This document shows, in pieces, positions 1 to 64,000 of a stretch of DNA of 64,000 nt. The position numbers and the translations under genes were made by a program. Numbering within the stretch: position 1 is the stretch's first letter; each line of letters starts with the position of its first letter. The notes under the pieces were generated by a model. It had not been told where the DNA came from, ran no database searches, and worked only from the letters and a program-made list of their open reading frames with translations. The stretch comes from Streptomyces sp. NBC_01707 (lineage in GTDB: Bacteria > Actinomycetota > Actinomycetes > Streptomycetales > Streptomycetaceae). The stretch spans positions 4,402,001 through 4,466,000 of the forward strand of contig NZ_CP109190.1 in assembly GCF_041438805.1 (NCBI RefSeq). Reading direction: 5' to 3'.

Positions 1-669
1 CGTACGGCGGAAGGGCGAACACCCCTCGACCGCGGTGTAGAGCGTGGCGCCGAGTGACCAGAGGTCGGACGCGGGGCCAGGGTCGCCGCCCCGTACCCGT
101 TCGGGCGCCAGATAGTCGATGGACCCGACCAGTTCACCGGTTCTGGTGATCGTCGAGTCGCCCTCTATCGCGGCGATCCCGAAGTCGGTGAGCAGCACCT
201 GACCGTCACGGGCGAGGAGTACGTTGGCGGGCTTCACGTCCCGGTGCAGCACACCGGCGCCGTGCGCGGCGCGCAGGGCGCCGAGGACATGGAGGCCGAT
301 CCTGGCCGCCTCGCGCGGCGCGATGTCGCCACTCTCCTTGGCGGCGTCGGCGAGTGACGGCCCGTCGACGTACTGCATGACGATCCAGGGCCGGTTGTCG
401 TACTCGACCACGTCATGGACGGTGACGACGCCGGGGTGGGTGATGCGGGCCGCCGCCCGGGCCTCCTTCTGGGTACGTGCATGCAGCACGACCCGGTCGG
501 CCTCCGCGACGTACAGCCCGGCGGTCAACTCCTTGACGGCCACCGTGCGGTGCAGCACCTCGTCGTGGGCACGCCAGACCTTGCCCATGCCTCCGCGCCC
601 GAGGACTTCGCCGAGCCGGTACCTTCCGGCCAGCACCAGCCCCGCGCCCGTTTCCTGTGATCGGTCCAC
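1..669 (-). CDS. Ser/Thr protein kinase, N-terminal part (cut by window edge)
   Basis: The first 223 residues of a Hanks-type Ser/Thr protein kinase are present; the frame is open to the left edge, so the rest of the catalytic lobe and any membrane or sensor domain lie outside. The Gly-rich loop (LGRGGMGKVW), the VAVKEL lysine, the HRDVKPANV catalytic loop, the DFG motif, APERVRG and DLWSLG are all intact, so the enzyme should be active. The GTG at 669 (VDRSQ) was chosen because it puts the Gly-rich loop at the same distance from the start as in the kinase at 3684-5672. It is the third kinase in a row on this strand, 125 bp downstream of a pseudokinase gene. The arrangement resembles the S. 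coelicolor kinase cluster tied to spore-wall synthesis (recalled, not checked). Confidence 0.93.
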   Translation of the reverse strand, partial: MDRSQETGAGLVLAGRYRLGEVLGRGGMGKVWRAHDEVLHRTVAVKELTAGLYVAEADRVVLHARTQKEARAAARITHPGVVTVHDVVEYDNRPWIVMQYVDGPSLADAAKESGDIAPREAARIGLHVLGALRAAHGAGVLHRDVKPANVLLARDGQVLLTDFGIAAIEGDSTITRTGELVGSIDYLAPERVRGGDPGPASDLWSLGATLYTAVEGCSPFRRT

Positions 670-794
670 TTGCCCCCGCCCCGTTTCCTTCGGCTGCCAG
701 GTTACGGAGGGGAGGTACGGCACGGAACCTCGCATCGCTCACGAGACCTCACTGTGATGCTTGTCGCCCGGCCCGCTGCGTTCCGGCCGGCGGT

Positions 795-3515
795 TCAGGA
801 AGTCACGCGGTAGGAGGCGATGGCCTGTTCGTAGATGGCCGTCACCTTGTCGCGCTCGCTGTCCGGACCGATCACCTGGAGCACGTGGTAGCGACCGTCG
901 ACAATCATCGCGAGATTGCGGACGTACACCTCGCGCCCGGTGTCGTCCTGCCAGGTGAACTGGCCCTCCGCCATGGCCTGTCGGCCGACGTCGATACGGC
1001 GCAGCCCTGTCGCCGAGGACCAGCTGGAGTCCCGGAAGGGCTGCAACTCCGGCTCCTTGTCACGCTGGTAGACCAGCGGATCGCCGCCGTGGGCCCGCAC
1101 GGTGTCGCGCCCCGGCACGACCAGCAGACTGAACCCGTCGCTGCCGTACCGTATCTGCCGGTCCGCGTCGACGGAGCTGCGCTGCCAGCCCTTCAGCACG
1201 CCGACCTCGAAGCCCTCCTCGTCCTTGCGCAGGGTGTATCCGGGCGCGAGCGCGACGGCGGAGCGGCTGGTCTGCGGCTTCTGGGTGCCGGGCGACCGCG
1301 ACGACCGGGGCGACTGCGACGGCGACTTCCCGTCGGACGTGCCGGGGGCGCCCGTGTCCGTGGCGGCCGGGCCCGATCCCTTCGAGTCGGATCCGGTGCC
1401 GGCCTTGGGCATGAACATCACGGCGTACGCGATGGCCGCGGCCAGGGCCAGCAGGATCAGCACGAGCAGCAGCCGCCCGAGCCGCCGCGGCGCGCGCCCG
1501 TCACCCTGTCGCGGACGGGGCGGGGTGCGCAACGCCTTGGGCTCACGCGGGGCCCTGGGCGCCCTCTCCGCCCGTGGCCGCTCATACCGGTCGGTCCGCT
1601 CCCTCGTCTGGCGGTGGCGGCCGTGCGCCGAGGCGCCGCCCAGGCGGCCACGGCGCTTACGGACCAGCTCGCCCCGGCGGCGCACGACGGGCAGCCGGGT
1701 GTCGTCGACGGACGGCAGGGGCACGACGTCGAGACCGGCCTCGGGTTCGGGCGCCGACCGTACGAGAGAGCGCAGCCAGCCGCGCAGTTCCTCGAAGTCC
1801 GGTCGCTCGGTGGGGTCCTGGCGCAGCAGCGACTCGACGACGGGGCGCAGCGGACCGCACTCCTCGGCGAAGGCGGGCGGCTCCCCGCAGACCATCTGGA
1901 CGAGCTCGGCCGCGCTCTCCTCGGGGTACGGGGCATGGCCCTGGACGGCGCGGTAGAGCAGGGCGCCGAGCGCCCACAGGTCGGTGGCGGGGCCGATGGG
2001 CGGCGCCAACTGCCAGTTCTCGTGGACCGGTCCGGCCTGCTCGGGTGCCCAGCGCTCGGTGACGGCACCGACGACGGCGATCCGGGTCTGCCGGGCGCGC
2101 TCGGCGGCCAGGGTGGTGGCGGGGCCGCGGTAGGCGGAACTCCCCCGGTCACCGGCGACGATGTCGTCCCAGCGGCCGGAGGTGATCTGCCGGGGCTGCT
2201 GGTGCCGGAGTTCCGGTGCGGAGGTGGTGCCGTGGCGCCGGGCGTCGGCGCGCAGGGCGTCCTCGTTGGAGCCTCCGGCGGGAACGGGGCGCCCGAAGTC
2301 GGCGCCGTCGCCCCAGGTGCCGGTCAGATGCATCCGCCGGCCGGGTGGCCCCTGCCCACGGTGACCGCCGTTGCCGTCGTCGCCTCTGTCGCTGCCGTAC
2401 GGCATGCCGTACTCGTTGTCGTCCTCTTCGGCGCCCTCGTCGTCGCCCTCGTCGTCGTACGGGTCGCCGGCGGTGGGGCCCCAGCCGCCCGTCGGCTGCA
2501 CCCGGCCGGTGTCGGGCCGTCCAGGGCGCTGGACGGGAAGGATGCCGGTCTCCTCCGCTTCCGCATCCGCATCCGCCGGCCCACTCGTCCCGGCCTGTCG
2601 CCGCTCCTCGCTGACGCGTGCGGCGGCGCGGGTGCCCGCCCGGTAGGCGGCGATGGCTCCGGCGCGTGCGGCCCGCAACTCCGCGGCGCTGCCCGCGCCG
2701 TGAACGTCCGGGTCCGGCGGTCGCCGTACTGCCTCCAACTCACCGACGGGGTGGCGCGAGGCCGGCAACCCGACCGGATCGACGGACTCGACCGGACGGC
2801 CGACGGCCTCGCCCGGCCCGGCGATCCCGGACGGACCGGCGGGCGGCAGCGACGCGACGGGCGGAACGTACGGACCGGTCGGGCCCGACTCGACCCCGGG
2901 CTGCCCGTACCCCTCGTCGTCGGGCTGCGGCGTCGGCACGTACCCGCACAGCGCCTCCTCCGCCGCCCCGGCCGCCAGGCCGGTCAGCACGACGCGTCCG
3001 TCGTCGCAGATCAGCACCGTCCGGACGGTGATGTTCCGGTGGGTCCAGCCGTGCGCGTGCAGCACCCGCAGGGCCGTCAGCACATCGGAGCCGATCTCGG
3101 CGGCCCGGTACGGATTCAGCGGCCGCTCGGCGAGCAGCGCGGCCAGCGGGCGGGCCGCGACCAGTTCACTCACGATCCAGAGCGACCCGTCCTCGGCGAA
3201 CACATCGAAGACCTGGTCGAGCCTCGGATGGTCGGGCACCTGGGCGGCGGCCTGCGCGGCCTCTATCGCGCGCCGGACCGCGGGGTCCGTGGACCGGCGC
3301 ACCGCACGCCCGGTGGTCCGACGGGCCGTCGAGGGCAGCCCGTCGGCGTCGAGCACCTCGGCGTCCACGACCTCCGGCAACGGCAGCTGACGCACCAGGA
3401 CTTCCTGGCCGCTGGCCGTGTCGAACGCCCGGGTCTCGACCAGTTCGTACTCGTCCGACGGAGGCAGCGGCAGGCGGTAGCGGTCGGCAAGCACCCGACC
3501 CGCATAGTCGTCCAC
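795..3515 (-). CDS. Membrane-anchored pseudokinase with long activation-segment insert
   Basis: 906 residues. An N-terminal kinase fold (about 5-180) lacks the key residues: no Gly-rich loop, the VAIK lysine is Arg42 (EVLVRQ), HRD is HRN (159-161) and DFG is TGL (178-180). About 300 residues rich in Pro, Gly and Asp/Glu then separate it from a recognisable C-lobe (WAPEQ at 488-492, then DLWALG). A basic, proline-rich linker leads to one membrane segment (about 679-702) and an extracellular domain (about 759-905). The GTG at 3515 is preferred over codons 57 nt upstream because GGGGAGG lies 4 nt before it. The gene sits between two intact kinase genes, so a scaffold or allosteric role in that signalling group is inferred. 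ATP binding and catalysis are not expected. Confidence 0.88.
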   Translation of the reverse strand: MDDYAGRVLADRYRLPLPPSDEYELVETRAFDTASGQEVLVRQLPLPEVVDAEVLDADGLPSTARRTTGRAVRRSTDPAVRRAIEAAQAAAQVPDHPRLDQVFDVFAEDGSLWIVSELVAARPLAALLAERPLNPYRAAEIGSDVLTALRVLHAHGWTHRNITVRTVLICDDGRVVLTGLAAGAAEEALCGYVPTPQPDDEGYGQPGVESGPTGPYVPPVASLPPAGPSGIAGPGEAVGRPVESVDPVGLPASRHPVGELEAVRRPPDPDVHGAGSAAELRAARAGAIAAYRAGTRAAARVSEERRQAGTSGPADADAEAEETGILPVQRPGRPDTGRVQPTGGWGPTAGDPYDDEGDDEGAEEDDNEYGMPYGSDRGDDGNGGHRGQGPPGRRMHLTGTWGDGADFGRPVPAGGSNEDALRADARRHGTTSAPELRHQQPRQITSGRWDDIVAGDRGSSAYRGPATTLAAERARQTRIAVVGAVTERWAPEQAGPVHENWQLAPPIGPATDLWALGALLYRAVQGHAPYPEESAAELVQMVCGEPPAFAEECGPLRPVVESLLRQDPTERPDFEELRGWLRSLVRSAPEPEAGLDVVPLPSVDDTRLPVVRRRGELVRKRRGRLGGASAHGRHRQTRERTDRYERPRAERAPRAPREPKALRTPPRPRQGDGRAPRRLGRLLLVLILLALAAAIAYAVMFMPKAGTGSDSKGSGPAATDTGAPGTSDGKSPSQSPRSSRSPGTQKPQTSRSAVALAPGYTLRKDEEGFEVGVLKGWQRSSVDADRQIRYGSDGFSLLVVPGRDTVRAHGGDPLVYQRDKEPELQPFRDSSWSSATGLRRIDVGRQAMAEGQFTWQDDTGREVYVRNLAMIVDGRYHVLQVIGPDSERDKVTAIYEQAIASYRVTS

Positions 3516-3683
3516 GACGCCTCCCCAGAGCGCGCTGTCCCCCCGGCCACGAACCCCGTACCAACCCGTCAATTACGGTCACTTAGCGTGCAATTGACCT
3601 ATGCATTCGGCTGCGTACGGTTCTCAAGCTCTCACAATACGTGGCAAGTGCCGACCGTGCGGCAGGTCGCCGCAACCCGGCGC

Positions 3684-5672
3684 TCAGTCCTTGGGCTTGA
3701 ACGTGGCGAAGGCCGTCTCGCGCAGCGTCCGGCACTCCTTGCCGTTCCACTCGCTCGCCTTACAGCTGATCATGATCGAGTAGCCGTGCGTGTCGTCGGC
3801 CCGGAAACCGCGGTTCAGCACCCGGATCCGCTGACCTTGCTGCGTACGCTCGAACTCCCAGTCGGCGACGGTCGGGTAGCCGTTGAACTCGACCTTCTTT
3901 ATCCCGATGTGCCGGTAGCCGTCGCTGCTGGCCGCGACCGCGCCCCTCGCGGCGTTCCAGGCGGCAGCGGCGTCGTTCCCGGGAGAGCTGTTGTAGTCGA
4001 TCTGGACGCGCGGGAATCCGCCGTCGACGGCGTAGATCTGACCCGAGTTACTGCCCGCGATCTTGTAGCGCGTGAAGTTCTTGGGCATCGCCATCGTGAA
4101 GTGGAACTGCTTGTTGGTGACCGTCCTGTACCCGTCGGGCAGCACGTCGCCGGCCTTCGAACTCCCGGTCCCTGAGTCGTCCGACCCCTTGCCCGAGTCG
4201 TCGTCCTTGCCCTTGCCCTTGCTCTCGCCCTTGTCCTTGCCCTGATCGTTGCCCGGGTCCTGACCCTGGTCCTTGCCGCTTGCGTCGCCCTTGTCCGTGT
4301 CGGCCGAGGCGCCGCCCGCCGAGGCGGAGGTGCCCCCCTTGGCGGAGCCGCTGCTCCCGTTGTCCTTGTCATCCCCGCCGAGCGAGAGCGCAAGGATCGT
4401 GCCGAGCACGGCGAGCACGATGACGACCGCGATGATCGCCAGGGTGCGGCGGGGCACCACGTCCGTGATGGACGCCCGGACCGGCCCGTTCGACGACCCG
4501 CCCGGACGCTGCGGGGGTACGCCACCGGCGGCGGAGGCCGGCGAAGCCGTGGGACGGGCCGGAGCCGACGGAGCGCTCCGCGGCGCCGGCGGGGCGGCAG
4601 GAGTGGATGCCGAGGTGGCAACAGCCACACCCGCACCGGCGGCGGGCGCCGCCTTCGCGTTACGCACGGAGCGCAACGCGCCGCGCAGGCGATCACGCGC
4701 GACCTCGCCGGCCTCCCCGAGCTTCGACGCCCCCTTGCTCCGGGGGGCGGCGACACGGCCGGGCAGCGCCATCACCTGGGTGGAGTCGGCCGGCGGGGGC
4801 ACCACAGGGGCGGGCTTGTCGGCCGCGTGGATCACATCGTTGAGCAGGGCTCGCGCGCCCGCGTCGTCGAGCCGTTGCTCCGGGTCCCTGGCGAGCAGGC
4901 CGTAGATGACCTCCTCCAGCGGACCCGCGTTCTTCGGCGGGTCGAGCGGCTCGGTCATCACCGCGGTCAGTGTCGCGATCGCCGATCCCTTGTCGTACGG
5001 CGGGCTGCCCTCGACGCTCGCGTACAGCAGTCCGCCGAGCGACCACAGGTCTGCGGGCGGTCCGGGCTTGTGCCCGCGGGCGCGTTCCGGCGAGATGTAC
5101 GAGGGGGCGCCGACGAGCATGCCCGTCGAGGTGACGGACGGGTCGCCCTCGACCTGTGCGATGCCGAAGTCGGTCAGCACGACCCGGCCGTCCTCGGAGA
5201 TCAGCACGTTGGACGGCTTCACATCGCGGTGCAGAATGCCCTCGCGGTGCGCCAGACGCAGCACGTCGAGGATGGCAAGGCCGACCTCGGCCGCGCGCTT
5301 CGGCGTCAGCACACCGTCCTCGCGCACCACCTCGGCCAGCGACTTGCCCTCGATCAGTTCCATCACGATCCACGGCCGGTCGTCCTCGTCGACCACGTCG
5401 TAGACCGTCACCGCGCCGTTGTTGCGGATCCTTGCGATCGCCTTCGCCTCGCGCAGCGTGCGAGTGATCAGCCGGCGCTTCTCGTCGTCGTCGATGGCCG
5501 ACGGGAACCGCAGCTCCTTGACCGCCACCGTGCGGCCCAGCGTCTCGTCGACGGCACGCCAGACCGTGCCCATACCGCCCCGGCCCAGCACCTCCCCGAG
5601 CCGGTACCTACCCGCAAGGAGACGTCCATCCGTGTCCCGTTGGGGCTCCCGTGCCTGCTCCGCCTCCGACAT
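3684..5672 (-). CDS. Transmembrane Ser/Thr protein kinase
   Basis: 662 residues. The cytoplasmic kinase domain (about 20-275) has an intact LGRGGMGTVW loop, Lys52 (VAVKEL), HRDVKPSN at 148-155, DFG at 168-170 and SPERARG, so it should be active. A Pro/Ala-rich linker follows, then one membrane helix (about 409-433), then a low-complexity Asp/Gly/Lys/Ser stalk (about 435-508) and an extracellular domain (about 513-660) with two cysteines near its end. There are no PASTA repeats. The ectodomain has the same general pattern as that of the pseudokinase just downstream, suggesting a paralogous sensor. The start is supported by agreement with the kinase consensus. It heads the minus-strand kinase group and is followed by the pseudokinase after about 170 bp. 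Confidence 0.95.
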   Translation of the reverse strand: MSEAEQAREPQRDTDGRLLAGRYRLGEVLGRGGMGTVWRAVDETLGRTVAVKELRFPSAIDDDEKRRLITRTLREAKAIARIRNNGAVTVYDVVDEDDRPWIVMELIEGKSLAEVVREDGVLTPKRAAEVGLAILDVLRLAHREGILHRDVKPSNVLISEDGRVVLTDFGIAQVEGDPSVTSTGMLVGAPSYISPERARGHKPGPPADLWSLGGLLYASVEGSPPYDKGSAIATLTAVMTEPLDPPKNAGPLEEVIYGLLARDPEQRLDDAGARALLNDVIHAADKPAPVVPPPADSTQVMALPGRVAAPRSKGASKLGEAGEVARDRLRGALRSVRNAKAAPAAGAGVAVATSASTPAAPPAPRSAPSAPARPTASPASAAGGVPPQRPGGSSNGPVRASITDVVPRRTLAIIAVVIVLAVLGTILALSLGGDDKDNGSSGSAKGGTSASAGGASADTDKGDASGKDQGQDPGNDQGKDKGESKGKGKDDDSGKGSDDSGTGSSKAGDVLPDGYRTVTNKQFHFTMAMPKNFTRYKIAGSNSGQIYAVDGGFPRVQIDYNSSPGNDAAAAWNAARGAVAASSDGYRHIGIKKVEFNGYPTVADWEFERTQQGQRIRVLNRGFRADDTHGYSIMISCKASEWNGKECRTLRETAFATFKPKD

Positions 5673-5791
5673 GCGTCCCCTCTGCGATCAACCCGCCCTG
5701 GCAGAGCGTTCATTGTCCCTCACCCCGGGACCGGTCATGGTGCCGGGTCCGTGGTCCGTCATGATGTGGCCGGAGGAAGGGACTCCCTGCC

Positions 5792-6961
5792 ATGCCGATT
5801 ATCAGGTCGCTGCTCATCACCCCGTTGGTGATAACGCTGCTCGGCCTCGGAACGGCGAGCCTGCCCAGCGAACCACATCTGACTCCCGCAGCCTCCTACC
5901 TTCCCCGGCTCGTCGCCCAGGGCGGCGCTCCGACAGCGGCCCTTCTGGCCCAGCGAGCCTCCGCCGCGCCGTACGACACCTACCGCTCGACGGGCCCCGG
6001 CATCCGACGGCAGGACCGGTTCCGGGCAGGCAGCATCACCAAGACCTTTGTCGCCACGGTCGTCCTCCAACTCGCCCGGGAACACAAGCTGCGACTATCG
6101 GACACCGTGGACCGGCATCTGGCGGGACTGGTCCGCGGACACGGCAACGACGGGCGCCGCATCACCCTGCGCGCCCTGCTCACCCACACCAGCGGCCTCT
6201 ACAACTACACGGCCGACACGAACGCCCACCCCGCCACCGCCACCGCCGCCGTGCGTGCGGCCATCGCGCACCGCCCCACGAACACCACCGGCGGTTTCGC
6301 CTACTCCAACACCAATTACGTCCTGCTCGGCCTCGTCATTCAGCACGTCACCGGACACAGCTACGCCACCGAGATCCGCCGCCGCATCATCAACCCCCTC
6401 CACCTCACCGGCACGTCGCTCCCCGGCGCCCGCACCGCGCTGCCCGCACCGCACGGCCGCGGCTACTCGCGCGACCCGGCCGACGGCAGCCTTCACGATG
6501 TCACCTCCCTCGACCCGCGCACCGCCGGCGCCGCGGGCGAACTCATCTCCACACTCGCCGACCTGAACCGCTTCTACGCCGCCCTGCTGGGCGGGCGCCT
6601 GCTCCCGCCCGCCCAGCTGGACACCCTGCTGAACACCGGTACGGCGGACGGCATCTACGGCATGGGCGTCTACCCGCAGAAGCTCTCCTGCGGTACCACC
6701 GTCTGGGGCCACAACGGTCATATAGCGGGCAGTTACGTCCGCACGGCCGCCACCCGCGACGGGCGGCACACCCTGACGTTCCGCATCAACACGGACAGCC
6801 TGTCCGATCCGACGCTCGAACCGGCCCTTCTCGAAGCCGAGTTCTGCCGGCCTCACCAGGGGCTGTCCGGTACGTCACGGCCCGGCCGCGGGCCGGATCA
6901 GACCGGCACGATGTCCGGTGCGCCGAGCCGCGCCGCGTCCGCCGTCTGGTCGTCCGGCTGA
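5792..6961 (+). CDS. Exported serine hydrolase (beta-lactamase / D,D-carboxypeptidase class C-like)
   Basis: 389 residues with a hydrophobic N-terminal signal (about 5-24). The penicillin-recognising motifs are present in order: SITK (Ser81, Lys84), YSN (171-173) and HNG (307-309). Family members include D-alanyl-D-alanine carboxypeptidases, esterases and class C-like beta-lactamases; the exact substrate cannot be read from sequence. AGGAAGG lies about 11 nt before the ATG. The recognisable domain ends near Cys352. The remaining 37 residues are Gly/Ser/Arg-rich and run 64 bp into the end of the convergent glpD gene, so the ancestral stop may have been lost. Confidence 0.88.
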   Translation: MPIIRSLLITPLVITLLGLGTASLPSEPHLTPAASYLPRLVAQGGAPTAALLAQRASAAPYDTYRSTGPGIRRQDRFRAGSITKTFVATVVLQLAREHKLRLSDTVDRHLAGLVRGHGNDGRRITLRALLTHTSGLYNYTADTNAHPATATAAVRAAIAHRPTNTTGGFAYSNTNYVLLGLVIQHVTGHSYATEIRRRIINPLHLTGTSLPGARTALPAPHGRGYSRDPADGSLHDVTSLDPRTAGAAGELISTLADLNRFYAALLGGRLLPPAQLDTLLNTGTADGIYGMGVYPQKLSCGTTVWGHNGHIAGSYVRTAATRDGRHTLTFRINTDSLSDPTLEPALLEAEFCRPHQGLSGTSRPGRGPDQTGTMSGAPSRAASAVWSSG

Positions 6962-8604
6962 CGCTGCGACTCCCGCTCCGCCTGCACCCGCTTCTCGTAG
7001 TGCTCGACCTCCCGCTCGATCTGGCTCTTGTTCCACCCCAGCACCGGCCCCATCAGCTCCGCGCAGAGCCTCGCGCTGAGGGTGCCCCGGTCGAAGGTCT
7101 CGATGGAGATCCGGGTCCGACGCGTCAGCACGTCGTCGAGGTGGCGAGCCCCCTCGTGCGAGGCGGCGTAGACGATCTCGGCCTTCAGGTAGTCGTCCGC
7201 CGCGGGCAGCGGCTCGCCGAGCGAAGGGTCGGCGACGATCAGTTCGAGAATCTCCTCGGTCATGGATCCGAACCGGTTCAGCAGGTGCTCCACTCGGGCG
7301 ACATGGAGCCCGGTGCGGGCCGCTATCCTCGCCCGCGCGTTCCACAGGGCCCGGTACCCCTCCGCGCCCAGCAGCGGGATGTCCTCCGTGACACAGTCCG
7401 CCACCCGCTGGTCGAGGCCGTGGACCGCCTCGTCGACGGCGTCCTTCGCCATCACCCGGTACGTCGTGTATTTGCCGCCCGCGACGACCACGAGCCCCGG
7501 CAGCGGATGCGCCACCGTGTGCTCGCGCGAGAGCTTGCTGGTCGCGTCCGACTCACCGGCCAGCAGGGGGCGCAGCCCGGCATAGACGCCTTGAACGTCG
7601 TCCCTGGTCAGAGGGGTGGTCAGGACCGAATTGACATGTTCGAGCAAGTAGTCGATATCGGCGCTGGACGCCGCCGGATGAGCCTTGTCCAGGTCCCAGT
7701 CGGTGTCCGTCGTCCCGACGATCCAGTGGCGCCCCCACGGGATCACGAACAGCACGGACTTCTCGGTCCGCAGGATCAGACCGGTCGAGGAGTGGATGCG
7801 GTCCTTCGGGACGACCAGATGGATGCCCTTGGACGCCCGGACATGGAACTGTCCGCGCTCGCCTATCAGCGCCTGGGTGTCGTCCGTCCACACCCCCGTG
7901 GCGTTGACCACCTGTTTGGCCCTGACCTCGTACTCCCCGCCCGCCTCGACGTCCTCCACCCGCGCGCCGACGACCCGCTCGCCCTCCCGCAGGAAGCCGA
8001 TCACCCGCGCCCGGTTCGCCACGTGCGCGCCGTAGCCGGCGGCCGTACGCACCAGTGTCGCCACGTAGCGGGCGTCGTCCATCTGGGCGTCGTAGTACTG
8101 CAACGCTCCGACCAGTGCGTCCTTCTTGAGCGCGGGCGCGACCTGCAGGGCGCGACGGCGGGAGAGATGCCGGTGCACGGGCAGCCCGCGACCGTGGCCC
8201 GACGACACCGACATCGCGTCGTACAGCGCGACACCCGAACCGGCGTAGAGCCTCTCCCAGCCCTTGTGCTGCAGCGGATAGAGGAACGGAACGGGCTTCA
8301 CCAGGTGCGGGGCCAGCCGCTCCAGCAGCAGCCCACGCTCCTTCAGCGCCTCCCTCACGAGCGCGAAGTCGAGCATCTCCAGATAGCGCAGCCCGCCATG
8401 GATCAGCTTGCTCGACCTGCTCGACGTGCCGGATGCCCAGTCCCGCGCCTCGACCAGCCCGGTCGAGAGTCCTCTCGTGGCCGCATCCAGCGCCGTCCCG
8501 GCGCCGACCACGCCCGCTCCCACGACCAGCACGTCCAGTTCGCGCTCGGCCAGCGCGGCGAGCGCCTCGGCACGCTCCGCGGGTCCCAGTGTCGCTGTCC
8601 TCAC
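6898..8604 (-). CDS. glpD: Aerobic glycerol-3-phosphate dehydrogenase
   Basis: 568 residues. FAD-dependent oxidation of sn-glycerol 3-phosphate to dihydroxyacetone phosphate, feeding electrons to the membrane quinone pool. The N-terminal dinucleotide-binding motif GAGVVG lies at 29-34, followed by the family block SSKLIHGGLRYLE; the FAD-dependent domain continues to about 380 and a C-terminal DAO_C-type domain follows. The GTG at 8604 is chosen because GGGAGGC precedes it by 4 nt and the protein then begins in the usual way, just before the FAD motif. No glpF or glpK is next to it here. It is divergent from the nucleotide-sugar dehydrogenase across 248 bp and overlaps the serine hydrolase gene tail to tail. 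Confidence 0.95.
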   Translation of the reverse strand: MRTATLGPAERAEALAALAERELDVLVVGAGVVGAGTALDAATRGLSTGLVEARDWASGTSSRSSKLIHGGLRYLEMLDFALVREALKERGLLLERLAPHLVKPVPFLYPLQHKGWERLYAGSGVALYDAMSVSSGHGRGLPVHRHLSRRRALQVAPALKKDALVGALQYYDAQMDDARYVATLVRTAAGYGAHVANRARVIGFLREGERVVGARVEDVEAGGEYEVRAKQVVNATGVWTDDTQALIGERGQFHVRASKGIHLVVPKDRIHSSTGLILRTEKSVLFVIPWGRHWIVGTTDTDWDLDKAHPAASSADIDYLLEHVNSVLTTPLTRDDVQGVYAGLRPLLAGESDATSKLSREHTVAHPLPGLVVVAGGKYTTYRVMAKDAVDEAVHGLDQRVADCVTEDIPLLGAEGYRALWNARARIAARTGLHVARVEHLLNRFGSMTEEILELIVADPSLGEPLPAADDYLKAEIVYAASHEGARHLDDVLTRRTRISIETFDRGTLSARLCAELMGPVLGWNKSQIEREVEHYEKRVQAERESQRQPDDQTADAARLGAPDIVPV

Positions 8605-8852
8605 TGCTGCCTCCCGGTAGATCGGGGTGGTCCGGCACAGGGATGCGGTCCGACCGCGGGGTCGGGTGCCCGTGCCCACCACTCGATTCTGTCCGCGGTC
8701 CGCGACTTCAGCCACCGCCTGTGGACAACACCCGGTCGACGAGAGCCACACAATGCGACATATAGGTCATATTTACGCCTAGTGTGACATTGCACTGCCC
8801 TCAGCGGTTGCGCTTTCTGCCTTCATGGTCTTAGGGAAGGACGGCCACCCAC

Positions 8853-10115
8853 ATGCCCGCAGACCTCGCCATCATCGGACTCGGTCACCTCGGCCTGCCC
8901 CTCGCCCAAGCCGCGGTAGCCGCCGGTATCCAAACCGTCGGTTACGACACCGACCCCCGCCCGTTCGCCGAGCTCTCCGCCGGCCGCACCCCCGTCGAAG
9001 GCTCCCTCTCCGCTTCGGAGATCCGCCGGATGCTCTCGGGGGGCTTCCGGCCCACCACCGACCCGGCCGAGCTCGGCCGGGTCCGCACCGCCGTGATCTG
9101 CGCGCCAACCCCCCTCGGCGCCGACCGCACCCTCGACCTCGCCGCCGTCGGCGACGCGGCCCGCGCCCTCGCCGCCCGGCTGCGCCCGCACACCACCGTC
9201 CTGCTCGAATCGGCCGTGCCCCCCGGCACCACCGAGAACTTCGTGCGCCCTCTCCTCGAAGAGGGATCGGGGCTGCGCGCAGGCCGCGACTTCCACCTCG
9301 CGTGCTCCCCCAGCCGCCTCGACCCCGGCAACCGCACCCACGTCTACAGCAACACCCCCAAGGTCATCGGTGGCCTGACCCCGGCCTGCACCGAATCGGC
9401 CGCCACCTTCTACGGCCGGCTCACCGACAAGGTCGTACGGGCCCGCGGGCCGCGCGAGGCCGAGATGACGAAGGTCCTGGAGACCAACTTCCGGCACGTC
9501 AACATCGCGCTGGTCAACGAGATGGCGGTGCTCTGCCACGACCTCGGCGTCGACCTCTGGGACGTCATCCGGTGCGCCGAGACCAAGCCGTTCGGCTTCC
9601 AGCCGTTCCGTCCGGGCCCCGGCGTCGGCGGTCACTGCCCTCCGGTCGACCCGGGCTTCCTCCCGTACAGCAGCCGCACCCCCGGCCACCCGCTGCGGAT
9701 GGTCTCGCTCGCCCAGGAGATCAACGACCGGATGCCGAGCTACGTGATCCAGCGCTGCGCCACCCTGCTGAACGAACACGGCAAGTCCGTCCGCGGCGCC
9801 CGGGTCCTGCTTCTCGGCGTCACCTACAAGCCGGACCTGGCCGACCAGGAGGCCTCCCCCGCCCGGGAGATCGCCAACCGGCTGATGGACATGGGTGCGC
9901 AGATCGGCTACCACGACCCGCACGTCCTGGACTGGCGCGTCCGTGAACTGCCGGTGCCGCGCGCGGACTCGCTGTACGAAGCGGCGTCGAGCGCGGACCT
10001 GACGGTGCTGCTCCAGCACCACCGTACGTACGACCTCCAGGGTCTCGCCGTGAAGGCCCAACTCCTCCTGGACACCCGGGGAGCCACCCCGGCAGGAGCG
10101 GCGCACCGACTGTGA
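8853..10115 (+). CDS. Nucleotide-sugar (UDP-glucose/UDP-ManNAc-type) dehydrogenase
   Basis: 420 residues. NAD-dependent two-step oxidation of a nucleotide sugar to the uronic acid, for surface polysaccharide synthesis. The Rossmann motif GLGHLG is at 9-14. The central dimerisation domain is followed by the catalytic block GVGGHCPPVDP with Cys262, and the C-terminal UDP-binding domain contains LGVTYKPDLAD. The family covers UDP-glucose, GDP-mannose and UDP-N-acetylmannosamine dehydrogenases and the substrate cannot be decided. GGGAAGGACGG upstream serves as ribosome-binding site. No glycosyltransferases are adjacent. Confidence 0.92.
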   Translation: MPADLAIIGLGHLGLPLAQAAVAAGIQTVGYDTDPRPFAELSAGRTPVEGSLSASEIRRMLSGGFRPTTDPAELGRVRTAVICAPTPLGADRTLDLAAVGDAARALAARLRPHTTVLLESAVPPGTTENFVRPLLEEGSGLRAGRDFHLACSPSRLDPGNRTHVYSNTPKVIGGLTPACTESAATFYGRLTDKVVRARGPREAEMTKVLETNFRHVNIALVNEMAVLCHDLGVDLWDVIRCAETKPFGFQPFRPGPGVGGHCPPVDPGFLPYSSRTPGHPLRMVSLAQEINDRMPSYVIQRCATLLNEHGKSVRGARVLLLGVTYKPDLADQEASPAREIANRLMDMGAQIGYHDPHVLDWRVRELPVPRADSLYEAASSADLTVLLQHHRTYDLQGLAVKAQLLLDTRGATPAGAAHRL

Positions 10116-10226
10116 GGGCGGCGGTCCCCCCAGGGATTTCGGTGGGCGGTGTCGGAGACGGCTGCTAGCCTGCGGCGTCACTTCTCGCACAGTCGTGCGC
10201 TTCCGTCCCAGGGGGGATCCAGCACC

Positions 10227-10817
10227 ATGAGTCAGCCCGTGCCACCGCCGAACCAGCCCCAGCAGCCGTACGACGCCCAGCCCGGCGGCGGCAATCCGTT
10301 CGCCGCCCAGCAGCCGGGCCAGCCCGGCGTCCCGACCGGCAACCCGTTCGCCGGTCAGCAGCCCGGCCAGCCCGGCCAGTTCGGCGGCGTGCCGTTCACC
10401 CCGGCGGCTCCCGCCCGCAACAACGTGGCCCTCGGCCTGCTCGCAGCGGTCGTCGCCGCCCTCGTCGCCGCCGGCGTCTACGGCGGGATCATCGGCGCCA
10501 CCAAGCACGAGATCGGCTACGCGGCCGTGGGCGTCGGCTTCCTCGTCGGCCTCGCCGCGGGCAAGGTCGGCGGCCGCAACCCCGTGCTGCCGGTCCTCAG
10601 CGCGGTGCTCGCGCTGGTCGGCGTCTACGGAGGCCAACTGCTCGGTGAGGCGATCATCGTCAGCAAGCAGGAACCGCTCACGGTCTCCCAGATCTTCTTC
10701 GACCACTTCAGCGAGCTGAACGACCTGTGGAAGGCCGACTCCGACCTGCTGACGTTCCTGTTCTTCGCGATCGCCGCCGCCGCCGCGTTCTCCAGCGCCA
10801 AGAAGGCCACCGGCTGA
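10227..10817 (+). CDS. Small membrane protein with Gln/Pro/Gly-rich N-terminus
   Basis: 196 residues, not recognised as a named family. The first 65 residues are a Gln/Pro/Gly-rich tail with two near-repeats of NPFA-QQPGQPG. Hydrophobic segments follow at about 72-90, 100-112, 118-140 and 175-192, so it is likely a multi-pass membrane protein with a cytoplasmic disordered tail. The ATG at 10227 has GGGGGGATCC upstream and is preferred to an earlier in-frame start 78 nt upstream with no such site. It is followed by a strong bidirectional terminator. Confidence 0.75.
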   Translation: MSQPVPPPNQPQQPYDAQPGGGNPFAAQQPGQPGVPTGNPFAGQQPGQPGQFGGVPFTPAAPARNNVALGLLAAVVAALVAAGVYGGIIGATKHEIGYAAVGVGFLVGLAAGKVGGRNPVLPVLSAVLALVGVYGGQLLGEAIIVSKQEPLTVSQIFFDHFSELNDLWKADSDLLTFLFFAIAAAAAFSSAKKATG

Positions 10818-10834
10818 TCGCTTTCGACGCCGCG

Positions 10835-10882
10835 CATACGGGAGGGCCCGGACCGCTCATGCGGTCCGGGCCCTCCCGTATG
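10835..10882. terminator. Bidirectional hairpin terminator, 22-bp perfect stem
   Basis: Arms 10835-10856 and 10861-10882 are exactly complementary over 22 bp with a TCAT loop. It lies between the end of the membrane-protein gene and the convergent end of guaB3, so it can stop transcription from both sides. No U-tract is present, as is usual in high-GC actinobacteria. Confidence 0.9.
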
Positions 10883-10893
10883 TCCGAGAGAAA

Positions 10894-12018
10894 TCAGCGG
10901 CGGTGCTGCGAGTCCGCCACCGTCACCTCGACGCGCTGGAACTCCTTGAGGTCGCTGTACCCCGTCGTCGCCATCGCCCGGCGCAGTGCACCGAAGATGT
11001 TCATCGAGCCGTCAGGAGTGTGCGAGGGGCCGGTGAGGACCTCCTCCGTCGTGCCGACGGAGCCCAGGTCCACCAGCTTGCCGCGCGGCACGTCCTCGTG
11101 GACCGCCTCCATGCCCCAGTGACGGCCGCGACCGGGCGCGTCCGTCGCACGGGCCAGCGGGGAGCCCATCATCACGGCGTCGGCACCGCAGGCGATGGCC
11201 TTCGGCAGGTCGCCGGACCAGCCGACGCCACCGTCCGCGATCACGTGCACATACCGGCCACCGGACTCGTCCATGTAGTCGCGGCGGGCCCCGGCCACAT
11301 CGGCGACCGCGGTCGCCATCGGGACCTGGATGCCGAAGACGTTGCGCGTGGTGTGCGCGGCGCCGCCGCCGAAGCCGACGAGGACACCGGCCGCGCCGGT
11401 ACGCATCAGGTGCAGGGCCGCGGTGTACGTGGCACAGCCGCCGACGATCACCGGGACGTCCAGCTCGTAGATGAACTGCTTGAGGTTGAGCGGCTCGGCC
11501 GCGCCCGAGACGTGCTCGGCGGAGACCGTCGTACCGCGGATGACGAAGATGTCGACGCCGGCGTCGACGACGGCCTTGGAGAACTGCGCGGTGCGCTGCG
11601 GCGAGAGCGCGGCGGCGGTGACGACGCCGGAGTCGCGCACCTCCTTGATGCGCTGCCCGATCAGCTCCTCCTGGATCGGCGCGGCGTAGATCTCCTGGAG
11701 GCGGCGGGTCGCCGACTCCACGGGCATCTCGGCGATCTCGTCGAGGAGCGGCTGCGGGTCGGCATGCCGGGTCCACAGGCCTTCGAGGTTGAGGACACCG
11801 AGACCACCCAGCTCACCGATCCGGATCGCGGTCTGCGGGGAGACCACCGAGTCCATCGGAGCGGCCAGGAACGGCAGCTCGAACCGGTAGGCGTCGATCT
11901 GCCAGGCGATCGAGACCTCCTTCGGGTCGCGGGTGCGACGGCTCGGCACGACGGCGATGTCGTCGAAGGCGTACGCCCGGCGGCCGCGCTTGCCGCGCCC
12001 GATCTCGATCTCAGTCAC
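10894..12018 (-). CDS. guaB3: GuaB3-type IMP dehydrogenase family protein, catalytic Cys replaced
   Basis: 374 residues, an IMPDH/GMP reductase-fold barrel without CBS domains. The flavin- and phosphate-binding regions resemble GuaB, but where GuaB has GPGSICTTR this protein has GFGGGAAHTTR (215-225), so the catalytic loop Cys is His222. IMP dehydrogenase activity by the usual thioimidate mechanism is therefore doubtful; a different reaction or a regulatory role is possible. The GTG at 12018 (VTEIEIGRG) starts right at the conserved N-terminus; AAAGG lies about 12 nt upstream. It follows guaB on the same strand, separated by a strong hairpin. Confidence 0.9.
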   Translation of the reverse strand: MTEIEIGRGKRGRRAYAFDDIAVVPSRRTRDPKEVSIAWQIDAYRFELPFLAAPMDSVVSPQTAIRIGELGGLGVLNLEGLWTRHADPQPLLDEIAEMPVESATRRLQEIYAAPIQEELIGQRIKEVRDSGVVTAAALSPQRTAQFSKAVVDAGVDIFVIRGTTVSAEHVSGAAEPLNLKQFIYELDVPVIVGGCATYTAALHLMRTGAAGVLVGFGGGAAHTTRNVFGIQVPMATAVADVAGARRDYMDESGGRYVHVIADGGVGWSGDLPKAIACGADAVMMGSPLARATDAPGRGRHWGMEAVHEDVPRGKLVDLGSVGTTEEVLTGPSHTPDGSMNIFGALRRAMATTGYSDLKEFQRVEVTVADSQHRR

Positions 12019-12080
12019 GATGGTGTGGCCTTTCAGTTCCCTAGGCGTACTGTCTGCGTTTTCCAGTATCCCCGACACAC

Positions 12081-12122
12081 AGGTGAGGGGCGGTCCCAGT
12101 ACGCCCGGACCGCCCCTCACCT
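12081..12122 (-). terminator. Hairpin terminator after guaB
   Basis: A 16-bp perfect stem (12081-12096 with 12107-12122) around a 10-nt loop, 11 bp beyond the guaB stop codon and upstream of guaB3. It implies that guaB3 has its own promoter or receives only read-through. Confidence 0.8.
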
Positions 12123-12133
12123 GTTCTGTTGCG

Positions 12134-13681
<1,548 letters not shown>

Positions 13682-13778
13682 CTAACGGCCTCCGGGGGTG
13701 TCTCATTCCACGAGCAAGATCACCTAGAGGTTCTGTAGCTTCGTACGGAACTCCGTTCCGGGGTGAAGCCGGTGCCGC

Positions 13779-14444
13779 TCACTGCTCGGCGAGGGCCCGC
13801 AATCTGCTCAGCGCGCGGTGCTGGGCGACCCGGACGGCACCCGGCGACATGCCGAGCATCTGCCCGGTCTCCTCGGCGGTCAGACCGACCGCGACCCGCA
13901 GAACGAGCAGCTCACGCTGGTTCTCCGGGAGGTTGGCGAGGAGCTTCTTGGCCCAGGCGGCATCGCTGCTGAGCAGCGCGCGCTCCTCCGGCCCGAGCGA
14001 ATCGTCCGGCCGCTCCGGCATCTCGTCGGAGGGCACCGCGGTCGATCCCGGGTGCCGCATGGCGGCGCGCTGGAGATCGGCGACCTTGTGGCCGGCGATG
14101 GCGAAGACAAAGGCTTCGAAGGGTCTGCCGGTGTCCTTGTAGCGCGGCAACGCCATCAGCACCGCGACACAGACCTCCTGCGCCAGGTCCTCCACGAAGT
14201 GGCGGGCATCACCGGGCAGCCGGTTCAGCCGGGACCTGCAGTAGCGCAGCGCGAGGGGATGGACATGGGCCAGCAGATCATGGGTGGCCTGCGCGTCGCC
14301 GTCGACGGCACGGTGCACCAGAGCACCGATCACCGTGGTCTCGTCGTCGCGCATCGGACCATGGTGCCTCGGTGCCGCTTCATCCGTGGCACCGCGTCCG
14401 TAGTTGTGCACCGAAGCGTTATGAGCGGGTGCGCCGGAAGTCAT
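13779..14444 (-). CDS. shbA: ECF RNA polymerase sigma factor (probable ShbA)
   Basis: 221 residues. Region 2 (around [20 protein letters not shown]) and region 4 with its helix-turn-helix ([20 protein letters not shown]) are clear. The ATG at 14444 is chosen because AGGGGAGGG lies about 8 nt upstream; a later ATG at 14354 has no comparable site. Position between guaB and bldM matches the sigma factor known in Streptomyces as ShbA, which drives transcription of the principal sigma gene hrdB (recalled). No anti-sigma gene is adjacent, which fits ShbA. The symbol rests on synteny plus family. Confidence 0.85.
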
Positions 14445-14573
14445 GTCCTGCGCCCTCCCCTTCCGCTCGACCGAATCGTTCCCGAGGAACTCCACATCTC
14501 AAGGATGCGGCATCGGCCGGGAAGCGTCACATACCGCGGGGGTCCGGCTCCCGGTCCGCGGTCCGGCATCCCC

Positions 14574-14607
14574 GTCCCCCCGTCCGCCGGAGGGCGGACG
14601 GGGGGAC
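14574..14607 (-). terminator. Hairpin terminator after bldM
   Basis: A 15-bp perfect GC-rich stem (14574-14588 with 14593-14607), loop GGAG, 26 bp beyond the bldM stop codon. It separates bldM from the sigma-factor gene. Confidence 0.85.
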
Positions 14608-14632
14608 ACTGCCTACCGGTCATCGCCGGTCA

Positions 14633-15244
14633 TCAGCGCACCAGGCCCCAGCGGAAGCCGAGCGCGACGGCGTGCGCCCGGTCCGAGGCGCCGAGCTTCT
14701 TGAAAAGCCGCCGGGCGTGCGTCTTCACCGTGTCCTCGGAGAGGAAGAGCTCGCGCCCGATCTCCGCGTTGGAACGGCCGTGGCTCATCCCTTCGAGCAC
14801 CTGGATCTCACGCGCGGTGAGCGTCGGCGCCGCACCCATCTCGGCCGACCGCAGCCGACGCGGGGCAAGCCGCCACGTCGGATCGGCCAGCGCCTGGGTG
14901 ACGGTCGCCCGCAGCTCCGCGCGGGAGGCGTCCTTGTGCAGATAGCCGCGGGCCCCGGCGGCGACCGCTAGCGCGACACCGTCCAGGTCCTCGGCGACGG
15001 TCAGCATGATGATCCGCGCCCCGGGGTCGGCGGAGAGCAGCCGCCGGACCGTCTCCACACCCCCCAGACCGGGCATGCGTACGTCCATCAGAATGAGATC
15101 CGAACGGTCGGCACCCCAGCGGCGGAGAACTTCCTCACCGTTGGCCGCCGTCGTCACACGCTCGACGCCGGGCACGGTCGCGACCGCGCGACGGAGCGCC
15201 TCTCGGGCAAGCGGGGAGTCGTCGCAGACGAGGACGGATGTCAT
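14633..15244 (-). CDS. bldM: Developmental response regulator BldM
   Basis: 203 residues. An atypical response regulator needed for aerial hyphae and spore formation in Streptomyces. The receiver domain (about 1-118) has the acidic pair in VCDDSP and Asp54 in LILMDVRMPG; a LuxR-type helix-turn-helix (about 138-200) ends in FRWGLVR. The ATG at 15244 has GGAGGACGGTC immediately upstream. There is no cognate sensor kinase gene, consistent with the known orphan status of BldM, which acts as homodimer or heterodimer with WhiI. A sigma-BldN-type promoter lies upstream (15368-15395), and whiD is divergent from it. Confidence 0.97.
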   Translation of the reverse strand: MTSVLVCDDSPLAREALRRAVATVPGVERVTTAANGEEVLRRWGADRSDLILMDVRMPGLGGVETVRRLLSADPGARIIMLTVAEDLDGVALAVAAGARGYLHKDASRAELRATVTQALADPTWRLAPRRLRSAEMGAAPTLTAREIQVLEGMSHGRSNAEIGRELFLSEDTVKTHARRLFKKLGASDRAHAVALGFRWGLVR

Positions 15245-15367
15245 GACCGTCCTCCGCAGCTGATGCGCGTCACCTTGAGCCTCCAGGCTGATACAAGTCG
15301 TCACCTGTGCGGTTGACACTCTCGGACATCTGCCCGATCGCTTTTTCCGTCAACCGCCTCCGCCCTC

Positions 15368-15395
15368 TCAACGATGGTCACTCGAAAGAGTTACG
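15368..15395 (-). promoter_or_regulatory. Sigma-BldN-type promoter of bldM
   Basis: On the minus strand a -35 element CGTAAC (15390-15395), a 16-bp spacer and a -10 element CGTTGA (15368-15373) match the known sigma-BldN consensus, and bldM is an established sigma-BldN target in S. coelicolor. The predicted start is near 15360, giving a leader of about 115 nt. Confidence 0.85.
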
Positions 15396-15573
15396 GGTCC
15401 GAGGACCAGGTTCGGCACTCTACGTGAGGAGTCGCACACGGAGGAGAGCCGCGCGGATTGTCCAGTCGTCAATCGAAGCTTCACCTGAAGGTATGCCCCA
15501 TTTAGCGGGTTTTCTTCCCTTTTGCTGGTGTCTGTGGATAGATTCGCAATCAGTCATATTTACATCTACTTAC

Positions 15574-15589
15574 ACCGTAGATGTACGGT
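15574..15589. repeat. 6-bp inverted repeat upstream of whiD
   Basis: ACCGTA and TACGGT separated by GATG, in an AT-rich patch about 70 bp before the whiD start codon. The symmetry suggests a regulator site or overlap with a whiD promoter; no known consensus was matched. Confidence 0.35.
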
Positions 15590-15656
15590 CATGAGCACGG
15601 TCACCGACGAACGACTACCGCGTAGCCGACTCAGCATGGTTTCGAGGGGACAAGCA

Positions 15657-15995
15657 ATGGCAGATTTCTCCCGCCTTCCCGGACCCAACGCCGATCTGTG
15701 GGACTGGCAGCTGCTGGCGGCCTGCCGTGGGGTCGACAGCTCACTGTTCTTCCACCCGGAGGGTGAGCGCGGAGCGGCCAGGAGCGCCCGCGAGAACTCG
15801 GCGAAAGAGGTCTGTATGCGATGCCCGGTACGCGCCGAGTGCGCAGCGCACGCCCTGGCCGTGCGCGAGCCCTACGGAGTGTGGGGCGGGCTGACCGAGG
15901 ACGAGCGCGAAGAGCTCATGGGACGGGCCCGCAACCGACTGATCGCGACAGCAGGGGCGCCGTCGGGGCTGACCGCCTCCTCAGGGCACGGCTGA
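15657..15995 (+). CDS. whiD: WhiB-family iron-sulfur regulator WhiD
   Basis: 112 residues. A [4Fe-4S] WhiB-like protein that in Streptomyces is needed late in sporulation for spore maturation and septum placement. The four cluster cysteines are visible: one in LLAACRG, then CMRC and the last in RAEC; the family turn GVWGG follows, and a basic C-terminal part lies beyond it. The ATG at 15657 (MADFSRL) has GAGGGG upstream and matches the expected WhiD start; an earlier in-frame start would add 45 atypical residues. It is divergent from bldM, with 412 bp between the two start codons. Confidence 0.95.
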   Translation: MADFSRLPGPNADLWDWQLLAACRGVDSSLFFHPEGERGAARSARENSAKEVCMRCPVRAECAAHALAVREPYGVWGGLTEDEREELMGRARNRLIATAGAPSGLTASSGHG

Positions 15996-16039
15996 CCCTC
16001 GAACCGCGCGGAACAATCGAAGAAACGTTCCTGCACTCC

Positions 16040-16930
16040 CTAGCGGGCAGCCGCCAGGGAAAGCTGGTCCAGCGTGGCCGCGACGGCCGGGACCTGCGCC
16101 AGGTCCGGGAGCGTGAGCGCGACGATCTCACGCTCGACCGCCGGCTCCACCGTTACGGTGCGGGCCCCTTTGGGACGTACCGATTCGATCGCCAGCTCCG
16201 GCAGCACGGCCACCCCCAGGCCGGCGCCGACCAGGCCGATCACCGCCGGGTAGTCGTCGGTGGCGAAGTCGATCCGGGGGGTGAAGCCGGACTCCTCGCA
16301 GACCTCCACCAGTTGACGGCGGCAGCGCGGGCAGCCCGCGATCCAGGACTCCTCGGCCAGTTCACCGATCCCCACCGCATCCGCGCCGGCCAGCCGGTGC
16401 CCCTCCGGGACGAGGCCGATCAGCCGGTCGGTGAGCAGCGGACGTACGACCAGGTCGTCCCATTCGGCGCCCGAGGTGCCGTAGCGGAACGCCAGCGCGA
16501 TGTCGCAGTCCCCCTCCCGGAGCATCTCGACCGAGCGCGGCGGCTCGGCCTCGACCAGGGAGACCCTCGTACCGGGGTGGGCGGCGCGGAGGGCGGCGAG
16601 GGCGCCGGGAACCAGGGTGGAGCTGCCACTGGGGAACGAGACCAGCCGGACCCGGCCGGCCCGCAGCCCGGCGATCGCGGCGATCTCCTCCTCGGCGGCG
16701 GTCAGCCCGGCGAGGATGCCGGAGGCGTGACGTACGAGCGCCTCACCCGCCTGCGTGAGCCTCATCTCGCGACCTGTGCGGATCAGCAGCGGCGTGCCCG
16801 CGGAGGACTCCAGAGCCTTCATCTGCTGGCTGACCGCGGGCTGGGTGCACCCCAGTTCCCGCGCGGCGGCGGAGAACGAACCGGTGGCGGCCACGGCGCG
16901 CAGGACACGGAGATGACGGGCTTCGATCAC
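16040..16930 (-). CDS. LysR-family transcriptional regulator
   Basis: 296 residues. N-terminal winged helix-turn-helix (about 1-62, with FSAAARELGCTQPAVSQQMK) and a C-terminal effector-binding domain (about 90-290). The start is GTG at 16930. A TATGGT hexamer lies 6 nt before it and the GAGAG just before the codon is too close for a normal ribosome-binding site, so the mRNA may be leaderless. It is divergent from the MOSC gene across 81 bp and may control it; that link is inferred only from position. Confidence 0.9.
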   Translation of the reverse strand: MIEARHLRVLRAVAATGSFSAAARELGCTQPAVSQQMKALESSAGTPLLIRTGREMRLTQAGEALVRHASGILAGLTAAEEEIAAIAGLRAGRVRLVSFPSGSSTLVPGALAALRAAHPGTRVSLVEAEPPRSVEMLREGDCDIALAFRYGTSGAEWDDLVVRPLLTDRLIGLVPEGHRLAGADAVGIGELAEESWIAGCPRCRRQLVEVCEESGFTPRIDFATDDYPAVIGLVGAGLGVAVLPELAIESVRPKGARTVTVEPAVEREIVALTLPDLAQVPAVAATLDQLSLAAAR

Positions 16931-17011
16931 CTCTCAACCATAAGGTGCTCTTGGGGAGGAAGCCAGTAACGGGCCTGTGACTTTGAGGCGGGGTGGTTAC
17001 CGTTGCTCCCT

Positions 17012-17695
17012 ATGAAGCCGATGAAACTGCTGACCGTGAACGTGGGACGTCCCAAGGCGGTCGCCCACACCGACGCCCCCGACGGCGTCACCGGGATCGA
17101 CAAGCGGCCGGCCGACGGTCCGGTACGGGTCACCGATCCCGGCCCCAAGGGCACCGGCGGCAGCGGGGTGGCCGGGGACGCGGTCTGCGATCTGCGCCAT
17201 CACGGCGGCACCGACCAGGCCGTGTACGCGTTCGCCCGCGAGGACCTCGACGCCTGGGAGAGCTCGCTCGGCCGCACGCTGGCCAACGGCGCGTTCGGAG
17301 AGAACCTGACGGTCTCCGGACTGGACGTGAGCGGCGCGAAGATCGGCGAGCGCTGGCGGATCGGCCCCGACCTGGTGCTGGAGGTGACGTCCGGCCGCAT
17401 TCCGTGCCGTACGTTCGCCGGTCACCTCGGCGAGAGCCGCTGGGTCAAGCGGTTCATGGAGGCGGCCGCTCCGGGTGCCTACCTGCGCGTGGTCGAGCCG
17501 GGCGAGATCCGCGCCGGGGACCCGGTCGAGATCGTCCACCGGCCGGACCACGACGTCACCGTGCAGCTGGAGTTCCTGGCCGCGACGACGCGCCGGGAGC
17601 TGCTGCCACAGCTGCTCCCGGCCCGGGACGCACTCCATCCCCGGGCGCTGCGCTCCGCCCTGAAGTACGTGGAGTCGGTGGCCACGGGCGAGTGA
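17012..17695 (+). CDS. MOSC domain protein (YiiM-like)
   Basis: 227 residues. MOSC domains occur in molybdenum cofactor sulfurases and in reductases that use a molybdenum cofactor. Conserved blocks RHHGGTDQAVYAF, GAFGENLTV and RIPCRTFAGHL (with the conserved Cys) are present, followed by a C-terminal helical part as in YiiM. The start is ATG 17012 or ATG 17021. No strong ribosome-binding site is visible; a TACCGT hexamer lies 8 nt before 17012. The specific substrate is unknown. Confidence 0.85.
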   Translation: MKPMKLLTVNVGRPKAVAHTDAPDGVTGIDKRPADGPVRVTDPGPKGTGGSGVAGDAVCDLRHHGGTDQAVYAFAREDLDAWESSLGRTLANGAFGENLTVSGLDVSGAKIGERWRIGPDLVLEVTSGRIPCRTFAGHLGESRWVKRFMEAAAPGAYLRVVEPGEIRAGDPVEIVHRPDHDVTVQLEFLAATTRRELLPQLLPARDALHPRALRSALKYVESVATGE

Positions 17696-17729
17696 TCCCC
17701 GCGGCGGGCGTGGCACTAACGTGCCGCGT

Positions 17730-18503
17730 ATGACGACTGCACTGATTACGGGCGCGACCGCGGGGATCGGGGCCGCCTTCGCACGGCGGCTCGCGGCCGA
17801 TGGGCACAACCTGGTGCTGGTGGCGCGCGACACCGAGCGGCTCCGGGAGCAGGCCACCGAACTGCACGACCTGCATGGCATCGAGGCCGAGGTGCTGACC
17901 GCCGACCTGTCCGAGGACGACGGGATCGCCTCGGTCGAGGCACGACTGACGGACCATCGGCAATCCGTCGATCTACTGATCAACAACGCCGGGTTCGGCA
18001 ACAAGGGCCGCTACCTGGAGGTGTCGACGGCCGATGAGCTGAAGATGCTGAAGGTGCACTGCGAGGCGGTGCTGCGGCTGACCTCGGCGGCCGCGGCCGG
18101 AATGAAGGAGCGCGGGCGGGGCGGGGTCGTCAACGTGGCCTCGGTGGCGGCGTTCGTACCGCGCGGTACGTACGGCGCGTCGAAGGCGTGGGTCGTGCAG
18201 TTCACCCAGGGCGCGGCGAAGGATCTGGCCGGGTCGGGGGTGCGGCTGATGGCGCTCTGCCCCGGCTTCGTACGGACCGAGTTCCATGAGCGGGCCGGAA
18301 TGGGGACCGGCAACATCCCGGGCTGGATGTGGCTCGACGCGGACAAGCTGGTGGAGGCGGCGCTGGCGGATCTGGCGCGCGGCAAGTCGGTCTCGATCCC
18401 GGACGCGCGGTACAAGACGCTGATGGGGCTGGTGAAGGTGGCGCCGCGCGGCCTGCTCGGCGGGGTCACCTCCAAGACGGGCCGCAAGTACGGACCGCAG
18501 TGA
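17730..18503 (+). CDS. Short-chain dehydrogenase/reductase
   Basis: 257 residues, classical SDR size. Cofactor motif TGATAGIG (7-14), NNAG, catalytic Ser138 and YGASK with Tyr148 and Lys152; the substrate is not predictable. Start at ATG 17730: a TAACGT hexamer sits 7 nt before it and there is no ribosome-binding site, so a leaderless mRNA is likely. It lies 34 bp after the MOSC gene but probably has its own promoter. Confidence 0.9.
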   Translation: MTTALITGATAGIGAAFARRLAADGHNLVLVARDTERLREQATELHDLHGIEAEVLTADLSEDDGIASVEARLTDHRQSVDLLINNAGFGNKGRYLEVSTADELKMLKVHCEAVLRLTSAAAAGMKERGRGGVVNVASVAAFVPRGTYGASKAWVVQFTQGAAKDLAGSGVRLMALCPGFVRTEFHERAGMGTGNIPGWMWLDADKLVEAALADLARGKSVSIPDARYKTLMGLVKVAPRGLLGGVTSKTGRKYGPQ

Positions 18504-18979
18504 GCGGGTTCCTGTCGGCTGCCGCGGCCCGTGCGGGCGCCGATGTCGGGGCGGCGGGCTTCGTCCTGTCGCCGAACCGCTCCTCGCCGCCGTTGTTCTC
18601 CATGACGGCACGGGCGGCGGGGGCAAGCCGAGCCGGAGGTCTCGGCACGGCTCGGACCTCGGTGACACGGCGGGGCGCACAGCATCACGCCCGCTGTGAC
18701 GGATCTTCACTTTCCGTCCGGAACGGCGCCGTTGCGCGGCCTGCCGAATGCGCTGCCGAGTCGGTGTGCCGCATCGTCGCCGGGTGCCGAGCGGCACGGG
18801 TCGGCGGGCCAGGCGCCGGACAGGACGGCGCGGTGCGCGGCCGGCCCGTCCTCCGCGAAGCCGGTGCCTGCCGAGAAGCCTGAATCACTCGGTCCGAGCG
18901 CTCCGCCCGAACCGTCACGAACCCCGTGTCCCAATAAAATGGAACCATCCCATCCGGGCTCGTGAGACCGGGAGACGCC
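18504..18979. other. 476-bp stretch without a convincing gene
   Basis: Open frames here on both strands have no ribosome-binding site, no recognisable family and compositionally biased translations. The only notable feature is a short AT-rich patch (CCAATAAAATGG) near 18934, about 45 bp before the next start codon, which probably marks that gene's promoter. Confidence 0.5.
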
Positions 18980-19675
18980 ATGAGATTCGTACAAGTAATC
19001 GACTGCAAGACGGAGCGGTTCGATGACATGGACCGCCTCATGGACGAGTGGGTCGAACTGACCAAGGGCTCCCGGACCGCCACTCACAGCCTGATCGGCA
19101 AGGACCGCTCCGACGGGTCCCACTACGTGGAGATCGTCGAATTCCCTTCGTACGAAGACGCGGTGGCGAACTCCAAACTGCCGGAGACCGACCGGATCTT
19201 CCAGGAAATGGTCGCGCTCTGCGACGGGACGCCCACCTTCACCGATCTCGACGTGGTCCGCGACGAGCAGTTGAACCAGACACTGTCCCGCCGGTTCTTC
19301 CACGAGATCGCCGTCGGCGGCAACCTGGACGCCATCGGCGAGGTGTTCGCGATCGACTACGCCGACCACGACATCGCGAAGGAAGAGGACACCGTGATCG
19401 GATCCGGCGGACTCCGGGACGATCTCATCCGATGGCGGGCCGCCTTCGACTTCTCCTTCGACCTGGACCGGCAGATCTGCGAGGGCGACGACGTCGTGAC
19501 GCTGTGGACCTGGACCGGCACCCACAAGGGCGACTTCATGGGCATCCCGCCGACGGGCAGGCAGTGCATCATGACCGGCACCACCATCTTCCGGTTCAGG
19601 GACGGCAGGATCCAGGAGGGCTGGTGGCACGAAGACATCATGGGCCTGATGCGCCAGCTCGGCGCGCTCGACTGA
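18980..19675 (+). CDS. Ester cyclase-like protein, ABM-type domain fused to SnoaL-like domain
   Basis: 231 residues. The first ~95 residues read like a dimeric alpha/beta-barrel (antibiotic-biosynthesis-monooxygenase-like) domain. The rest resembles the SnoaL-like ester cyclase family, with the pattern YADHD, then TGTHKGDFMGIPPTG, then a C-terminal WWHED. SnoaL relatives include polyketide cyclases but many members are of unknown function, and no polyketide genes are nearby. ATG 18980 has GGGAGACGCC upstream. It ends 59 bp before a strong terminator. Confidence 0.8.
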   Translation: MRFVQVIDCKTERFDDMDRLMDEWVELTKGSRTATHSLIGKDRSDGSHYVEIVEFPSYEDAVANSKLPETDRIFQEMVALCDGTPTFTDLDVVRDEQLNQTLSRRFFHEIAVGGNLDAIGEVFAIDYADHDIAKEEDTVIGSGGLRDDLIRWRAAFDFSFDLDRQICEGDDVVTLWTWTGTHKGDFMGIPPTGRQCIMTGTTIFRFRDGRIQEGWWHEDIMGLMRQLGALD

Positions 19676-19733
19676 ACCGCGCCCGACCGGGTACCGCGGA
19701 ACGACACCGGGCACCGCGGAACGAAGAAGACCG

Positions 19734-19778
19734 AAGGCCCCCTGTTCCCGCCGCTGAGCGGTGGGAACAGGGGGCCTT
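19734..19778. terminator. Bidirectional hairpin terminator between ester cyclase gene and groEL
   Basis: A 16-bp stem (19734-19749 with 19763-19778), extended after one mismatch by a short inner stem, lying between the convergent ends of the two genes. AA and TT flanks give short A/T ends in both directions. Confidence 0.85.
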
Positions 19779-19807
19779 CTACGGCTGTGCGCCGGCGCGG
19801 CTACGCG

Positions 19808-21451
<1,644 letters not shown>

Positions 21452-21460
21452 TCAAACGAA

Positions 21461-21510
21461 CTGCGCCCCCGACCGCCGGCTAGTTATTTCGCAGGGGGCC
21501 AGGGGCGCAG
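21461..21510 (-). other. Hairpin between groES and groEL
   Basis: CTGCGCCCC (21461-21469) is complementary to GGGGCGCAG (21502-21510) around a 32-nt loop. It could act as an RNA-processing or partial-termination site that sets the groES/groEL ratio; this role is inferred. Confidence 0.45.
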
Positions 21511-21532
21511 AACAGAAGCAAACGTGGGTGAA

Positions 21533-21841
21533 TTACTTCTCGACGATCGCGAGCACGTCGCGAGCCGAGAGGACGAGGTACTCCTCGCCGTTGTACTTCA
21601 CCTCGGTGCCGCCGTACTTGCTGTAGAGCACGATGTCACCGGTGTTGACGTCGAGCGGAAGACGCTCGCCGTTCTCGAAGCGACCCGGGCCCACGGCCAG
21701 GACGACGCCCTCCTGGGGCTTCTCCTTGGCGGTGTCCGGGATGACCAGGCCAGAGGCCGTGGTCTGCTCGGCGTCGAGCGGCTGGACCACAATGCGGTCC
21801 TCAAGCGGCTTGATGGCAACCTTGGAGCTGGTGGTCGTCAC
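21533..21841 (-). CDS. groES: 10-kDa co-chaperonin GroES
   Basis: 102 residues. Heptameric lid of the GroEL chamber. Conserved features include [11 protein letters not shown], the mobile loop ([11 protein letters not shown]) and [12 protein letters not shown]. The GTG at 21841 is fixed by GGGGGAGGC 6-7 nt upstream; reading further upstream would cross the operator and promoter. First gene of the groES-groEL operon. Confidence 0.97.
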
Positions 21842-21955
21842 GATCCGGCCTCCCCCTTCGGAGATCTCGGGGTTAACTGCGGGGTTAACTGTCTGGGGTG
21901 GCGACCAGGTGGATCCGTCGTCGCGGGTGCCGGACCTGCCAGTCGCACAGTACTG

Positions 21956-21982
21956 CTGGCACTCTCCACTGGGGAGTGCCAG
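21956..21982. promoter_or_regulatory. CIRCE operator 1 (HrcA site)
   Basis: CTGGCACTC, a 9-bp spacer and GAGTGCCAG form a perfect 9-bp inverted repeat matching the CIRCE layout (TTAGCACTC-N9-GAGTGCTAA) with two changes per arm. It lies over the predicted transcription start of groES. Confidence 0.9.
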
Positions 21983-21987
21983 AGCCG

Positions 21988-22017
21988 AGACTATGACCGC
22001 GATTAGCACTCGGTCAA
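21988..22017 (-). promoter_or_regulatory. Housekeeping-type promoter of groES-groEL
   Basis: On the minus strand TTGACC (22012-22017), an 18-bp spacer and TAGTCT (21988-21993). The -35 and spacer lie inside CIRCE 2 and the predicted start inside CIRCE 1, so HrcA binding would block polymerase. Confidence 0.75.
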
Positions 22018-22029
22018 GCGGAGTGCCAA
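22003..22029. promoter_or_regulatory. CIRCE operator 2 (HrcA site)
   Basis: TTAGCACTC, 9-bp spacer, GAGTGCCAA: the left arm is an exact consensus match and the right arm has one change. Two CIRCE elements in tandem, 20 bp apart, overlap the groES promoter. Confidence 0.93.
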
Positions 22030-22151
22030 TTACGTGCGGTCGTGGCGCGGCAGCCCAGGCCAGGTTCCCGCGGTGCGGGGGCCGGAGCATGCGCCCTCGG
22101 TGAGGTCCGCGGGGTGAAGTTCATGGGCGCGCGAAGCCCGCGGGCACGCGG

Positions 22152-22532
22152 CTACCGCCGCTCGCACCCGTCGCCGGAGTCCATGACGTCGGGGTCCACG
22201 GCGTCGTACGACTCCGGCCGGTCCGGCCACCGGTGCCGCGGCGGTGGCGACGGCCGGGAGTCCGCGGACTCCTGCGGCCGGTCCCGCCGCCCGCAGGCGG
22301 TGACGGCCCACGACCCGGGCGCCCCGTGATCACGCCGCGCGCCCGCCTTCGCCCCTGACTCCGACACCCCCTCGGGCCCCGCCGCCGGTGCGCGGTGCGG
22401 GCCCTGCACCTTCTGTGCGGCCTTCCGGCCCAGCCGTTCGATCGGGTCGACCGACTGCGCGCACCCGGCAGTGGCGGTCAGGAGCGCACCGGCCGCCAGC
22501 AGTCCGGCGAGCAGCCGCCGCGCCCGGCCCAT
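22152..22532 (-). CDS. Small putative lipoprotein
   Basis: 126 residues. A basic N-terminus (MGRARR) and hydrophobic segment end in a lipobox TATAGC with Cys24, so it should be exported and lipid-anchored. The mature part is charged and Pro/Arg/Ser-rich with no domain I recognise. ATG 22532 has GGAGGG 6-7 nt upstream, which decides the start although the frame is open for much longer. It lies upstream of groES on the same strand but outside the CIRCE-controlled unit. Confidence 0.6.
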   Translation of the reverse strand: MGRARRLLAGLLAAGALLTATAGCAQSVDPIERLGRKAAQKVQGPHRAPAAGPEGVSESGAKAGARRDHGAPGSWAVTACGRRDRPQESADSRPSPPPRHRWPDRPESYDAVDPDVMDSGDGCERR

Positions 22533-22793
22533 ACGTGGCCCTCCGGCCGTGCCACGGCGCACCCGTCGTCCAGGATGGTCTTCACGACCACGCAGGGAGC
22601 CTCGCATCCCGGCCTCCGCCCGCAGGTCACCCCGGCCGCGACGGATCGAGCCCGGCCTCCGCCACGTCATGGCAAATTCTTCCTTTTGTCGTAAGACCAC
22701 ATGATTTCGGATAGTGACAGCAGTCGAACGATCACTCGCCCTGACACCGCCGCCGGCCCCCGAGCGGTCCCCCGGCTGGCTCACAATGGGCCG

Positions 22794-24062
22794 GTGAACG
22801 CCTTCGCCCCGACCGGCCCGACAGACCCGCCCGAACCGAGCGACCCCTCCGGTGCCGCCGACCCGCTCGACGACCCGCTCGCCGCCTTCACGGCACTGCG
22901 CGCGCCGGAGGGCACGGCGCTCCTGACCGAGCTGCGGTCCTACGACCCCGCACAGGAGCTCGCCACCGCGACCCGGCTGCGCCGCAGCCACCCGGCCGCC
23001 CTGGTTTCGGCGGCACTGGGGCAGGCGCGGCTGCGGCAGCGGGCGGTGGCGAAGTTCGGCGCCGAGGACGCGTACCGGATGTTCTTCACGCCGAACGGTG
23101 TCGAGCAGGCGACCCGTACGTCGGTCGCCACGTACCGGGCCGGCCGGTTCGCCGCGGCCGGCGTCCGCAGCGTCGCCGATCTCTGCTGCGGGATCGGTGG
23201 TGACGCCATCGCGCTCGCCCGCGCGGGCATCTCCGTCCTCGCCGTGGACCGCGACCCGCTGACCGCCGAGGTCGCCCGCGCCAACGCCGCCGCGCTCGGA
23301 CTGGACGCCCTGATCGAGGTGCGGTGCGCCGATGTCACCGAGATCGACACCGCCGCCTACGACGCCGTCTTCGTCGACCCGGCCCGGCGCGGCGGGCGCG
23401 GCAGGATCTTCGACCCGGAGGCATACTCGCCGCCGCTCTCCTGGGCGACCGGCACCGCGCTGAAGGCCCCTCGCGCCGCGCTGAAGATCGCCCCCGGCAT
23501 CCCTCACGAGGCGGTCCCGGCGCAGGCGGAGGCCGAGTGGATCTCGGACGGCGGCGATGTGAAGGAGGCGGTGCTCTGGTTCGGCGAAGGGTTCGCGGCC
23601 GGCTCGTACCGCGCCACGCTGCTCCCGGCCGGCGCGACCCTGTCGGCTCCGGCCGCGCTGCCCGCTCCGCCCGTCGGTCCGGTCGGCCGCTATCTGTACG
23701 AGCCGGACGGTGCCGTCATCCGTGCGCATCTGGTCGCCGACATCGTGGGGCGGTCGGGCGGCCGGCTGATCGACGAGACGATCGCGTACGTCACGAGCGA
23801 CGAGCCGTACGACTCCCCGTACACCGCCGCGTACGAGATCACCGACCGGCTGCCGTTCAACATGAAGAAGCTGAAGGCGCTGCTGCGGGAGCGGAAGGTC
23901 GGCGTACTGACCGTCAAGAAGCGGGGCTCGGCGGTCGAACCGGAGGAGCTGCGCCGCAGGATGAAGCTCCAGGGCCCGAACGCCGCGACCGTGTTCCTGA
24001 CCCGGGTCGCCGGGGCGCCGACCATGCTGATCGGCCACCCCCTGCGGCCGGAGACGCCCTAG
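22794..24062 (+). CDS. Class I SAM-dependent methyltransferase with THUMP-like C-terminal domain
   Basis: 422 residues from GTG 22794. A methyltransferase core with AdoMet motif VADLCCGIGGDAIALA, then DRDP and the VFVDPARR motif, is followed by a C-terminal THUMP-like RNA-binding domain (FNMKKLKALLRERKVG). An RNA substrate is likely, the exact site unknown. GTG 22794 is favoured because CACAAT lies exactly 6 nt before it, the layout of a leaderless gene; an in-frame ATG at 22701 would add 31 low-complexity residues and also lacks a ribosome-binding site. Its TAG stop shares the palindrome CTAG with the stop of the convergent gene. Confidence 0.88.
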   Translation: MNAFAPTGPTDPPEPSDPSGAADPLDDPLAAFTALRAPEGTALLTELRSYDPAQELATATRLRRSHPAALVSAALGQARLRQRAVAKFGAEDAYRMFFTPNGVEQATRTSVATYRAGRFAAAGVRSVADLCCGIGGDAIALARAGISVLAVDRDPLTAEVARANAAALGLDALIEVRCADVTEIDTAAYDAVFVDPARRGGRGRIFDPEAYSPPLSWATGTALKAPRAALKIAPGIPHEAVPAQAEAEWISDGGDVKEAVLWFGEGFAAGSYRATLLPAGATLSAPAALPAPPVGPVGRYLYEPDGAVIRAHLVADIVGRSGGRLIDETIAYVTSDEPYDSPYTAAYEITDRLPFNMKKLKALLRERKVGVLTVKKRGSAVEPEELRRRMKLQGPNAATVFLTRVAGAPTMLIGHPLRPETP

Positions 24063-24424
24063 GCCAGGTCGGTCAGGTCCTCCGCGTACACCTGGGAGAG
24101 CGGCTGCGGGCCCACGTACTGCTGGCAGTTGCACTGCCCGGCTTCGAAGCGGACCGGCTTCTTGCTCTCGTCCCAGGCCGTCGGCACCTCGATCCGCTCA
24201 TGGCACTTGCCCCGCTTGTCGTGCTTCGCAAGGTGGTGCGTGCAGCCGCAGATCGGCTCCGGCGGCCGGTTCGCCGCCTCGACGGCCAGGCGTTCCTGCT
24301 TGCTCGCCTCCAGCAGTTCCAGCTTGCGCGTGTGCCGGTTGCGCAGCGCCGTACGGACGTTGTCGACCGCCCATCCGAAGCCGCCGGTCCAGAAGATGAT
24401 GAGCACCCACCAGTACCACTCCAT
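24059..24424 (-). CDS. Small membrane protein with Cys/His cluster
   Basis: 121 residues, unknown function. One N-terminal membrane helix (about 4-20, rich in Trp), a basic helix likely in the cytoplasm, then a Cys/His cluster: CGCTHHLAKHDKRGKCHE, with a further CNCQQY near the C-terminus. Five cysteines and four histidines in this pattern suggest a bound zinc ion or redox centre. ATG 24424 has GGGAGGG about 7 nt upstream. Confidence 0.75.
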   Translation of the reverse strand: MEWYWWVLIIFWTGGFGWAVDNVRTALRNRHTRKLELLEASKQERLAVEAANRPPEPICGCTHHLAKHDKRGKCHERIEVPTAWDESKKPVRFEAGQCNCQQYVGPQPLSQVYAEDLTDLA

Positions 24425-24627
24425 GTGACACCCTCCCCCTGCCCAGATCCTGCTACGCGGCCAGGATAGGGGCGGGGGCAGTGGTGGGCGCCGCCGACGA
24501 CGGAGAACAACGGCTCGGCCCGCGCGCCCGACGAGCACCCGCAGCACCCGGCCGCGGTGTACGAACGCCGTGGTGACGCCGGACCCGAGCAGCCGGCCGG
24601 TCGTCCGGAGGCCCGTGAACGACCAGG

Positions 24628-24670
24628 GGGACGGGCGGGGTCGGTCGACAGCGTGAGCCCCGCCCGTCCC
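24628..24670 (-). terminator. Hairpin terminator after the 46-residue acidic protein gene
   Basis: A 13-bp perfect stem (24628-24640 with 24658-24670), 8 bp beyond the stop codon at 24679. Its presence supports the reality of that tiny gene. Confidence 0.8.
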
Positions 24671-24678
24671 TGTCGGGT

Positions 24679-24819
24679 TCAGTCGTACTGCTCACTGTCC
24701 AGATAGTCGTCGTACGCGTCGGGCTCGTCGGCCGAGCCGATGTACTCGGAGTCGTGGATGCCGTCCGCCACGTCGGGATCGTGCTCCGGTTCGCCGCTGT
24801 AGTCGTACCGATCGGACAT
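24679..24819 (-). CDS. Very small acidic Asp/Tyr-rich protein (46 residues)
   Basis: 46 residues starting MSDRYDYSGEPEHDPD and ending DSEQYD, with about 18 Asp/Glu, six Tyr and almost no basic residues. A strong ribosome-binding site GGAGG lies 4-5 nt before the ATG and a terminator follows immediately, so it looks like a real single-gene unit. No signal peptide, membrane segment or Cys. The function is unknown; an acidic, disordered binding peptide is a guess. Confidence 0.65.
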   Translation of the reverse strand: MSDRYDYSGEPEHDPDVADGIHDSEYIGSADEPDAYDDYLDSEQYD

Positions 24820-25012
24820 GGCGCCTCCTCTCTCGACGGGCACCCGATGCGCCCGGTCACGCGGTCAACGAGCCCGCCGAACCGCCCGGTGCGCCCGTGC
24901 GATCGGACTGACTCCATGCGGATGACCGGGGCCACCTCAGTGGCGTACAGCTCGAGTGGCCGGTTGACCGGGTGCGGCGGCAGACCGGCAGGGTCGGCCA
25001 CGCCCCGGAACG

Positions 25013-25477
25013 TCAGGCGTCGAGCAGCGCCTCGATGTCGAGCTTCTTCATGCCGAGCATGGCCTTCATGGCCCGGTCCGCCTTGACCGGGTCCGGGTCG
25101 GAGAGCGCCTCGGACAGCCCACGCGGGACGATCTGCCAGGACAGCCCGTACCTGTCCTTGAGCCAGCCGCACTGACCCTCCTCGCCGCCGTCGGTGAGCC
25201 TGGCCCACAACTCGTCGACCTCCGCCTGCGACTCGCAGTCGACGGAGAGCGAGATCGCTTCGGTGAAGGGGAACTGCGGGCCGCCGTTGAGTGCGACGTA
25301 CTCCTGGCCCGCCAGCCGGAATTCGACGGTCATGACCGCGCCCGGCTCGCCCGGCGACGCCTCGGTGTAGTGGGTGACACCCAGCACCTTCGAGTCCCCT
25401 CCGAAGATGGAGACGTAGTGGTTCGCGGCCTCCTCGGCCTGGTTGTCGAACCACAGGAAGGTCTTGATCTTCTGCAT
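25013..25477 (-). CDS. VOC/PhnB-like protein
   Basis: 154 residues. Vicinal-oxygen-chelate fold of the PhnB (3-demethylubiquinone methyltransferase-like) type: starts IKTFLWFDNQAEEAANHYVS, with FPFTEAISLSVDC and YGLSWQIVP. The reaction is unknown for this subfamily. GAGGAGCAGGCC precedes ATG 25477. It lies 66 bp downstream of an ECF42-type sigma gene, and VOC/PhnB proteins are frequent companions of these sigma factors, so co-expression is likely. Confidence 0.9.
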   Translation of the reverse strand: MQKIKTFLWFDNQAEEAANHYVSIFGGDSKVLGVTHYTEASPGEPGAVMTVEFRLAGQEYVALNGGPQFPFTEAISLSVDCESQAEVDELWARLTDGGEEGQCGWLKDRYGLSWQIVPRGLSEALSDPDPVKADRAMKAMLGMKKLDIEALLDA

Positions 25478-25543
25478 GGCCTGCTCCTCGGCGACTCGTG
25501 CGGGGGATGGTTGTGCAAGGTAGACCCCGCGGCCGCCCGGAAC

Positions 25544-26824
25544 TCATCGCGCCGCGCCGCCCTCCTCCGCCTCCTTCTCCGCCCGTGCAAGCAGCAGCGC
25601 CCGCTCGCGTGCGTTACGGGTCAGCCCCGCCGCCCGAACGAATTCCGCCCGCGCCTCGTCCGCGCGCCCGAGCCGCGCCAGCAGATCGCCGCGCACGCTC
25701 GGCAGCAGGTGGTACGCCGCCAGCGCCGGGTCACCCGCCAGGGCATCGACCAGGGCGAGCCCGGCCTCGGGCCCCTCGGCCATCGACACCGCGACGGCGC
25801 GGTTCAGTTCCACCACCGGTGACGGGGCCGCCTTGACCAGCAGGCCGTAGAGCGTGGCGATGACCGCCCAGTCCGTCTCCTCGTACGTCACCGCGTGGGC
25901 GTGGCACGCCGCGATGGCGGCCTGCAGGGCGTACGGGCCGGGGGCCCCGCCCAGCGCGTTCGCCCGCTCCAGGGCCGCGTACCCGCGCCGGATCAGCAAC
26001 CGGTCCCAACGGGACCGGTTCTGCTCGGCGAGCAGGACGGGCTCGCCGTCCGGGCCGGTCCTGGCCGCGGTGCGGGACGCCTGGAGCTCCAGCAGGGCGG
26101 CCAGGCCGTGCACTTCGGGTTCCTGCCCCATCAGCCCGGCCAGCACCCGCGCCAGCCGCAGCGCGTCCTCGCACAGCCCCGGGCGCAGCCAGTCGTCGCC
26201 CGCGGTGGCCGCGTACCCCTCGTTGAAGATCAGGTAGATCACTTCGAGTACCGAGCCGAGCCGGGCCGCGCGGTCGGCTCCGTACGGCACCTCGAAGGGG
26301 ACGCCGGCCCGGCCCAGGGTGCGTTTCGCGCGGACGATGCGCTGGGCGACGGTCGGCTCGGACACCAGGAACGCCCGGGCGATCTCGTCGGTGGTGAGGC
26401 CGCCGAGCAGCCGCAGGGTGAGCGCGATCCGGGCCTCGGTCGACAGCACGGGGTGGCAGGCGGTGAAGATCAGCCGCAGCAGGTCGTCGTCGATGTCGTC
26501 GGCGCCGGCGATGTCCTCCGGCCCGGGCGGCTGTACGTCCTCCAGGGTCCGCCCGACCTCGGCGAGCTTGCGGGCGTACGTCTCCTTGCGGCGGACCAGA
26601 TCGATCGCGCGGTGCTTGGCGGTGGCCGTCAGCCAGGCGCCCGGCCGGTCCGGGACACCCGACTCCGGCCACTGCTCCAGTGCCGCGACCAGGGCGTCCT
26701 GCGCGAGTTCCTCGGCGATGCCCACGTCCCGCACGATGCGGGTGACACCGGCGATGATCCGTGCGGACTCGATCCTGAACACGGCCTCGACCGCCGCGGT
26801 CGCGCTTGCTTCCGTCACGGCCAC
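25544..26824 (-). CDS. ECF42-type RNA polymerase sigma factor with long C-terminal extension
   Basis: 426 residues, more than twice the length of a typical ECF sigma. Region 2 (about 10-75, EELAQDALVAALEQW) and region 4 (about 125-180, LTTDEIARAFLVSEPTVAQRIVRAKR) are followed by a ~240-residue helical extension with TPR-like repeats, the hallmark of ECF42. Such sigma factors lack an anti-sigma; the extension itself is needed for activity (recalled for S. venezuelae). The start is GTG 26824; a second GTG two codons later is equally possible. The DGPF partner gene is upstream and the VOC gene downstream on the same strand. Confidence 0.92.
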   Translation of the reverse strand: MAVTEASATAAVEAVFRIESARIIAGVTRIVRDVGIAEELAQDALVAALEQWPESGVPDRPGAWLTATAKHRAIDLVRRKETYARKLAEVGRTLEDVQPPGPEDIAGADDIDDDLLRLIFTACHPVLSTEARIALTLRLLGGLTTDEIARAFLVSEPTVAQRIVRAKRTLGRAGVPFEVPYGADRAARLGSVLEVIYLIFNEGYAATAGDDWLRPGLCEDALRLARVLAGLMGQEPEVHGLAALLELQASRTAARTGPDGEPVLLAEQNRSRWDRLLIRRGYAALERANALGGAPGPYALQAAIAACHAHAVTYEETDWAVIATLYGLLVKAAPSPVVELNRAVAVSMAEGPEAGLALVDALAGDPALAAYHLLPSVRGDLLARLGRADEARAEFVRAAGLTRNARERALLLARAEKEAEEGGAAR

Positions 26825-26889
26825 CCATCAGAGCAGCCGATCGGAGGCGGAGCAAGCGCGGCCGGGCCGGGACCGGAGGGTGTACCGGC

Positions 26890-27246
26890 TCAGCCCTCGG
26901 CGATCTCGCGGACCTCGGCGGTGACTGTCCAGTTGTCGGGGTGGATCTCCAGGAACCGCTTGGTCCACTCCAGGGCCTCGGGCCTGTCCTTGCACTGCAT
27001 GATGGCGTAGCCGCCGACGACTTCCTTGGTCTCGGTGAACGGCCCGTCCGTGTAGCTCAGCTTGCCGTCCTCCCAGCGGACCCTCGTCCCCTGCGAGGTG
27101 GGGGCGAGCCCTGCCGTGTCCAGCATGACCCCGGCCTTGGTGATCTCCTCGAACAGTGCCCCCATGCGCGTCTCGAAGTCGGGGTCGGGGGTCTGGGCGG
27201 GCAGGTTCTGCTCATCGATGCGGATCATCGACAGGAAGCGCGGCAT
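26890..27246 (-). CDS. DGPF/YciI-family protein, ECF42 partner
   Basis: 118 residues. YCII-related fold with the signature DGPF in YTDGPFTETKEVVGGY, after which the family is named. Proteins of this family are the usual targets and neighbours of ECF42 sigma factors; their chemistry is unknown. GAGGAGTCACC precedes the ATG. A promoter matching the ECF42 consensus lies 52 bp upstream, so the gene and the sigma factor probably form an autoregulated unit. Confidence 0.93.
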   Translation of the reverse strand: MPRFLSMIRIDEQNLPAQTPDPDFETRMGALFEEITKAGVMLDTAGLAPTSQGTRVRWEDGKLSYTDGPFTETKEVVGGYAIMQCKDRPEALEWTKRFLEIHPDNWTVTAEVREIAEG

Positions 27247-27297
27247 GGTGACTCCTCGGTACGGGAGGGCGGGGGCTATCCCTGCCTCTCACCCTTG

Positions 27298-27325
27298 CGT
27301 CGAACGGAAGACGCCGCAATCGACA
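27298..27325 (-). promoter_or_regulatory. ECF42-type promoter upstream of the DGPF gene
   Basis: On the minus strand TGTCGA (27320-27325), a 17-bp spacer and CGAC (27299-27302). As I recall, the ECF42 consensus is TGTCGA at -35 and CGA/TC at -10. The predicted leader is about 45 nt. Confidence 0.75.
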
Positions 27326-27350
27326 CACCTCCGGAAGATTTTTTCGGCCC

Positions 27351-28391
27351 TTATCGCAGGGACTCCCAGAGCGTGCTCGCGGCAGGCTCCTGCGCCACCA
27401 CCCGGTTGGGGTCGGACGGGGCCGCGACGACGGGCATGGTGACCGTGGTCAGCCCGGTCGCGGGGATGGCGCCCAGGCCCTGCGCCAGGCCTCTCAGCTC
27501 GCCGAGCGAGTCGAGGCCGGTGTCCGTGGTCAGACTGCCGGTGGCCGCGTCCGCCATCTTGTACAGGGCGGCCGGGTCGGTCAGCAGCTCGGTCTTCCCG
27601 GCTTCCTTCAGCAGCGCCGCGACCAGCTGTTGCTGGAGCTTTATCCGGCCCAGGTCGCTGCCGTCGCCGATGCCGTGGCGGGTGCGGGCGAAGGCGAGGG
27701 CCTGGGTGCCGTCGAGCCGGTGCGTGCCCGCGTCGAGGTGGAGATGACTCCTGTCGTCGTCGATGTCCTGTGTCGTGGTGACGGTCACCCCGCCCAACGC
27801 GTCGACGAGACCGGCGAAGCCTGCGAAGTCGATCTCGATGTAGTGGTCCATCCGGACGCCGGTGAGCTGCTCCACCGTCTTGACGGCGCAGACGGGACCG
27901 CCGACCGCGTACGCGCTGTTGAACATCGCGCCGTACGTCGTCGGAGTGGTGCCGCCCGACGGGGTCGGACACGAGGGACGCGTCACCAGGGTGTCGCGCG
28001 GAATGCTGACGACGGTGGCCTTCGTACGGTCGGCATCGAGATGGACGACCATCGCCGTGTCGGAGCGGGCGCCCGTGCTGTCACCGCCGCCGAGCGCGGC
28101 GTTCTCGCCGCCACTGCGCGAGTCCGACCCGAGAACCAGGATGTTCAGCACACCGGTCGGCAGCGGGGACGCGGAGGCCGACGCCGACGGGGCCGCGGTC
28201 GGGACGGTGGTGACGGGCGCCCTGGCCGGGCGGTCGTCGCCGAGCGCGCTGTCGATGTCCACGCTGCGGATGTTCTGGTTCAGATGCCAGTACGCCCACC
28301 CCGCCCCGGCCGCGACGAGCACCAGGATGCAGCCCGTCACCGCCGCGGCCGCCTTGAGCCGACGGGAAAGGCGTCTCTTGTCTCCGGTCAC
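27351..28391 (-). CDS. LytR-CpsA-Psr (LCP) family protein
   Basis: 346 residues. LCP enzymes transfer lipid-linked glycopolymers onto peptidoglycan outside the membrane. One N-terminal membrane helix (about 13-34), an Ala/Ser/Pro-rich linker, and the LCP domain (about 80-250) with LGSDSR, DTAMVVHLDADR, SIPRDTLV and the FARTRHG motif carrying the catalytic-site arginines. The start GTG 28391 has a TACGTT hexamer 7 nt upstream and no ribosome-binding site, so a leaderless mRNA is likely. Confidence 0.93.
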   Translation of the reverse strand: MTGDKRRLSRRLKAAAAVTGCILVLVAAGAGWAYWHLNQNIRSVDIDSALGDDRPARAPVTTVPTAAPSASASASPLPTGVLNILVLGSDSRSGGENAALGGGDSTGARSDTAMVVHLDADRTKATVVSIPRDTLVTRPSCPTPSGGTTPTTYGAMFNSAYAVGGPVCAVKTVEQLTGVRMDHYIEIDFAGFAGLVDALGGVTVTTTQDIDDDRSHLHLDAGTHRLDGTQALAFARTRHGIGDGSDLGRIKLQQQLVAALLKEAGKTELLTDPAALYKMADAATGSLTTDTGLDSLGELRGLAQGLGAIPATGLTTVTMPVVAAPSDPNRVVAQEPAASTLWESLR

Positions 28392-28475
28392 GTCCAGGAA
28401 CGTAAGTCCGAACTATTACGCCCGGAACCCTTGTTCGGTTTTCTTTCGGGAAATCTCAGGATCCGTTGAGTTTTC

Positions 28476-28763
28476 TCATATCCGGCCGATATCCGGGCCG
28501 CTGTCCGGAACGGCGACCTCGAACCGCCAGCGGTGCACCGCCCGAGTGATCAACTCCGGCTCGGGCTCGGGAAGTTCGGGCAGCGCATCGCCGTACGCCG
28601 CCTCCCACCAGGTGATGACCAGCACCCGGTCCTGCGGCGCGCGCAGCAGCTCGTACCGCAGCGGCTCGTACGCCAGCTCGCCCGTGCGCGTCCGCGCCCA
28701 CTCCAGCAGCTCGGCGCCCCGGCCGGCCACGGCCCGGGCCTCCCACATGAGTGCGACCGTCAT
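28476..28763 (-). CDS. Small conserved hypothetical protein coupled to tsaD
   Basis: 95 residues, function unknown. Reads as a compact alpha/beta protein starting [16 protein letters not shown] with [12 protein letters not shown] in the middle, which recalls dimeric ferredoxin-like (ABM-type) folds. The ATG at 28763 overlaps the tsaD stop in ATGA, so it is translated by coupling to tsaD. Three preceding genes in the same run make or use t6A-related machinery, but nothing in this sequence links it to tRNA. Confidence 0.7.
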
Positions 28764-29863
28764 GAGTAGAGGTTGTCCTTGCTGACCTCGTGCACATGAT
28801 CGTGGTCGTGGTGGTGCGCGCTGCCCGGCACATGCGTGTCCGTCACCGGCAGCGACGAGTCCGCCGACAGGTCCAGGTCCGACGCGGAGCGGTTGCGTGC
28901 CACCATCTCGGCGCCCAGCGCCGCGACCATCGCACCGTTGTCCGTGCACAGCCCCGGCCGCGGCACCCGCAGCCGGATGCCCGCCCGCTCGCACCGCTCC
29001 TGGGCCAGCGCCCGCAGCCGCGAGTTGGCCGCGACCCCGCCGCCGATCATCAGGTGGTCGACGCCCTCGTCCTTGCACGCCCGGACGGCCTTGCGGGTGA
29101 GCACGTCCACCACGGCCTCCTGGAAGGATGCCGCCACATCGCGTACCGGCACCTCCTCGCCCGCGGCCCGCTTCGCCTCGACCCAACGGGCGACGGATGT
29201 CTTCAGGCCGGAGAAGGAGAAGTCGTACGCGGGGTCGCGCGAGCCGCTCAATCCGCGCGGGAACGCGATGGCCTTCGGGTCGCCCTCCTTCGCCAGCCGG
29301 TCGATGACCGGGCCGCCGGGGAAGCCGAGGTTCAGCACCCGGGCGATCTTGTCGAAGGCCTCGCCCGCCGCGTCGTCGATGGTCGCGCCCATCGGCCGTA
29401 CGTCGTTGGTGATGTCCGGCGCGAGCAGCAGCGACGAGTGGCCGCCACTGACCAGCAGCGCCATCGTCGGCTCGGGCAGCGGCCCGTGCTCCAGCTGGTC
29501 TACGCAGATGTGCGAGGCGAGGTGGTTCACGCCGTACAGCGGCTTGTTCAGCGCGTACGCGTACGCCTTCGCCGCCGAGACGCCGACGAGCAGCGCGCCC
29601 GCGAGCCCGGGGCCGGCCGTGACGGCGATGCCGTCGAGGTCGCGGGCGCTGATGCCGGCTTCCTTCAGGGCGCGTTCGATGGTGGGGACCATCGACTCCA
29701 GGTGGGCGCGGGACGCGATCTCCGGGACGACGCCACCGAAGCGGGCATGGGTGTCGACGCTGGACGCGATGGCGTCGGCGAGCAGCGTCGTACCGCGGAC
29801 GATACCGACGCCGGTCTCGTCGCAGGAGGTCTCGATGCCGAGTACGAGCGGTTCGTCAGCCAT
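28760..29863 (-). CDS. tsaD: tRNA N6-threonylcarbamoyladenosine transferase TsaD
   Basis: 367 residues. Transfers the threonylcarbamoyl group to A37 of ANN-decoding tRNAs with TsaB and TsaE. Starts with [10 protein letters not shown]; the metal site NHLASH carries His114 and His118; SGGHSSLL and [11 protein letters not shown] complete the ASKHA fold. An unusual ~35-residue tail is His/Asp-rich ([10 protein letters not shown]). The start overlaps or abuts the end of rimI, in the order tsaB-rimI-tsaD. Confidence 0.96.
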
Positions 29864-30378
29864 CAGTCAGTCTCTGTCTCTTGTACGGGCTCTTGTGCGG
29901 GCTCTTGCACCGTCAGGCGCATGACGAGCGCGTCGATGTTGCCCGGCTGGTAGTAACCGCGGCGGAAGCCGATCGGTTCGAAGCCGAAGCGTTCGTACAG
30001 CTTCTGCGCGCGGGTGTTGTCGACCCGGACCTCGAGCAGCACCTCGGCGCACTCGAAGGCCGTGGCGTGCTTCAGCAGGTCGGTGAGGAGTTCGGAGCCG
30101 AGGCCGCCGCCCCAGTGGTCGCGGGTGACGCCGATCGTCTGGACGTCGGCGAGGTCACCGGCCGCGGCGAGCCCCGCGTACCCGACGATCCGGCCGGTGA
30201 CCGGGGACTCGGCGACGACATAGCGCCGGGTCGCCTGTGGTCCGCGCGCGTGCGCCAGCTCGGACCAGAACATGCCGGCCGACCAGGCGTCCTCCGGGAA
30301 CAGCTCGTGTTCGAGCTCCAGCACCGGATCGATGTCCCACCAGCGCATTTCACGCAGTACGGCAGTCGGGGGCGTCAC
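29863..30378 (-). CDS. rimI: Ribosomal-protein-S18-alanine N-acetyltransferase RimI
   Basis: 171 residues, GNAT fold. Motifs ADVQTIGV and [12 protein letters not shown] form the acetyl-CoA site, and [17 protein letters not shown] is the typical C-terminal block. The RimI name rests on family plus its place between tsaB and tsaD, which is very common in actinobacteria; other targets are possible. GTG 30378 overlaps the tsaB stop by 4 nt. The last ~15 residues are Glu/Gln/Pro/Thr-rich. Confidence 0.92.
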
Positions 30379-31037
30379 TTCGGGGTGACCACCTTGTAGT
30401 TCTTCGGGACCTGGGCGTCGGGTCTGCGCAGATACAGCGGCTGCGGCGGCAGCAGCTGCGCTCCCGCGGCGAGACGCTCGGCGGCCAGGGCTGCGAGCGC
30501 ACCCGCGGAGACGTGCTCGGGACCGCGGGCGTCCGGGAACGCGTCGGGGTAGAGCGCCGCGCCCGCTCCGACCACCGGAAGCCCGGCGAGCTGTTCGGCG
30601 ATGTCGGCGGGACGGTCGACGGCGGGTTCACCCGTGCGGGTTCGCGGGTCCTCGTACCGCGCCCAGTAGACCTCCTTGCGGCGGGCGTCCGTCGCGACGG
30701 CGAACGGCCCCTCCAGGCCGCTGCGCCCGGCGGCGTAGGCGAGGGCGTCCAGCGTGCACAACCCGTGCACCGGCACGGAGAGCACCGAGCCGAACGTCGC
30801 GGCCGTCACCAGCCCGACCCGCAGGCCCGTGTACGGTCCCGGGCCGACACCCACGACCACGGCGGTCACGGCGTCGAGTCCCGTTCCGGCCTCGCCGAGG
30901 ACCCGGTCGACAGCGGGCAGCAGCAGTTCCCCGTGCCGTCGGGCGTCGACCTGACTCGACTCGGCGACGACGGCGGTCCCGTCGTACAGGGCAACGGTGA
31001 CGGCGGGGGTGGCGGTATCCACAGCGAGCAAGAGCAC
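30375..31037 (-). CDS. tsaB: tRNA threonylcarbamoyladenosine biosynthesis protein TsaB
   Basis: 220 residues. Catalytically inactive TsaD paralogue that forms the TsaBD core. Starts LLAVDTATPAVTVAL; GVGPGPYTGLRVG is the conserved family block. The start is GTG 31037 with TAGGCT exactly 6 nt upstream and no ribosome-binding site, so transcription probably begins at the start codon. First gene of tsaB-rimI-tsaD-small protein, joined by 4-nt or near-zero overlaps. Confidence 0.95.
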   Translation of the reverse strand: MLLLAVDTATPAVTVALYDGTAVVAESSQVDARRHGELLLPAVDRVLGEAGTGLDAVTAVVVGVGPGPYTGLRVGLVTAATFGSVLSVPVHGLCTLDALAYAAGRSGLEGPFAVATDARRKEVYWARYEDPRTRTGEPAVDRPADIAEQLAGLPVVGAGAALYPDAFPDARGPEHVSAGALAALAAERLAAGAQLLPPQPLYLRRPDAQVPKNYKVVTPK

Positions 31038-31210
31038 GCAAACAGCCTACGGCTCCGGCGACGGCACCACGGCTCCCCGTACGGAGTCCCGTTCCCACCG
31101 GCCGCTGCTGCTACCGTCACCCGGTGTACGCGAGTACGACGTAAACGCTTGTACGACATGCGACATACGAAGCGCTTGCGTGACGGACGAAAGCGAAAGG
31201 GGCGCGCACG

Positions 31211-31777
31211 GTGGCAAGGGGCAGCTCGGGAATCGTGGCCGGGCTCACTGCGGCGGCACTCGCCGCGGTCGGCTTCCTGGCCTACCAGGCATCGGCGAAC
31301 GTCCCCGAGACACTCGCCGCCCCCAGTCCGAAGACGACCAGCACCGCCCCGCCCGCCGGCCACGCCGCCGAGCACAAGGACAAGAAGCACCCGCTCACGG
31401 TCCCCGCCGACTCCGGCACCGGTGCCCGGGTCGTGTACGCGCTGGACGACCGGCGGGTGTGGCTGGTCAACGCGAAGGGGAAGACGATCCGGTCCTTCGC
31501 GGTCATGCCGAGCTCGGTGAACCCGCGGCCCGGGTCGTACAAGGTGCGTTCGCGCACGGGCGTCATCAAGGGCTCGGACGGCGTGCCGATCGAGCACGTG
31601 GTGCTGTTCGCGGTGGCCGACGGCGGTGTACCCGTCGGGTTCAGTGCGGCGCAGGACGGCTCCATGGAGAGCCCGGACCGCAAGCTGAAGACCGGCGGGG
31701 TACGGATGAAGCGGGCGGACGGCAACGCGATGTGGGCGTTCGCGACAGTCGGCGCCAAGGTGGTCGTGGTCCCGTAA
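31211..31777 (+). CDS. Exported L,D-transpeptidase-like protein without catalytic residues
   Basis: 188 residues. One N-terminal membrane/signal segment (about 8-27), a Pro/Thr/Lys-rich linker, then a domain from about 70 whose pattern resembles YkuD L,D-transpeptidases: RVVYALDDRRVWLVNAKGK at its start and KTGGVRMKRADGNAMWAF near its end. In active enzymes the second block reads S-x-G-C-[VI]-R; here the Cys position is Gly163 and the upstream His-Gly motif is also missing. It is therefore probably a non-catalytic cell-wall-binding or regulatory protein; the homology itself is inferred from pattern. GTG 31211 with AAGGGG upstream. Confidence 0.7.
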   Translation: MARGSSGIVAGLTAAALAAVGFLAYQASANVPETLAAPSPKTTSTAPPAGHAAEHKDKKHPLTVPADSGTGARVVYALDDRRVWLVNAKGKTIRSFAVMPSSVNPRPGSYKVRSRTGVIKGSDGVPIEHVVLFAVADGGVPVGFSAAQDGSMESPDRKLKTGGVRMKRADGNAMWAFATVGAKVVVVP

Positions 31778-31822
31778 CGCCCGGACGGAAGCCGGCTGCG
31801 CGCCGTCGCGCGCGGAAACCCG

Positions 31823-31993
31823 CTACGCGGCGTCGCGCTCCTCGGACGCCGGCGGCTCTCCCGAGTCCTGCCGTTGCTCCGACGGCGGGGTGGAGACCGC
31901 GGTGGCCGCGGCGCAGGCCGCCAGCAGATCCTTCATCGACACCGCGGACGGCACTGGCGGCTGCGGCTGCGCTTCACGCTCGGGCGTCGGCAT
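31823..31993 (-). CDS. 56-residue peptide behind an iron-box-like palindrome
   Basis: 56 residues, starting MPTPEREAQPQPPVPSAV, with a short amphipathic segment MKDLLAACAAATAVSTPP and an acidic tail. Perfect AGGAGG lies 7 nt before the ATG. No family recognised. A strong palindrome GGTTAGGT-AC-ACCTAACC (32025-32042) lies 32 bp upstream of the start codon and would overlap its promoter, suggesting metal-dependent control. One Cys in the helix; no signal peptide. Confidence 0.6.
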   Translation of the reverse strand: MPTPEREAQPQPPVPSAVSMKDLLAACAAATAVSTPPSEQRQDSGEPPASEERDAA

Positions 31994-32024
31994 GGATGCC
32001 TCCTGGTGCTCCGGTGGAAGGCGT

Positions 32025-32042
32025 GGTTAGGTACACCTAACC
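32025..32042. promoter_or_regulatory. Palindromic operator resembling a DtxR/DmdR iron box
   Basis: 8-bp perfect arms GGTTAGGT and ACCTAACC separated by AC. The half-sites TTAGGT and ACCTAA are those of the Streptomyces iron box, but here they are 2 bp apart rather than 7, so it is not a canonical 19-bp box. Confidence 0.5.
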
Positions 32043-32093
32043 CGCTCTCGGCATCCATGTGACCACGCCCGGCCCGCCCGGCGCAACAATATG

Positions 32094-32108
32094 CCGACAC
32101 CCTGTCGG
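32094..32108 (-). terminator. Short hairpin after tsaE
   Basis: CCGACA and TGTCGG around a 3-nt loop, about 20 bp beyond the tsaE stop; on the minus strand it is followed by an AT-rich run (CATATTGTT). A weak but plausible intrinsic terminator. Confidence 0.4.
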
Positions 32109-32126
32109 AAAACTGTCGGCGCGGGC

Positions 32127-32720
32127 TCAGTGCGCCGCTTCCAGCTCCGCCCGCATCCCGGACCAGCGCGCGCCGATCCCGACCAGCGTCACCGAGCGCC
32201 GTTCGTCGTCCGTATCGCCTACCGCACGGTGGATCACCACGTGCAGCCGGTCGTCCGACAGCTCCTCGACCTTGCCGTCGCCCCACTCCACGACCACCAC
32301 CGACTCCGGCAGCGACACGTCGAGGTCCAGGTCCTCCATCTCGTCGAGCCCGCCGCCCAGCCGGTACGCGTCGACATGGACGAGCGCCGGGCCGGTGCCC
32401 AGCGACGGGTGGACGCGGGCGATCACAAAGGTGGGAGAGGTCACGGCGCCACGCACCCCGAGCCCCTCACCGAGGCCCCGGGTCAGCGTCGTCTTCCCGG
32501 CGCCGAGCTCACCGCTGAGCATCACGAGGTCGCCGGGGCGCAGCAGGCCGGCGATCCGGCGGCCCAGGGCCTGCATCTGTTCGGGGGAGGTGACGTCGAG
32601 GCGGGCGGTGACCGGGGTTTCCCCGGCCGGGGCTGCTCCTGCCTGCGTCTCCCCGGGCGCGGCGTGCGCTACCGGGGCGTTCGCGGCGTCAGCCGCCAGG
32701 CTGTTGTGCGGTGCTTCCAT
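32127..32720 (-). CDS. tsaE: tRNA threonylcarbamoyladenosine biosynthesis ATPase TsaE
   Basis: 197 residues. P-loop ATPase that resets the TsaBD complex. Walker A GELGAGKTTLTRG, then TSPTFVIARVH, the HVDAYRL block and VVVVEWGDGK (Walker B region). An N-terminal ~37-residue Ala/Pro-rich extension precedes the family domain. ATG 32720 lies inside the end of the upstream hydrolase gene (32-nt overlap), so translation is likely coupled. It is split from tsaB/tsaD by two small genes on opposite strands. Confidence 0.94.
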   Translation of the reverse strand: MEAPHNSLAADAANAPVAHAAPGETQAGAAPAGETPVTARLDVTSPEQMQALGRRIAGLLRPGDLVMLSGELGAGKTTLTRGLGEGLGVRGAVTSPTFVIARVHPSLGTGPALVHVDAYRLGGGLDEMEDLDLDVSLPESVVVVEWGDGKVEELSDDRLHVVIHRAVGDTDDERRSVTLVGIGARWSGMRAELEAAH

Positions 32721-33954
32721 GCCCGCCAACGTTAGCCGCTGCCTGTACGGCTCCGATCCGGACCAGCAGGTCCGCCATCCGGTCCGTCACCGTCTCCGGG
32801 TGCTCCAGCATCACCAGATGCCCGGCGTCCGGCACGATGACCAGCTCCGCGTCCGGCAGCTCGTCGGCGATGGCCTCGCTGTGCGAACTGGGCGTCACCA
32901 GGTCCTTGTCGCCCGCCAGGATCAGCACCGGGATGTCGCGGAACGCGGGCAGCGCCGCACTCTTGTCGTGCTCGGTGAAGGCCGGGTAGAACTCCGCGAC
33001 CACATCGATCGGGGTGGACTCGATCAGCCGCTCGGCGAACCGCTCGACCGCCGGATCCACGTCGCGCGAACCGAACGAGTACCGCTTGATGAGCCCGGCG
33101 AAGAGATCGGCGGTCGCCCGCCTGCCCCGCTCCACCAGCTCCGCCTGCGAGCCGAGTGCCTTCAGCACCCCGGGCAGCACCCGTCGCACGGCGTTCACGC
33201 CCGCGACCGGCAGCCCGAAGCTGACCTCGCCGAGCTTCCCGCTCGACGTGCCGACGAACGCGACAGCGGCGACCCGGTCCCGGATCAGCTGCGGGTACTG
33301 ATCGGCGAGCGCCATGATCGTCATGCCGCCCATCGAGTGTCCGACCAGCAGCAGCCGGCCTTCGGGGGCGGCCGCGTCGATGACCGCCTTCAGGTCGCGG
33401 CCGAGCTGGTCGATGCCGACCGTCACACCCTCGGCCTGGGCCCGGCCGCGCTCGGAGCGGCCGTGGCTGCGCTGGTCCCAGTGCACGGTGCGCACCAGGC
33501 CGCGCAGCGCCGCCCGCTGGAAGTGCCAGGAGTCCTGGCTGAGGCAGTAGCCGTGGCTGAAGACGACGGTGACGGGCCCAGGGGCCTTGCGGCCGAAGAG
33601 CCGGCGCCGCCGCGGTCCGGTACCGGCGGCGCCGGCACCCGCCCCCGGTCGGGTGCCCGCGCCCGTACCACCGTCCGGTTCGACCTCGTCGGTCTCGTAG
33701 TACAGCTCGGTGCCGTCGTCGGCGGTGGCCCGGCCGGGCATGCCGCGCAGCGACCCGTACGGCCCCGAGGCGTCCAGCGCCAGCCTGGCCCTCCTGCGCA
33801 TGCCGCGGCCGACAGTCATCCGCTCGACCGCGACGCCGGCCGCCGCACCGGCCGCGATCACGCCTATGGCGGCTCCGGCAATGCCTGCCCGGCGCCAGCC
33901 GACCGCCACAGCGGCCGCCGTCGCCATCGCGTCCCCCGCACTGCTCTCGCTCAC
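32689..33954 (-). CDS. Membrane-anchored alpha/beta hydrolase
   Basis: 421 residues. An N-terminal membrane segment (about 20-43), a Gly/Ala/Pro-rich linker, and an alpha/beta-hydrolase domain from about 125. It shows the oxyanion-hole motif SHGYC, WDQRSHGRSE, the nucleophile elbow GHSMGG and a C-terminal GHLVMLEHPE with the catalytic His. The substrate is unknown. GAGGAG lies 9 nt before GTG 33954. It sits between alr and tsaE on the same strand and overlaps tsaE, an order that is common in streptomycetes. Confidence 0.9.
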   Translation of the reverse strand: MSESSAGDAMATAAAVAVGWRRAGIAGAAIGVIAAGAAAGVAVERMTVGRGMRRRARLALDASGPYGSLRGMPGRATADDGTELYYETDEVEPDGGTGAGTRPGAGAGAAGTGPRRRRLFGRKAPGPVTVVFSHGYCLSQDSWHFQRAALRGLVRTVHWDQRSHGRSERGRAQAEGVTVGIDQLGRDLKAVIDAAAPEGRLLLVGHSMGGMTIMALADQYPQLIRDRVAAVAFVGTSSGKLGEVSFGLPVAGVNAVRRVLPGVLKALGSQAELVERGRRATADLFAGLIKRYSFGSRDVDPAVERFAERLIESTPIDVVAEFYPAFTEHDKSAALPAFRDIPVLILAGDKDLVTPSSHSEAIADELPDAELVIVPDAGHLVMLEHPETVTDRMADLLVRIGAVQAAANVGGHGSTAQQPGG

Positions 33955-34028
33955 CGTGCCGCGCTCCTCGTCGATCGTTGTCCGTCAGGTCTGGTCAGGA
34001 GATGCAGGACGTGCCGGATCGGGCTGGA

Positions 34029-35228
34029 TCAGGTCGGATCGGGCGGGGACTCGTTCTCGTCGGCCTGGGCGTCGTTCTCGTCGGCCGGGGTCTCGTTCAC
34101 ATAGACGCGCGGTACCCGCCCGCCGATGCGGGTGACGATCTCGTACGCGATCGTGCCGGCCGCCTCCGCCCAGTCCTCGGCGCTCGGCTCGCCCCGGTCC
34201 CCCGGGCCGAACAGCACCGCTTCGCTGCCCGCCTCGACGACGTCCCCGCCGAGGTCGACGACGAACTGGTCCATCGCCACCCGGCCCGCGACCCGCCGCA
34301 GGGCGCCGCCGACGAGGACCGGGCCGCGCCCGGAGGCGTGGCGCGGGATGCCGTCCGCGTAGCCGAGCGGGATCAGGCCGAGCGTCGTCTCCGCGGACGT
34401 CGTGTAGTGGTGCCCGTAGCTGACACCGTGACCCGCCGGCACCTGCTTGACCAGGGCGACCGACGCGGCGAGCGTCATCACCGGGCGCAGCCCGAAGTCC
34501 GCCGGGGTGCCCAGCTCGGGGCTGGGCGAGATGCCGTACATGGCGATCCCGGTCCGCACGAGGTCGAAGTACGACTCGGGGACCGTCAGCGTCGCCGGAG
34601 AGTTCGCCATGTGCCGTACCTCGGGTTCTACGCCCGCCTTCTCCGCGTACGCCACCATGTCCCGGTACACGCCCAGCTGGGCGGCGATCGACGGGTGACC
34701 GGGCTCGTCGGCGCAGGCGAAGTGGGACCAGAGACCGGTGATCCGGACCGTGCCCGCCTGCTCGGCGGTGCGGGCGGCGGCGACCAGCTCCGGCCAGTCG
34801 GAGGGCTGGCAGCCGTTGCGCCCGAGGCCGGTGTCCGCCTTGAGCTGGATGCGGGCCGGCCGGCCGGCCTCCTCGGCCGCGGCGACGACCTCGCGCAGCG
34901 CCCACATACCGCTCACCGACACATCGATGTCGGCCTCGATCGCCTCGCGCCAGGGGCCGCCCGGCGTCCACAGCCAGCACATCACCCGGCCGCCGAGCCC
35001 GGCGGCGCGCAGCGCCAGTGCCTCGTGCGGCGTCGCGGTGCCGAGCCAGGTCGCCCCGGCTTCGAGCGCGGCCCTGGCGCAGGGGACCGCCCCGTGCCCG
35101 TACGCGTCGGACTTGACGACGGCCATGAGTTGCGCGCCGGCCGCCCGCGCACGCAGCGCACGCACGTTGGCGCGCAGTGCGGCGAGGTCGATCTCGGCTC
35201 GGGCTCTCAAGGACGCTGTCTCGTTCAT
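34029..35228 (-). CDS. alr: Alanine racemase
   Basis: 399 residues. PLP-dependent interconversion of L- and D-alanine for peptidoglycan. PLP lysine Lys39 in AVVKSDAYGHG; catalytic Tyr271 in GHGVSYGHHY; IPLGYADGIPR follows. ATG 35228 is the first codon just before the conserved start (LRARAEIDLAAL); a longer frame to 35372 would add 48 atypical residues. The C-terminus has a ~25-residue acidic extension containing ADEN twice, not part of the fold. Confidence 0.96.
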   Translation of the reverse strand: MNETASLRARAEIDLAALRANVRALRARAAGAQLMAVVKSDAYGHGAVPCARAALEAGATWLGTATPHEALALRAAGLGGRVMCWLWTPGGPWREAIEADIDVSVSGMWALREVVAAAEEAGRPARIQLKADTGLGRNGCQPSDWPELVAAARTAEQAGTVRITGLWSHFACADEPGHPSIAAQLGVYRDMVAYAEKAGVEPEVRHMANSPATLTVPESYFDLVRTGIAMYGISPSPELGTPADFGLRPVMTLAASVALVKQVPAGHGVSYGHHYTTSAETTLGLIPLGYADGIPRHASGRGPVLVGGALRRVAGRVAMDQFVVDLGGDVVEAGSEAVLFGPGDRGEPSAEDWAEAAGTIAYEIVTRIGGRVPRVYVNETPADENDAQADENESPPDPT

Positions 35229-35322
35229 CGCGCCCAGTCTCTCAGAGGCGTACGACGGGGCCCTCAGGTGCCGGGCCCGAGGCGCGTCAAGGGCGTCCGG
35301 ACCGCTTACGACGCCGCCGACG

Positions 35323-35733
35323 TCACCGGTGGCGCAGCTCATGTTCCACATGGTCGACGAGGACCGGGACATGACTGTGCGGGACGTCCTTCACCGCCGT
35401 GACCAGGGTCACCGGCCCGCCCGCACGGACCAGTTCCACCAGCTCGTCCACCGCCGCCGTGTGCACCGGGTCGGCGAGCTCGGCGCGGTAGCGGTCGACG
35501 AAGTCGTCGTAGCGGGTGCCGGTGCGGTCCTCGTGGTACCAGGAGCGGAGTTCGTTCGACGGGGTGAGCTCCTTGAGCCACCGGTCGATCCTTGCCCGGT
35601 CCTTGGCGACGCCGCGGGGCCAGAGCCGGTCGACGAGGACGCGGGTCCCGTCACCGTCCTCCTGCGGGTCGTACACCCGGCGTACCCGTACGGAACTGCT
35701 GCCCACCGTCGACCACTCCTCACCGGCTCTCAT
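35323..35733 (-). CDS. DUF488 (YeaO-like) family protein
   Basis: 136 residues. Conserved DUF488 blocks: VRVRRVYDP, GTRVLVDRLWPRG, a central SWYHED, RYRAEL, and the end VTLVTAVKDVPHSHVPVL. The function of the family is unknown. AGGGAACCGCAG precedes ATG 35733. It lies 34 bp beyond the end of nnr on the same strand and may be transcribed with it. Confidence 0.85.
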   Translation of the reverse strand: MRAGEEWSTVGSSSVRVRRVYDPQEDGDGTRVLVDRLWPRGVAKDRARIDRWLKELTPSNELRSWYHEDRTGTRYDDFVDRYRAELADPVHTAAVDELVELVRAGGPVTLVTAVKDVPHSHVPVLVDHVEHELRHR

Positions 35734-35767
35734 CTGCGGTTCCCTGTCTGCTGGTGCTCATGATCAC

Positions 35768-37228
35768 TCAGGCCCGCACGTCCCGCCACGCCGCCGGGAT
35801 CGCGTCCGCCACGTCCTGCGCGGCGACCGGGCCGCCGTCCGAGGCGTGCCGGGCCGCCAGACCATGCAGATGGGCACCGACGGAGGCGGCGTCGCGCGGG
35901 CGGAGGCCCGCGGCCAGCAGGGATCCCGTCAGGCCGGAGAGGACGTCGCCGCTGCCCGCCGTGGCCAGCCAGGAGGTGCCGGTCGGATTGACCCGTACGG
36001 GAGTGTGCTCGGTGTCGGTGGCGACCAGCGTCGTCGACCCCTTGAGCAGCACGGTGGAGCGGTAACGCGCGGCGAGTTCCCGCACGGCGGCGAGCCGCCC
36101 CGCCTCGACCTCCTCGCGCGGGACGCCGAGCAGTGCGGCAGCCTCCCCGGCGTGCGGGGTGAGCAACGTCGGAGCGGTGCGCGACCGCACGACGGAGGCG
36201 TCGAGCAGCCGCAGCCCGTCCGCGTCCACCAGCACCGGGACGTCGGCGGCGAGCACGTCGGCGACCGCCGAGACGGCCGCCGTACCGTCACCGAGCCCGG
36301 GGCCGACGACCCATGCCTGAACCCGACCCGCCTTCGACGGCGGCCCCGAGTGGACCAGCGTCTCGGGGTGCCGGGCGATCACGGCGTCGGCGCCCGGGCC
36401 GACGTACCGCACGGCCCCCGCACCGCCCCGCAGCGCCCCGCCGACCGCGAGCACCGCCGCCCCGGGATACCGGGCGGACCCGGCGACGATGCCGACGACC
36501 CCGCGCCGGTACTTGTCGCTCTCATTGGCGGGAACGGGCAGCAGCGCGGCGACGTCCGCGTACTGCAGCGCCTCCAGATCGGGTACGCCGGGCAGTTCGT
36601 CGTCGAGCCCGATGTCGACGAGGTGCAGCGCGCCCGCCCGGTCGGCGGCCGGGTCGATGAGCAGCCCCGGTTTGTACGTGCCGAAGGTGACCGTCGCATC
36701 GGCCCGTACGGCGTCGCCGAGGACCTCGCCGGTGTCCGCCTCGACACCGCTGGGCAGATCGACGGCGACGATCGGCGCCCCGGTCGCCTCGAGGGCCCGC
36801 ACCAGCGCGGCCGCGCCCTCACGCAGCCCGCCGCGGCCGCCGATGCCGGTGATGCCGTCGACGACGAGATCGACACGGCCGATCAGGTCGGTGCTCACCC
36901 GGTCGGCGCCGTCCACACGCCCGCCCGCCGCGCGGAGCGCCGCGACCCCGCCCTCGTGGGCCCGGTCCGGCGCGGTCAGCAGGGCGCGGACGCCCGCGCC
37001 GCGCCGGGCCAGCCGGGCCCCCGCGTACAGCGCGTCGCCGCCGTTGTCTCCGCTGCCGACGAGCAGGACGACCCGGGACCCGTACACCCGGCCGCTCCGC
37101 CGCAGCAGATCGGCGCAGGCCGCCGCGAGACCCGCGGCGGCCCGCTGCATCAGGGCGCCGTCGGGCAGCCGTGCCATCAGGGCGCGCTCGGCGGCCCGTA
37201 CGGTCTCCACGCTGTACGCAGTTCGCAT
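35768..37228 (-). CDS. nnr: Bifunctional NAD(P)HX epimerase / ADP- or ATP-dependent dehydratase
   Basis: 486 residues. Repairs hydrated NAD(P)H. The N-terminal epimerase domain (about 1-210) has VVLLVGSGDNGGDALYAGA and DGITGIGGRG; the C-terminal ribokinase-like dehydratase domain (about 220-480) has LLTPHAGEAAALLG and the phosphate-binding WLATAGSGDVLSG. Both active sites look complete. ATG 37228 follows the acpS stop by 4 bp, so the two are one operon, and DUF488 follows. Confidence 0.95.
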   Translation of the reverse strand: MRTAYSVETVRAAERALMARLPDGALMQRAAAGLAAACADLLRRSGRVYGSRVVLLVGSGDNGGDALYAGARLARRGAGVRALLTAPDRAHEGGVAALRAAGGRVDGADRVSTDLIGRVDLVVDGITGIGGRGGLREGAAALVRALEATGAPIVAVDLPSGVEADTGEVLGDAVRADATVTFGTYKPGLLIDPAADRAGALHLVDIGLDDELPGVPDLEALQYADVAALLPVPANESDKYRRGVVGIVAGSARYPGAAVLAVGGALRGGAGAVRYVGPGADAVIARHPETLVHSGPPSKAGRVQAWVVGPGLGDGTAAVSAVADVLAADVPVLVDADGLRLLDASVVRSRTAPTLLTPHAGEAAALLGVPREEVEAGRLAAVRELAARYRSTVLLKGSTTLVATDTEHTPVRVNPTGTSWLATAGSGDVLSGLTGSLLAAGLRPRDAASVGAHLHGLAARHASDGGPVAAQDVADAIPAAWRDVRA

Positions 37229-37232
37229 ACGG

Positions 37233-37613
37233 TCAACCCTCCGCGATCACCACGGCCGACGCCACCCCCGCGTCGTGGCTCAACGAGACGTGCCAGTGCT
37301 GTACGCCCAGCTCGGCCGCGCGCGCGGCGACCGTGCCGACGACGCGCAGCCGGGGCTGCCCGCTGTCCTCGACGAACACCTCGGCATCCGTCCACAGCAG
37401 ATTGCCGGGCGCCCCCAGCGCCTTGGCGATGGCCTCCTTGGCGGCGAACCTGGCGGCCAGCGAGGCGATCCCCCGCCGCTCGCCGTTGGGCAGCAGCAAC
37501 TCGCTGTCCAGGAACAGCCGCTGAGCCAGATGCGGCGTACGCCGCAGCGCCGCGTCGAACCGTTCGATCTCCGCCACATCGATCCCGACCCCGATGATCA
37601 CGCGCTCACTCAC
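37233..37613 (-). CDS. acpS: Holo-[acyl-carrier-protein] synthase
   Basis: 126 residues. Transfers phosphopantetheine from CoA to ACP. Metal ligands in VGIDVAEIERF (Asp12) and FAAKEAIAKALG; the C-terminal VSLSHDAGVASAVVI block is typical. GTG 37613 is used; no clear ribosome-binding site, and it begins 9 bp beyond the glmS stop, so coupling to glmS is likely. Followed by nnr after 4 bp. Confidence 0.96.
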   Translation of the reverse strand: MSERVIIGVGIDVAEIERFDAALRRTPHLAQRLFLDSELLLPNGERRGIASLAARFAAKEAIAKALGAPGNLLWTDAEVFVEDSGQPRLRVVGTVAARAAELGVQHWHVSLSHDAGVASAVVIAEG

Positions 37614-37622
37614 TCATTCCGT

Positions 37623-39470
37623 TCACTCGACCGTCACGGACTTCGCCAGATTGCGCGGCTGGTCCACCTCGTTGCCGCGGGCGGTGGCCAGTTCGCAGGC
37701 GAAGACCTGCAACGGCACGGTTGCCACCAGTGGCTGAAGCAGCGTAGGCGTAGCGGGGATCCAGATCAGATGGTCGGCGTACGGAACGACCGCCTCGTCG
37801 CCCTCCTCCGCGATGACGACGGTGCGAGCGCCTCGGGCCCGGATCTCCTGGATGTTCGACACGATCTTCTCGTGGAGCACCGACCGGCCGCGCGGCGACG
37901 GCACGACCACCACGACCGGCAGATCGTTCTCGATGAGCGCGATCGGTCCGTGCTTGAGCTCACCCGCGGCAAAGCCCTCGGCGTGCATGTACGCGAGTTC
38001 CTTGAGCTTCAACGCGCCTTCGAGCGCCACCGGGTAACCCACATGGCGCCCGAGGAAGAGGACGGTGTCCTGGTCCGCCAGCGAGCGGGCCAGCTCACGC
38101 ACCGGCTCCATCGTCTCCAGGACCCGTTCGACCTGCCCCGGCACCTCGGAGAGCTGACGGACGACGGTCCGGATCTCGTCGCCCCACTTCGTGCCGCGGG
38201 TCTGGCCGAGATACAGCGCGACGAGATAGCAGGCGACGAGCTGCGTCAGGAACGCCTTGGTCGAGGCGACGGCGACCTCCGGCCCGGCGTGCGTGTACAG
38301 CACCGCGTCGGACTCACGCGGAATGGTCGACCCGTTCGTATTGCAGATGGCGAGGACCTTCGCCCCCTGCTCGCGGGCGTGCCGCAGAGCCATCAGCGTG
38401 TCCATCGTCTCCCCGGACTGGGAGATCGCGATGACGAGGGTGCGCTGGTCGAGGATCGGGTCGCGGTAGCGGAACTCGCTGGCGAGCTCCGTCTCGCAGG
38501 GCAGCCGGGTCCAGTGCTCGATGGCGTACTTGGCGATCATCCCGGCGTGGAACGCGGTCCCGCACGCGACGATGACGACCTTGTCGACCTCCCGGAGCAC
38601 GTGCGGCGGGATGCGCACCTCGTCGAGGTGGAGCGAGCCCGCGCGGTCGATGCGGCCCAGCAGGGTGTCGGCGACCGCCCTCGGCTGCTCGGAGATCTCC
38701 TTGAGCATGAAGTAGTCGTAGCCGCCCTTCTCGGCCGCGGAAGCGTCCCAGTCCACGTGGTACTTGCGGACGTCGGCGGGCTGCCCGTCGAAGTCGGTGA
38801 CGGTGACGGACTCCCGTCGCAGCTCGACCACCTGATCCTGCCCCAGCTCGATCGCGGACCGGGTGTGCGCGATGAACGCGGCCACATCGGAGGCCAGAAA
38901 CGCCTCCCCCTCCCCGACCCCGACCACCAGCGGCGAGTTCCGCCGGGCCCCGACCACCACATCCGGCTCGTCGGCATGCACGGCCACCAGGGTGAACGCC
39001 CCTTCCAGCTGCCGGCAGACCTGCCGCATCGCCTCCGCCGGATCGCCGCTCGACGAGTAGGCCTCGGCGAGCAGATGGGCGACGACCTCGGTGTCGGTCT
39101 CGGACGCCAGCTCGTGGCCGCGCTCGGCGAGTTCGGCGCGCAGCGCGGCAAAGTTCTCGATGATGCCGTTGTGCACGACGGCGACGCGCCCCGCGTTGTC
39201 GAGATGCGGATGGGCATTGGCATCGGTGGGAGCGCCGTGGGTGGCCCAACGGGTGTGCCCGATGCCGGTGGTCCCGGCCGGAAGGGGCCGCTCCACCAGC
39301 GCCTTCTCCAGATTGACGAGCTTCCCGGCCTTCTTCACGGAAGCCAGCCCGCCGTCCGCGAGAACGGCGATGCCCGCGGAGTCGTATCCCCGGTATTCCA
39401 GGCGCTTGAGCCCGGCGACAACAACATCAAGCGCGGACTGCCCACCGACGTACCCGACGATTCCACACAT
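37623..39470 (-). CDS. glmS: Glutamine-fructose-6-phosphate aminotransferase (isomerizing)
   Basis: 615 residues. First step to UDP-GlcNAc. N-terminal Cys2 nucleophile of the glutaminase domain (MCGIVGYVGG, then EYRGYDSAG), two SIS domains (around AISQSGETMDTL and the later EGALKLKELAYMHAEG) and the standard C-terminal LAKSVTVE. ATG 39470 is fixed by Cys2; GAAAGGA lies 7-8 nt upstream. No glmS-ribozyme-like fold was seen in the leader. Operon glmS-acpS-nnr, with glmM elsewhere in the window. Confidence 0.97.
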   Translation of the reverse strand: MCGIVGYVGGQSALDVVVAGLKRLEYRGYDSAGIAVLADGGLASVKKAGKLVNLEKALVERPLPAGTTGIGHTRWATHGAPTDANAHPHLDNAGRVAVVHNGIIENFAALRAELAERGHELASETDTEVVAHLLAEAYSSSGDPAEAMRQVCRQLEGAFTLVAVHADEPDVVVGARRNSPLVVGVGEGEAFLASDVAAFIAHTRSAIELGQDQVVELRRESVTVTDFDGQPADVRKYHVDWDASAAEKGGYDYFMLKEISEQPRAVADTLLGRIDRAGSLHLDEVRIPPHVLREVDKVVIVACGTAFHAGMIAKYAIEHWTRLPCETELASEFRYRDPILDQRTLVIAISQSGETMDTLMALRHAREQGAKVLAICNTNGSTIPRESDAVLYTHAGPEVAVASTKAFLTQLVACYLVALYLGQTRGTKWGDEIRTVVRQLSEVPGQVERVLETMEPVRELARSLADQDTVLFLGRHVGYPVALEGALKLKELAYMHAEGFAAGELKHGPIALIENDLPVVVVVPSPRGRSVLHEKIVSNIQEIRARGARTVVIAEEGDEAVVPYADHLIWIPATPTLLQPLVATVPLQVFACELATARGNEVDQPRNLAKSVTVE

Positions 39471-39958
39471 AACGATCCTTTCGTGGTCGCCCTCCCCTCG
39501 CTTGGCATCGTCGCAGAAGGGGCGCTGGGCGGCCGGGATCACTCGTCGGCGGAGTCGCGGCAATCCTCTGCGGGCCGCAGCCCCAGGTCCGGTCCTCCTC
39601 CCGCGCCCATCGCCGAAGCTCTGCGATCCGCCGGCCCCTCAGACGCAGGCCTCGGACTCGGACCCGGCACCGTCGATCCGGTGCACCGGAGCCGGCCGCT
39701 CCGACGGTCCGCGGGGGAGAGACGGGCATCCCGATTCATCCGGCCGCGTCGTCGGAAACGGCGACGTCTGTGTGGCCCCGACGTGAGGTGAAGTCCCTCC
39801 GGTTCCGCGCATCGGACGGCTGGAGAACTCACCGCCGTACTGTCCGCGCAGGCTGCTAACCTCCGGTTCTTCGTTGTCTCACCCCGCCCGTCGTCGACAC
39901 GCCCGCGAGCCGTCCCGCACGCGAGCCCCCACCGGTCGCGTCCGCTCCGAGGACTGTC
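39471..39958. other. 488-bp region between glmS and a small hypothetical gene
   Basis: Contains the divergent upstream regions of glmS and the small gene at 39959. Open frames here lack ribosome-binding sites and family signatures. No DasR-like operator or known riboswitch was recognised. Confidence 0.5.
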
Positions 39959-40219
39959 ATGTCACAGACCAGCACCCTGATACGCGCGGAGTTCGACCTC
40001 TGCGCGAACATCCCCTCCCTCGCCGATCTGCGCACCTCCGTACTGAACAACGACTGGGAGTCGACCGAGGCGTACTTCGACTTCCTCGACCACGAGGACG
40101 ACCGGGCGATCGCATCGTCGGTGGTGACCGGCCTAAGCACCGCCGAGCGGTTCCTGGAGCAGGTCGGCCCACGCCCTCGCCCGGCGGCGGTCCGAAGCGC
40201 TGGACCCGGTCCGTGCTGA
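39959..40219 (+). CDS. Small hypothetical protein, possibly truncated
   Basis: 86 residues. The first ~68 (MSQTSTLIRAEFDLCANIPS onward) look like an ordinary soluble helical protein. The last 18 are Pro/Arg/Ala/Gly-rich and read like non-coding sequence, so the reading frame may have been cut by a deletion or frameshift. No family recognised; no clear ribosome-binding site, so the start is tentative. It marks the edge between core genes and the cutC-M81-ROK-ABC block. Confidence 0.5.
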   Translation: MSQTSTLIRAEFDLCANIPSLADLRTSVLNNDWESTEAYFDFLDHEDDRAIASSVVTGLSTAERFLEQVGPRPRPAAVRSAGPGPC

Positions 40220-40323
40220 GGTCGCTGCGGATCGGCCGTAGAGGCTGATCCCTGCGGCTGCACCCAGGGGCCCGGTGTCCACCACAGAGGTACGGACGCC
40301 GGCCCCTGCCGTCGGGGGCCGTC

Positions 40324-41079
40324 CTACCCCCTCGCGCCCACCGCCCGTCGCGCCTCGGCCACCACGTCGGGATCGGTCACGAAGTGGGTGTCCTGCTCGG
40401 CCGACGCACCCCCGGCGCCGAGCGGCACCCAACCGCCGCCACGCCGGGGCAGCGCCCGGGCCTTGGCGGATAGGTGGACGGCGGCGGCTCCGGCGGAGGT
40501 CAGGGCCGGGATGTCGGCGGGGCGCACCCCGCCGCCTGCCATCACCTGCACGCCGGGCGCGGCGGCGACCATCGCGGTGATCGCCGCCACCCCCTCGGCC
40601 GCGGTGGGGGCACCGCCCGAGGTGAGGACCCGGGTGAGGCCGAGCGAGGGCAGCAGTGCCGCGGCGGCCACCGGGTCGGCGGACTGGTCGATGGCGCGGT
40701 GCAGGGTGATGTCCACCGGGCGGCCCGAGGCGCGGGCCGCTTCGGCGAGCCTGGTGATCGCCACGGTGTCCAGGGCGCCGTCCGCGGTCAGCGCGCCGAT
40801 CACCACACCGGAGGCGCCCGAGGCGATGACGGACCGCACCTCGGCGGCCATCAGCGTGATCTCCTCCGCGTCATGGACGAAATCGCCGGGCCGGCACCTG
40901 ACCAGCACCTGCACCGGCAGCCCCTCCCCCGCGACCGCCTCCACGAGGGCCGCCGACGGGGTCAGGCCGCCCAGCTCCAGGGCGATGCAGAGCTCGACCC
41001 GGTCGGCGCCGTTCTCCCGGGCGGCGCGGGCACCGGCCGGTGAGGTGACGGCGATCTCCAGAGCGGGGTGTGCGGTCAC
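40324..41079 (-). CDS. cutC: CutC-family TIM-barrel protein
   Basis: 251 residues. Conserved CutC blocks EIAVTSPAGARAARENGADRVELC, RCRPGDFVHDAEE, TLHRAIDQ and VMAGGGVRP. The family was named for copper homeostasis in E. coli, but the biochemical role is unsettled. GTG 41079 overlaps the stop of the M81 gene by 4 nt, so it is translated by coupling. The link to peptide or sugar breakdown genes here suggests a catabolic rather than copper role (inferred). Confidence 0.9.
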   Translation of the reverse strand: MTAHPALEIAVTSPAGARAARENGADRVELCIALELGGLTPSAALVEAVAGEGLPVQVLVRCRPGDFVHDAEEITLMAAEVRSVIASGASGVVIGALTADGALDTVAITRLAEAARASGRPVDITLHRAIDQSADPVAAAALLPSLGLTRVLTSGGAPTAAEGVAAITAMVAAAPGVQVMAGGGVRPADIPALTSAGAAAVHLSAKARALPRRGGGWVPLGAGGASAEQDTHFVTDPDVVAEARRAVGARG

Positions 41080-42599
41080 TCGTCGTCCCCGGTCAGCGGC
41101 TGGTCGGAGGCGGGGATGATACGGGCCGACAGGTCCGGGTCGGCCATCTCGCGGTCGAAGGGGAACATCGGGCGGCGGATGCGGTGGTGGCCCAGACGTA
41201 CCAGGTCCTGGTCCACCCCGCCCGGGGTGAGCGCCATCTTCCAGCCGACCGACATGTCGAAGAGTTCGGGCTCCAGGTAACCGATCTTCACGATCACGAT
41301 GTCGGCACCGCGCGGGTCGAGGTCCAGGTCGGTGAAATCGTGCTCGTGGTGGTACGGCTTGCGGAGTCCGGTGAGAATCGCGTACACGCTGCCGACCCGG
41401 ATGACGACCTCGGTCCTGGCGTCACGGTCGCCGTGCCGAATGGCATGCACCACACCGGTCAGGGTGACCGGACCCGCGTGCCGGTCGTCCACCTCGGCGC
41501 CGGCGGTGACCGTGACGGTGGCGCCGACACCGGCGGCGACGGCGGTCTCGACGGCGGCAGGTCCGGGCACCGAGGCGTAGATGACGGTCGGTCCGTCGTC
41601 CTTCTGGAACTCCGGGCGGGTCAGCAACCGGGTCAGGCCCCAGGTCACGTCACCGGCGCCGCCGGCGGTCGGGTTGTCCCCGGTGTCGCTGATGAAGTAC
41701 GGGCGCCGGTCGGAGACCAGGGCCTCGTCCAGGATGCCGTCGAAGGTGCCGGTCGGGGCGACGAAGTCGAAGTCGTCGCGGACCTTCCAGAAACCCTGGG
41801 CCAGGCGCTCGGAGCCGGCCGACACGGCGGCCCGGTCGGTGCCGGTGACCACCACCACGGCGCGGTTGCGCGGTTCGTCGGCCCAGGCGTAGCCGACCCA
41901 TATCGCGGCGTCGATCACACCGTCCATGGCCTCGACCTCGTCCACGGCCGCGTACACGCTCCTGGCCGGCTCGATCCGGGTGGAGGTCTGCTCGCCGGCC
42001 AGCAGCACCGGCACCGGTACCCACGCCTTGACCGGACGGGGCGCACCGGAGACAAGCAGGTCCACCAGGTTGCGGACGGCCCGCTCCTTGGTCTCCATGT
42101 GGTCCTCGTGCGGGGCCATCCGGTAGCAGGTGATCAGGTCGCTGCCGTGGGCGAGTTCTCGGGAGACATTGCCGTGCAGGTCCATCGAGGTGGAGATGAT
42201 CACGTCGGGGCCGACGGTGGCGCGGATGCGCTCCAGCAGCACCGCCTCGGCGTCGTCGACGCCCTCCACGGTCATGGCGCCGTGGATGTCGTACCAGAGG
42301 CCGTCCGGCTCGGGCAGCGCGGCGAGCCGTTCGATCAGTTCGTCGGTCAACTCGGCCCAGGCGGCGGCGGTGACGGTGCCGCCCGGCAGCGACTTGCCGA
42401 CCAGGGCGCCGTGCCAGTCGGCCGCCTCGCGCAGTTCCTCACCGGGCGCGAGGAAGGGGTAACGGTCCAGCACCTCGGCGCCGCGCGAGGGGTGGAAGGC
42501 GGGGGCCTGGGTGCGGGCGGGAGAGAAGGTGGACGACTCGATGCCGAGTCCGGCGATGGCTATGACCGGGCGGGCTGCGGCGGTGCGGGATTGCGGCAT
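41076..42599 (-). CDS. M81-family (MlrC-like) metallopeptidase
   Basis: 507 residues. MlrC is the zinc-dependent hydrolase that completes microcystin degradation; homologues are thought to cleave small peptides or amides. Visible blocks are the N-terminal GLGIESSTFSP, DGLWYDIHGAMT, the metal motif SMDLHGNVS and YRMAPHEDHMET. ACGAGGAG lies 5-6 nt before the ATG. Second gene of ROK repressor-M81-cutC, transcribed away from the ABC transporter it may serve. Confidence 0.93.
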   Translation of the reverse strand: MPQSRTAAARPVIAIAGLGIESSTFSPARTQAPAFHPSRGAEVLDRYPFLAPGEELREAADWHGALVGKSLPGGTVTAAAWAELTDELIERLAALPEPDGLWYDIHGAMTVEGVDDAEAVLLERIRATVGPDVIISTSMDLHGNVSRELAHGSDLITCYRMAPHEDHMETKERAVRNLVDLLVSGAPRPVKAWVPVPVLLAGEQTSTRIEPARSVYAAVDEVEAMDGVIDAAIWVGYAWADEPRNRAVVVVTGTDRAAVSAGSERLAQGFWKVRDDFDFVAPTGTFDGILDEALVSDRRPYFISDTGDNPTAGGAGDVTWGLTRLLTRPEFQKDDGPTVIYASVPGPAAVETAVAAGVGATVTVTAGAEVDDRHAGPVTLTGVVHAIRHGDRDARTEVVIRVGSVYAILTGLRKPYHHEHDFTDLDLDPRGADIVIVKIGYLEPELFDMSVGWKMALTPGGVDQDLVRLGHHRIRRPMFPFDREMADPDLSARIIPASDQPLTGDDE

Positions 42600-42622
42600 G
42601 GCTCCTCGTAGGGGGTGGAGTG

Positions 42623-43843
42623 TCAGGCGTGGCGGGGCGCCGGGGCACGGAACGGGTCGGTGCCGCCGACCTCGCGCAGGGCCACGCTCAGGGCTCGCTG
42701 CAGGGCGAACTGCCCGGCACCGACCAGTCCGGCGTCGGCGCCCAGGCTGGCCCGCTCGATGGTGAGGTGTTCGGTGACCAGCGGATGGCAGCTCTCGTAG
42801 AGCTGGCTGCGCACGGCGGCTACGAACGGCTCCAGGGTGGAGAGGATGCCGCCGAGATAGACGGCGTCCGGGTTGAAGAAGTTGACGTTGGTCGCGAGCA
42901 CTTGGCCCAGGTAGTCGCCGGCCCTGCGGACCGCGCGAGTCGCTTCCGGGTCCGCGTCGACGGCCAACCGGGCCACGTCCTCGGTGCTGCTGACGTCGGC
43001 CCCGCGCTCGCGCAGGATGCGGACCAGGGCGGCACCGGAGGCCACGGTCTCCAGACAGCCGGTGTTCCCGCAGGAACAGGGGATGTCGGCGCCGCCGTCG
43101 ATCCGGATATGGGTGATGTCACCGGCCGCGCCGGTGGCGCCCCGGTAGAGACGTCCGTCGGCGATGACCCCGGCGCCGATCGCGGAGCCGATCTTCACCA
43201 TGATCGCCTGCCGGTGTTCGGCGGGCCGTACGGTGTGCTCGCCGACCGCCATGCAGTTGGCGTCGTTGTCCACGGCGGCCGGGACCCCGAACCGTTCCTC
43301 CAGCCAGGCGGTGACCGGGAAACGGTTCCAACCCGGCATCCGGGACGGCAGGACCACCGAGCCCGACGCGATGTCCACCGGTCCGGGCAGCGAGAGCCCG
43401 ACCCCGCGCAGGTAGCCGCGACCGCGCTGCTCGGCCAACGCCTCCAGGGTCTCGGCGAGCCGGGGCAGGGCCGCCTCCGGGCCGTCGGCGATCACGAAGG
43501 GGACGGTCGAGACATCGGTGAGACCGCCGCCGGGCAGCACCACACCGATCCGGGCATGGCGGCCGCCGAGATCGGCGGCGACGGCGAACTCGTCGTTGCC
43601 TCCCAGTCTCAGCGCCTTGCGGGGGCGCCCCCCGGTGGAGGACTGGGTGCCCTCCTCGGCGATCAGCCCGCGCTCCACCAGATGGGCCACGGTGAGAGAG
43701 ATGGTGGAGGCCGCGGCCCCCAGCAGCCCGGCGAGTTCGGCGCGTGACGAGGCCTGGCCCGATGCCACGAGTTCCAGGACCCGAGCGGCGAGGGCCGGAG
43801 TGCTTTTCATGGCCTTGCGGTCCCCTGCACTTATTCCAGTCAT
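42623..43843 (-). CDS. ROK-family transcriptional repressor
   Basis: 406 residues. An N-terminal winged helix-turn-helix (about 15-75, with SRAELAGLLGAAASTISLTVA) is joined to a ROK sugar-binding domain with DLGGRHARIG and the zinc motif CSCGNTGCLE, preceded by GDITHI. Such proteins sense a sugar and repress adjacent transport genes. The ATG at 43843 and an in-frame ATG at 43810 are both possible. The upstream region carries palindromes and tandem repeats shared with the divergent transporter promoter. Confidence 0.92.
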   Translation of the reverse strand: MTGISAGDRKAMKSTPALAARVLELVASGQASSRAELAGLLGAAASTISLTVAHLVERGLIAEEGTQSSTGGRPRKALRLGGNDEFAVAADLGGRHARIGVVLPGGGLTDVSTVPFVIADGPEAALPRLAETLEALAEQRGRGYLRGVGLSLPGPVDIASGSVVLPSRMPGWNRFPVTAWLEERFGVPAAVDNDANCMAVGEHTVRPAEHRQAIMVKIGSAIGAGVIADGRLYRGATGAAGDITHIRIDGGADIPCSCGNTGCLETVASGAALVRILRERGADVSSTEDVARLAVDADPEATRAVRRAGDYLGQVLATNVNFFNPDAVYLGGILSTLEPFVAAVRSQLYESCHPLVTEHLTIERASLGADAGLVGAGQFALQRALSVALREVGGTDPFRAPAPRHA

Positions 43844-43847
43844 GTAC

Positions 43848-43858
43848 GAAGTAACTTC
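43848..43858. repeat. GAAGTAACTTC palindrome near the ROK repressor start
   Basis: Perfect 5-bp arms around one central base, next to the repressor start. AGTTACTT, part of the same motif read on either strand, recurs at 44015-44022. These are candidate repressor half-sites. Confidence 0.4.
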
Positions 43859-43950
43859 CGCAATGGTGTGTGTGGCGAGAGACGATACGCCCGCACTTGG
43901 CGCGGGGGAACAGCCTCGCGAAGGAAGTGGGCCGATCCCGAAACCCCATC

Positions 43951-43970
43951 AATCCACCCAAATCCACCCA
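43951..43970. repeat. Exact tandem 10-bp repeats in the ROK/ABC intergenic region
   Basis: AATCCACCCA occurs twice in a row. On each side lies one copy of AAGTGGG(C/T)CGATC (near 43924 and 43974). The arrangement is typical of operator clusters in divergent regulatory regions. Confidence 0.5.
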
Positions 43971-44129
43971 ATGAAGTGGGTCGATCGGAGTGAGGGGACT
44001 TTTTTCGGTGACGCAGTTACTTACTTTTTACTAATTCTTGTTTGTTTCTTCGGAGTGTCCGGCGTTAGCTGTCGTGAACGCAGTGCCGGTCCTGGGACAC
44101 ACAGGGGCCCATTCACTCTGAGGAGAGTC

Positions 44130-45947
44130 ATGTTCCTTGCTCACACGGCGAACAGCCGCCGCTGGGCCCTCGTCGCGGGCGCCGCTGTCACCGCGGGTGC
44201 TCTGCTGACCGGCTGTTCCGGCGGCGGCACGTCGTCGTCCGCGTCCGGCTCTTCGGACACCATCAACTACGCGCTGCCGGCCAACTTCACGCCGAACTGG
44301 ATTCTCCCGATCGGCACCGCCGCGCACCTGAACACCAACAACTCCTCCATATCCCAGTCCCTCTGGGAGCCGCTGATCGCGTACGACGGCTCCACCGGCA
44401 AGGTCGGCTGGAACAAGGACAACTCGCTGGCCACCGCCGCCGACTTCGCCAAGGACAGCAAGAGCGTCACGATCACGCTCGGCGACCGGAAGTGGAGCGA
44501 CGGCAAGCAGATCACCTCCCGCGACGTGGAGTTCTGGTTCAACCTGGTCAAGGCCAACAAGGCCGACTGGGCCAGCTACAGCCCGGGCAAGGCGCCGGAC
44601 AACTGGACCTCGCTGAAGATCGTCGACGACACGCACTTCACCCTCACCTTCGACCGTGCGTACAACCAGCAGTGGATGCTCGCCAACGAGTTGAGCATGA
44701 TCCGTCCGATGCCGCAGCACGTCTGGGACAAGACCGGCGACTCGGACGCCGTGTCGGACCTCGACCGCACCCCTGCGGGCGCCAAGAAGGTCTGGTCGTA
44801 CCTGAACGACGCGGCCAAGAAGATCTCCGGCTACGCCACCGACCCGCTCTGGAAGACGGTCAGCGGCCCGTACACCATCAAGTCGTTCTCCACGGCCGGC
44901 AAGGTCAACCTGACCGCCAACGCCGCGTACGACGGCGGTGGCAAGGCCAACATCAAGAACGTGAACCTGCTGCCGTTCACCACCACGGACGCCGAGGAGA
45001 ACGCCCTCCGGGCCGGCACGGTCGACTACGGCTACATCAACGCCACCAACCTCAGCCAGGAGTCGTCCTTCACCTCCAAGGGCTACGCGGTGAAGCCGTG
45101 GTCGGGCTGGGCCATCACCTACATGCCCTACAACTTCAACAACCCGGCCATGGGCGCGGTCTTCAAGCAGCTCTACGCCCGCCAGGCGATCCAGATGTCG
45201 GTGGATCAGACCACCCTCTCCAAGGTCGTCTTCAACGGCACCGCGGTCCCCACCTACGGCCCGATCCCGCAGGGCCAGAGCTCGTCCTTCGTCTCGTCGG
45301 ACCAGAAGAACAACCCGTACCCGTTCTCCACCGCCAAGGCGAAGGAGCTGCTGACCGGCCACGGCTGGACCGAGCAGGGCGGCACCATGGTGTGCACCGA
45401 CCCGGGCACCGGAGACAGCCAGTGCGGCGCCGGCGTGGACAAGGGCACCAAGTTCCGGATGCAGGTGCTCTCGCAGTCCGGTTCCACCGTGACCGACAAC
45501 ATGATGAGCGCCCTGCAGTCGTCGTTCGCCAAGACCGGCATCGACTTCTCCATCAAGACCGCCCCGGTCAACTCGGTCCTCGCGCAGTCCGGCCAGTGCA
45601 AGGCCGACGACGCCGGCTGCAAGTGGCAGCTGTCGTTCTTCGGCACCGCGGGCAGCTGGTACTTCCCGGCCTACCCGAGCGGTGACTCCCTCTTCGCCAC
45701 CGGCGGCGGCTCCAACTTCGGCAGCTACAGCAACCCCGACGTGGACAAGCTGATCACCCAGACCACCACGTCAGCCTCCGACGAGGCGGTGCAGCAGTAC
45801 AGCGCCGCCCTGGCCAAGGACCTTCCGGTCATCTGGCTGCCGGAGCCGGACTACCAGGTCTCCGTGGTCAAGAAGGGCCTGGACGGCTTCGCCCAGGACT
45901 CGCTCGCCAACTTCCACCCCGCCATGTGGAAGTGGACCACCAAGTGA
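44130..45947 (+). CDS. ABC transporter substrate-binding lipoprotein (oligopeptide/dipeptide type)
   Basis: 605 residues. Signal peptide with lipobox LLTGC (Cys29), a short Ser/Gly linker, then the SBP_bac_5 fold. ATG 44130 has GAGGAGAG a few nt upstream. Members bind peptides but also nickel, oligosaccharides and muropeptides. Context (ROK regulator, ROK kinase, M81 hydrolase) favours an amino-sugar- or glycopeptide-like ligand, but this is inferred. First gene of a five-gene plus-strand operon; a hairpin follows its stop. Confidence 0.94.
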   Translation: MFLAHTANSRRWALVAGAAVTAGALLTGCSGGGTSSSASGSSDTINYALPANFTPNWILPIGTAAHLNTNNSSISQSLWEPLIAYDGSTGKVGWNKDNSLATAADFAKDSKSVTITLGDRKWSDGKQITSRDVEFWFNLVKANKADWASYSPGKAPDNWTSLKIVDDTHFTLTFDRAYNQQWMLANELSMIRPMPQHVWDKTGDSDAVSDLDRTPAGAKKVWSYLNDAAKKISGYATDPLWKTVSGPYTIKSFSTAGKVNLTANAAYDGGGKANIKNVNLLPFTTTDAEENALRAGTVDYGYINATNLSQESSFTSKGYAVKPWSGWAITYMPYNFNNPAMGAVFKQLYARQAIQMSVDQTTLSKVVFNGTAVPTYGPIPQGQSSSFVSSDQKNNPYPFSTAKAKELLTGHGWTEQGGTMVCTDPGTGDSQCGAGVDKGTKFRMQVLSQSGSTVTDNMMSALQSSFAKTGIDFSIKTAPVNSVLAQSGQCKADDAGCKWQLSFFGTAGSWYFPAYPSGDSLFATGGGSNFGSYSNPDVDKLITQTTTSASDEAVQQYSAALAKDLPVIWLPEPDYQVSVVKKGLDGFAQDSLANFHPAMWKWTTK

Positions 45948-45949
45948 GC

Positions 45950-45990
45950 CCGGTCGGTGACCACGCGTACCACTGAGCCGAAGCGACCGG
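45950..45990 (+). other. Hairpin between substrate-binding protein and permease genes
   Basis: CCGGTCG (45950-45956) pairs with CGACCGG (45984-45990). Such hairpins after binding-protein genes often stabilise the upstream mRNA or attenuate the downstream part, giving an excess of binding protein; this role is inferred. Confidence 0.45.
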
Positions 45991-45997
45991 AAAACAC

Positions 45998-46957
45998 ATG
46001 AGCACTTCCTCGTACCTGACCAGACGAGTTCTCCAAGCCGTCGTGGTGATCGTCATCGTGACGATCGTGGTCTTCGGTCTGCTGCACGCCCTGCCCGGGG
46101 GTCCCGCTCGCGGGATCCTCGGCCCGCAGGCCACGGCGCAGCAGATCGCGTCCTTCAACCACGAGCAGGGCCTCGACAAGCCCCTCCCCGTGCAGTACTT
46201 CTACTACCTGAATCAGCTGCTGCACGGCGACCTCGGAACCTCGTACACACTCAATGAGCCGGTCTCCCAGCTCATTACCGAGCGGCTGGCCAAGACCCTG
46301 CTCCTCACCGCCCTGTCGGCGGTCGTCGGCCTCGTGCTGGCGATCCCGTTGGGCATGTGGCAGGCGGTCCGGCGCAACAAGCCGGTCGACTACGTCATCA
46401 CCACGCTGAGCTTCATCGCCTACTCCACGCCCGTCTACTTCCTCGGGCTGATCCTGGTGCTGGTGTTCAGTCAGGCGCTGCCGTGGTTCCCGTCCCAGGC
46501 TCCGCAGGGGGACACGCTCGCCCAGGTGCTCGCCGACCCGCAGGCGCTGGTGCTGCCGGTCGTCGCCGGTGCCGCCTCGATGATCGCGGTGTTCAGCCGC
46601 TACATGCGGGCGGCCACCCTGGAGAACCTCTCCGAGGACTACGTCAGGACGGCGCGGGCCGGCGGTTCCCGCTCCCGCGCCATCCTGTGGCGTCATGTGT
46701 TCCGCAACTCGCTGACGCCGGTGGTCGCCATGCTCGGCTACTACGTGCCGGTGCTGTTCGGCGGCGCGCTGGTGGTCGAGCAGCTCTTCAACTACCCCGG
46801 TATGGGCCTGCTCTTCTGGACGGCCGCACAGTCGTCCGACTACCCGGTGCTGCTGGGCTGTGTGCTGGTCATCGCGACCGCCACGGTGGTCGGCACACTG
46901 CTCGCCGACATCGTCCAGCGGATCATCGACCCCCGAGTGAAGGCAGGCCGGGCATGA
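45998..46957 (+). CDS. ABC transporter permease (DppB-type)
   Basis: 319 residues, six predicted membrane helices starting at about 10-30. The ~70-residue loop after the first helix and the cytoplasmic coupling block (ENLSEDYVRTARAGG) are typical of DppB/OppB. GGAAAA precedes the ATG. Its stop overlaps the next start (ATGA). Confidence 0.93.
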   Translation: MSTSSYLTRRVLQAVVVIVIVTIVVFGLLHALPGGPARGILGPQATAQQIASFNHEQGLDKPLPVQYFYYLNQLLHGDLGTSYTLNEPVSQLITERLAKTLLLTALSAVVGLVLAIPLGMWQAVRRNKPVDYVITTLSFIAYSTPVYFLGLILVLVFSQALPWFPSQAPQGDTLAQVLADPQALVLPVVAGAASMIAVFSRYMRAATLENLSEDYVRTARAGGSRSRAILWRHVFRNSLTPVVAMLGYYVPVLFGGALVVEQLFNYPGMGLLFWTAAQSSDYPVLLGCVLVIATATVVGTLLADIVQRIIDPRVKAGRA

Positions 46958-47853
46958 GCGCCGTCATCCAGCCGGGCCAGGCGCCCACCACGGCCACCGC
47001 CGCCGACAGCCCGTCCGGCTACCGGCTCGCCGTCCGGCGCTTCCTGCGCAACCGGCTCGCCGTGGTCGGGCTCGGCGTCGTGGTCTTCTTCTTCCTGCTC
47101 TGCTTCGTCGGTCCGCTGGTGTACTCCACCGACCAGACCCACACGATGCTCCAGCAGGTCAATCTCGCACCCAGCGGCTCGCACTGGCTCGGCACCGACG
47201 CGGTCGGCCACGACGAACTGGGCCGGCTGATGTACGGCGGCAAGGTGTCGCTCATCGTCGGTCTGGCCGCAGGCATCCTGGCCACGGTGATCGGCACCCT
47301 GTGGGGCGCCGTCGCCGGCTACGCGGGCGGCTGGATCGACGCGGTCATGATGCGGATCGTGGACGCGGGGATCGCCATCCCGGCGCTCTTCATCCTGCTG
47401 GTGGTCTCGGCCATCACCACCCCGGGCCTGACGGGGCTGATCGTCATCCTGGGCTTCGTCTCCTGGCTGGTGCCGTCCCGGCTGATCCGGGCCGAGACGC
47501 TGAGCCTGAAGAACCGCGACTACGTCCTGACCCTGCGGGCCATCGGCGGAACGCACGCCCGGGCGATCACCCGGCACATCCTGCCGAACTCGGTCTCGAC
47601 CATCATCGTCGCGGCCACGTTCCAGATCGCCGACGCCATCCTGCTGGTCGCCTACGTCTCCTACCTGGGCCTGGGCGTCCAGCCGCCGGCCACCGACTGG
47701 GGCGGCATGCTCTCGGCCGGTCTCACCGCCGCGTACTCCGGCTACTGGTGGCTCATCCTGCCGCCGGGCCTGGCCATCATCCTGGTGGTGTGGGCGTTCA
47801 ACGCGATCGGGGACGGGCTCCGCGACGCATTCGACGTGAGGGGACGCGGATGA
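46954..47853 (+). CDS. ABC transporter permease (DppC-type)
   Basis: 299 residues. First helix about 34-56, a short extracellular segment with HWLGTDAVGHDELGRLMYGG, which is the DppC/OppC signature, then five more helices and the coupling block LSLKNRDYVLTLRAIGG. Overlaps both neighbours by ATGA, so the three membrane/ATPase genes are translationally coupled. Confidence 0.94.
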   Translation: MSAVIQPGQAPTTATAADSPSGYRLAVRRFLRNRLAVVGLGVVVFFFLLCFVGPLVYSTDQTHTMLQQVNLAPSGSHWLGTDAVGHDELGRLMYGGKVSLIVGLAAGILATVIGTLWGAVAGYAGGWIDAVMMRIVDAGIAIPALFILLVVSAITTPGLTGLIVILGFVSWLVPSRLIRAETLSLKNRDYVLTLRAIGGTHARAITRHILPNSVSTIIVAATFQIADAILLVAYVSYLGLGVQPPATDWGGMLSAGLTAAYSGYWWLILPPGLAIILVVWAFNAIGDGLRDAFDVRGRG

Positions 47854-49559
47854 CCGCCACCCAGGGCTCCGCCGCCCCGCCGGCCGGGCCGATTCTCGAA
47901 CTCGACGGCCTCGGCGTCGTCTTCACCACCGAGACCGGCGAAGTTCCGGCCGTCCGGGGCGTCTCCCTGCACGTCAGCCCCGGTGAGACGCTCGCCCTGG
48001 TCGGCGAGTCGGGCTCCGGAAAGTCCACCATCGCGCTGGCCGCGATGGGACTGCTGGACGGCAACGCCCGCGCCACCGGCTTCGCCACCATCGCCGGCAC
48101 CCCGGTGGTCGGTGCCCGTGAGGCCGATCTGGCGGCGCTGCGCGGCCGGACCGTCTCCATGGTGTTCCAGGAGCCGGCCACCGCACTGGACCCGCTGACC
48201 CGGATCGGCAAGCAGATCGCCGAGGTGATCCGCAACCACCGCCAGGTGTCCGCCAAGGACGCCGCCGCCGAGGCCGTCGAACTCCTGCGCAAGGTCGGCA
48301 TCCCCGAGCCGGAGAGGCGGGCCACCGCCTACCCCTTCCAGCTCTCCGGCGGACAGCGTCAGCGGGTGGTCATCGCCATGGCCATCGCCAACGAGCCCGC
48401 CCTGCTGATCGCCGACGAGCCGACCACCGCGCTGGACGTCACGGTGCAGGCCGAGATCCTGGACCTGCTGCGCCGGCTCGCCGTCGAGACCGGCACCGGT
48501 GTCCTGCTGGTCACGCACAACATGGGCGTCGTCGCGGACTTCGCCGACCGGGTCGCCGTGATGTACCAGGGTGAGATCGTGGAGACCGGACCCGTCGAGG
48601 ACGTGCTGCTCCGACCGTCCCACGACTACACCAAGCGGCTGCTGGCCGCGGTACCCCGGCTGTCGGTCGCGGAGGCGGGCCGGCCGGCCGCGCCGGCCGC
48701 CGCCCCCCGCCCGGACACCGATCCTGTGGTCGAACTCCGCGACATATCCGTGGTGTTCGGTCGCGGCAAGGGCGCCGTGCGGGCTCTGGACGGGGTCTCC
48801 CTCGCCGTCCACGCCGGGGAGACCCTGGGTCTGGTGGGCGAGTCGGGTTCCGGCAAGTCCACCGCGTCCCGGGTCGCGCTCGGTCTGATCCCGCCGAGTT
48901 CCGGCACCGTCTCACTGTTCGGCACCGACCTGGGCCGCACCCGGTCCCGGGCCCGCCGGGCGCTGCGGGCCGGTATCGGCGTGGTCCTCCAGGACCCCGT
49001 GGCCTCGCTGGACGCCCGGATGACGGTCGGCGAGTGCATCGCCGAGCCGCTCAGGGTGCACCGCCGTGAGCTCTCCGCCAAGGACCGCCGGAGCAAGGTG
49101 GCCGACGTCCTCGACCGGGTCCGGCTGCCGCGTGAACTCGCCCGGCGCGCCCCCCGGGAGCTGTCCGGCGGTCAGCGCCAGCGGGTCAGCCTGGCCCGCG
49201 CCCTGGTCCTGGAGCCCCGGCTGCTGGTCGCCGACGAGCCCACCAGCGCGCTCGACGTGAGCGTGCAGGAGGCGGTACTCGAAGTGATCTCCGAGCTCCA
49301 GCACGAGCTGGGCTTCGCCTGTCTTTTCGTCTCCCACGACCTGGCCGTCGTACAGCACTTCGCGCAGCGCGTCGTGGTGATGCGGGCCGGCCGGATCGAG
49401 GAGCAGGGCCCCACCGGCGCGACCCTGCTGCACCCGGAGACCGACTACACCCGCCGGCTGCTGGCCGCCGTGCCGGTGCCCGACCCGGTGATCCAGCGCG
49501 GCCGCAGAGCCGAACGTCTGGCCACCCTGGCAGCCGGCCGGACGGAGGCCCAGGTATGA
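47850..49559 (+). CDS. ABC transporter ATPase, two nucleotide-binding domains fused (DppD-DppF)
   Basis: 569 residues. Two complete ATPase domains in one chain: Walker [10 protein letters not shown] at 52-60 and again in the second half, LSGGQRQRV signatures in both, and Walker [13 protein letters not shown] and [12 protein letters not shown]. Each half keeps the C-terminal peptide-transporter tail ([12 protein letters not shown] and [11 protein letters not shown]). It corresponds to a fusion of DppD and DppF. GAGGGG lies before ATG 47850. It ends in an ATGA overlap with the kinase gene. Confidence 0.95.
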
Positions 49560-50491
49560 GCTTCCGTGACCGTACGCTCTTCGCCGGAGTGGACATCGGC
49601 GGCACCACGACCCAGGTGGTGGTCTGCGCAGAGGACCTCACCGTGCTGGACCGCTCGGAGGTGGCGACCCCGGCGGCCGACGGCGGCCGGGCCATGATCG
49701 GCGCGGCCCTGGGCGCGCTGGCCCCGCTGCTGGAGCGCACCCCCGGCCGGCTCGCCGGCTGCGGGGTCGGCGCGGCCGGCGTGGTGGACGCCGCCACCGG
49801 CCGCATCCTGGTGGCCAGCGACTCCTTCTCCGGCTGGGCCGGTTTCGCGGTGACGGACGCCGTCGAGGAGGCGCTGGGGGTCCCGGCGTTCCTGGACAAC
49901 GACGTCAACGCCTTCCTCTACGGGGAGGTGTCCGGCGGCGCCGTGCGCGGCGAGTCGGACGTCCTCGGGATGACGCTGGGCACCGGGGTCGGCGGCGCGT
50001 TGTGGACCGGCGGCGCGCTGTTCGCCGGGCCGCACGGCGCGGCCGGCGAGATCGGGCACATCCCCGGCTTCGGTGATCTGCTCTGCTCGTGCGGCGGCCG
50101 GGGCCATCTGGAGACCCTGGCCTCCGGACGTTCCATCGGCGCCCGTTACGCGGAGCGCACCGGCCGCCGGCTGACCGCCCGCGAGGTCGCACAGGCCGCC
50201 GGCCGCGGTGACCAGGACGCCCTCGCGGTGTACGACGCCGCCGCTGCCGGGATCGCTCAGGCGATCGTGATGACGGCGGGCGTCGTCGACATCACCACGG
50301 TGGTGGTCGGTGGCGGGGTCAGCCGGGCCTGGTCCCTGCTGGAACCCCTCATCCTGTCGTCGCTGGCCGCCGACCCACCGGTCAGCGGCCACCCGGTCCG
50401 GCTGGTCAAGGCGGCCCTCGCCTCCGACGCGGTGCCGGTCGGCGCCGCGGCGCGGGCCCGACGGGAGCTGATGGTGAAGGCCGGGGTCTGA
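49556..50491 (+). CDS. ROK-family sugar kinase
   Basis: 311 residues. ATP phosphate motif GVDIGGTT (11-18), the catalytic Asp region FLDNDVNAF, GEIGHIPG and the zinc motif CSCGGRGHLE; there is no DNA-binding domain, so it is a kinase rather than a regulator. Glucose, N-acetylglucosamine or N-acetylmannosamine are typical substrates. Last gene of the transporter operon, overlapping the ATPase by 4 nt and followed by a terminator. It suggests the imported compound carries a sugar that is phosphorylated in the cell. Confidence 0.92.
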   Translation: MSFRDRTLFAGVDIGGTTTQVVVCAEDLTVLDRSEVATPAADGGRAMIGAALGALAPLLERTPGRLAGCGVGAAGVVDAATGRILVASDSFSGWAGFAVTDAVEEALGVPAFLDNDVNAFLYGEVSGGAVRGESDVLGMTLGTGVGGALWTGGALFAGPHGAAGEIGHIPGFGDLLCSCGGRGHLETLASGRSIGARYAERTGRRLTAREVAQAAGRGDQDALAVYDAAAAGIAQAIVMTAGVVDITTVVVGGGVSRAWSLLEPLILSSLAADPPVSGHPVRLVKAALASDAVPVGAAARARRELMVKAGV

Positions 50492-50519
50492 GGCGGCCCG
50501 GTCTCGGGCGACACCCGTA

Positions 50520-50561
50520 CGCTCCGGTGCCACGTGCCCTGTGCGGCGCAGCACCGGAGCG
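50520..50561 (+). terminator. Hairpin terminator of the transporter operon
   Basis: An 11-bp perfect stem (50520-50530 with 50551-50561) around a 20-nt loop, 29 bp beyond the kinase stop codon. Confidence 0.75.
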
Positions 50562-50664
50562 GGCCCTCCGAGACCGGCCCCCGCTCCCCGGTCGCCCGGG
50601 GATCCACACCCCACGTGACCGACCCCACCCCCCACTCGGTTGAAACTCCCGCAACAATGAACCT

Positions 50665-51660
50665 GTGATCACTTCGCCGCCACGGAGCACCCAGCGACGC
50701 GCCGAGCACGCTTCGACGCCGTACGTCGACCTGTCGCGTGCCGAATGGAGTGCCCTGCGCGACAAGACCCCGCTGCCGCTGACCGCCGCCGAGGTCGAGC
50801 AGCTGCGCGGGCTCGGGGACGTCATCGACCTCGACGAGGTACGGGACGTCTACCTGCCGCTCTCCCGGCTCCTGAACCTCTACGTCCAGGCCACCTCCGG
50901 CCTGCGCGGCGCCCTCAACACCTTCCTCGGGGACGCGGGCAACGGCCACGGTGCGCAGCGCGGCACTCCTTTCGTCATAGGGGTCGCGGGCAGTGTCGCC
51001 GTCGGCAAGTCCACCAGTGCCCGTATCCTCCAGGCGCTGCTGGCCCGCTGGCCCGAGCACCCCCGGGTCGAGCTGGTGACCACGGACGGTTTCCTGCTGC
51101 CGATGAAGGAGCTCCAGGCGCGCGGGCTGATGTCGCGCAAGGGGTTCCCGGAGTCGTACGACCGACGCGCCCTGACCCGTTTCGTCGCCGACATCAAGGC
51201 CGGCAAGGACGAGGTGACGGCCCCCGTCTACTCGCACCTGATCTACGACATCGTGCCGGGCGAGCGGCTCACGGTGCGCCGCCCCGACATCCTGATCGTC
51301 GAGGGCCTCAACGTGCTGCAGCCCGCGCTGCCCGGCAAGGACGGCCGCACCAGGGTCGGGCTCGCCGACTACTTCGACTTCAGTGTGTACGTGGACGCGC
51401 GGGCCGAGGACATCGAGACCTGGTATCTCAACCGCTTCCGCAAGCTGCGCGAGACCGCGTTCCAGAACCCGTTCTCGTACTTCCGCAAGTACACACAGGT
51501 CTCCGAGGAGGAGGCCATGGAGTACGCCCGCACCATGTGGCGGACCATCAACAAGCCCAACCTGCTGGAAAATGTCGCCCCCACCCGGGGCCGTGCCACC
51601 CTGGTGCTGCGGAAGGGCCCGGATCACAAGGTCCAACGTCTGTCGCTGCGCAAGCTCTGA
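50665..51660 (+). CDS. coaA: Type I pantothenate kinase
   Basis: 331 residues. Phosphorylates pantothenate, the first step to CoA. Walker [19 protein letters not shown], the [10 protein letters not shown] block and [16 protein letters not shown] are all family-specific. The start is GTG 50665; AACAAT lies 6 nt upstream with no ribosome-binding site, so the mRNA is probably leaderless. AcpS, which uses CoA, is encoded about 13 kb away in the window. Confidence 0.96.
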
Positions 51661-51686
51661 GAACCCGACCTCCCGGGAGTACCCGC

Positions 51687-52640
51687 GTGCTGCACCTGCG
51701 CCTGATCGTCCCCGCCGACCGTACGGACGAGGTGCTCCATCTCGTCGAGCACACCGTCGGCGCCACGCATCTGGTGGTACTGCCGGCGGCCGCCCGTGAC
51801 CCGGCGGGCGACGTGGTGCTGTTCGACGTGGCGCGCGAGGCGGGCGACGAGCTGATCAGCGCCCTGCGCGCACTCGGTGTCGACGAGTCCGGCTCGATCA
51901 CCGTCGAGCACTCGGACCTGACGCTCTCCTCCCTCGCCGACCGGGCCAAGGAGGAGGCTCCGGGCGAAGGTGTGGACGCCGTGCTCTGGGAGAAGCTGAC
52001 GGACGCGACCCACGAGGAGTCGACGTTCAGCGTCACCTATGCGGCGTTCCTGGCGGTCGCGACGATGCTCGCCGCCTGCGGTGTGATGCTCGACAACGCG
52101 ATCCTGATCGTGGGCGCGATGGCGGTGGGCCCGGAGTTCGGACCGCTGGCCGGTATCTCCACGGCGCTGGTGCAGCGCGCCCCGCGTCTGGCGTGGCGTT
52201 CGCTGTGGACGCTGATCGCCGGGTTCGCCGTCGCGATAGTGGTGACGGTCGGATTCGCCTGGATGATGAACGCCTTCGGGCTGTTCACCGAGGCGATGAT
52301 CGAGGCGGCCAGGCCCAACACGGCGTTCATCTGGAAGCCGGACTGGATGTCGTTCGTGGTGGCCTTCCTGGCGGGCATCGCCGGGACGCTCTCCCTCACC
52401 TCGACCAAGTCCGGGGCACTGATCGGCGTCGCGATCTCGGTGACGACCGTGCCGGCCGCGGCCAATGCGGCGGTGGCGTTCAGCTACCGGGACTACGGGC
52501 AGATGTGGGGCTCGGTGGGCCAGCTGATGGCGAACCTCGCCGGGATCGTGCTCGCGGGGACGCTGACACTGCTGCTGCAGAAGGCGCTGTGGGCGGTCCG
52601 GCGCCGCCGGACCGCCGCCGCGGCGACAAGCCGCGCCTGA
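51687..52640 (+). CDS. DUF389 membrane protein
   Basis: 317 residues. N-terminal ~110-residue cytoplasmic ferredoxin-like domain, then five or six membrane helices of the DUF389 (UPF0126/TIGR00341-like) type with NAILIVGAMAVGPEFGPLAG as the most conserved block, ending in a short Arg-rich tail. Function unknown. GTG 51687 is chosen with GGGAG 7 nt upstream. It follows coaA by 26 bp. Confidence 0.88.
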   Translation: MLHLRLIVPADRTDEVLHLVEHTVGATHLVVLPAAARDPAGDVVLFDVAREAGDELISALRALGVDESGSITVEHSDLTLSSLADRAKEEAPGEGVDAVLWEKLTDATHEESTFSVTYAAFLAVATMLAACGVMLDNAILIVGAMAVGPEFGPLAGISTALVQRAPRLAWRSLWTLIAGFAVAIVVTVGFAWMMNAFGLFTEAMIEAARPNTAFIWKPDWMSFVVAFLAGIAGTLSLTSTKSGALIGVAISVTTVPAAANAAVAFSYRDYGQMWGSVGQLMANLAGIVLAGTLTLLLQKALWAVRRRRTAAAATSRA

Positions 52641-52646
52641 GAGAAG

Positions 52647-52686
52647 CGCCTGAGGGGCTCGATGCGTGCATCGGGCCCCTCAGGCG
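52647..52686. terminator. Bidirectional hairpin terminator between DUF389 gene and glmM
   Basis: A 12-bp perfect outer stem (52647-52658 with 52675-52686) continues through one G-U pair into a 6-bp inner stem (52660-52665 with 52668-52673). It lies between convergent genes. Confidence 0.85.
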
Positions 52687-52727
52687 TTCGGTGACAGTCA
52701 GCCGTTCGGCGACAGCGGGACGACGCG

Positions 52728-54089
52728 CTACCCGAGCGCGGACTTCACCACATCGGCCAGTCGCCCGGCGACGGACCGCGCCTGCTCGATGTCGGCCGCC
52801 TCGACCATGACCCGCACCAGTGGCTCGGTACCCGACTGGCGCAGCAGTACGCGGCCGGTGTCACCCAGCTCGCGCTCCGCCTCGTCGATCGCTGCCGACA
52901 GCTCCGCCGACGTCTCCACCCGGGACTTGTCGACGTCCGGGACGTTGATCAGGATCTGCGGGAGCCGCTGCATGACGCCGGCGAGTTCGGCGAGCGTACG
53001 GCCGGTGGCGACGACCCTGGCCGCCAGCAGCAGGCCGGTCAGCGTGCCGTCACCGGTCGTGGCGTGGTCGAGGACGATGACATGACCGGACTGCTCGCCG
53101 CCCAGCGCGAAGCCCTCGGCCTTCATCGACTCCAGCACGTACCGGTCGCCGACGGCGGTCTGGACGACGTGTATGCCCTCGCGCTCCATGGCGATCTTGA
53201 AGCCGAGGTTGGACATGACCGTGCCGACCACGGTGTCCTTGCGCAGTTGTCCGGCCTCGCGCATGGCGAGGGCGAGCACGGCCAGGATCTGGTCGCCGTC
53301 GACCTCCTCGCCCGAGGCGTCCACGGCGAGGCAGCGGTCGGCGTCGCCGTCGTGCGCGATACCGAAGTCGGCGCCGTGCTCGACGACGGCGGCCTTCAGC
53401 AGGTCCAGATGGGTGGATCCGCAGCCGGCGTTGATGTTCAGACCGTCGGGGGACGCACCGATCGTGATCACCTCGGCGCCGGCCCGTGCGAAGGCCTCGG
53501 GCGAGACCCGGGCGGCCGCGCCGTGCGCCTCGTCGAGGACGATCTTCAGCCCGTCGAGCCGGTTCGGCAGGACCGCGACAAGGTGCGCCACGTACCGGTC
53601 GAAGCCTTCCGCGTACTCCGTGACACGGCCCACACCGGCACCGGTCGGACGCTCCCACGGCGCACCGGTGCGGTGCTGCTCGTACAGGGTCTCGATCCGG
53701 TCCTCGAGCTCGTCGGAGAGCTTGTGGCCACCGCGGGCGATGAACTTGACCCCGTTGTCCGGCATGGCGTTGTGACTGGCGGAGAGCATCACGCCCAGGT
53801 CGGCGCCCAGCGCGCCGGTGAGGTACGCCACCGCGGGGGTGGGCAGCACACCGACGCGCAGGACGTCCACGCCCGCGCTCGCCAGACCGGCCACGACGGC
53901 GGCCTCCAGGAACTCTCCGGACGCGCGTGGGTCACGGCCCACCACGGCTGTCGGCCGCCGCTCACCGTCGAGGGTGCCCGTCTCGGCAAGTACATGCGCC
54001 GCAGCGACCGACAGGCCGAGCGCGAGCTCGGCCGTCAGATCCGCATTGGCGACACCGCGTACACCGTCCGTGCCGAAGAGTCGTCCCAC
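52728..54089 (-). CDS. glmM: Phosphoglucosamine mutase
   Basis: 453 residues. Converts glucosamine-6-P to glucosamine-1-P, the step after GlmS. N-terminal [10 protein letters not shown], phosphoserine loop SASHN (Ser105), metal loop HDGDADRC, sugar loop GGEQSGH and C-terminal phosphate loop [11 protein letters not shown] are all intact. GTG 54089 has GGAGGACACCA immediately upstream. It follows rpsI and its terminator on the same strand. Confidence 0.97.
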
Positions 54090-54244
54090 TGGTGTCCTCC
54101 GAAGATGCTCCGAAACCGAACCGCAAAAACAAAACAAGCCATCACAAGTCAAAACGACTCAGGGCAAGACGCAAGGCGAGACGCGTGGCGACGCGAAGAG
54201 TGATGCCGACCAGGGCGGGCCTATGAACGTCTCATGCCGTTATA

Positions 54245-54266
54245 CGCCCGTGGGCGTCTATAGACG
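54245..54266. repeat. Two overlapping perfect 12-bp palindromes upstream of glmM
   Basis: CGCCCGTGGGCG (54245-54256) and CGTCTATAGACG (54255-54266) overlap by two bases. They lie between the rpsI terminator and the glmM start. The second contains TATAGA and could be part of a promoter with an overlapping operator; no known regulator is implied. Confidence 0.45.
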
Positions 54267-54268
54267 AA

Positions 54269-54301
54269 CGCCCCGGAAGCACGAGAAGTGCCGCCGGGGC
54301 G
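54269..54301 (-). terminator. Hairpin terminator of rplM-rpsI
   Basis: An 8-bp outer stem (54269-54276 with 54294-54301) and a 4-bp inner stem (54279-54282 with 54288-54291), about 30 bp beyond the rpsI stop. Confidence 0.7.
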
Positions 54302-54328
54302 AACGTGTGAAGCAGTTGAGCAGGCGAT

Positions 54329-54856
54329 TTAGCGCTTGCTGTACTGCGGGGCCTTACGGGCCTTCTTGAGACCGGCCTTCTTGCGCTCGACCGCACGGTC
54401 GTCGCGGGAGAGGAAGCCGGCCTTCTTCAGCGGGGCGCGGTTGTTGTCCACGTCCGCCTCGTTCAGCGCACGGGCGACACCGAGGCGCAGGGCACCGGCC
54501 TGACCCGAGACGCCGCCACCCGAGATACGGGCGATGACGTCGTAGCGGTTGTCGAGCTCGAGCACCTTGAAGGGCTCGTTGACTTCCTGCTGGTGCACCT
54601 TGTTGGGGAAGTAGTCCTCAAGGGTGCGACCGTTGATCTTCCACTTGCCGGTGCCCGGAACGATCCGGACGCGGGCGATGGCGTTCTTCCGACGGCCAAG
54701 GCCGGCGGCGGGCTGCGGGTCGCCGAAGCGGGACGCCAGCGACTCGCTGGTGTACTCGCCCTCGACGGGAACCTCCGACTCGAAGGTGGTCACCTCGGCG
54801 AAGACCTCTTCGCCCTCGGTGCCCTCGACGGGGTTCTCAACAGTGGTCTCGGCCAC
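54329..54856 (-). CDS. rpsI: 30S ribosomal protein S9
   Basis: 175 residues. The S9 core starts near residue 50 ([17 protein letters not shown]) and ends with the standard [12 protein letters not shown]. The first ~48 residues are an acidic, Glu/Val-rich extension found in streptomycetes. Follows rplM by 44 bp. Confidence 0.97.
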
Positions 54857-54900
54857 GATTCTCCTCAGATCTTTCTTTATGTCTTAGGGGGAGGCCGGAA

Positions 54901-55344
54901 CTACTGCGCGACCTGGGTGATCTCGAACGGGACCGGCTGCTGAGCAGCGTGCGGGTGCTGGTCGCCCGCGTAGACCTTGAGCTTCGAGAGCATCTGACGG
55001 CCCAGGGTGTTCTTGGGGATCATGCCCTTGATGGCCTTCTCGACGGCCTTCTCGGGGTTCTTCGAGAGGAGCTCGTCGTAACGCACGGAACGGAGACCGC
55101 CCGGGAAGCCCGAGTGGCGGTACGCCATCTTCTGGGTCTTCTTGTTACCGGAGAGGTGAACCTTCTCGGCGTTGATGATGATGACGAAGTCGCCCATGTC
55201 CATGTGGGGGGCGTAGATCGCCTTGTGCTTGCCTCGGAGGAGGTTCGCAGCCGTGGTGGCCAGGCGCCCCAGGACGATGTCCTCGGCGTCGATGATGTGC
55301 CACTGGCGAGTGACATCGCCGGGCTTGGGGCTGTACGTACGCAC
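54901..55344 (-). CDS. rplM: 50S ribosomal protein L13
   Basis: 147 residues, full length ([20 protein letters not shown] onward, with [11 protein letters not shown] and KGMIPKN). The start is GTG 55344 with GAAGG upstream. First gene of the rplM-rpsI operon; its promoter is predicted about 180 nt upstream, leaving a long leader that could carry autoregulation. Confidence 0.97.
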
Positions 55345-55529
55345 TTCGTAGCCTTCGCTTCTTCAGTGGATGAGGTCCAGACACATGGCACCCCTGAAGC
55401 GATCATGCAGCTGGGGCCCACAATGCCGGGAACGCTGCCCGTATGCGAGCCACTGGTAACTGCTCCAGAGAACCTACGTAAGGGCTCTTCGCGTGAGAAC
55501 GACGAAGCCCATACGTATAACAACCCCCG

Positions 55530-55559
55530 ACAGTACCCGCACCGCCCGGGACGGGTCAA
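55530..55559 (-). promoter_or_regulatory. Housekeeping promoter of rplM-rpsI
   Basis: TTGACC (55554-55559), 18-bp spacer, TACTGT (55530-55535) on the minus strand. The predicted start is near 55523, giving a leader of about 180 nt. That leader includes GGGCTTCG with a bulged complement CGAAGAGCCC near 55485-55509. Confidence 0.65.
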
Positions 55560-55571
55560 AACGCGCCGCCT

Positions 55572-57191
55572 CTACCGTTCCCGCACGACCCTGCGCTCGT
55601 CCCACACCGGCTCCGTGGTCTCGCGCACGACCCCGTCCGACCCGAACACCAGATAGCGGTCGAACGACTTCGCGAACCACCGGTCGTGCGTGACGGCCAT
55701 CACGGTCCCGTCGTACGCCTCGAGACCGTCCTGCAGCGCCTCCGCCGACTCCAGGTCCAGGTTGTCCGTCGGCTCGTCCAGCAGCAGCGCAGTGGTCCCC
55801 GCCAGCTCCAGCAGCAGGATCTGGAACCGCGCCTGCTGCCCGCCGGACAGCTTCTCGAAGGGCTGGTCCCCCTGCCGCTCCAGCTCGTACCGGCGCAGTA
55901 CGGACATGGCCCCGCCCCGGTCCTTCGCGTGCTCGGTCCACAGGATCTCGACGAGTGTGTGCCCCATCAGCTCCGGATGGGCGTGCGTCTGCGCGAAGTG
56001 CCCGGGCACGACCCGCGCGCCCAGCTTCCACTCGCCCGTGTGCGCCACCGGCTCCCCGGCCAGCAGCCGCAGGAAGTGAGACTTGCCCGACCCGTTCGAG
56101 CCGAGGACGGCGACCCGTTCCCCGTAGAAGATCTCCAGGTCGAACGGTTTCATCAGCCCGGTCAGTTCGAGCCCCTTGCAGGTCACGGCCCGCACACCGG
56201 TCCGGCCACCGCGCAGCCGCATCTTGATGTCCTGCTCGCGCGGCGGCTCCGGCGGCGGCCCCGCGTCCTCGAACTTCTTGAAGCGGGTCTGCATGGCCCG
56301 GTAGCGCGACGCCATGTCGGGGCTGATCGCCGCCTGCTGCCGCAGCCGGTGGACCAGCGCCTTCAGCCGGGCGTGCTCCTCCTCCCAGCGCCGCAGCAGC
56401 TCCTCGAACCGCGCGAACCGGTCCTTGCGGGCCTGGTGGTACGTATCGAAGCCGGCGCCGTGCACCCACACATCGCTGCCCGCCGGGCTGGGCTCCACGC
56501 TGACGATCTTCTCCGCGGCCCGGGAGAGGAGCTCCCGGTCGTGGGAGACGAAGAGCACCGTCTTCCGCGTCTCCTTGAGCTTCGACTCCAGCCACCGCTT
56601 GCCGGGGACGTCGAGGTAGTTGTCCGGCTCGTCGAGCAGCAGCACCTCGTCCGGACCGCGCAGCAGCGCCTCCAGCACGAGCCGCTTCTGCTCACCTCCG
56701 CTGAGTGTCCGCACCTCACGCCACTGCGCCTTCTCGTACGGAACACCGAGCGCGGCCATGGTGCACATGTCCCAGACGGTCTCGGCCTCGTATCCGCGGG
56801 CCTCCGCCCAGTCGCTGAGGGCCTGCGCGTACTTCATCTGCGCGGCCTCGTCGTCGACGGTGAGGATCAGCTCCTCGGCCCTGTCGACGGCCCGCGCGGC
56901 CTCACGGATGCGGGGCTGGGCGACGGAGACGAGCAGATCCCTGACCGTACGGTCGTCCCGGACCGAGCCCACGAACTGCGGCATCACCCCGAGTCCGCCG
57001 CTCACCGACACAGTGCCGCCGTGCGGCTGGAGCTCCCCGGACAGGAGTCGCAGCAGCGTCGTCTTCCCGGCGCCGTTCGCGCCGACGAGGGCGACGACGG
57101 CCCCGTCCGCGACCCGGAACGAAGCATCGCCGAGCAGCACCCGCCCGTCCGGTAGGTAGTACTCCAGATGGCCCGCTTCAAGATGTCCCAT
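55572..57191 (-). CDS. ABC-F family ATPase (ribosome-associated)
   Basis: 539 residues, two ABC domains and no membrane segment. Walker A GANGAGKTT and GSNGSGKSH, signatures LSGGEQKRLV and LSGGQQARFQ, Walker B with LLLDEPDNYLD and LLLDEPTDNLD. ABC-F proteins act on the ribosome as translation factors or antibiotic-protection proteins; the class here cannot be decided. ATG 57191 is 7 nt after a clear -10 (57199-57204), so the mRNA is predicted to be leaderless. Confidence 0.93.
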   Translation of the reverse strand: MGHLEAGHLEYYLPDGRVLLGDASFRVADGAVVALVGANGAGKTTLLRLLSGELQPHGGTVSVSGGLGVMPQFVGSVRDDRTVRDLLVSVAQPRIREAARAVDRAEELILTVDDEAAQMKYAQALSDWAEARGYEAETVWDMCTMAALGVPYEKAQWREVRTLSGGEQKRLVLEALLRGPDEVLLLDEPDNYLDVPGKRWLESKLKETRKTVLFVSHDRELLSRAAEKIVSVEPSPAGSDVWVHGAGFDTYHQARKDRFARFEELLRRWEEEHARLKALVHRLRQQAAISPDMASRYRAMQTRFKKFEDAGPPPEPPREQDIKMRLRGGRTGVRAVTCKGLELTGLMKPFDLEIFYGERVAVLGSNGSGKSHFLRLLAGEPVAHTGEWKLGARVVPGHFAQTHAHPELMGHTLVEILWTEHAKDRGGAMSVLRRYELERQGDQPFEKLSGGQQARFQILLLELAGTTALLLDEPTDNLDLESAEALQDGLEAYDGTVMAVTHDRWFAKSFDRYLVFGSDGVVRETTEPVWDERRVVRER

Positions 57192-57198
57192 GCACAGC

Positions 57199-57228
57199 AT
57201 TGTCACGGCACGCGAAGCCCTGGCCCAA
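57199..57228 (-). promoter_or_regulatory. Promoter of the ABC-F gene (leaderless)
   Basis: TTGGGC (57223-57228), 18-bp spacer, GACAAT (57199-57204), then 7 nt to the ATG. Transcription would begin at or next to the start codon. Confidence 0.65.
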
Positions 57229-57258
57229 CCGGTTTACCTTCCGTCTAGGATTCGCCGC

Positions 57259-58113
57259 ATGAGCTTTGGGCAAGGGGGGCCCTCCTGGGGGCCCGGGGGC
57301 AATCAGACTCCGGACTGGGCAGCGCTGGCCGAGGCATCCGCCGCGCGGAGCCGTCGCAAGAAATGGCTGCTGATCGGCGGCGGCGCGCTCGCCACCGCCG
57401 CGGTCGCGGCGATCGTCGCCACAGCCGTCATCTCGACCAACGACAACGGCGGCTCCACCGGCTCGGACACGAACGCGAGCCAACTGCCGGGACCCGCCGA
57501 TCTGCCGTCCGACTCGGCCGCGCCCGAGCCTTCCTTCTCCACGGTGGCGCCGCCGCCCCCGCCGGACCCGAAGGACTACGTCTCCGACGTGAAGAAGGAC
57601 AAGGCGCCGCTCACCATCGACTCCTTCTACCCGGGCAAGAAGCTGACGATGGGCGACCGCGTGTACGCCAAGGGCGCCACGCACCGCACCACGAACTGCG
57701 CGGCGACCACGCAGGGCGCACTCGGCTCGATCCTCATGAACAACGGTTGCGACCAGGTCATCCGTGCCACGTACAGCAGGGCAGGGGTCGCCGTGACCGT
57801 CGGTGTCGCGGTCTTCGAGACGGAGGCGCAGGCGAAGAAGTCGGCGCAGCAGGCGTCCGGCGGCCTGGCGTCGCTGAGCGGCGCGGGCGTGCCGACGTTC
57901 TGCCGCGGTGGTTCGATCTGCCGTCGTACCACCAACTGGTACGGCCGCTACGCCTACTTCACCATCGGCGGTTTCACGAACGGCAAGAACGTCTCCAAGG
58001 CCGACAAGAACGTCTTCACCGTCGGCGACGACCTACGGAACTTCACGTTCCGTCAGATACGCCACCGCGGCGAGGTCCAGGCCTCCGCCGCGGCAACCGC
58101 GTCGACCGGCTGA
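57259..58113 (+). CDS. Membrane-anchored hypothetical protein
   Basis: 284 residues, no named family. Short Gly-rich cytoplasmic N-terminus, one membrane helix (about 36-57), a Ser/Pro-rich linker with a proline run, and an extracellular domain (about 110-275) with four Cys, possibly two disulfides (TTNCAATT, NNGCDQV, FCRGGSICRR). ATG 57259 has TAGGAT exactly 7 nt upstream and no ribosome-binding site. It is divergent from the ABC-F gene. Confidence 0.8.
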   Translation: MSFGQGGPSWGPGGNQTPDWAALAEASAARSRRKKWLLIGGGALATAAVAAIVATAVISTNDNGGSTGSDTNASQLPGPADLPSDSAAPEPSFSTVAPPPPPDPKDYVSDVKKDKAPLTIDSFYPGKKLTMGDRVYAKGATHRTTNCAATTQGALGSILMNNGCDQVIRATYSRAGVAVTVGVAVFETEAQAKKSAQQASGGLASLSGAGVPTFCRGGSICRRTTNWYGRYAYFTIGGFTNGKNVSKADKNVFTVGDDLRNFTFRQIRHRGEVQASAAATASTG

Positions 58114-58131
58114 TCCGGTCCCGAAGACGTC

Positions 58132-60027
58132 GTGCGCCTTCCCTTCCTGCTCACACTGCCCCGGGTCCTGCGCCACAGCGCCACGATCGGGGCGGACCTG
58201 CCGCCGGACGAGGCCGTGGTCGTCGACCCGCCGGACGCGCCGCTGCGGGCGGCACTGGCGGCGGCCACCGCGGGCGACCACGGCCCCGCCCGTGACCTCC
58301 TCGCCGCGACCCGCGCGCACGCCCAGTGGGAGCTGAGGGACGGGTACGTCACACGTCTCGCCGAGGCCGCTCTGCACAACCCCGGCTGGCTGGACGCGTG
58401 GCTGGACAGGGCGCCCGAGGATCCGGACGCGGCCCTGGTCAAGGCCGAGCTCTGTGTCGACCAGGCCTGGGAGATACGTACCGCGGCCCGCGCCCGGCAG
58501 GTCTCGCGCGACCAGTTCCAGGCCTTCTTCGCGCTCCTGGAGGACGCGGCCCCGGTGATCGGCACGGCGGCCGAACTCAATCCGGCCGACCCGGTCCCCT
58601 GGCGCATCGCCCTCACCCACGCCCTCGGCAGCCAGGCCCCACGTGCCGTCTTCGACGACTACTGGGCCGAGGCCGTCGCCCGCGATCCGCACCACTACGG
58701 CTGCCACACCGCGGCCCTGCAGTACCTGTGCGCGAAGTGGCACGGCTCGCACGAGGAGATGTTCGCCTTCGCCGAGAGCGCGGCGGACACGGCCCCGCCC
58801 GGCTCGAAGCTGCACGCGCTGCCGCTGTCGGCGGCGCTGGAGTACGAGGTCCTCACCGCCGGCCCGACGACCGCCTCCGCGGGCCCCGACCCGTTCGCGC
58901 CCCGTGTGGCGGCCGCCGTCACCCGCGCCCTGGCCCTCTCCGCCGAATACGCCCCGGGCAGCCGCGAGGCCGCCGGCTTCCGCAACCAGCTGGCCCTGAT
59001 GCTGCTGCGCCAGGACCGCTGGCACGACGCCCTCGACACGTTCCGCGCCATCGGCACCGCCGCCACCAAGTACCCCTGGGCGTACTTCGGCGACGACCCG
59101 CGTCAGGAGTTCCTCGAGACCCGCTCGGGTGTCCGTATCCATGTCGCGACCAGAACCCCGTTCTTCGCCCGTCCCCCGCACCCGCACGCCGTACCGGCCA
59201 CCGGCTGGACGGCGGACGCCCCCTGCGCGCTCGCGATAGCGGCCGCCCGCCCGGAGGACGTGGCGCAGGCCGCGCTGATGTGCGGCATCTCCCTGCGTAC
59301 GGCCCCGGCATCGGCGACGCACACGTACATCGAGGCCGTCCCCGACCTCAAGCCGGCCAAACGCTCGGTCCTGTCCACGGAGGACCGGCTGACCACGGCG
59401 GCCGACAACTTCACCACGGGCGAGAAGTGGCCGACGCTGGTCCTGCGCCGCACCCCCGAACGCTGCGGCTTCACCGTGTTCCACAAGGGCAGACCACTGG
59501 CGGCGCACGAGTGGAACACCACGTCCCCGGCACCGGACCACACCACGGTCGCCGCCACGGCCGCCACCTTGTCCCGGCTCTTCGCGGTCGCGGACCCGCG
59601 CCCCCTGAGCCACATCCTCCGCTCCACCGGCAATCCGCCCCGGCACCAGTCGGACCTGCTGGCCGCCCTCGCCCTCCCGGCGCTCCCCGCGGACTTCGGC
59701 ACCCGCCCGGAGGTCCTGGACACCCTCCCCGGCAACCGGGTCCTCACCCGCCGCGGACTGCTCGCCGGGATGCGCGACACGATGACGACGCAGGACGGCA
59801 GCCACCCACCGGCCCCCGGCGCCTACGAACCCCGCACGGCCCGCTGGTGGCTGCTGCGCGCCGTGGGCCTGCCGCTGTTCACAGCGGCCGCGGCCTACGC
59901 CTGGTGGAACCCGGACATCGGCCCGGTGCGGTCGACGCTGTCGACGCTCACCGCGCTGTTCCTGGCAGGACAGCTGACAGCAGCATGGCGCCGACGGCGG
60001 GCACACGCGGGGAAGACGCCCCGCTGA
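58132..60027 (+). CDS. Conserved hypothetical protein, helical with C-terminal membrane segments
   Basis: 631 residues, family not recognised. The first ~310 residues are Ala-rich helical repeats that read like TPR or SEL1 modules (AAELNPADPVPWRIALTHALG, LMLLRQDRWHDALDTFRAIG). A mixed alpha/beta middle part follows, then two hydrophobic stretches near the end (about 573-590 and 597-615) and a basic tail. GTG 58132 lies 18 bp after the previous stop, so the two unknown genes probably form one operon. Confidence 0.75.
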   Translation: MRLPFLLTLPRVLRHSATIGADLPPDEAVVVDPPDAPLRAALAAATAGDHGPARDLLAATRAHAQWELRDGYVTRLAEAALHNPGWLDAWLDRAPEDPDAALVKAELCVDQAWEIRTAARARQVSRDQFQAFFALLEDAAPVIGTAAELNPADPVPWRIALTHALGSQAPRAVFDDYWAEAVARDPHHYGCHTAALQYLCAKWHGSHEEMFAFAESAADTAPPGSKLHALPLSAALEYEVLTAGPTTASAGPDPFAPRVAAAVTRALALSAEYAPGSREAAGFRNQLALMLLRQDRWHDALDTFRAIGTAATKYPWAYFGDDPRQEFLETRSGVRIHVATRTPFFARPPHPHAVPATGWTADAPCALAIAAARPEDVAQAALMCGISLRTAPASATHTYIEAVPDLKPAKRSVLSTEDRLTTAADNFTTGEKWPTLVLRRTPERCGFTVFHKGRPLAAHEWNTTSPAPDHTTVAATAATLSRLFAVADPRPLSHILRSTGNPPRHQSDLLAALALPALPADFGTRPEVLDTLPGNRVLTRRGLLAGMRDTMTTQDGSHPPAPGAYEPRTARWWLLRAVGLPLFTAAAAYAWWNPDIGPVRSTLSTLTALFLAGQLTAAWRRRRAHAGKTPR

Positions 60028-60039
60028 GCCCGGTCCGCC

Positions 60040-60894
60040 TCAGCAGCATCCGCGCCCCGGCAGCGACCGCACATTGCGCGCCTCCTTGTTGCGCGCGGCG
60101 AGCAACTCATCGGCCGGGTAGGCGACTTCCTCGAGCGTCAGGCCGTGCGGCCGCACCACATGCACCCCTGGATCCCGCACCCCGGCAGCCAGCACCTGGG
60201 CGGGCCACGGGTCGGGGCGGCGGCCGTCGCCCACGAACAGCATCGCCCCTACCAGTGCACGCACCATGTTGTGGCAGAAGGCATCGGCCTGCACGGTCCC
60301 CGTGACGACTCCCGACTCCGCGTCCCGTACCCAACTCAGCTTCTGCAGCGTACGGATGGTCGTCGCGCCCTCGCGCTTCTTGCAGTACGCGGCGAAGTCG
60401 TGCTCCCCGAGCATCCGGGCCGACGCCGCATTCATCGCGTCCACATCCAACGGCCGGTCGTGCCAGAGCACATGACCACGCGTCAACGGGTCGGCCCCAC
60501 CGGGCCGGTCGGAGATCCGGTACGCGTAGCGCCGCCACAACGCGGAGAAGCGCGCGTTGAACCCCACCGGGGCCTCCGCCACCCGCCAGATGCGTACGTC
60601 GGGTGCCATCCGCCCGGCCATCCGCCGCAGCAGCAGCGAGCCGTGCTCGGCCCACACCTCGGCCGGCAGGTCGACGTGCGCGACCTGGCCACGGGCGTGC
60701 ACCCCGGCGTCGGTGCGCCCGGCGACCGTCAGGTCGTACGTCCGCGACGACCTCGTCACGGTCCGCAGTGCGTCCTCGATCTCCCCCTGCACCGTGCGCC
60801 GGGCGGTCTGCTTCGCCCAGCCGGAGAAATCCTTGCCGTCGTACGCCAGGTCCAGCCGTACCCGCACGAACCCGGGCTCTACTTCGTCACTCAC
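60040..60894 (-). CDS. truA: tRNA pseudouridine(38-40) synthase
   Basis: 284 residues. Catalytic Asp62 in [28 protein letters not shown], and the C-terminal [15 protein letters not shown] block. Modifies U38-40 in the anticodon arm. The usual position downstream of rplQ is kept, separated by a hairpin. The C-terminus ends in a short Cys pair (GRGCC) not seen in the core family. Confidence 0.95.
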
Positions 60895-60925
60895 CCAACG
60901 ATCCTCTCAAGCCTGAACATACGGA

Positions 60926-60963
60926 ACGGGCCCGTACCGCCCCGAAGGGTGGTGCGGGCCCGT
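60926..60963 (-). terminator. Hairpin after rplQ
   Basis: Arms 60926-60938 and 60951-60963 pair over 13 positions with one G-U/mismatch, about 19 bp beyond the rplQ stop and before truA. Confidence 0.7.
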
Positions 60964-60981
60964 CCAGTGGTCTCAGAACGC

Positions 60982-61476
60982 TCAGGCGTCCTTGGACTCC
61001 TCCGCCGGAGCGGCGTCCTCGGTGGACTCGGCCGGGGCCGCGTCCTTCTTGAGGGAGTCTTCCTTGACCGCACGCTTCGTCGCGGCCTCGGCCTCACCGG
61101 TGGCCTGCTGCGCCACGGTCAGCGCCTCGACCAGCTCGATGACGGCCATCGGGGCGTTGTCGCCACGACGGTTGCCGATCTTGGTGATACGCGTGTAACC
61201 ACCGGGGCGGTTCTCGTAGCGCGGGGCGATCTCGGTGAAGAGCGTGTGCACGATGCCCTTGTCCGTGATCGACTGCAGAACGAGGCGACGGTTGTGGATG
61301 TCGCCCTTCTTCGCCTTGGTGATGAAACGCTCGGCGACCGGACGCAGGCGGCGGGCCTTGGCCTCGGTCGTCGTGATGCGGCCGTGCTCGAACAGCGACT
61401 TCGCGAGGTTGTTGAGAAGAAGCTTCTCGTGCGCGGCGCTGCCGCCCAGACGGGCACCCTTTGCGGGACGCGGCAT
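60982..61476 (-). CDS. rplQ: 50S ribosomal protein L17
   Basis: 164 residues. Core L17 ([20 protein letters not shown] onward, [20 protein letters not shown]) with a ~45-residue Ala/Glu/Lys-rich C-terminal extension typical of actinobacteria. AAGGAGAAACACC precedes ATG 61476. It lies 179 bp after rpoA, with a very stable hairpin in between. Confidence 0.97.
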
Positions 61477-61610
61477 GGTGTTTCTCCTTGTGTGCTGCAC
61501 CGGCCGTATCAGGTACCGGTGTCAGTTCCCGTGAAGCGGCCGCCTCACGGAAGATCATGGGCCGTCGGGGCTCATCGAGCCCGTCCGGCGATCGAGGCCG
61601 GAGCCTCACC

Positions 61611-61648
61611 CCGGTCCGGGCGCCCGGATATCCGGACGCCCCGACCGG
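61611..61648 (-). terminator. Very stable hairpin between rpoA and rplQ
   Basis: 17-position arms (61611-61627 and 61632-61648) with one mismatch and one G-U pair, loop ATAT, 8 bp beyond the rpoA stop. It could end or process most rpoA transcripts and reduce rplQ expression from the upstream promoter. Confidence 0.7.
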
Positions 61649-61655
61649 AGGCGTA

Positions 61656-62678
61656 CTAGTACTGCTCGGTCTCGACGAAGCCCGCGTCCGCGTCGTCGTC
61701 GGCGCCGAAGGCGTCGGCAGCGGCGGTCGGGTCGAATCCGGGCGGGCTGTCCTTGAGCGCCAGGCCCATGCCGGCCAGCTTCGCCTTGACCTCGTCGATC
61801 GACTTCGCACCGAAGTTGCGGATGTCGAGCAGGTCGGCCTCGGAACGAGCGACGAGCTCACCCACGGAGTGGATGCCCTCACGCTTGAGGCAGTTGTACG
61901 AACGGACCGTGAGCTCGAGCTCCTCGATCGGCAGCGCCAGATCGGCGGCGAGTGCAGCGTCCGTCGGGGACGGGCCCATGTCGATGCCCTCGGCATCGAT
62001 GTTGAGCTCGCGCGCCAGACCGAACAGCTCGACCAGGGTCTTACCGGCCGACGCCATGGCGTCACGGGGACGCATGGCCTGCTTGGTCTCGACGTCGACG
62101 ATCAGCTTGTCGAAGTCGGTGCGCTGCTCGACACGGGTCGCCTCGACCTTGTACGTGACCTTGAGCACCGGCGAGTAGATGGAGTCGACCGGGATACGGC
62201 CGATCTCCTGGCCCGCCTGCTTGTTCTGGACGGCGGAGACATAGCCGCGACCGCGCTCGACGGTCAGCTCCATCTCCAGCTTGCCCTTGCTGTTCAGCGT
62301 GGCCAGGACCAGGTCCGGGTTGTGGACCTCGACACCGGCCGGCGGGGCGATGTCAGCAGCCGTGACCAGGCCGGGACCCTGCTTGCGCAGGTACATCACG
62401 ACCGGCTCGTCGTGCTCCGAGGAGACGACCAGCTGCTTGATGTTGAGGATGAGGTCGGTGACGTCCTCCTTGACGCCCGGCACGGTGGTGAACTCGTGCA
62501 GGACACCGTCGATCCGGATGCTGGTGACAGCGGCGCCGGGGATCGAGGAGAGGAGCGTACGGCGGAGAGAGTTACCGAGGGTGTAGCCGAAGCCCGGCTC
62601 CAGCGGCTCGATCACGAACCGGGAGCGGAACTCGTCAACGACCTCTTCGGTCAGCGAGGGACGCTGAGCGATAAGCAT
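61656..62678 (-). CDS. rpoA: DNA-directed RNA polymerase alpha subunit
   Basis: 340 residues. The N-terminal domain (about 1-230) has the assembly motif [17 protein letters not shown]; the C-terminal domain (about 250-315) has [18 protein letters not shown] and [13 protein letters not shown] for UP-element and activator contact. The ATG at 62678 has GGATCC-type sequence upstream. On the minus strand TTGTCA followed 18 bp later by TAGTGG in the rpsD-rpoA gap is a possible own promoter. Confidence 0.98.
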
Positions 62679-62738
62679 GCTTGGATCCTTCAGTCGTGGG
62701 CGCCCACTATTTGACGCCCCCAGATACTGACAAGGGTA

Positions 62739-62772
62739 CGGGCGGCACGACCCGAAAGAGCCGTACCGCCCG
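62739..62772 (-). other. Hairpin in the rpsD-rpoA gap
   Basis: Arms 62739-62748 and 62763-62772 pair over 10 positions with one mismatch, 16 bp beyond the rpsD stop. Likely a partial terminator or RNA-processing element ahead of rpoA. Confidence 0.45.
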
Positions 62773-62787
62773 GACCCACGAGCTCTT

Positions 62788-63414
62788 CTACTTGGAGTAG
62801 AGCTCGACGATCAGCTGCTCCTGCACCTGGGTGTCGATCACCTGGCGCTCGGGCAGGGAGTGCACGAGGATCCGCATCGTCGACGGCACGGCTTCGAGCC
62901 ATGCCGGAACGGTGCGCTCGCCGGCCTCGGCCTGGGCCACCTGGAAGGGGGTCAGGGCCTTGGACTTCTGGCGGACCTCGATGACGTCGTTCGCGGCGAC
63001 GCGGGCCGACGGAATGTCGGTCTTCGTGCCGTTCACGGCGATGTGTCCGTGACGCACCAGCTGACGGGCGTGGTCGCGGGACTTGGCGAAGCCGGCCCGG
63101 TAGACCACGTTGTCGAGGCGGGTCTCAAGGATGCGCAGAAGGTTCTCACCGGTCTTGCCGGACTTCTGGTTCGCTTCCTTGTAGTAGTTCACGAACTGCT
63201 TTTCAAGGACACCGTAGATCCGCGAGCACTTCTGCTTCTCACGAAGCTGAAGAAGGTACTCGCTGTCCTTGGTGCGCCCGCGTCCGTGCTCACCCGGGGG
63301 GTAAGGACGGATCTCGATCGGGCACTTCGCGCTCTCGCACTTGCTGCCCTTAAGGAACAGCTTCTGCTTCTCCCGACGGCAACGCTTGCAGTCGGCCCCG
63401 GTGTATCGCGCCAT
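62788..63414 (-). CDS. rpsD: 30S ribosomal protein S4, zinc-binding type
   Basis: 208 residues. Starts [17 protein letters not shown] and carries the four-cysteine zinc motif (CKRC then CESAKC), so it is the C+ form of S4. The S4 RNA-binding domain ([21 protein letters not shown]) follows. rpsD also serves as an autoregulator in other bacteria. Transcribed with rpsM-rpsK upstream. Confidence 0.97.
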
Positions 63415-63443
63415 TTTCCAGTTGTCTCCGTTGCTTCAGTGCG

Positions 63444-63848
63444 TCAGACGCGACGGCGCTTGGGCGGCCGGCATCCGTTGTGCGGAGTGGGGGTGACGTC
63501 CTGGATCGAACCGACCTCGAGGCCCGTGGCCTGGAGGGAGCGGATCGCGGTCTCGCGGCCGGAGCCCGGACCCTTCACGAAGACGTCCACCTTGCGCATG
63601 CCGTGCTCCTGCGCGCGACGGGCGGCCGACTCGGCGGCCATCTGCGCGGCGAAGGGGGTGGACTTGCGCGAGCCCTTGAAGCCGACGTGACCGGCGGAGG
63701 CCCAGGAGATCACGTTGCCCGCGGGGTCCGTGATCGAGACGATCGTGTTGTTGAACGTGCTCTTGATGTGCGCGTGGCCGTGAGCGACGTTCTTCTTTTC
63801 CTTGCGACGCACCTTCTTGGCTGCGCCCTGACGACCCTTGGGGGGCAT
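63444..63848 (-). CDS. rpsK: 30S ribosomal protein S11
   Basis: 134 residues, standard length. [37 protein letters not shown] and the C-terminal RPPKRRRV are family-specific. 29 bp before rpsD. Confidence 0.98.
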
Positions 63849-63953
63849 GTCTTGACTCCAGATGGAGAGGGGAGGTGATCGGTCCTACAGCGAAGACCGC
63901 TGGATGCTGCAACGGCCCGGGGATCCGGACTGCCGCAGTGCGTCCGCTGAGGA

Positions 63954-64000
63954 CTACTTCTTGCCCGGCTTCTTCTTACCGGCGATCGCGCGACGCGGGC
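63954..64000 (-). CDS. rpsM: 30S ribosomal protein S13, C-terminal end only
   Basis: Only the last 15 codons plus stop are in the window, reading PRRAIAGKKKPGKK before the stop. This basic tail and the position before rpsK identify S13. The rest lies beyond the right edge. Confidence 0.85.
   Translation of the reverse strand, partial: PRRAIAGKKKPGKK

Follow-up and report, generated by a model that had tools for sequence, protein, structure and literature searches.

A divergent M81-CutC-ROK gene block in Streptomyces as a possible route for N-acetylglucosaminyl amino acids

What might a soil bacterium take up and break down with a gene set that combines a ROK-family repressor, an M81 hydrolase, CutC, a peptide-type ABC transporter and a ROK kinase? 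This question is raised by two divergent operons of Streptomyces sp. NBC_01707, which lie within the window analysed here, a stretch of 64,000 nucleotides (positions 4,402,001 to 4,466,000 of contig NZ_CP109190.1). As seen in Table 1, all eight genes of the preliminary description were confirmed and are correctly placed, and each protein scored above the curated cut-off in its main Pfam match. The tight coupling of the genes was also confirmed, as the last three junctions of the plus-strand operon (permease B to permease C, permease C to ATPase, ATPase to kinase) are 4-base overlaps each. The end of the block had to be corrected; the kinase is the last gene and terminates at 50491, not 50561. 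A terminator scan downstream of the kinase found none. In our reading, with a probability of about 0.5, the operon would encode a pathway, induced by its own substrate, for N-acetylglucosaminyl amino acids. The class meant is that of GlcNAc-Asn, an N-glycan stub; the version in the window probably acts on its unfucosylated form or on short glycopeptides.

Table 1. Genes and candidate operators of the block (positions are those of the window)
Feature	Positions	Strand	Basis or remark
CutC family protein (PF03932)	40324..41079	-	Pfam, conserved residues; 4-base overlap with M81 stop
M81 family metallohydrolase (DUF1485 + MlrC_C)	41076..42599	-	Pfam, zinc ligands by alignment
ROK-family repressor, NagC-like	42623..43843	-	ROK domain by Pfam
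Candidate operator 1, perfect palindrome GAAGTAACTTC	43848..43858	.	Few bases upstream of repressor start codon
Candidate operator 2, imperfect inverted repeat GTTAC-N6-TTTAC	44016..44031	.	Upstream of transporter operon
Solute-binding lipoprotein, SBP_bac_5 (Opp/Dpp type)	44130..45947	+	Pfam, predicted fold
Opp/Dpp-type permease B	45998..46957	+	Pfam
Opp/Dpp-type permease C	46954..47853	+	Pfam
Fused double ABC ATPase (OppD-OppF type), one gene	47850..49559	+	Pfam
ROK sugar kinase (PF00480 alone)	49556..50491	+	Pfam

The same gene set, which it had been proposed to seek in other genomes, was found there. Among 80 named loci with a close M81, the six core genes besides CutC all accompany M81 in 71; of the nine loci that deviate, six lie at contig ends. 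Therefore, the co-occurrence of the gene set is far beyond chance. CutC is an optional member, adjoining M81 in 45 of the 80 loci and absent despite room in 33. The whole core also exists in Pantoea, and Palleronia displays the arrangement of ROK repressor, M81, ATPases and CutC. In a Streptomyces subclade of about 50% identity, neither the kinase nor CutC was found in any of 12 loci, and M81 occurs without the transporter in two of them. Additionally, L209 contains an Opp-repressor-kinase cluster without M81, which lies elsewhere in that genome, and L281, L206 and L075 have the M81-CutC pair with no ROK gene of this kind close by. Thus, the co-conservation by which the preliminary description was to stand or fall holds for M81 and the transporter in most loci, but not for the kinase in this subclade or for M81 in L209, which counts against the proposed route. 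Among other flanking genes, no conserved partner was found beyond synteny within one Streptomyces group. A plain system of oligopeptide import and peptidase cleavage, with CutC as a copper-homeostasis passenger, would agree with the subclade that lacks kinase and CutC, with the Opp-type transporter and with the annotation of M81 as a peptidase. It would also agree with the second CutC of the window's genome (L222), which adjoins a CopA-like ATPase as judged by eye. Such a system is nevertheless quite unlikely, as M81 is repeatedly accompanied by a ROK kinase, a ROK repressor, NagB, GH29 and a fusion of CutC to a ROK kinase.

The M81 protein belongs to the same family as microcystinase C, MlrC (PDB 7ylq, PMC9982164), to which it aligns with 124.6 bits over residues 12-483. 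Its E21, D140, H142 and H164 correspond in this alignment to the four zinc ligands of MlrC, and these ligands are invariant in all 28 aligned M81 proteins. The two proteins are distant, however; the score against the MlrC equivalog (microcystinase) model was 105 bits compared to a cut-off of 999, and the context here is amino-sugar metabolism. No match to glycosylasparaginase (PF01112) was found in the whole genome of the window. The best reading is that M81 of this clade would be a zinc amidase that takes the place of glycosylasparaginase. An Asparaginase_II protein that adjoins M81 in L072 counts against this reading, because it would not be needed if M81 releases aspartate.

The core of ROK repressor, M81, usually ROK kinase and often CutC is found with different uptake modules in different loci. 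These are the Opp type of the window, recognised in Pfam by SBP_bac_5, Opp-type permeases and a double ATPase with oligo_HPY; a sugar CUT1 type; an amino-acid type; or an MFS type with a GH20 hexosaminidase. Within one M81 clade, supported at 100/100 against four outgroup M81s, the tree indicates three module switches for the CUT1 type, two for the amino-acid type and one for MFS with GH20. The CUT1 module is mostly accompanied by GH29 alpha-fucosidases. In the fucosidase-type CUT1 group, GH29 and ROK kinase are each present in 8 of 10 loci, and two CUT1-type loci are without GH29. Alpha-fucosidases accompany M81 in three separate parts of its tree, and GH92, GH84 and GH20 were found in other M81 loci; all four families were confirmed by Pfam. 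The block of the window contains no alpha-L-fucosidase, the fucosidases of its genome lie far off, and no GH85 endoglycosidase was found in that genome; the last two points weigh against the N-glycan reading. Because the relatives add alpha-L-fucosidases, GH20, GH84 or GH92, of the substrates previously offered the glycopeptide fragments fit and the muropeptides do not.

The fold of the solute-binding protein did not decide the substrate. Foldseek with its AlphaFold model (mean pLDDT 81.9) gave similar ranks to binders of peptides, nickel, EDTA and chitin, with peptide binders closest, and named no ligand. It may be that the same chemistry serves another amide-linked amino-sugar conjugate, such as a secreted glycopeptide or aminosugar natural product, or an opine-like or Amadori-like compound. 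Solute-binding proteins of the Opp type accept a wide variety of ligands, the matches include AapF and AgaA, and the M81 locus L121 adjoins what appears by eye to be a fructosamine operon. This alternative is unlikely, since the fucosidases of the M81 tree, together with GH92, GH84 and GH20, point to N-glycans. Another explanation treats M81 as an enzyme that deacetylates amino sugars or removes another N-acyl group from them: GH29 and GH20 would free imported chitobiose-like or fucosylated GlcNAc sugars, M81 would remove the acetyl group, and the ROK kinase would phosphorylate glucosamine ahead of NagB. NagB is part of some M81 operons. In line with this explanation, the stretches seen of L290, L292, L293 and the Loktanella locus L165 contain NagB but no NagA, a GH20 gene adjoins M81 in some loci, and chitin-binding proteins are among the predicted-fold matches. 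NagA, which would then be superfluous, is nevertheless present in L236 and in L077. It is convergent with the kinase in the latter, where it exceeds the NagA cut-off, and in L078 (two of the seven Curtobacterium loci shown). Moreover, transporters of the peptide and amino-acid types were recruited several times, and CutC is paired with glycosylasparaginase, both of which fit a glyco-amino acid better; a deacetylase is fairly unlikely.

A link of the block to cell-wall metabolism through its neighbours glmS, glmM and alr had also been put forward. Any of nine tested neighbours from the window, glmS and alr included, was present in only 1 of the 80 named loci (L014), and the cell-wall reading through glmS and alr was rejected because of this. 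For glmM this result says little, because most loci extend just about 2 kb past the kinase. The genomic sites of the core vary between loci, and the cell-wall neighbours therefore mean little. Recycling of muropeptides or other peptidoglycan fragments would draw on the three genes near the block in this genome and on a MurQ gene found near two CutC genes elsewhere. It is very improbable in view of the rarity of glmS and alr beside the block, and blast found no MurQ-like gene with the core. Fucosidases and GH92 have no known role in peptidoglycan, which further disfavours it.

The CutC protein matched PF03932 with 164.2 bits (cut-off 23.3), retains the conserved residues of the family, and agrees in sequence, predicted model and residues with the Shigella and human structures (1twd, 3iwp). 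The CutC family, named for copper, occurs from bacteria to humans. A copper role is the annotation of the family, whereas CutC is found here beside or fused to amino-sugar enzymes. No copper genes were found in the block of the window, and none besides CutC were annotated in 15 plasmid CutC regions examined, but the CopA-like ATPase beside the genome's second CutC points the other way. One genus has CutC and a ROK kinase as a single fused protein, whose operon also encodes NagB, M81 and an amino-acid-type ABC transporter; a full-length fusion is encoded by 5 of 12 genomes belonging to this genus. When plasmids were searched with the fusion protein, an Aeromonas record was the only one covering at least 80% of it, as two separate aligned pieces. 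In Hymenobacter and another genus, the partner of CutC is a glycosylasparaginase-type protein instead of M81. The three Hymenobacter plasmids that have CutC show it overlapping a gene annotated as glycosylasparaginase, with GH92 near, and G359 and G913 combine this type of pairing with an M20 peptidase; in the family of G359, just 2 of 10 CutC genes adjoin the glycosylasparaginase-type gene. These CutC neighbourhood figures are raw counts. Counting against the proposed route, the CutC of Kozakia belongs to a GlcNAc locus that has neither M81 nor glycosylasparaginase, and two CutC loci are without any amino-sugar gene. With other CutCs set aside, the nearest folds were TIM-barrel enzymes, for example MJ1099, deoxyribose-phosphate aldolase and ribulose-phosphate epimerase; as neighbours of a predicted model they offer no more than a hint of sugar or aldehyde chemistry. 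The context and the natural CutC-ROK kinase fusion suggest that CutC may work in amino-sugar metabolism, near the kinase step, and back its earlier placement as a possible enzyme of the route.

A comparable pathway, alf-2 for fucosyl-alpha-1,6-GlcNAc-Asn, was studied experimentally in Lactobacillus casei and includes a GH29 fucosidase, the glycosylasparaginase AsnA2 and the ROK kinase SugK (PMC6960285). That system, as described in the source, resembles the one proposed here in being a glyco-amino acid route in which one enzyme cleaves an amide, a ROK sugar kinase takes part and the repressor is specific for the substrate. The genes listed for alf-2 include an MFS permease, AsnA2 and a GntR regulator, with no CutC or M81 among them, whereas the window has ABC import, M81 in place of AsnA2, a ROK repressor and CutC. 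The GH29 fucosidase is part of alf-2 itself, but exists here just in the loci of relatives.

According to the proposed GlcNAc-Asn route, the solute-binding protein and the Opp-type transporter would import the glyco-amino acid. M81, with its zinc site placed by alignment, would cut the amide to yield aspartate and 1-amino-GlcNAc; it would fill the role of glycosylasparaginase as a second family not homologous to it. CutC would act on the freed amino sugar just before or at phosphorylation, perhaps by hydrolysing the glycosylamine or interconverting anomers, and the ROK kinase would form the 6-phosphate for the NagA/NagB route. In some relatives, alpha-fucosidases together with CUT1 import would serve stubs with core fucose, and others would rely on a transporter of the amino-acid type. 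Judged by genomic context, the predicted import of an amide-linked amino sugar and its phosphorylation by the ROK kinase are supported, and M81 probably cleaves an amide. A further proposal is tentative, at less than even odds: the M81 clade may be an unrelated second glycosylasparaginase family, and CutC may be an amino-sugar enzyme whose step follows the splitting of the amide or glycoside and precedes the kinase. CutC could then be, for example, a glycosylamine hydrolase or N-acetylhexosamine mutarotase, whose product the CutC-ROK kinase fusion would channel. Among the open-access papers listed, none was found, by title, abstract start or term counts, to connect GlcNAc-Asn or a ROK kinase with either CutC or M81. 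If true, the route would give a testable function to two widespread families with possibly misleading names (M81 'metallopeptidase' and CutC 'copper homeostasis'), and the role of CutC, in humans too, would be approachable by a simple bacterial assay. It would also imply a portable amino-sugar core with importers and glycosidases exchanged across phyla, and show how soil actinomycetes may use the remains of N-glycoproteins.

The kinase and the repressor share the common domain family of NagC/NagK-type ROK proteins, and their specificity is not assignable by sequence. The nearest curated models include NagC and the GlcNAc and ManNAc kinases, with every score below its cut-off (83.6 bits compared to 380 for the NagK-type GlcNAc kinase), and an assignment of the kinase from family models was rejected for this reason. 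The nearest named structures of the kinase are glucokinase and the GlcNAc and ManNAc kinases. Regulation by the ROK repressor, as predicted earlier, is supported by context; the repressor would sense the sugar or its phosphate and act at the palindromes between the divergent operons. The palindrome pattern of candidate operator 1 is present in 34 of 75 intergenic regions and that of candidate operator 2 in 67 of 75 (shuffled mean 0.12), both patterns having been picked post hoc from the same data.

All eight genes of the block were verified, with their coordinates, within the window, which belongs to a genome of 9.9 Mb. Overlaps of 4 bases join M81 to CutC, permease B to permease C, permease C to the ATPase, and the ATPase to the kinase, and 23 bases separate the repressor from M81. 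Curated Pfam cut-offs were exceeded for CutC, DUF1485 with MlrC_C, ROK (twice), SBP_bac_5, two Opp-type permeases and the double ATPase. No NCBIfam equivalog was above cut-off for M81, CutC, the binding protein or either ROK protein; therefore, specific protein names are unjustified by sequence. In the intergenic regions of the divergent operons, GAAGTWACTTC occurs in 34 of 75, against none in shuffled sequences, and GTAAM-N6-GTWWC in 67 of 75, against a shuffled mean of 0.12. Both are candidate operator sites and are offered as a lead only, since the patterns were picked after viewing the alignment and the sequences are related.

Among the matches found, the M81 genes closest to that of the window belong to Streptomyces. 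In the 80 named genome loci of the M81 scan (the best 80 of 149 relatives), all six further core genes (repressor, binding protein, two permeases, ATPase and kinase, counted at >55% identity) are present in 71. Six of the nine exceptions lie at a contig edge (L010, L053, L056, L059, L069, L084), and L072, L075 and L079 are genuine. CutC follows M81 in 45 of these best 80 loci, is absent with room for it in 33, and has no room in 2. The preliminary description, from which the label alr is taken, had linked the block to the neighbouring cell-wall genes. For glmS and alr this partnership was not borne out: any of nine tested window neighbours, these two included, was found in only 1 of the best 80 loci (L014), and the proximity of glmS and alr to the block looks accidental. 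The conservation of glmM is hardly assessable, because the sequence on the kinase side extends for only about 2 kb in most loci. The loci of one Streptomyces group have a flank in common that is peculiar to them. As the core is co-conserved while the flanks vary, the block is a portable unit.

Across the genus, M81 was matched at E <= 0.001 in 45 of 150 genomes: 27 at >=77% identity (a count that takes in the own genome and some fragmented matches), 13 at about 50%, and 5 distant or short. Among the 12 loci fetched from the 13 of the 50% subclade, 10 carry the binding protein, permease(s) and ROK repressor, and 2 carry M81 alone (L119, L123). Neither a kinase nor CutC was among the called genes in any of the 12, and for the kinase this is real evidence against indispensability. 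By eye, a BadF-type kinase-like gene lies a few genes off in L122 and L125.

Different uptake modules accompany M81 in other actinobacteria. In S. boluensis (L072, M81 79% identical to that of the window) and S. viridiviolaceus (L079, 78%), M81 is the last gene of an operon that also encodes a CUT1 sugar importer and GH29 alpha-L-fucosidases, one in L072 and two in L079. L072 also contains an Asparaginase_II protein, and GH84, GH92 and GH20 genes lie on the flanks of L079. Two other actinobacterial families possess M81 in 6 of 22 (E <= 1e-60) and 19 of 199 genomes. The six comprise one Opp-type locus (L275) and five CUT1-type loci (L208, L273, L274, L276, L277), with GH29 in 3 and a ROK kinase in all 5; the genome of L208 has a second Opp-type cluster with kinase and no adjoining M81 (L209). 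The 19 comprise nine Opp-type loci (L207, L278-L280, L285, L287-L289, L291; CutC within the block in 8), three with CUT1, two GH29, kinase, M81 and CutC (L282-L284), four of amino-acid type (L281, L290, L292, L293), another CUT1-like set without GH29 (L286), five M81 paralogues in tandem (L294; G718 C155), and L295, where no M81 partners were found. Overall, the ten fucosidase-type CUT1 loci, L286 not among them, include GH29 in 8 and a ROK kinase in 8. The fucosidases of L079, L208 and L282 are probably cytoplasmic, as their starts have no evident signal sequence by eye. M81 and CutC occur without the ROK genes in L281, L206 and L075. L226 has three M81 genes, and the multiplication there and in L294 may possibly represent substrate diversification.

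Features outside the core block with coordinates
Location	Feature	Assignment
Window 50665-52640	3' of block: CoaA-like pantothenate kinase and DUF389-like membrane protein, ordinary	by eye
L075:10001-12228	Catelliglobosispora koreensis: overlapping M81/CutC pair, no transporter or kinase in stretch covered	
L121:13008-19493	Adjoins M81 locus: fructosamine (frl) operon-like genes (SIS deglycase, PfkB kinase, CUT1 importer, LacI regulator)	by eye
L157:14908-16485	Spirosoma M81, signal-peptide-like start	by eye
L158:10630-12186	Parabacteroides M81, signal-peptide-like start	by eye
L210:9275-10075	G367 CutC without M81, beside the genes (one serA-like) that also trail the fucosidase-type cluster in L282-L284	
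L222:8248-8955 (C1:4744849 region)	Second, diverged CutC of own genome, divergent to CopA-like copper ATPase	by eye

For other phyla, annotated plasmids were used, and M81 was matched in 492 records. Pantoea (L163, L237) has the complete seven-gene core at 37-38% M81 identity, and in Palleronia (L166) the repressor, M81, two ATPases and CutC face the binding protein and permeases. Loktanella (L165) and Peteryoungia (L167) combine a MurR/RpiR regulator, SDR, GH20 hexosaminidase, M81, MFS and CutC; the set of S. meliloti (L159) is the same, with CutC absent from the stretch shown. In Paracoccus seriniphilus (L236), M81, GH20, NagA-like, ROK and SIS genes lie opposite CutC and a CUT1 importer. 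GH92 is one gene away from M81 in Spirosoma (L157, 61%), and a SusC/SusD pair precedes it in Parabacteroides (L158); given their signal-peptide-like starts, these two Bacteroidota M81s may be periplasmic. In Cetobacterium (L175, 30%), M81 is accompanied by an importer of peptide type; neither ROK nor amino-sugar genes are present.

In an M81 tree of 60 rows, the 56 rows of these contexts split from four other M81s with support 100/100; the deepest joins are unsure owing to long branches. The uptake label changes at least three times to CUT1, twice to amino-acid type and once to MFS with GH20. Since L274, labelled CUT1_GH29, is without GH29, fucosidase association falls at three places (L072/L079; L208/L273/L282-L284; L277). 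The zinc ligands of MlrC, which PMC9982164 gives as E39, D167, H169 and H191 (H196 in one passage), align with E21, D140, H142 and H164 of the window's M81, positions invariant in 28 of 28 aligned M81s. With these ligands conserved, the enzyme is equipped for metal-dependent amide hydrolysis; a candidate substrate is suggested by context.

That context includes amino-sugar genes. The L290, L292 and L293 operon, with a ROK repressor opposite, runs in the order M81, NagB, a CutC-ROK kinase fusion of 568-589 residues, two permeases, an amino-acid-type (family-3) binding protein and an ATPase. The genes of L290 were confirmed by Pfam and NCBIfam, NagB over cut-off, and those of L292 and L293 were assigned by homology; within that genus, 5 of the 12 genomes have the fusion at full length. 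L281 has M81 (72%), CutC and an amino-acid-type importer. In two of seven such Curtobacterium loci (L077, L078), a NagA-like gene adjoins the kinase on the opposite strand, and the L077 protein exceeds the NagA cut-off. The substrate would be taken up by importers of peptide, amino-acid and sugar type and would often be fucosylated; the amidase would split it before the action of the ROK kinase and NagB. From this context we infer that GlcNAc-Asn would fit, core-fucosylated or not.

The nearest described system is the alf-2 cluster of L. casei for Fuc-GlcNAc-Asn (PMC6960285), with AlfH permease, AlfC GH29, AsnA2 glycosylasparaginase and SugK ROK kinase; that paper describes 1-amino-GlcNAc as decaying without an enzyme. 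We infer that the block works like alf-2, but the defining enzyme of that cluster, AsnA2, is missing from the window's system, and PF01112 had no match in the whole genome. In its place M81 would cut the Asn amide or, alternatively, another part of the amino sugar.

CutC was viewed in 15 annotated regions (L165-L174, L235, L236, L320, L323, L324) of 64 matching plasmid records. A ROK, NagA, NagB, BadF, SIS, M81, GH20 or glycosylasparaginase gene is near CutC in 13 of 15, a raw count without background rate from a non-random sample (annotated records, Enterobacteriaceae excluded, L320 reached via its glycosylasparaginase), with Listeria L323 counted via a sugar isomerase and ROK gene. L173 and L174 have none of the scored genes in the stretch shown, and M81 is present in 5 of 15. 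Each of the three CutC-bearing Hymenobacter plasmids has CutC overlapping a gene annotated as N4-(beta-N-acetylglucosaminyl)-L-asparaginase and a GH92 gene nearby; a fourth Hymenobacter record has a weaker glycosylasparaginase match. G359 and G913, 2 of 10 CutC-bearing genomes of their family (one of the ten ends at a contig end), have the order cellobiose-type PTS, PF01112 protein, M20 peptidase, CutC. This PF01112 protein is named by homology alone (37% to that of Hymenobacter) and lies far under the cut-off of the sole NCBIfam model matched. Because CutC of Kozakia (L324) lies amid NagA, NagB, two ROK proteins and GH20 with neither M81 nor glycosylasparaginase, a step on the amino sugar is more likely than one on the amide. 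In fold, CutC is most similar to other CutCs and next to aldolases and epimerases of the TIM-barrel type. The G367 CutC is either a remnant or in independent use, and the L222 paralogue, given the ATPase gene alongside, may differ in function.
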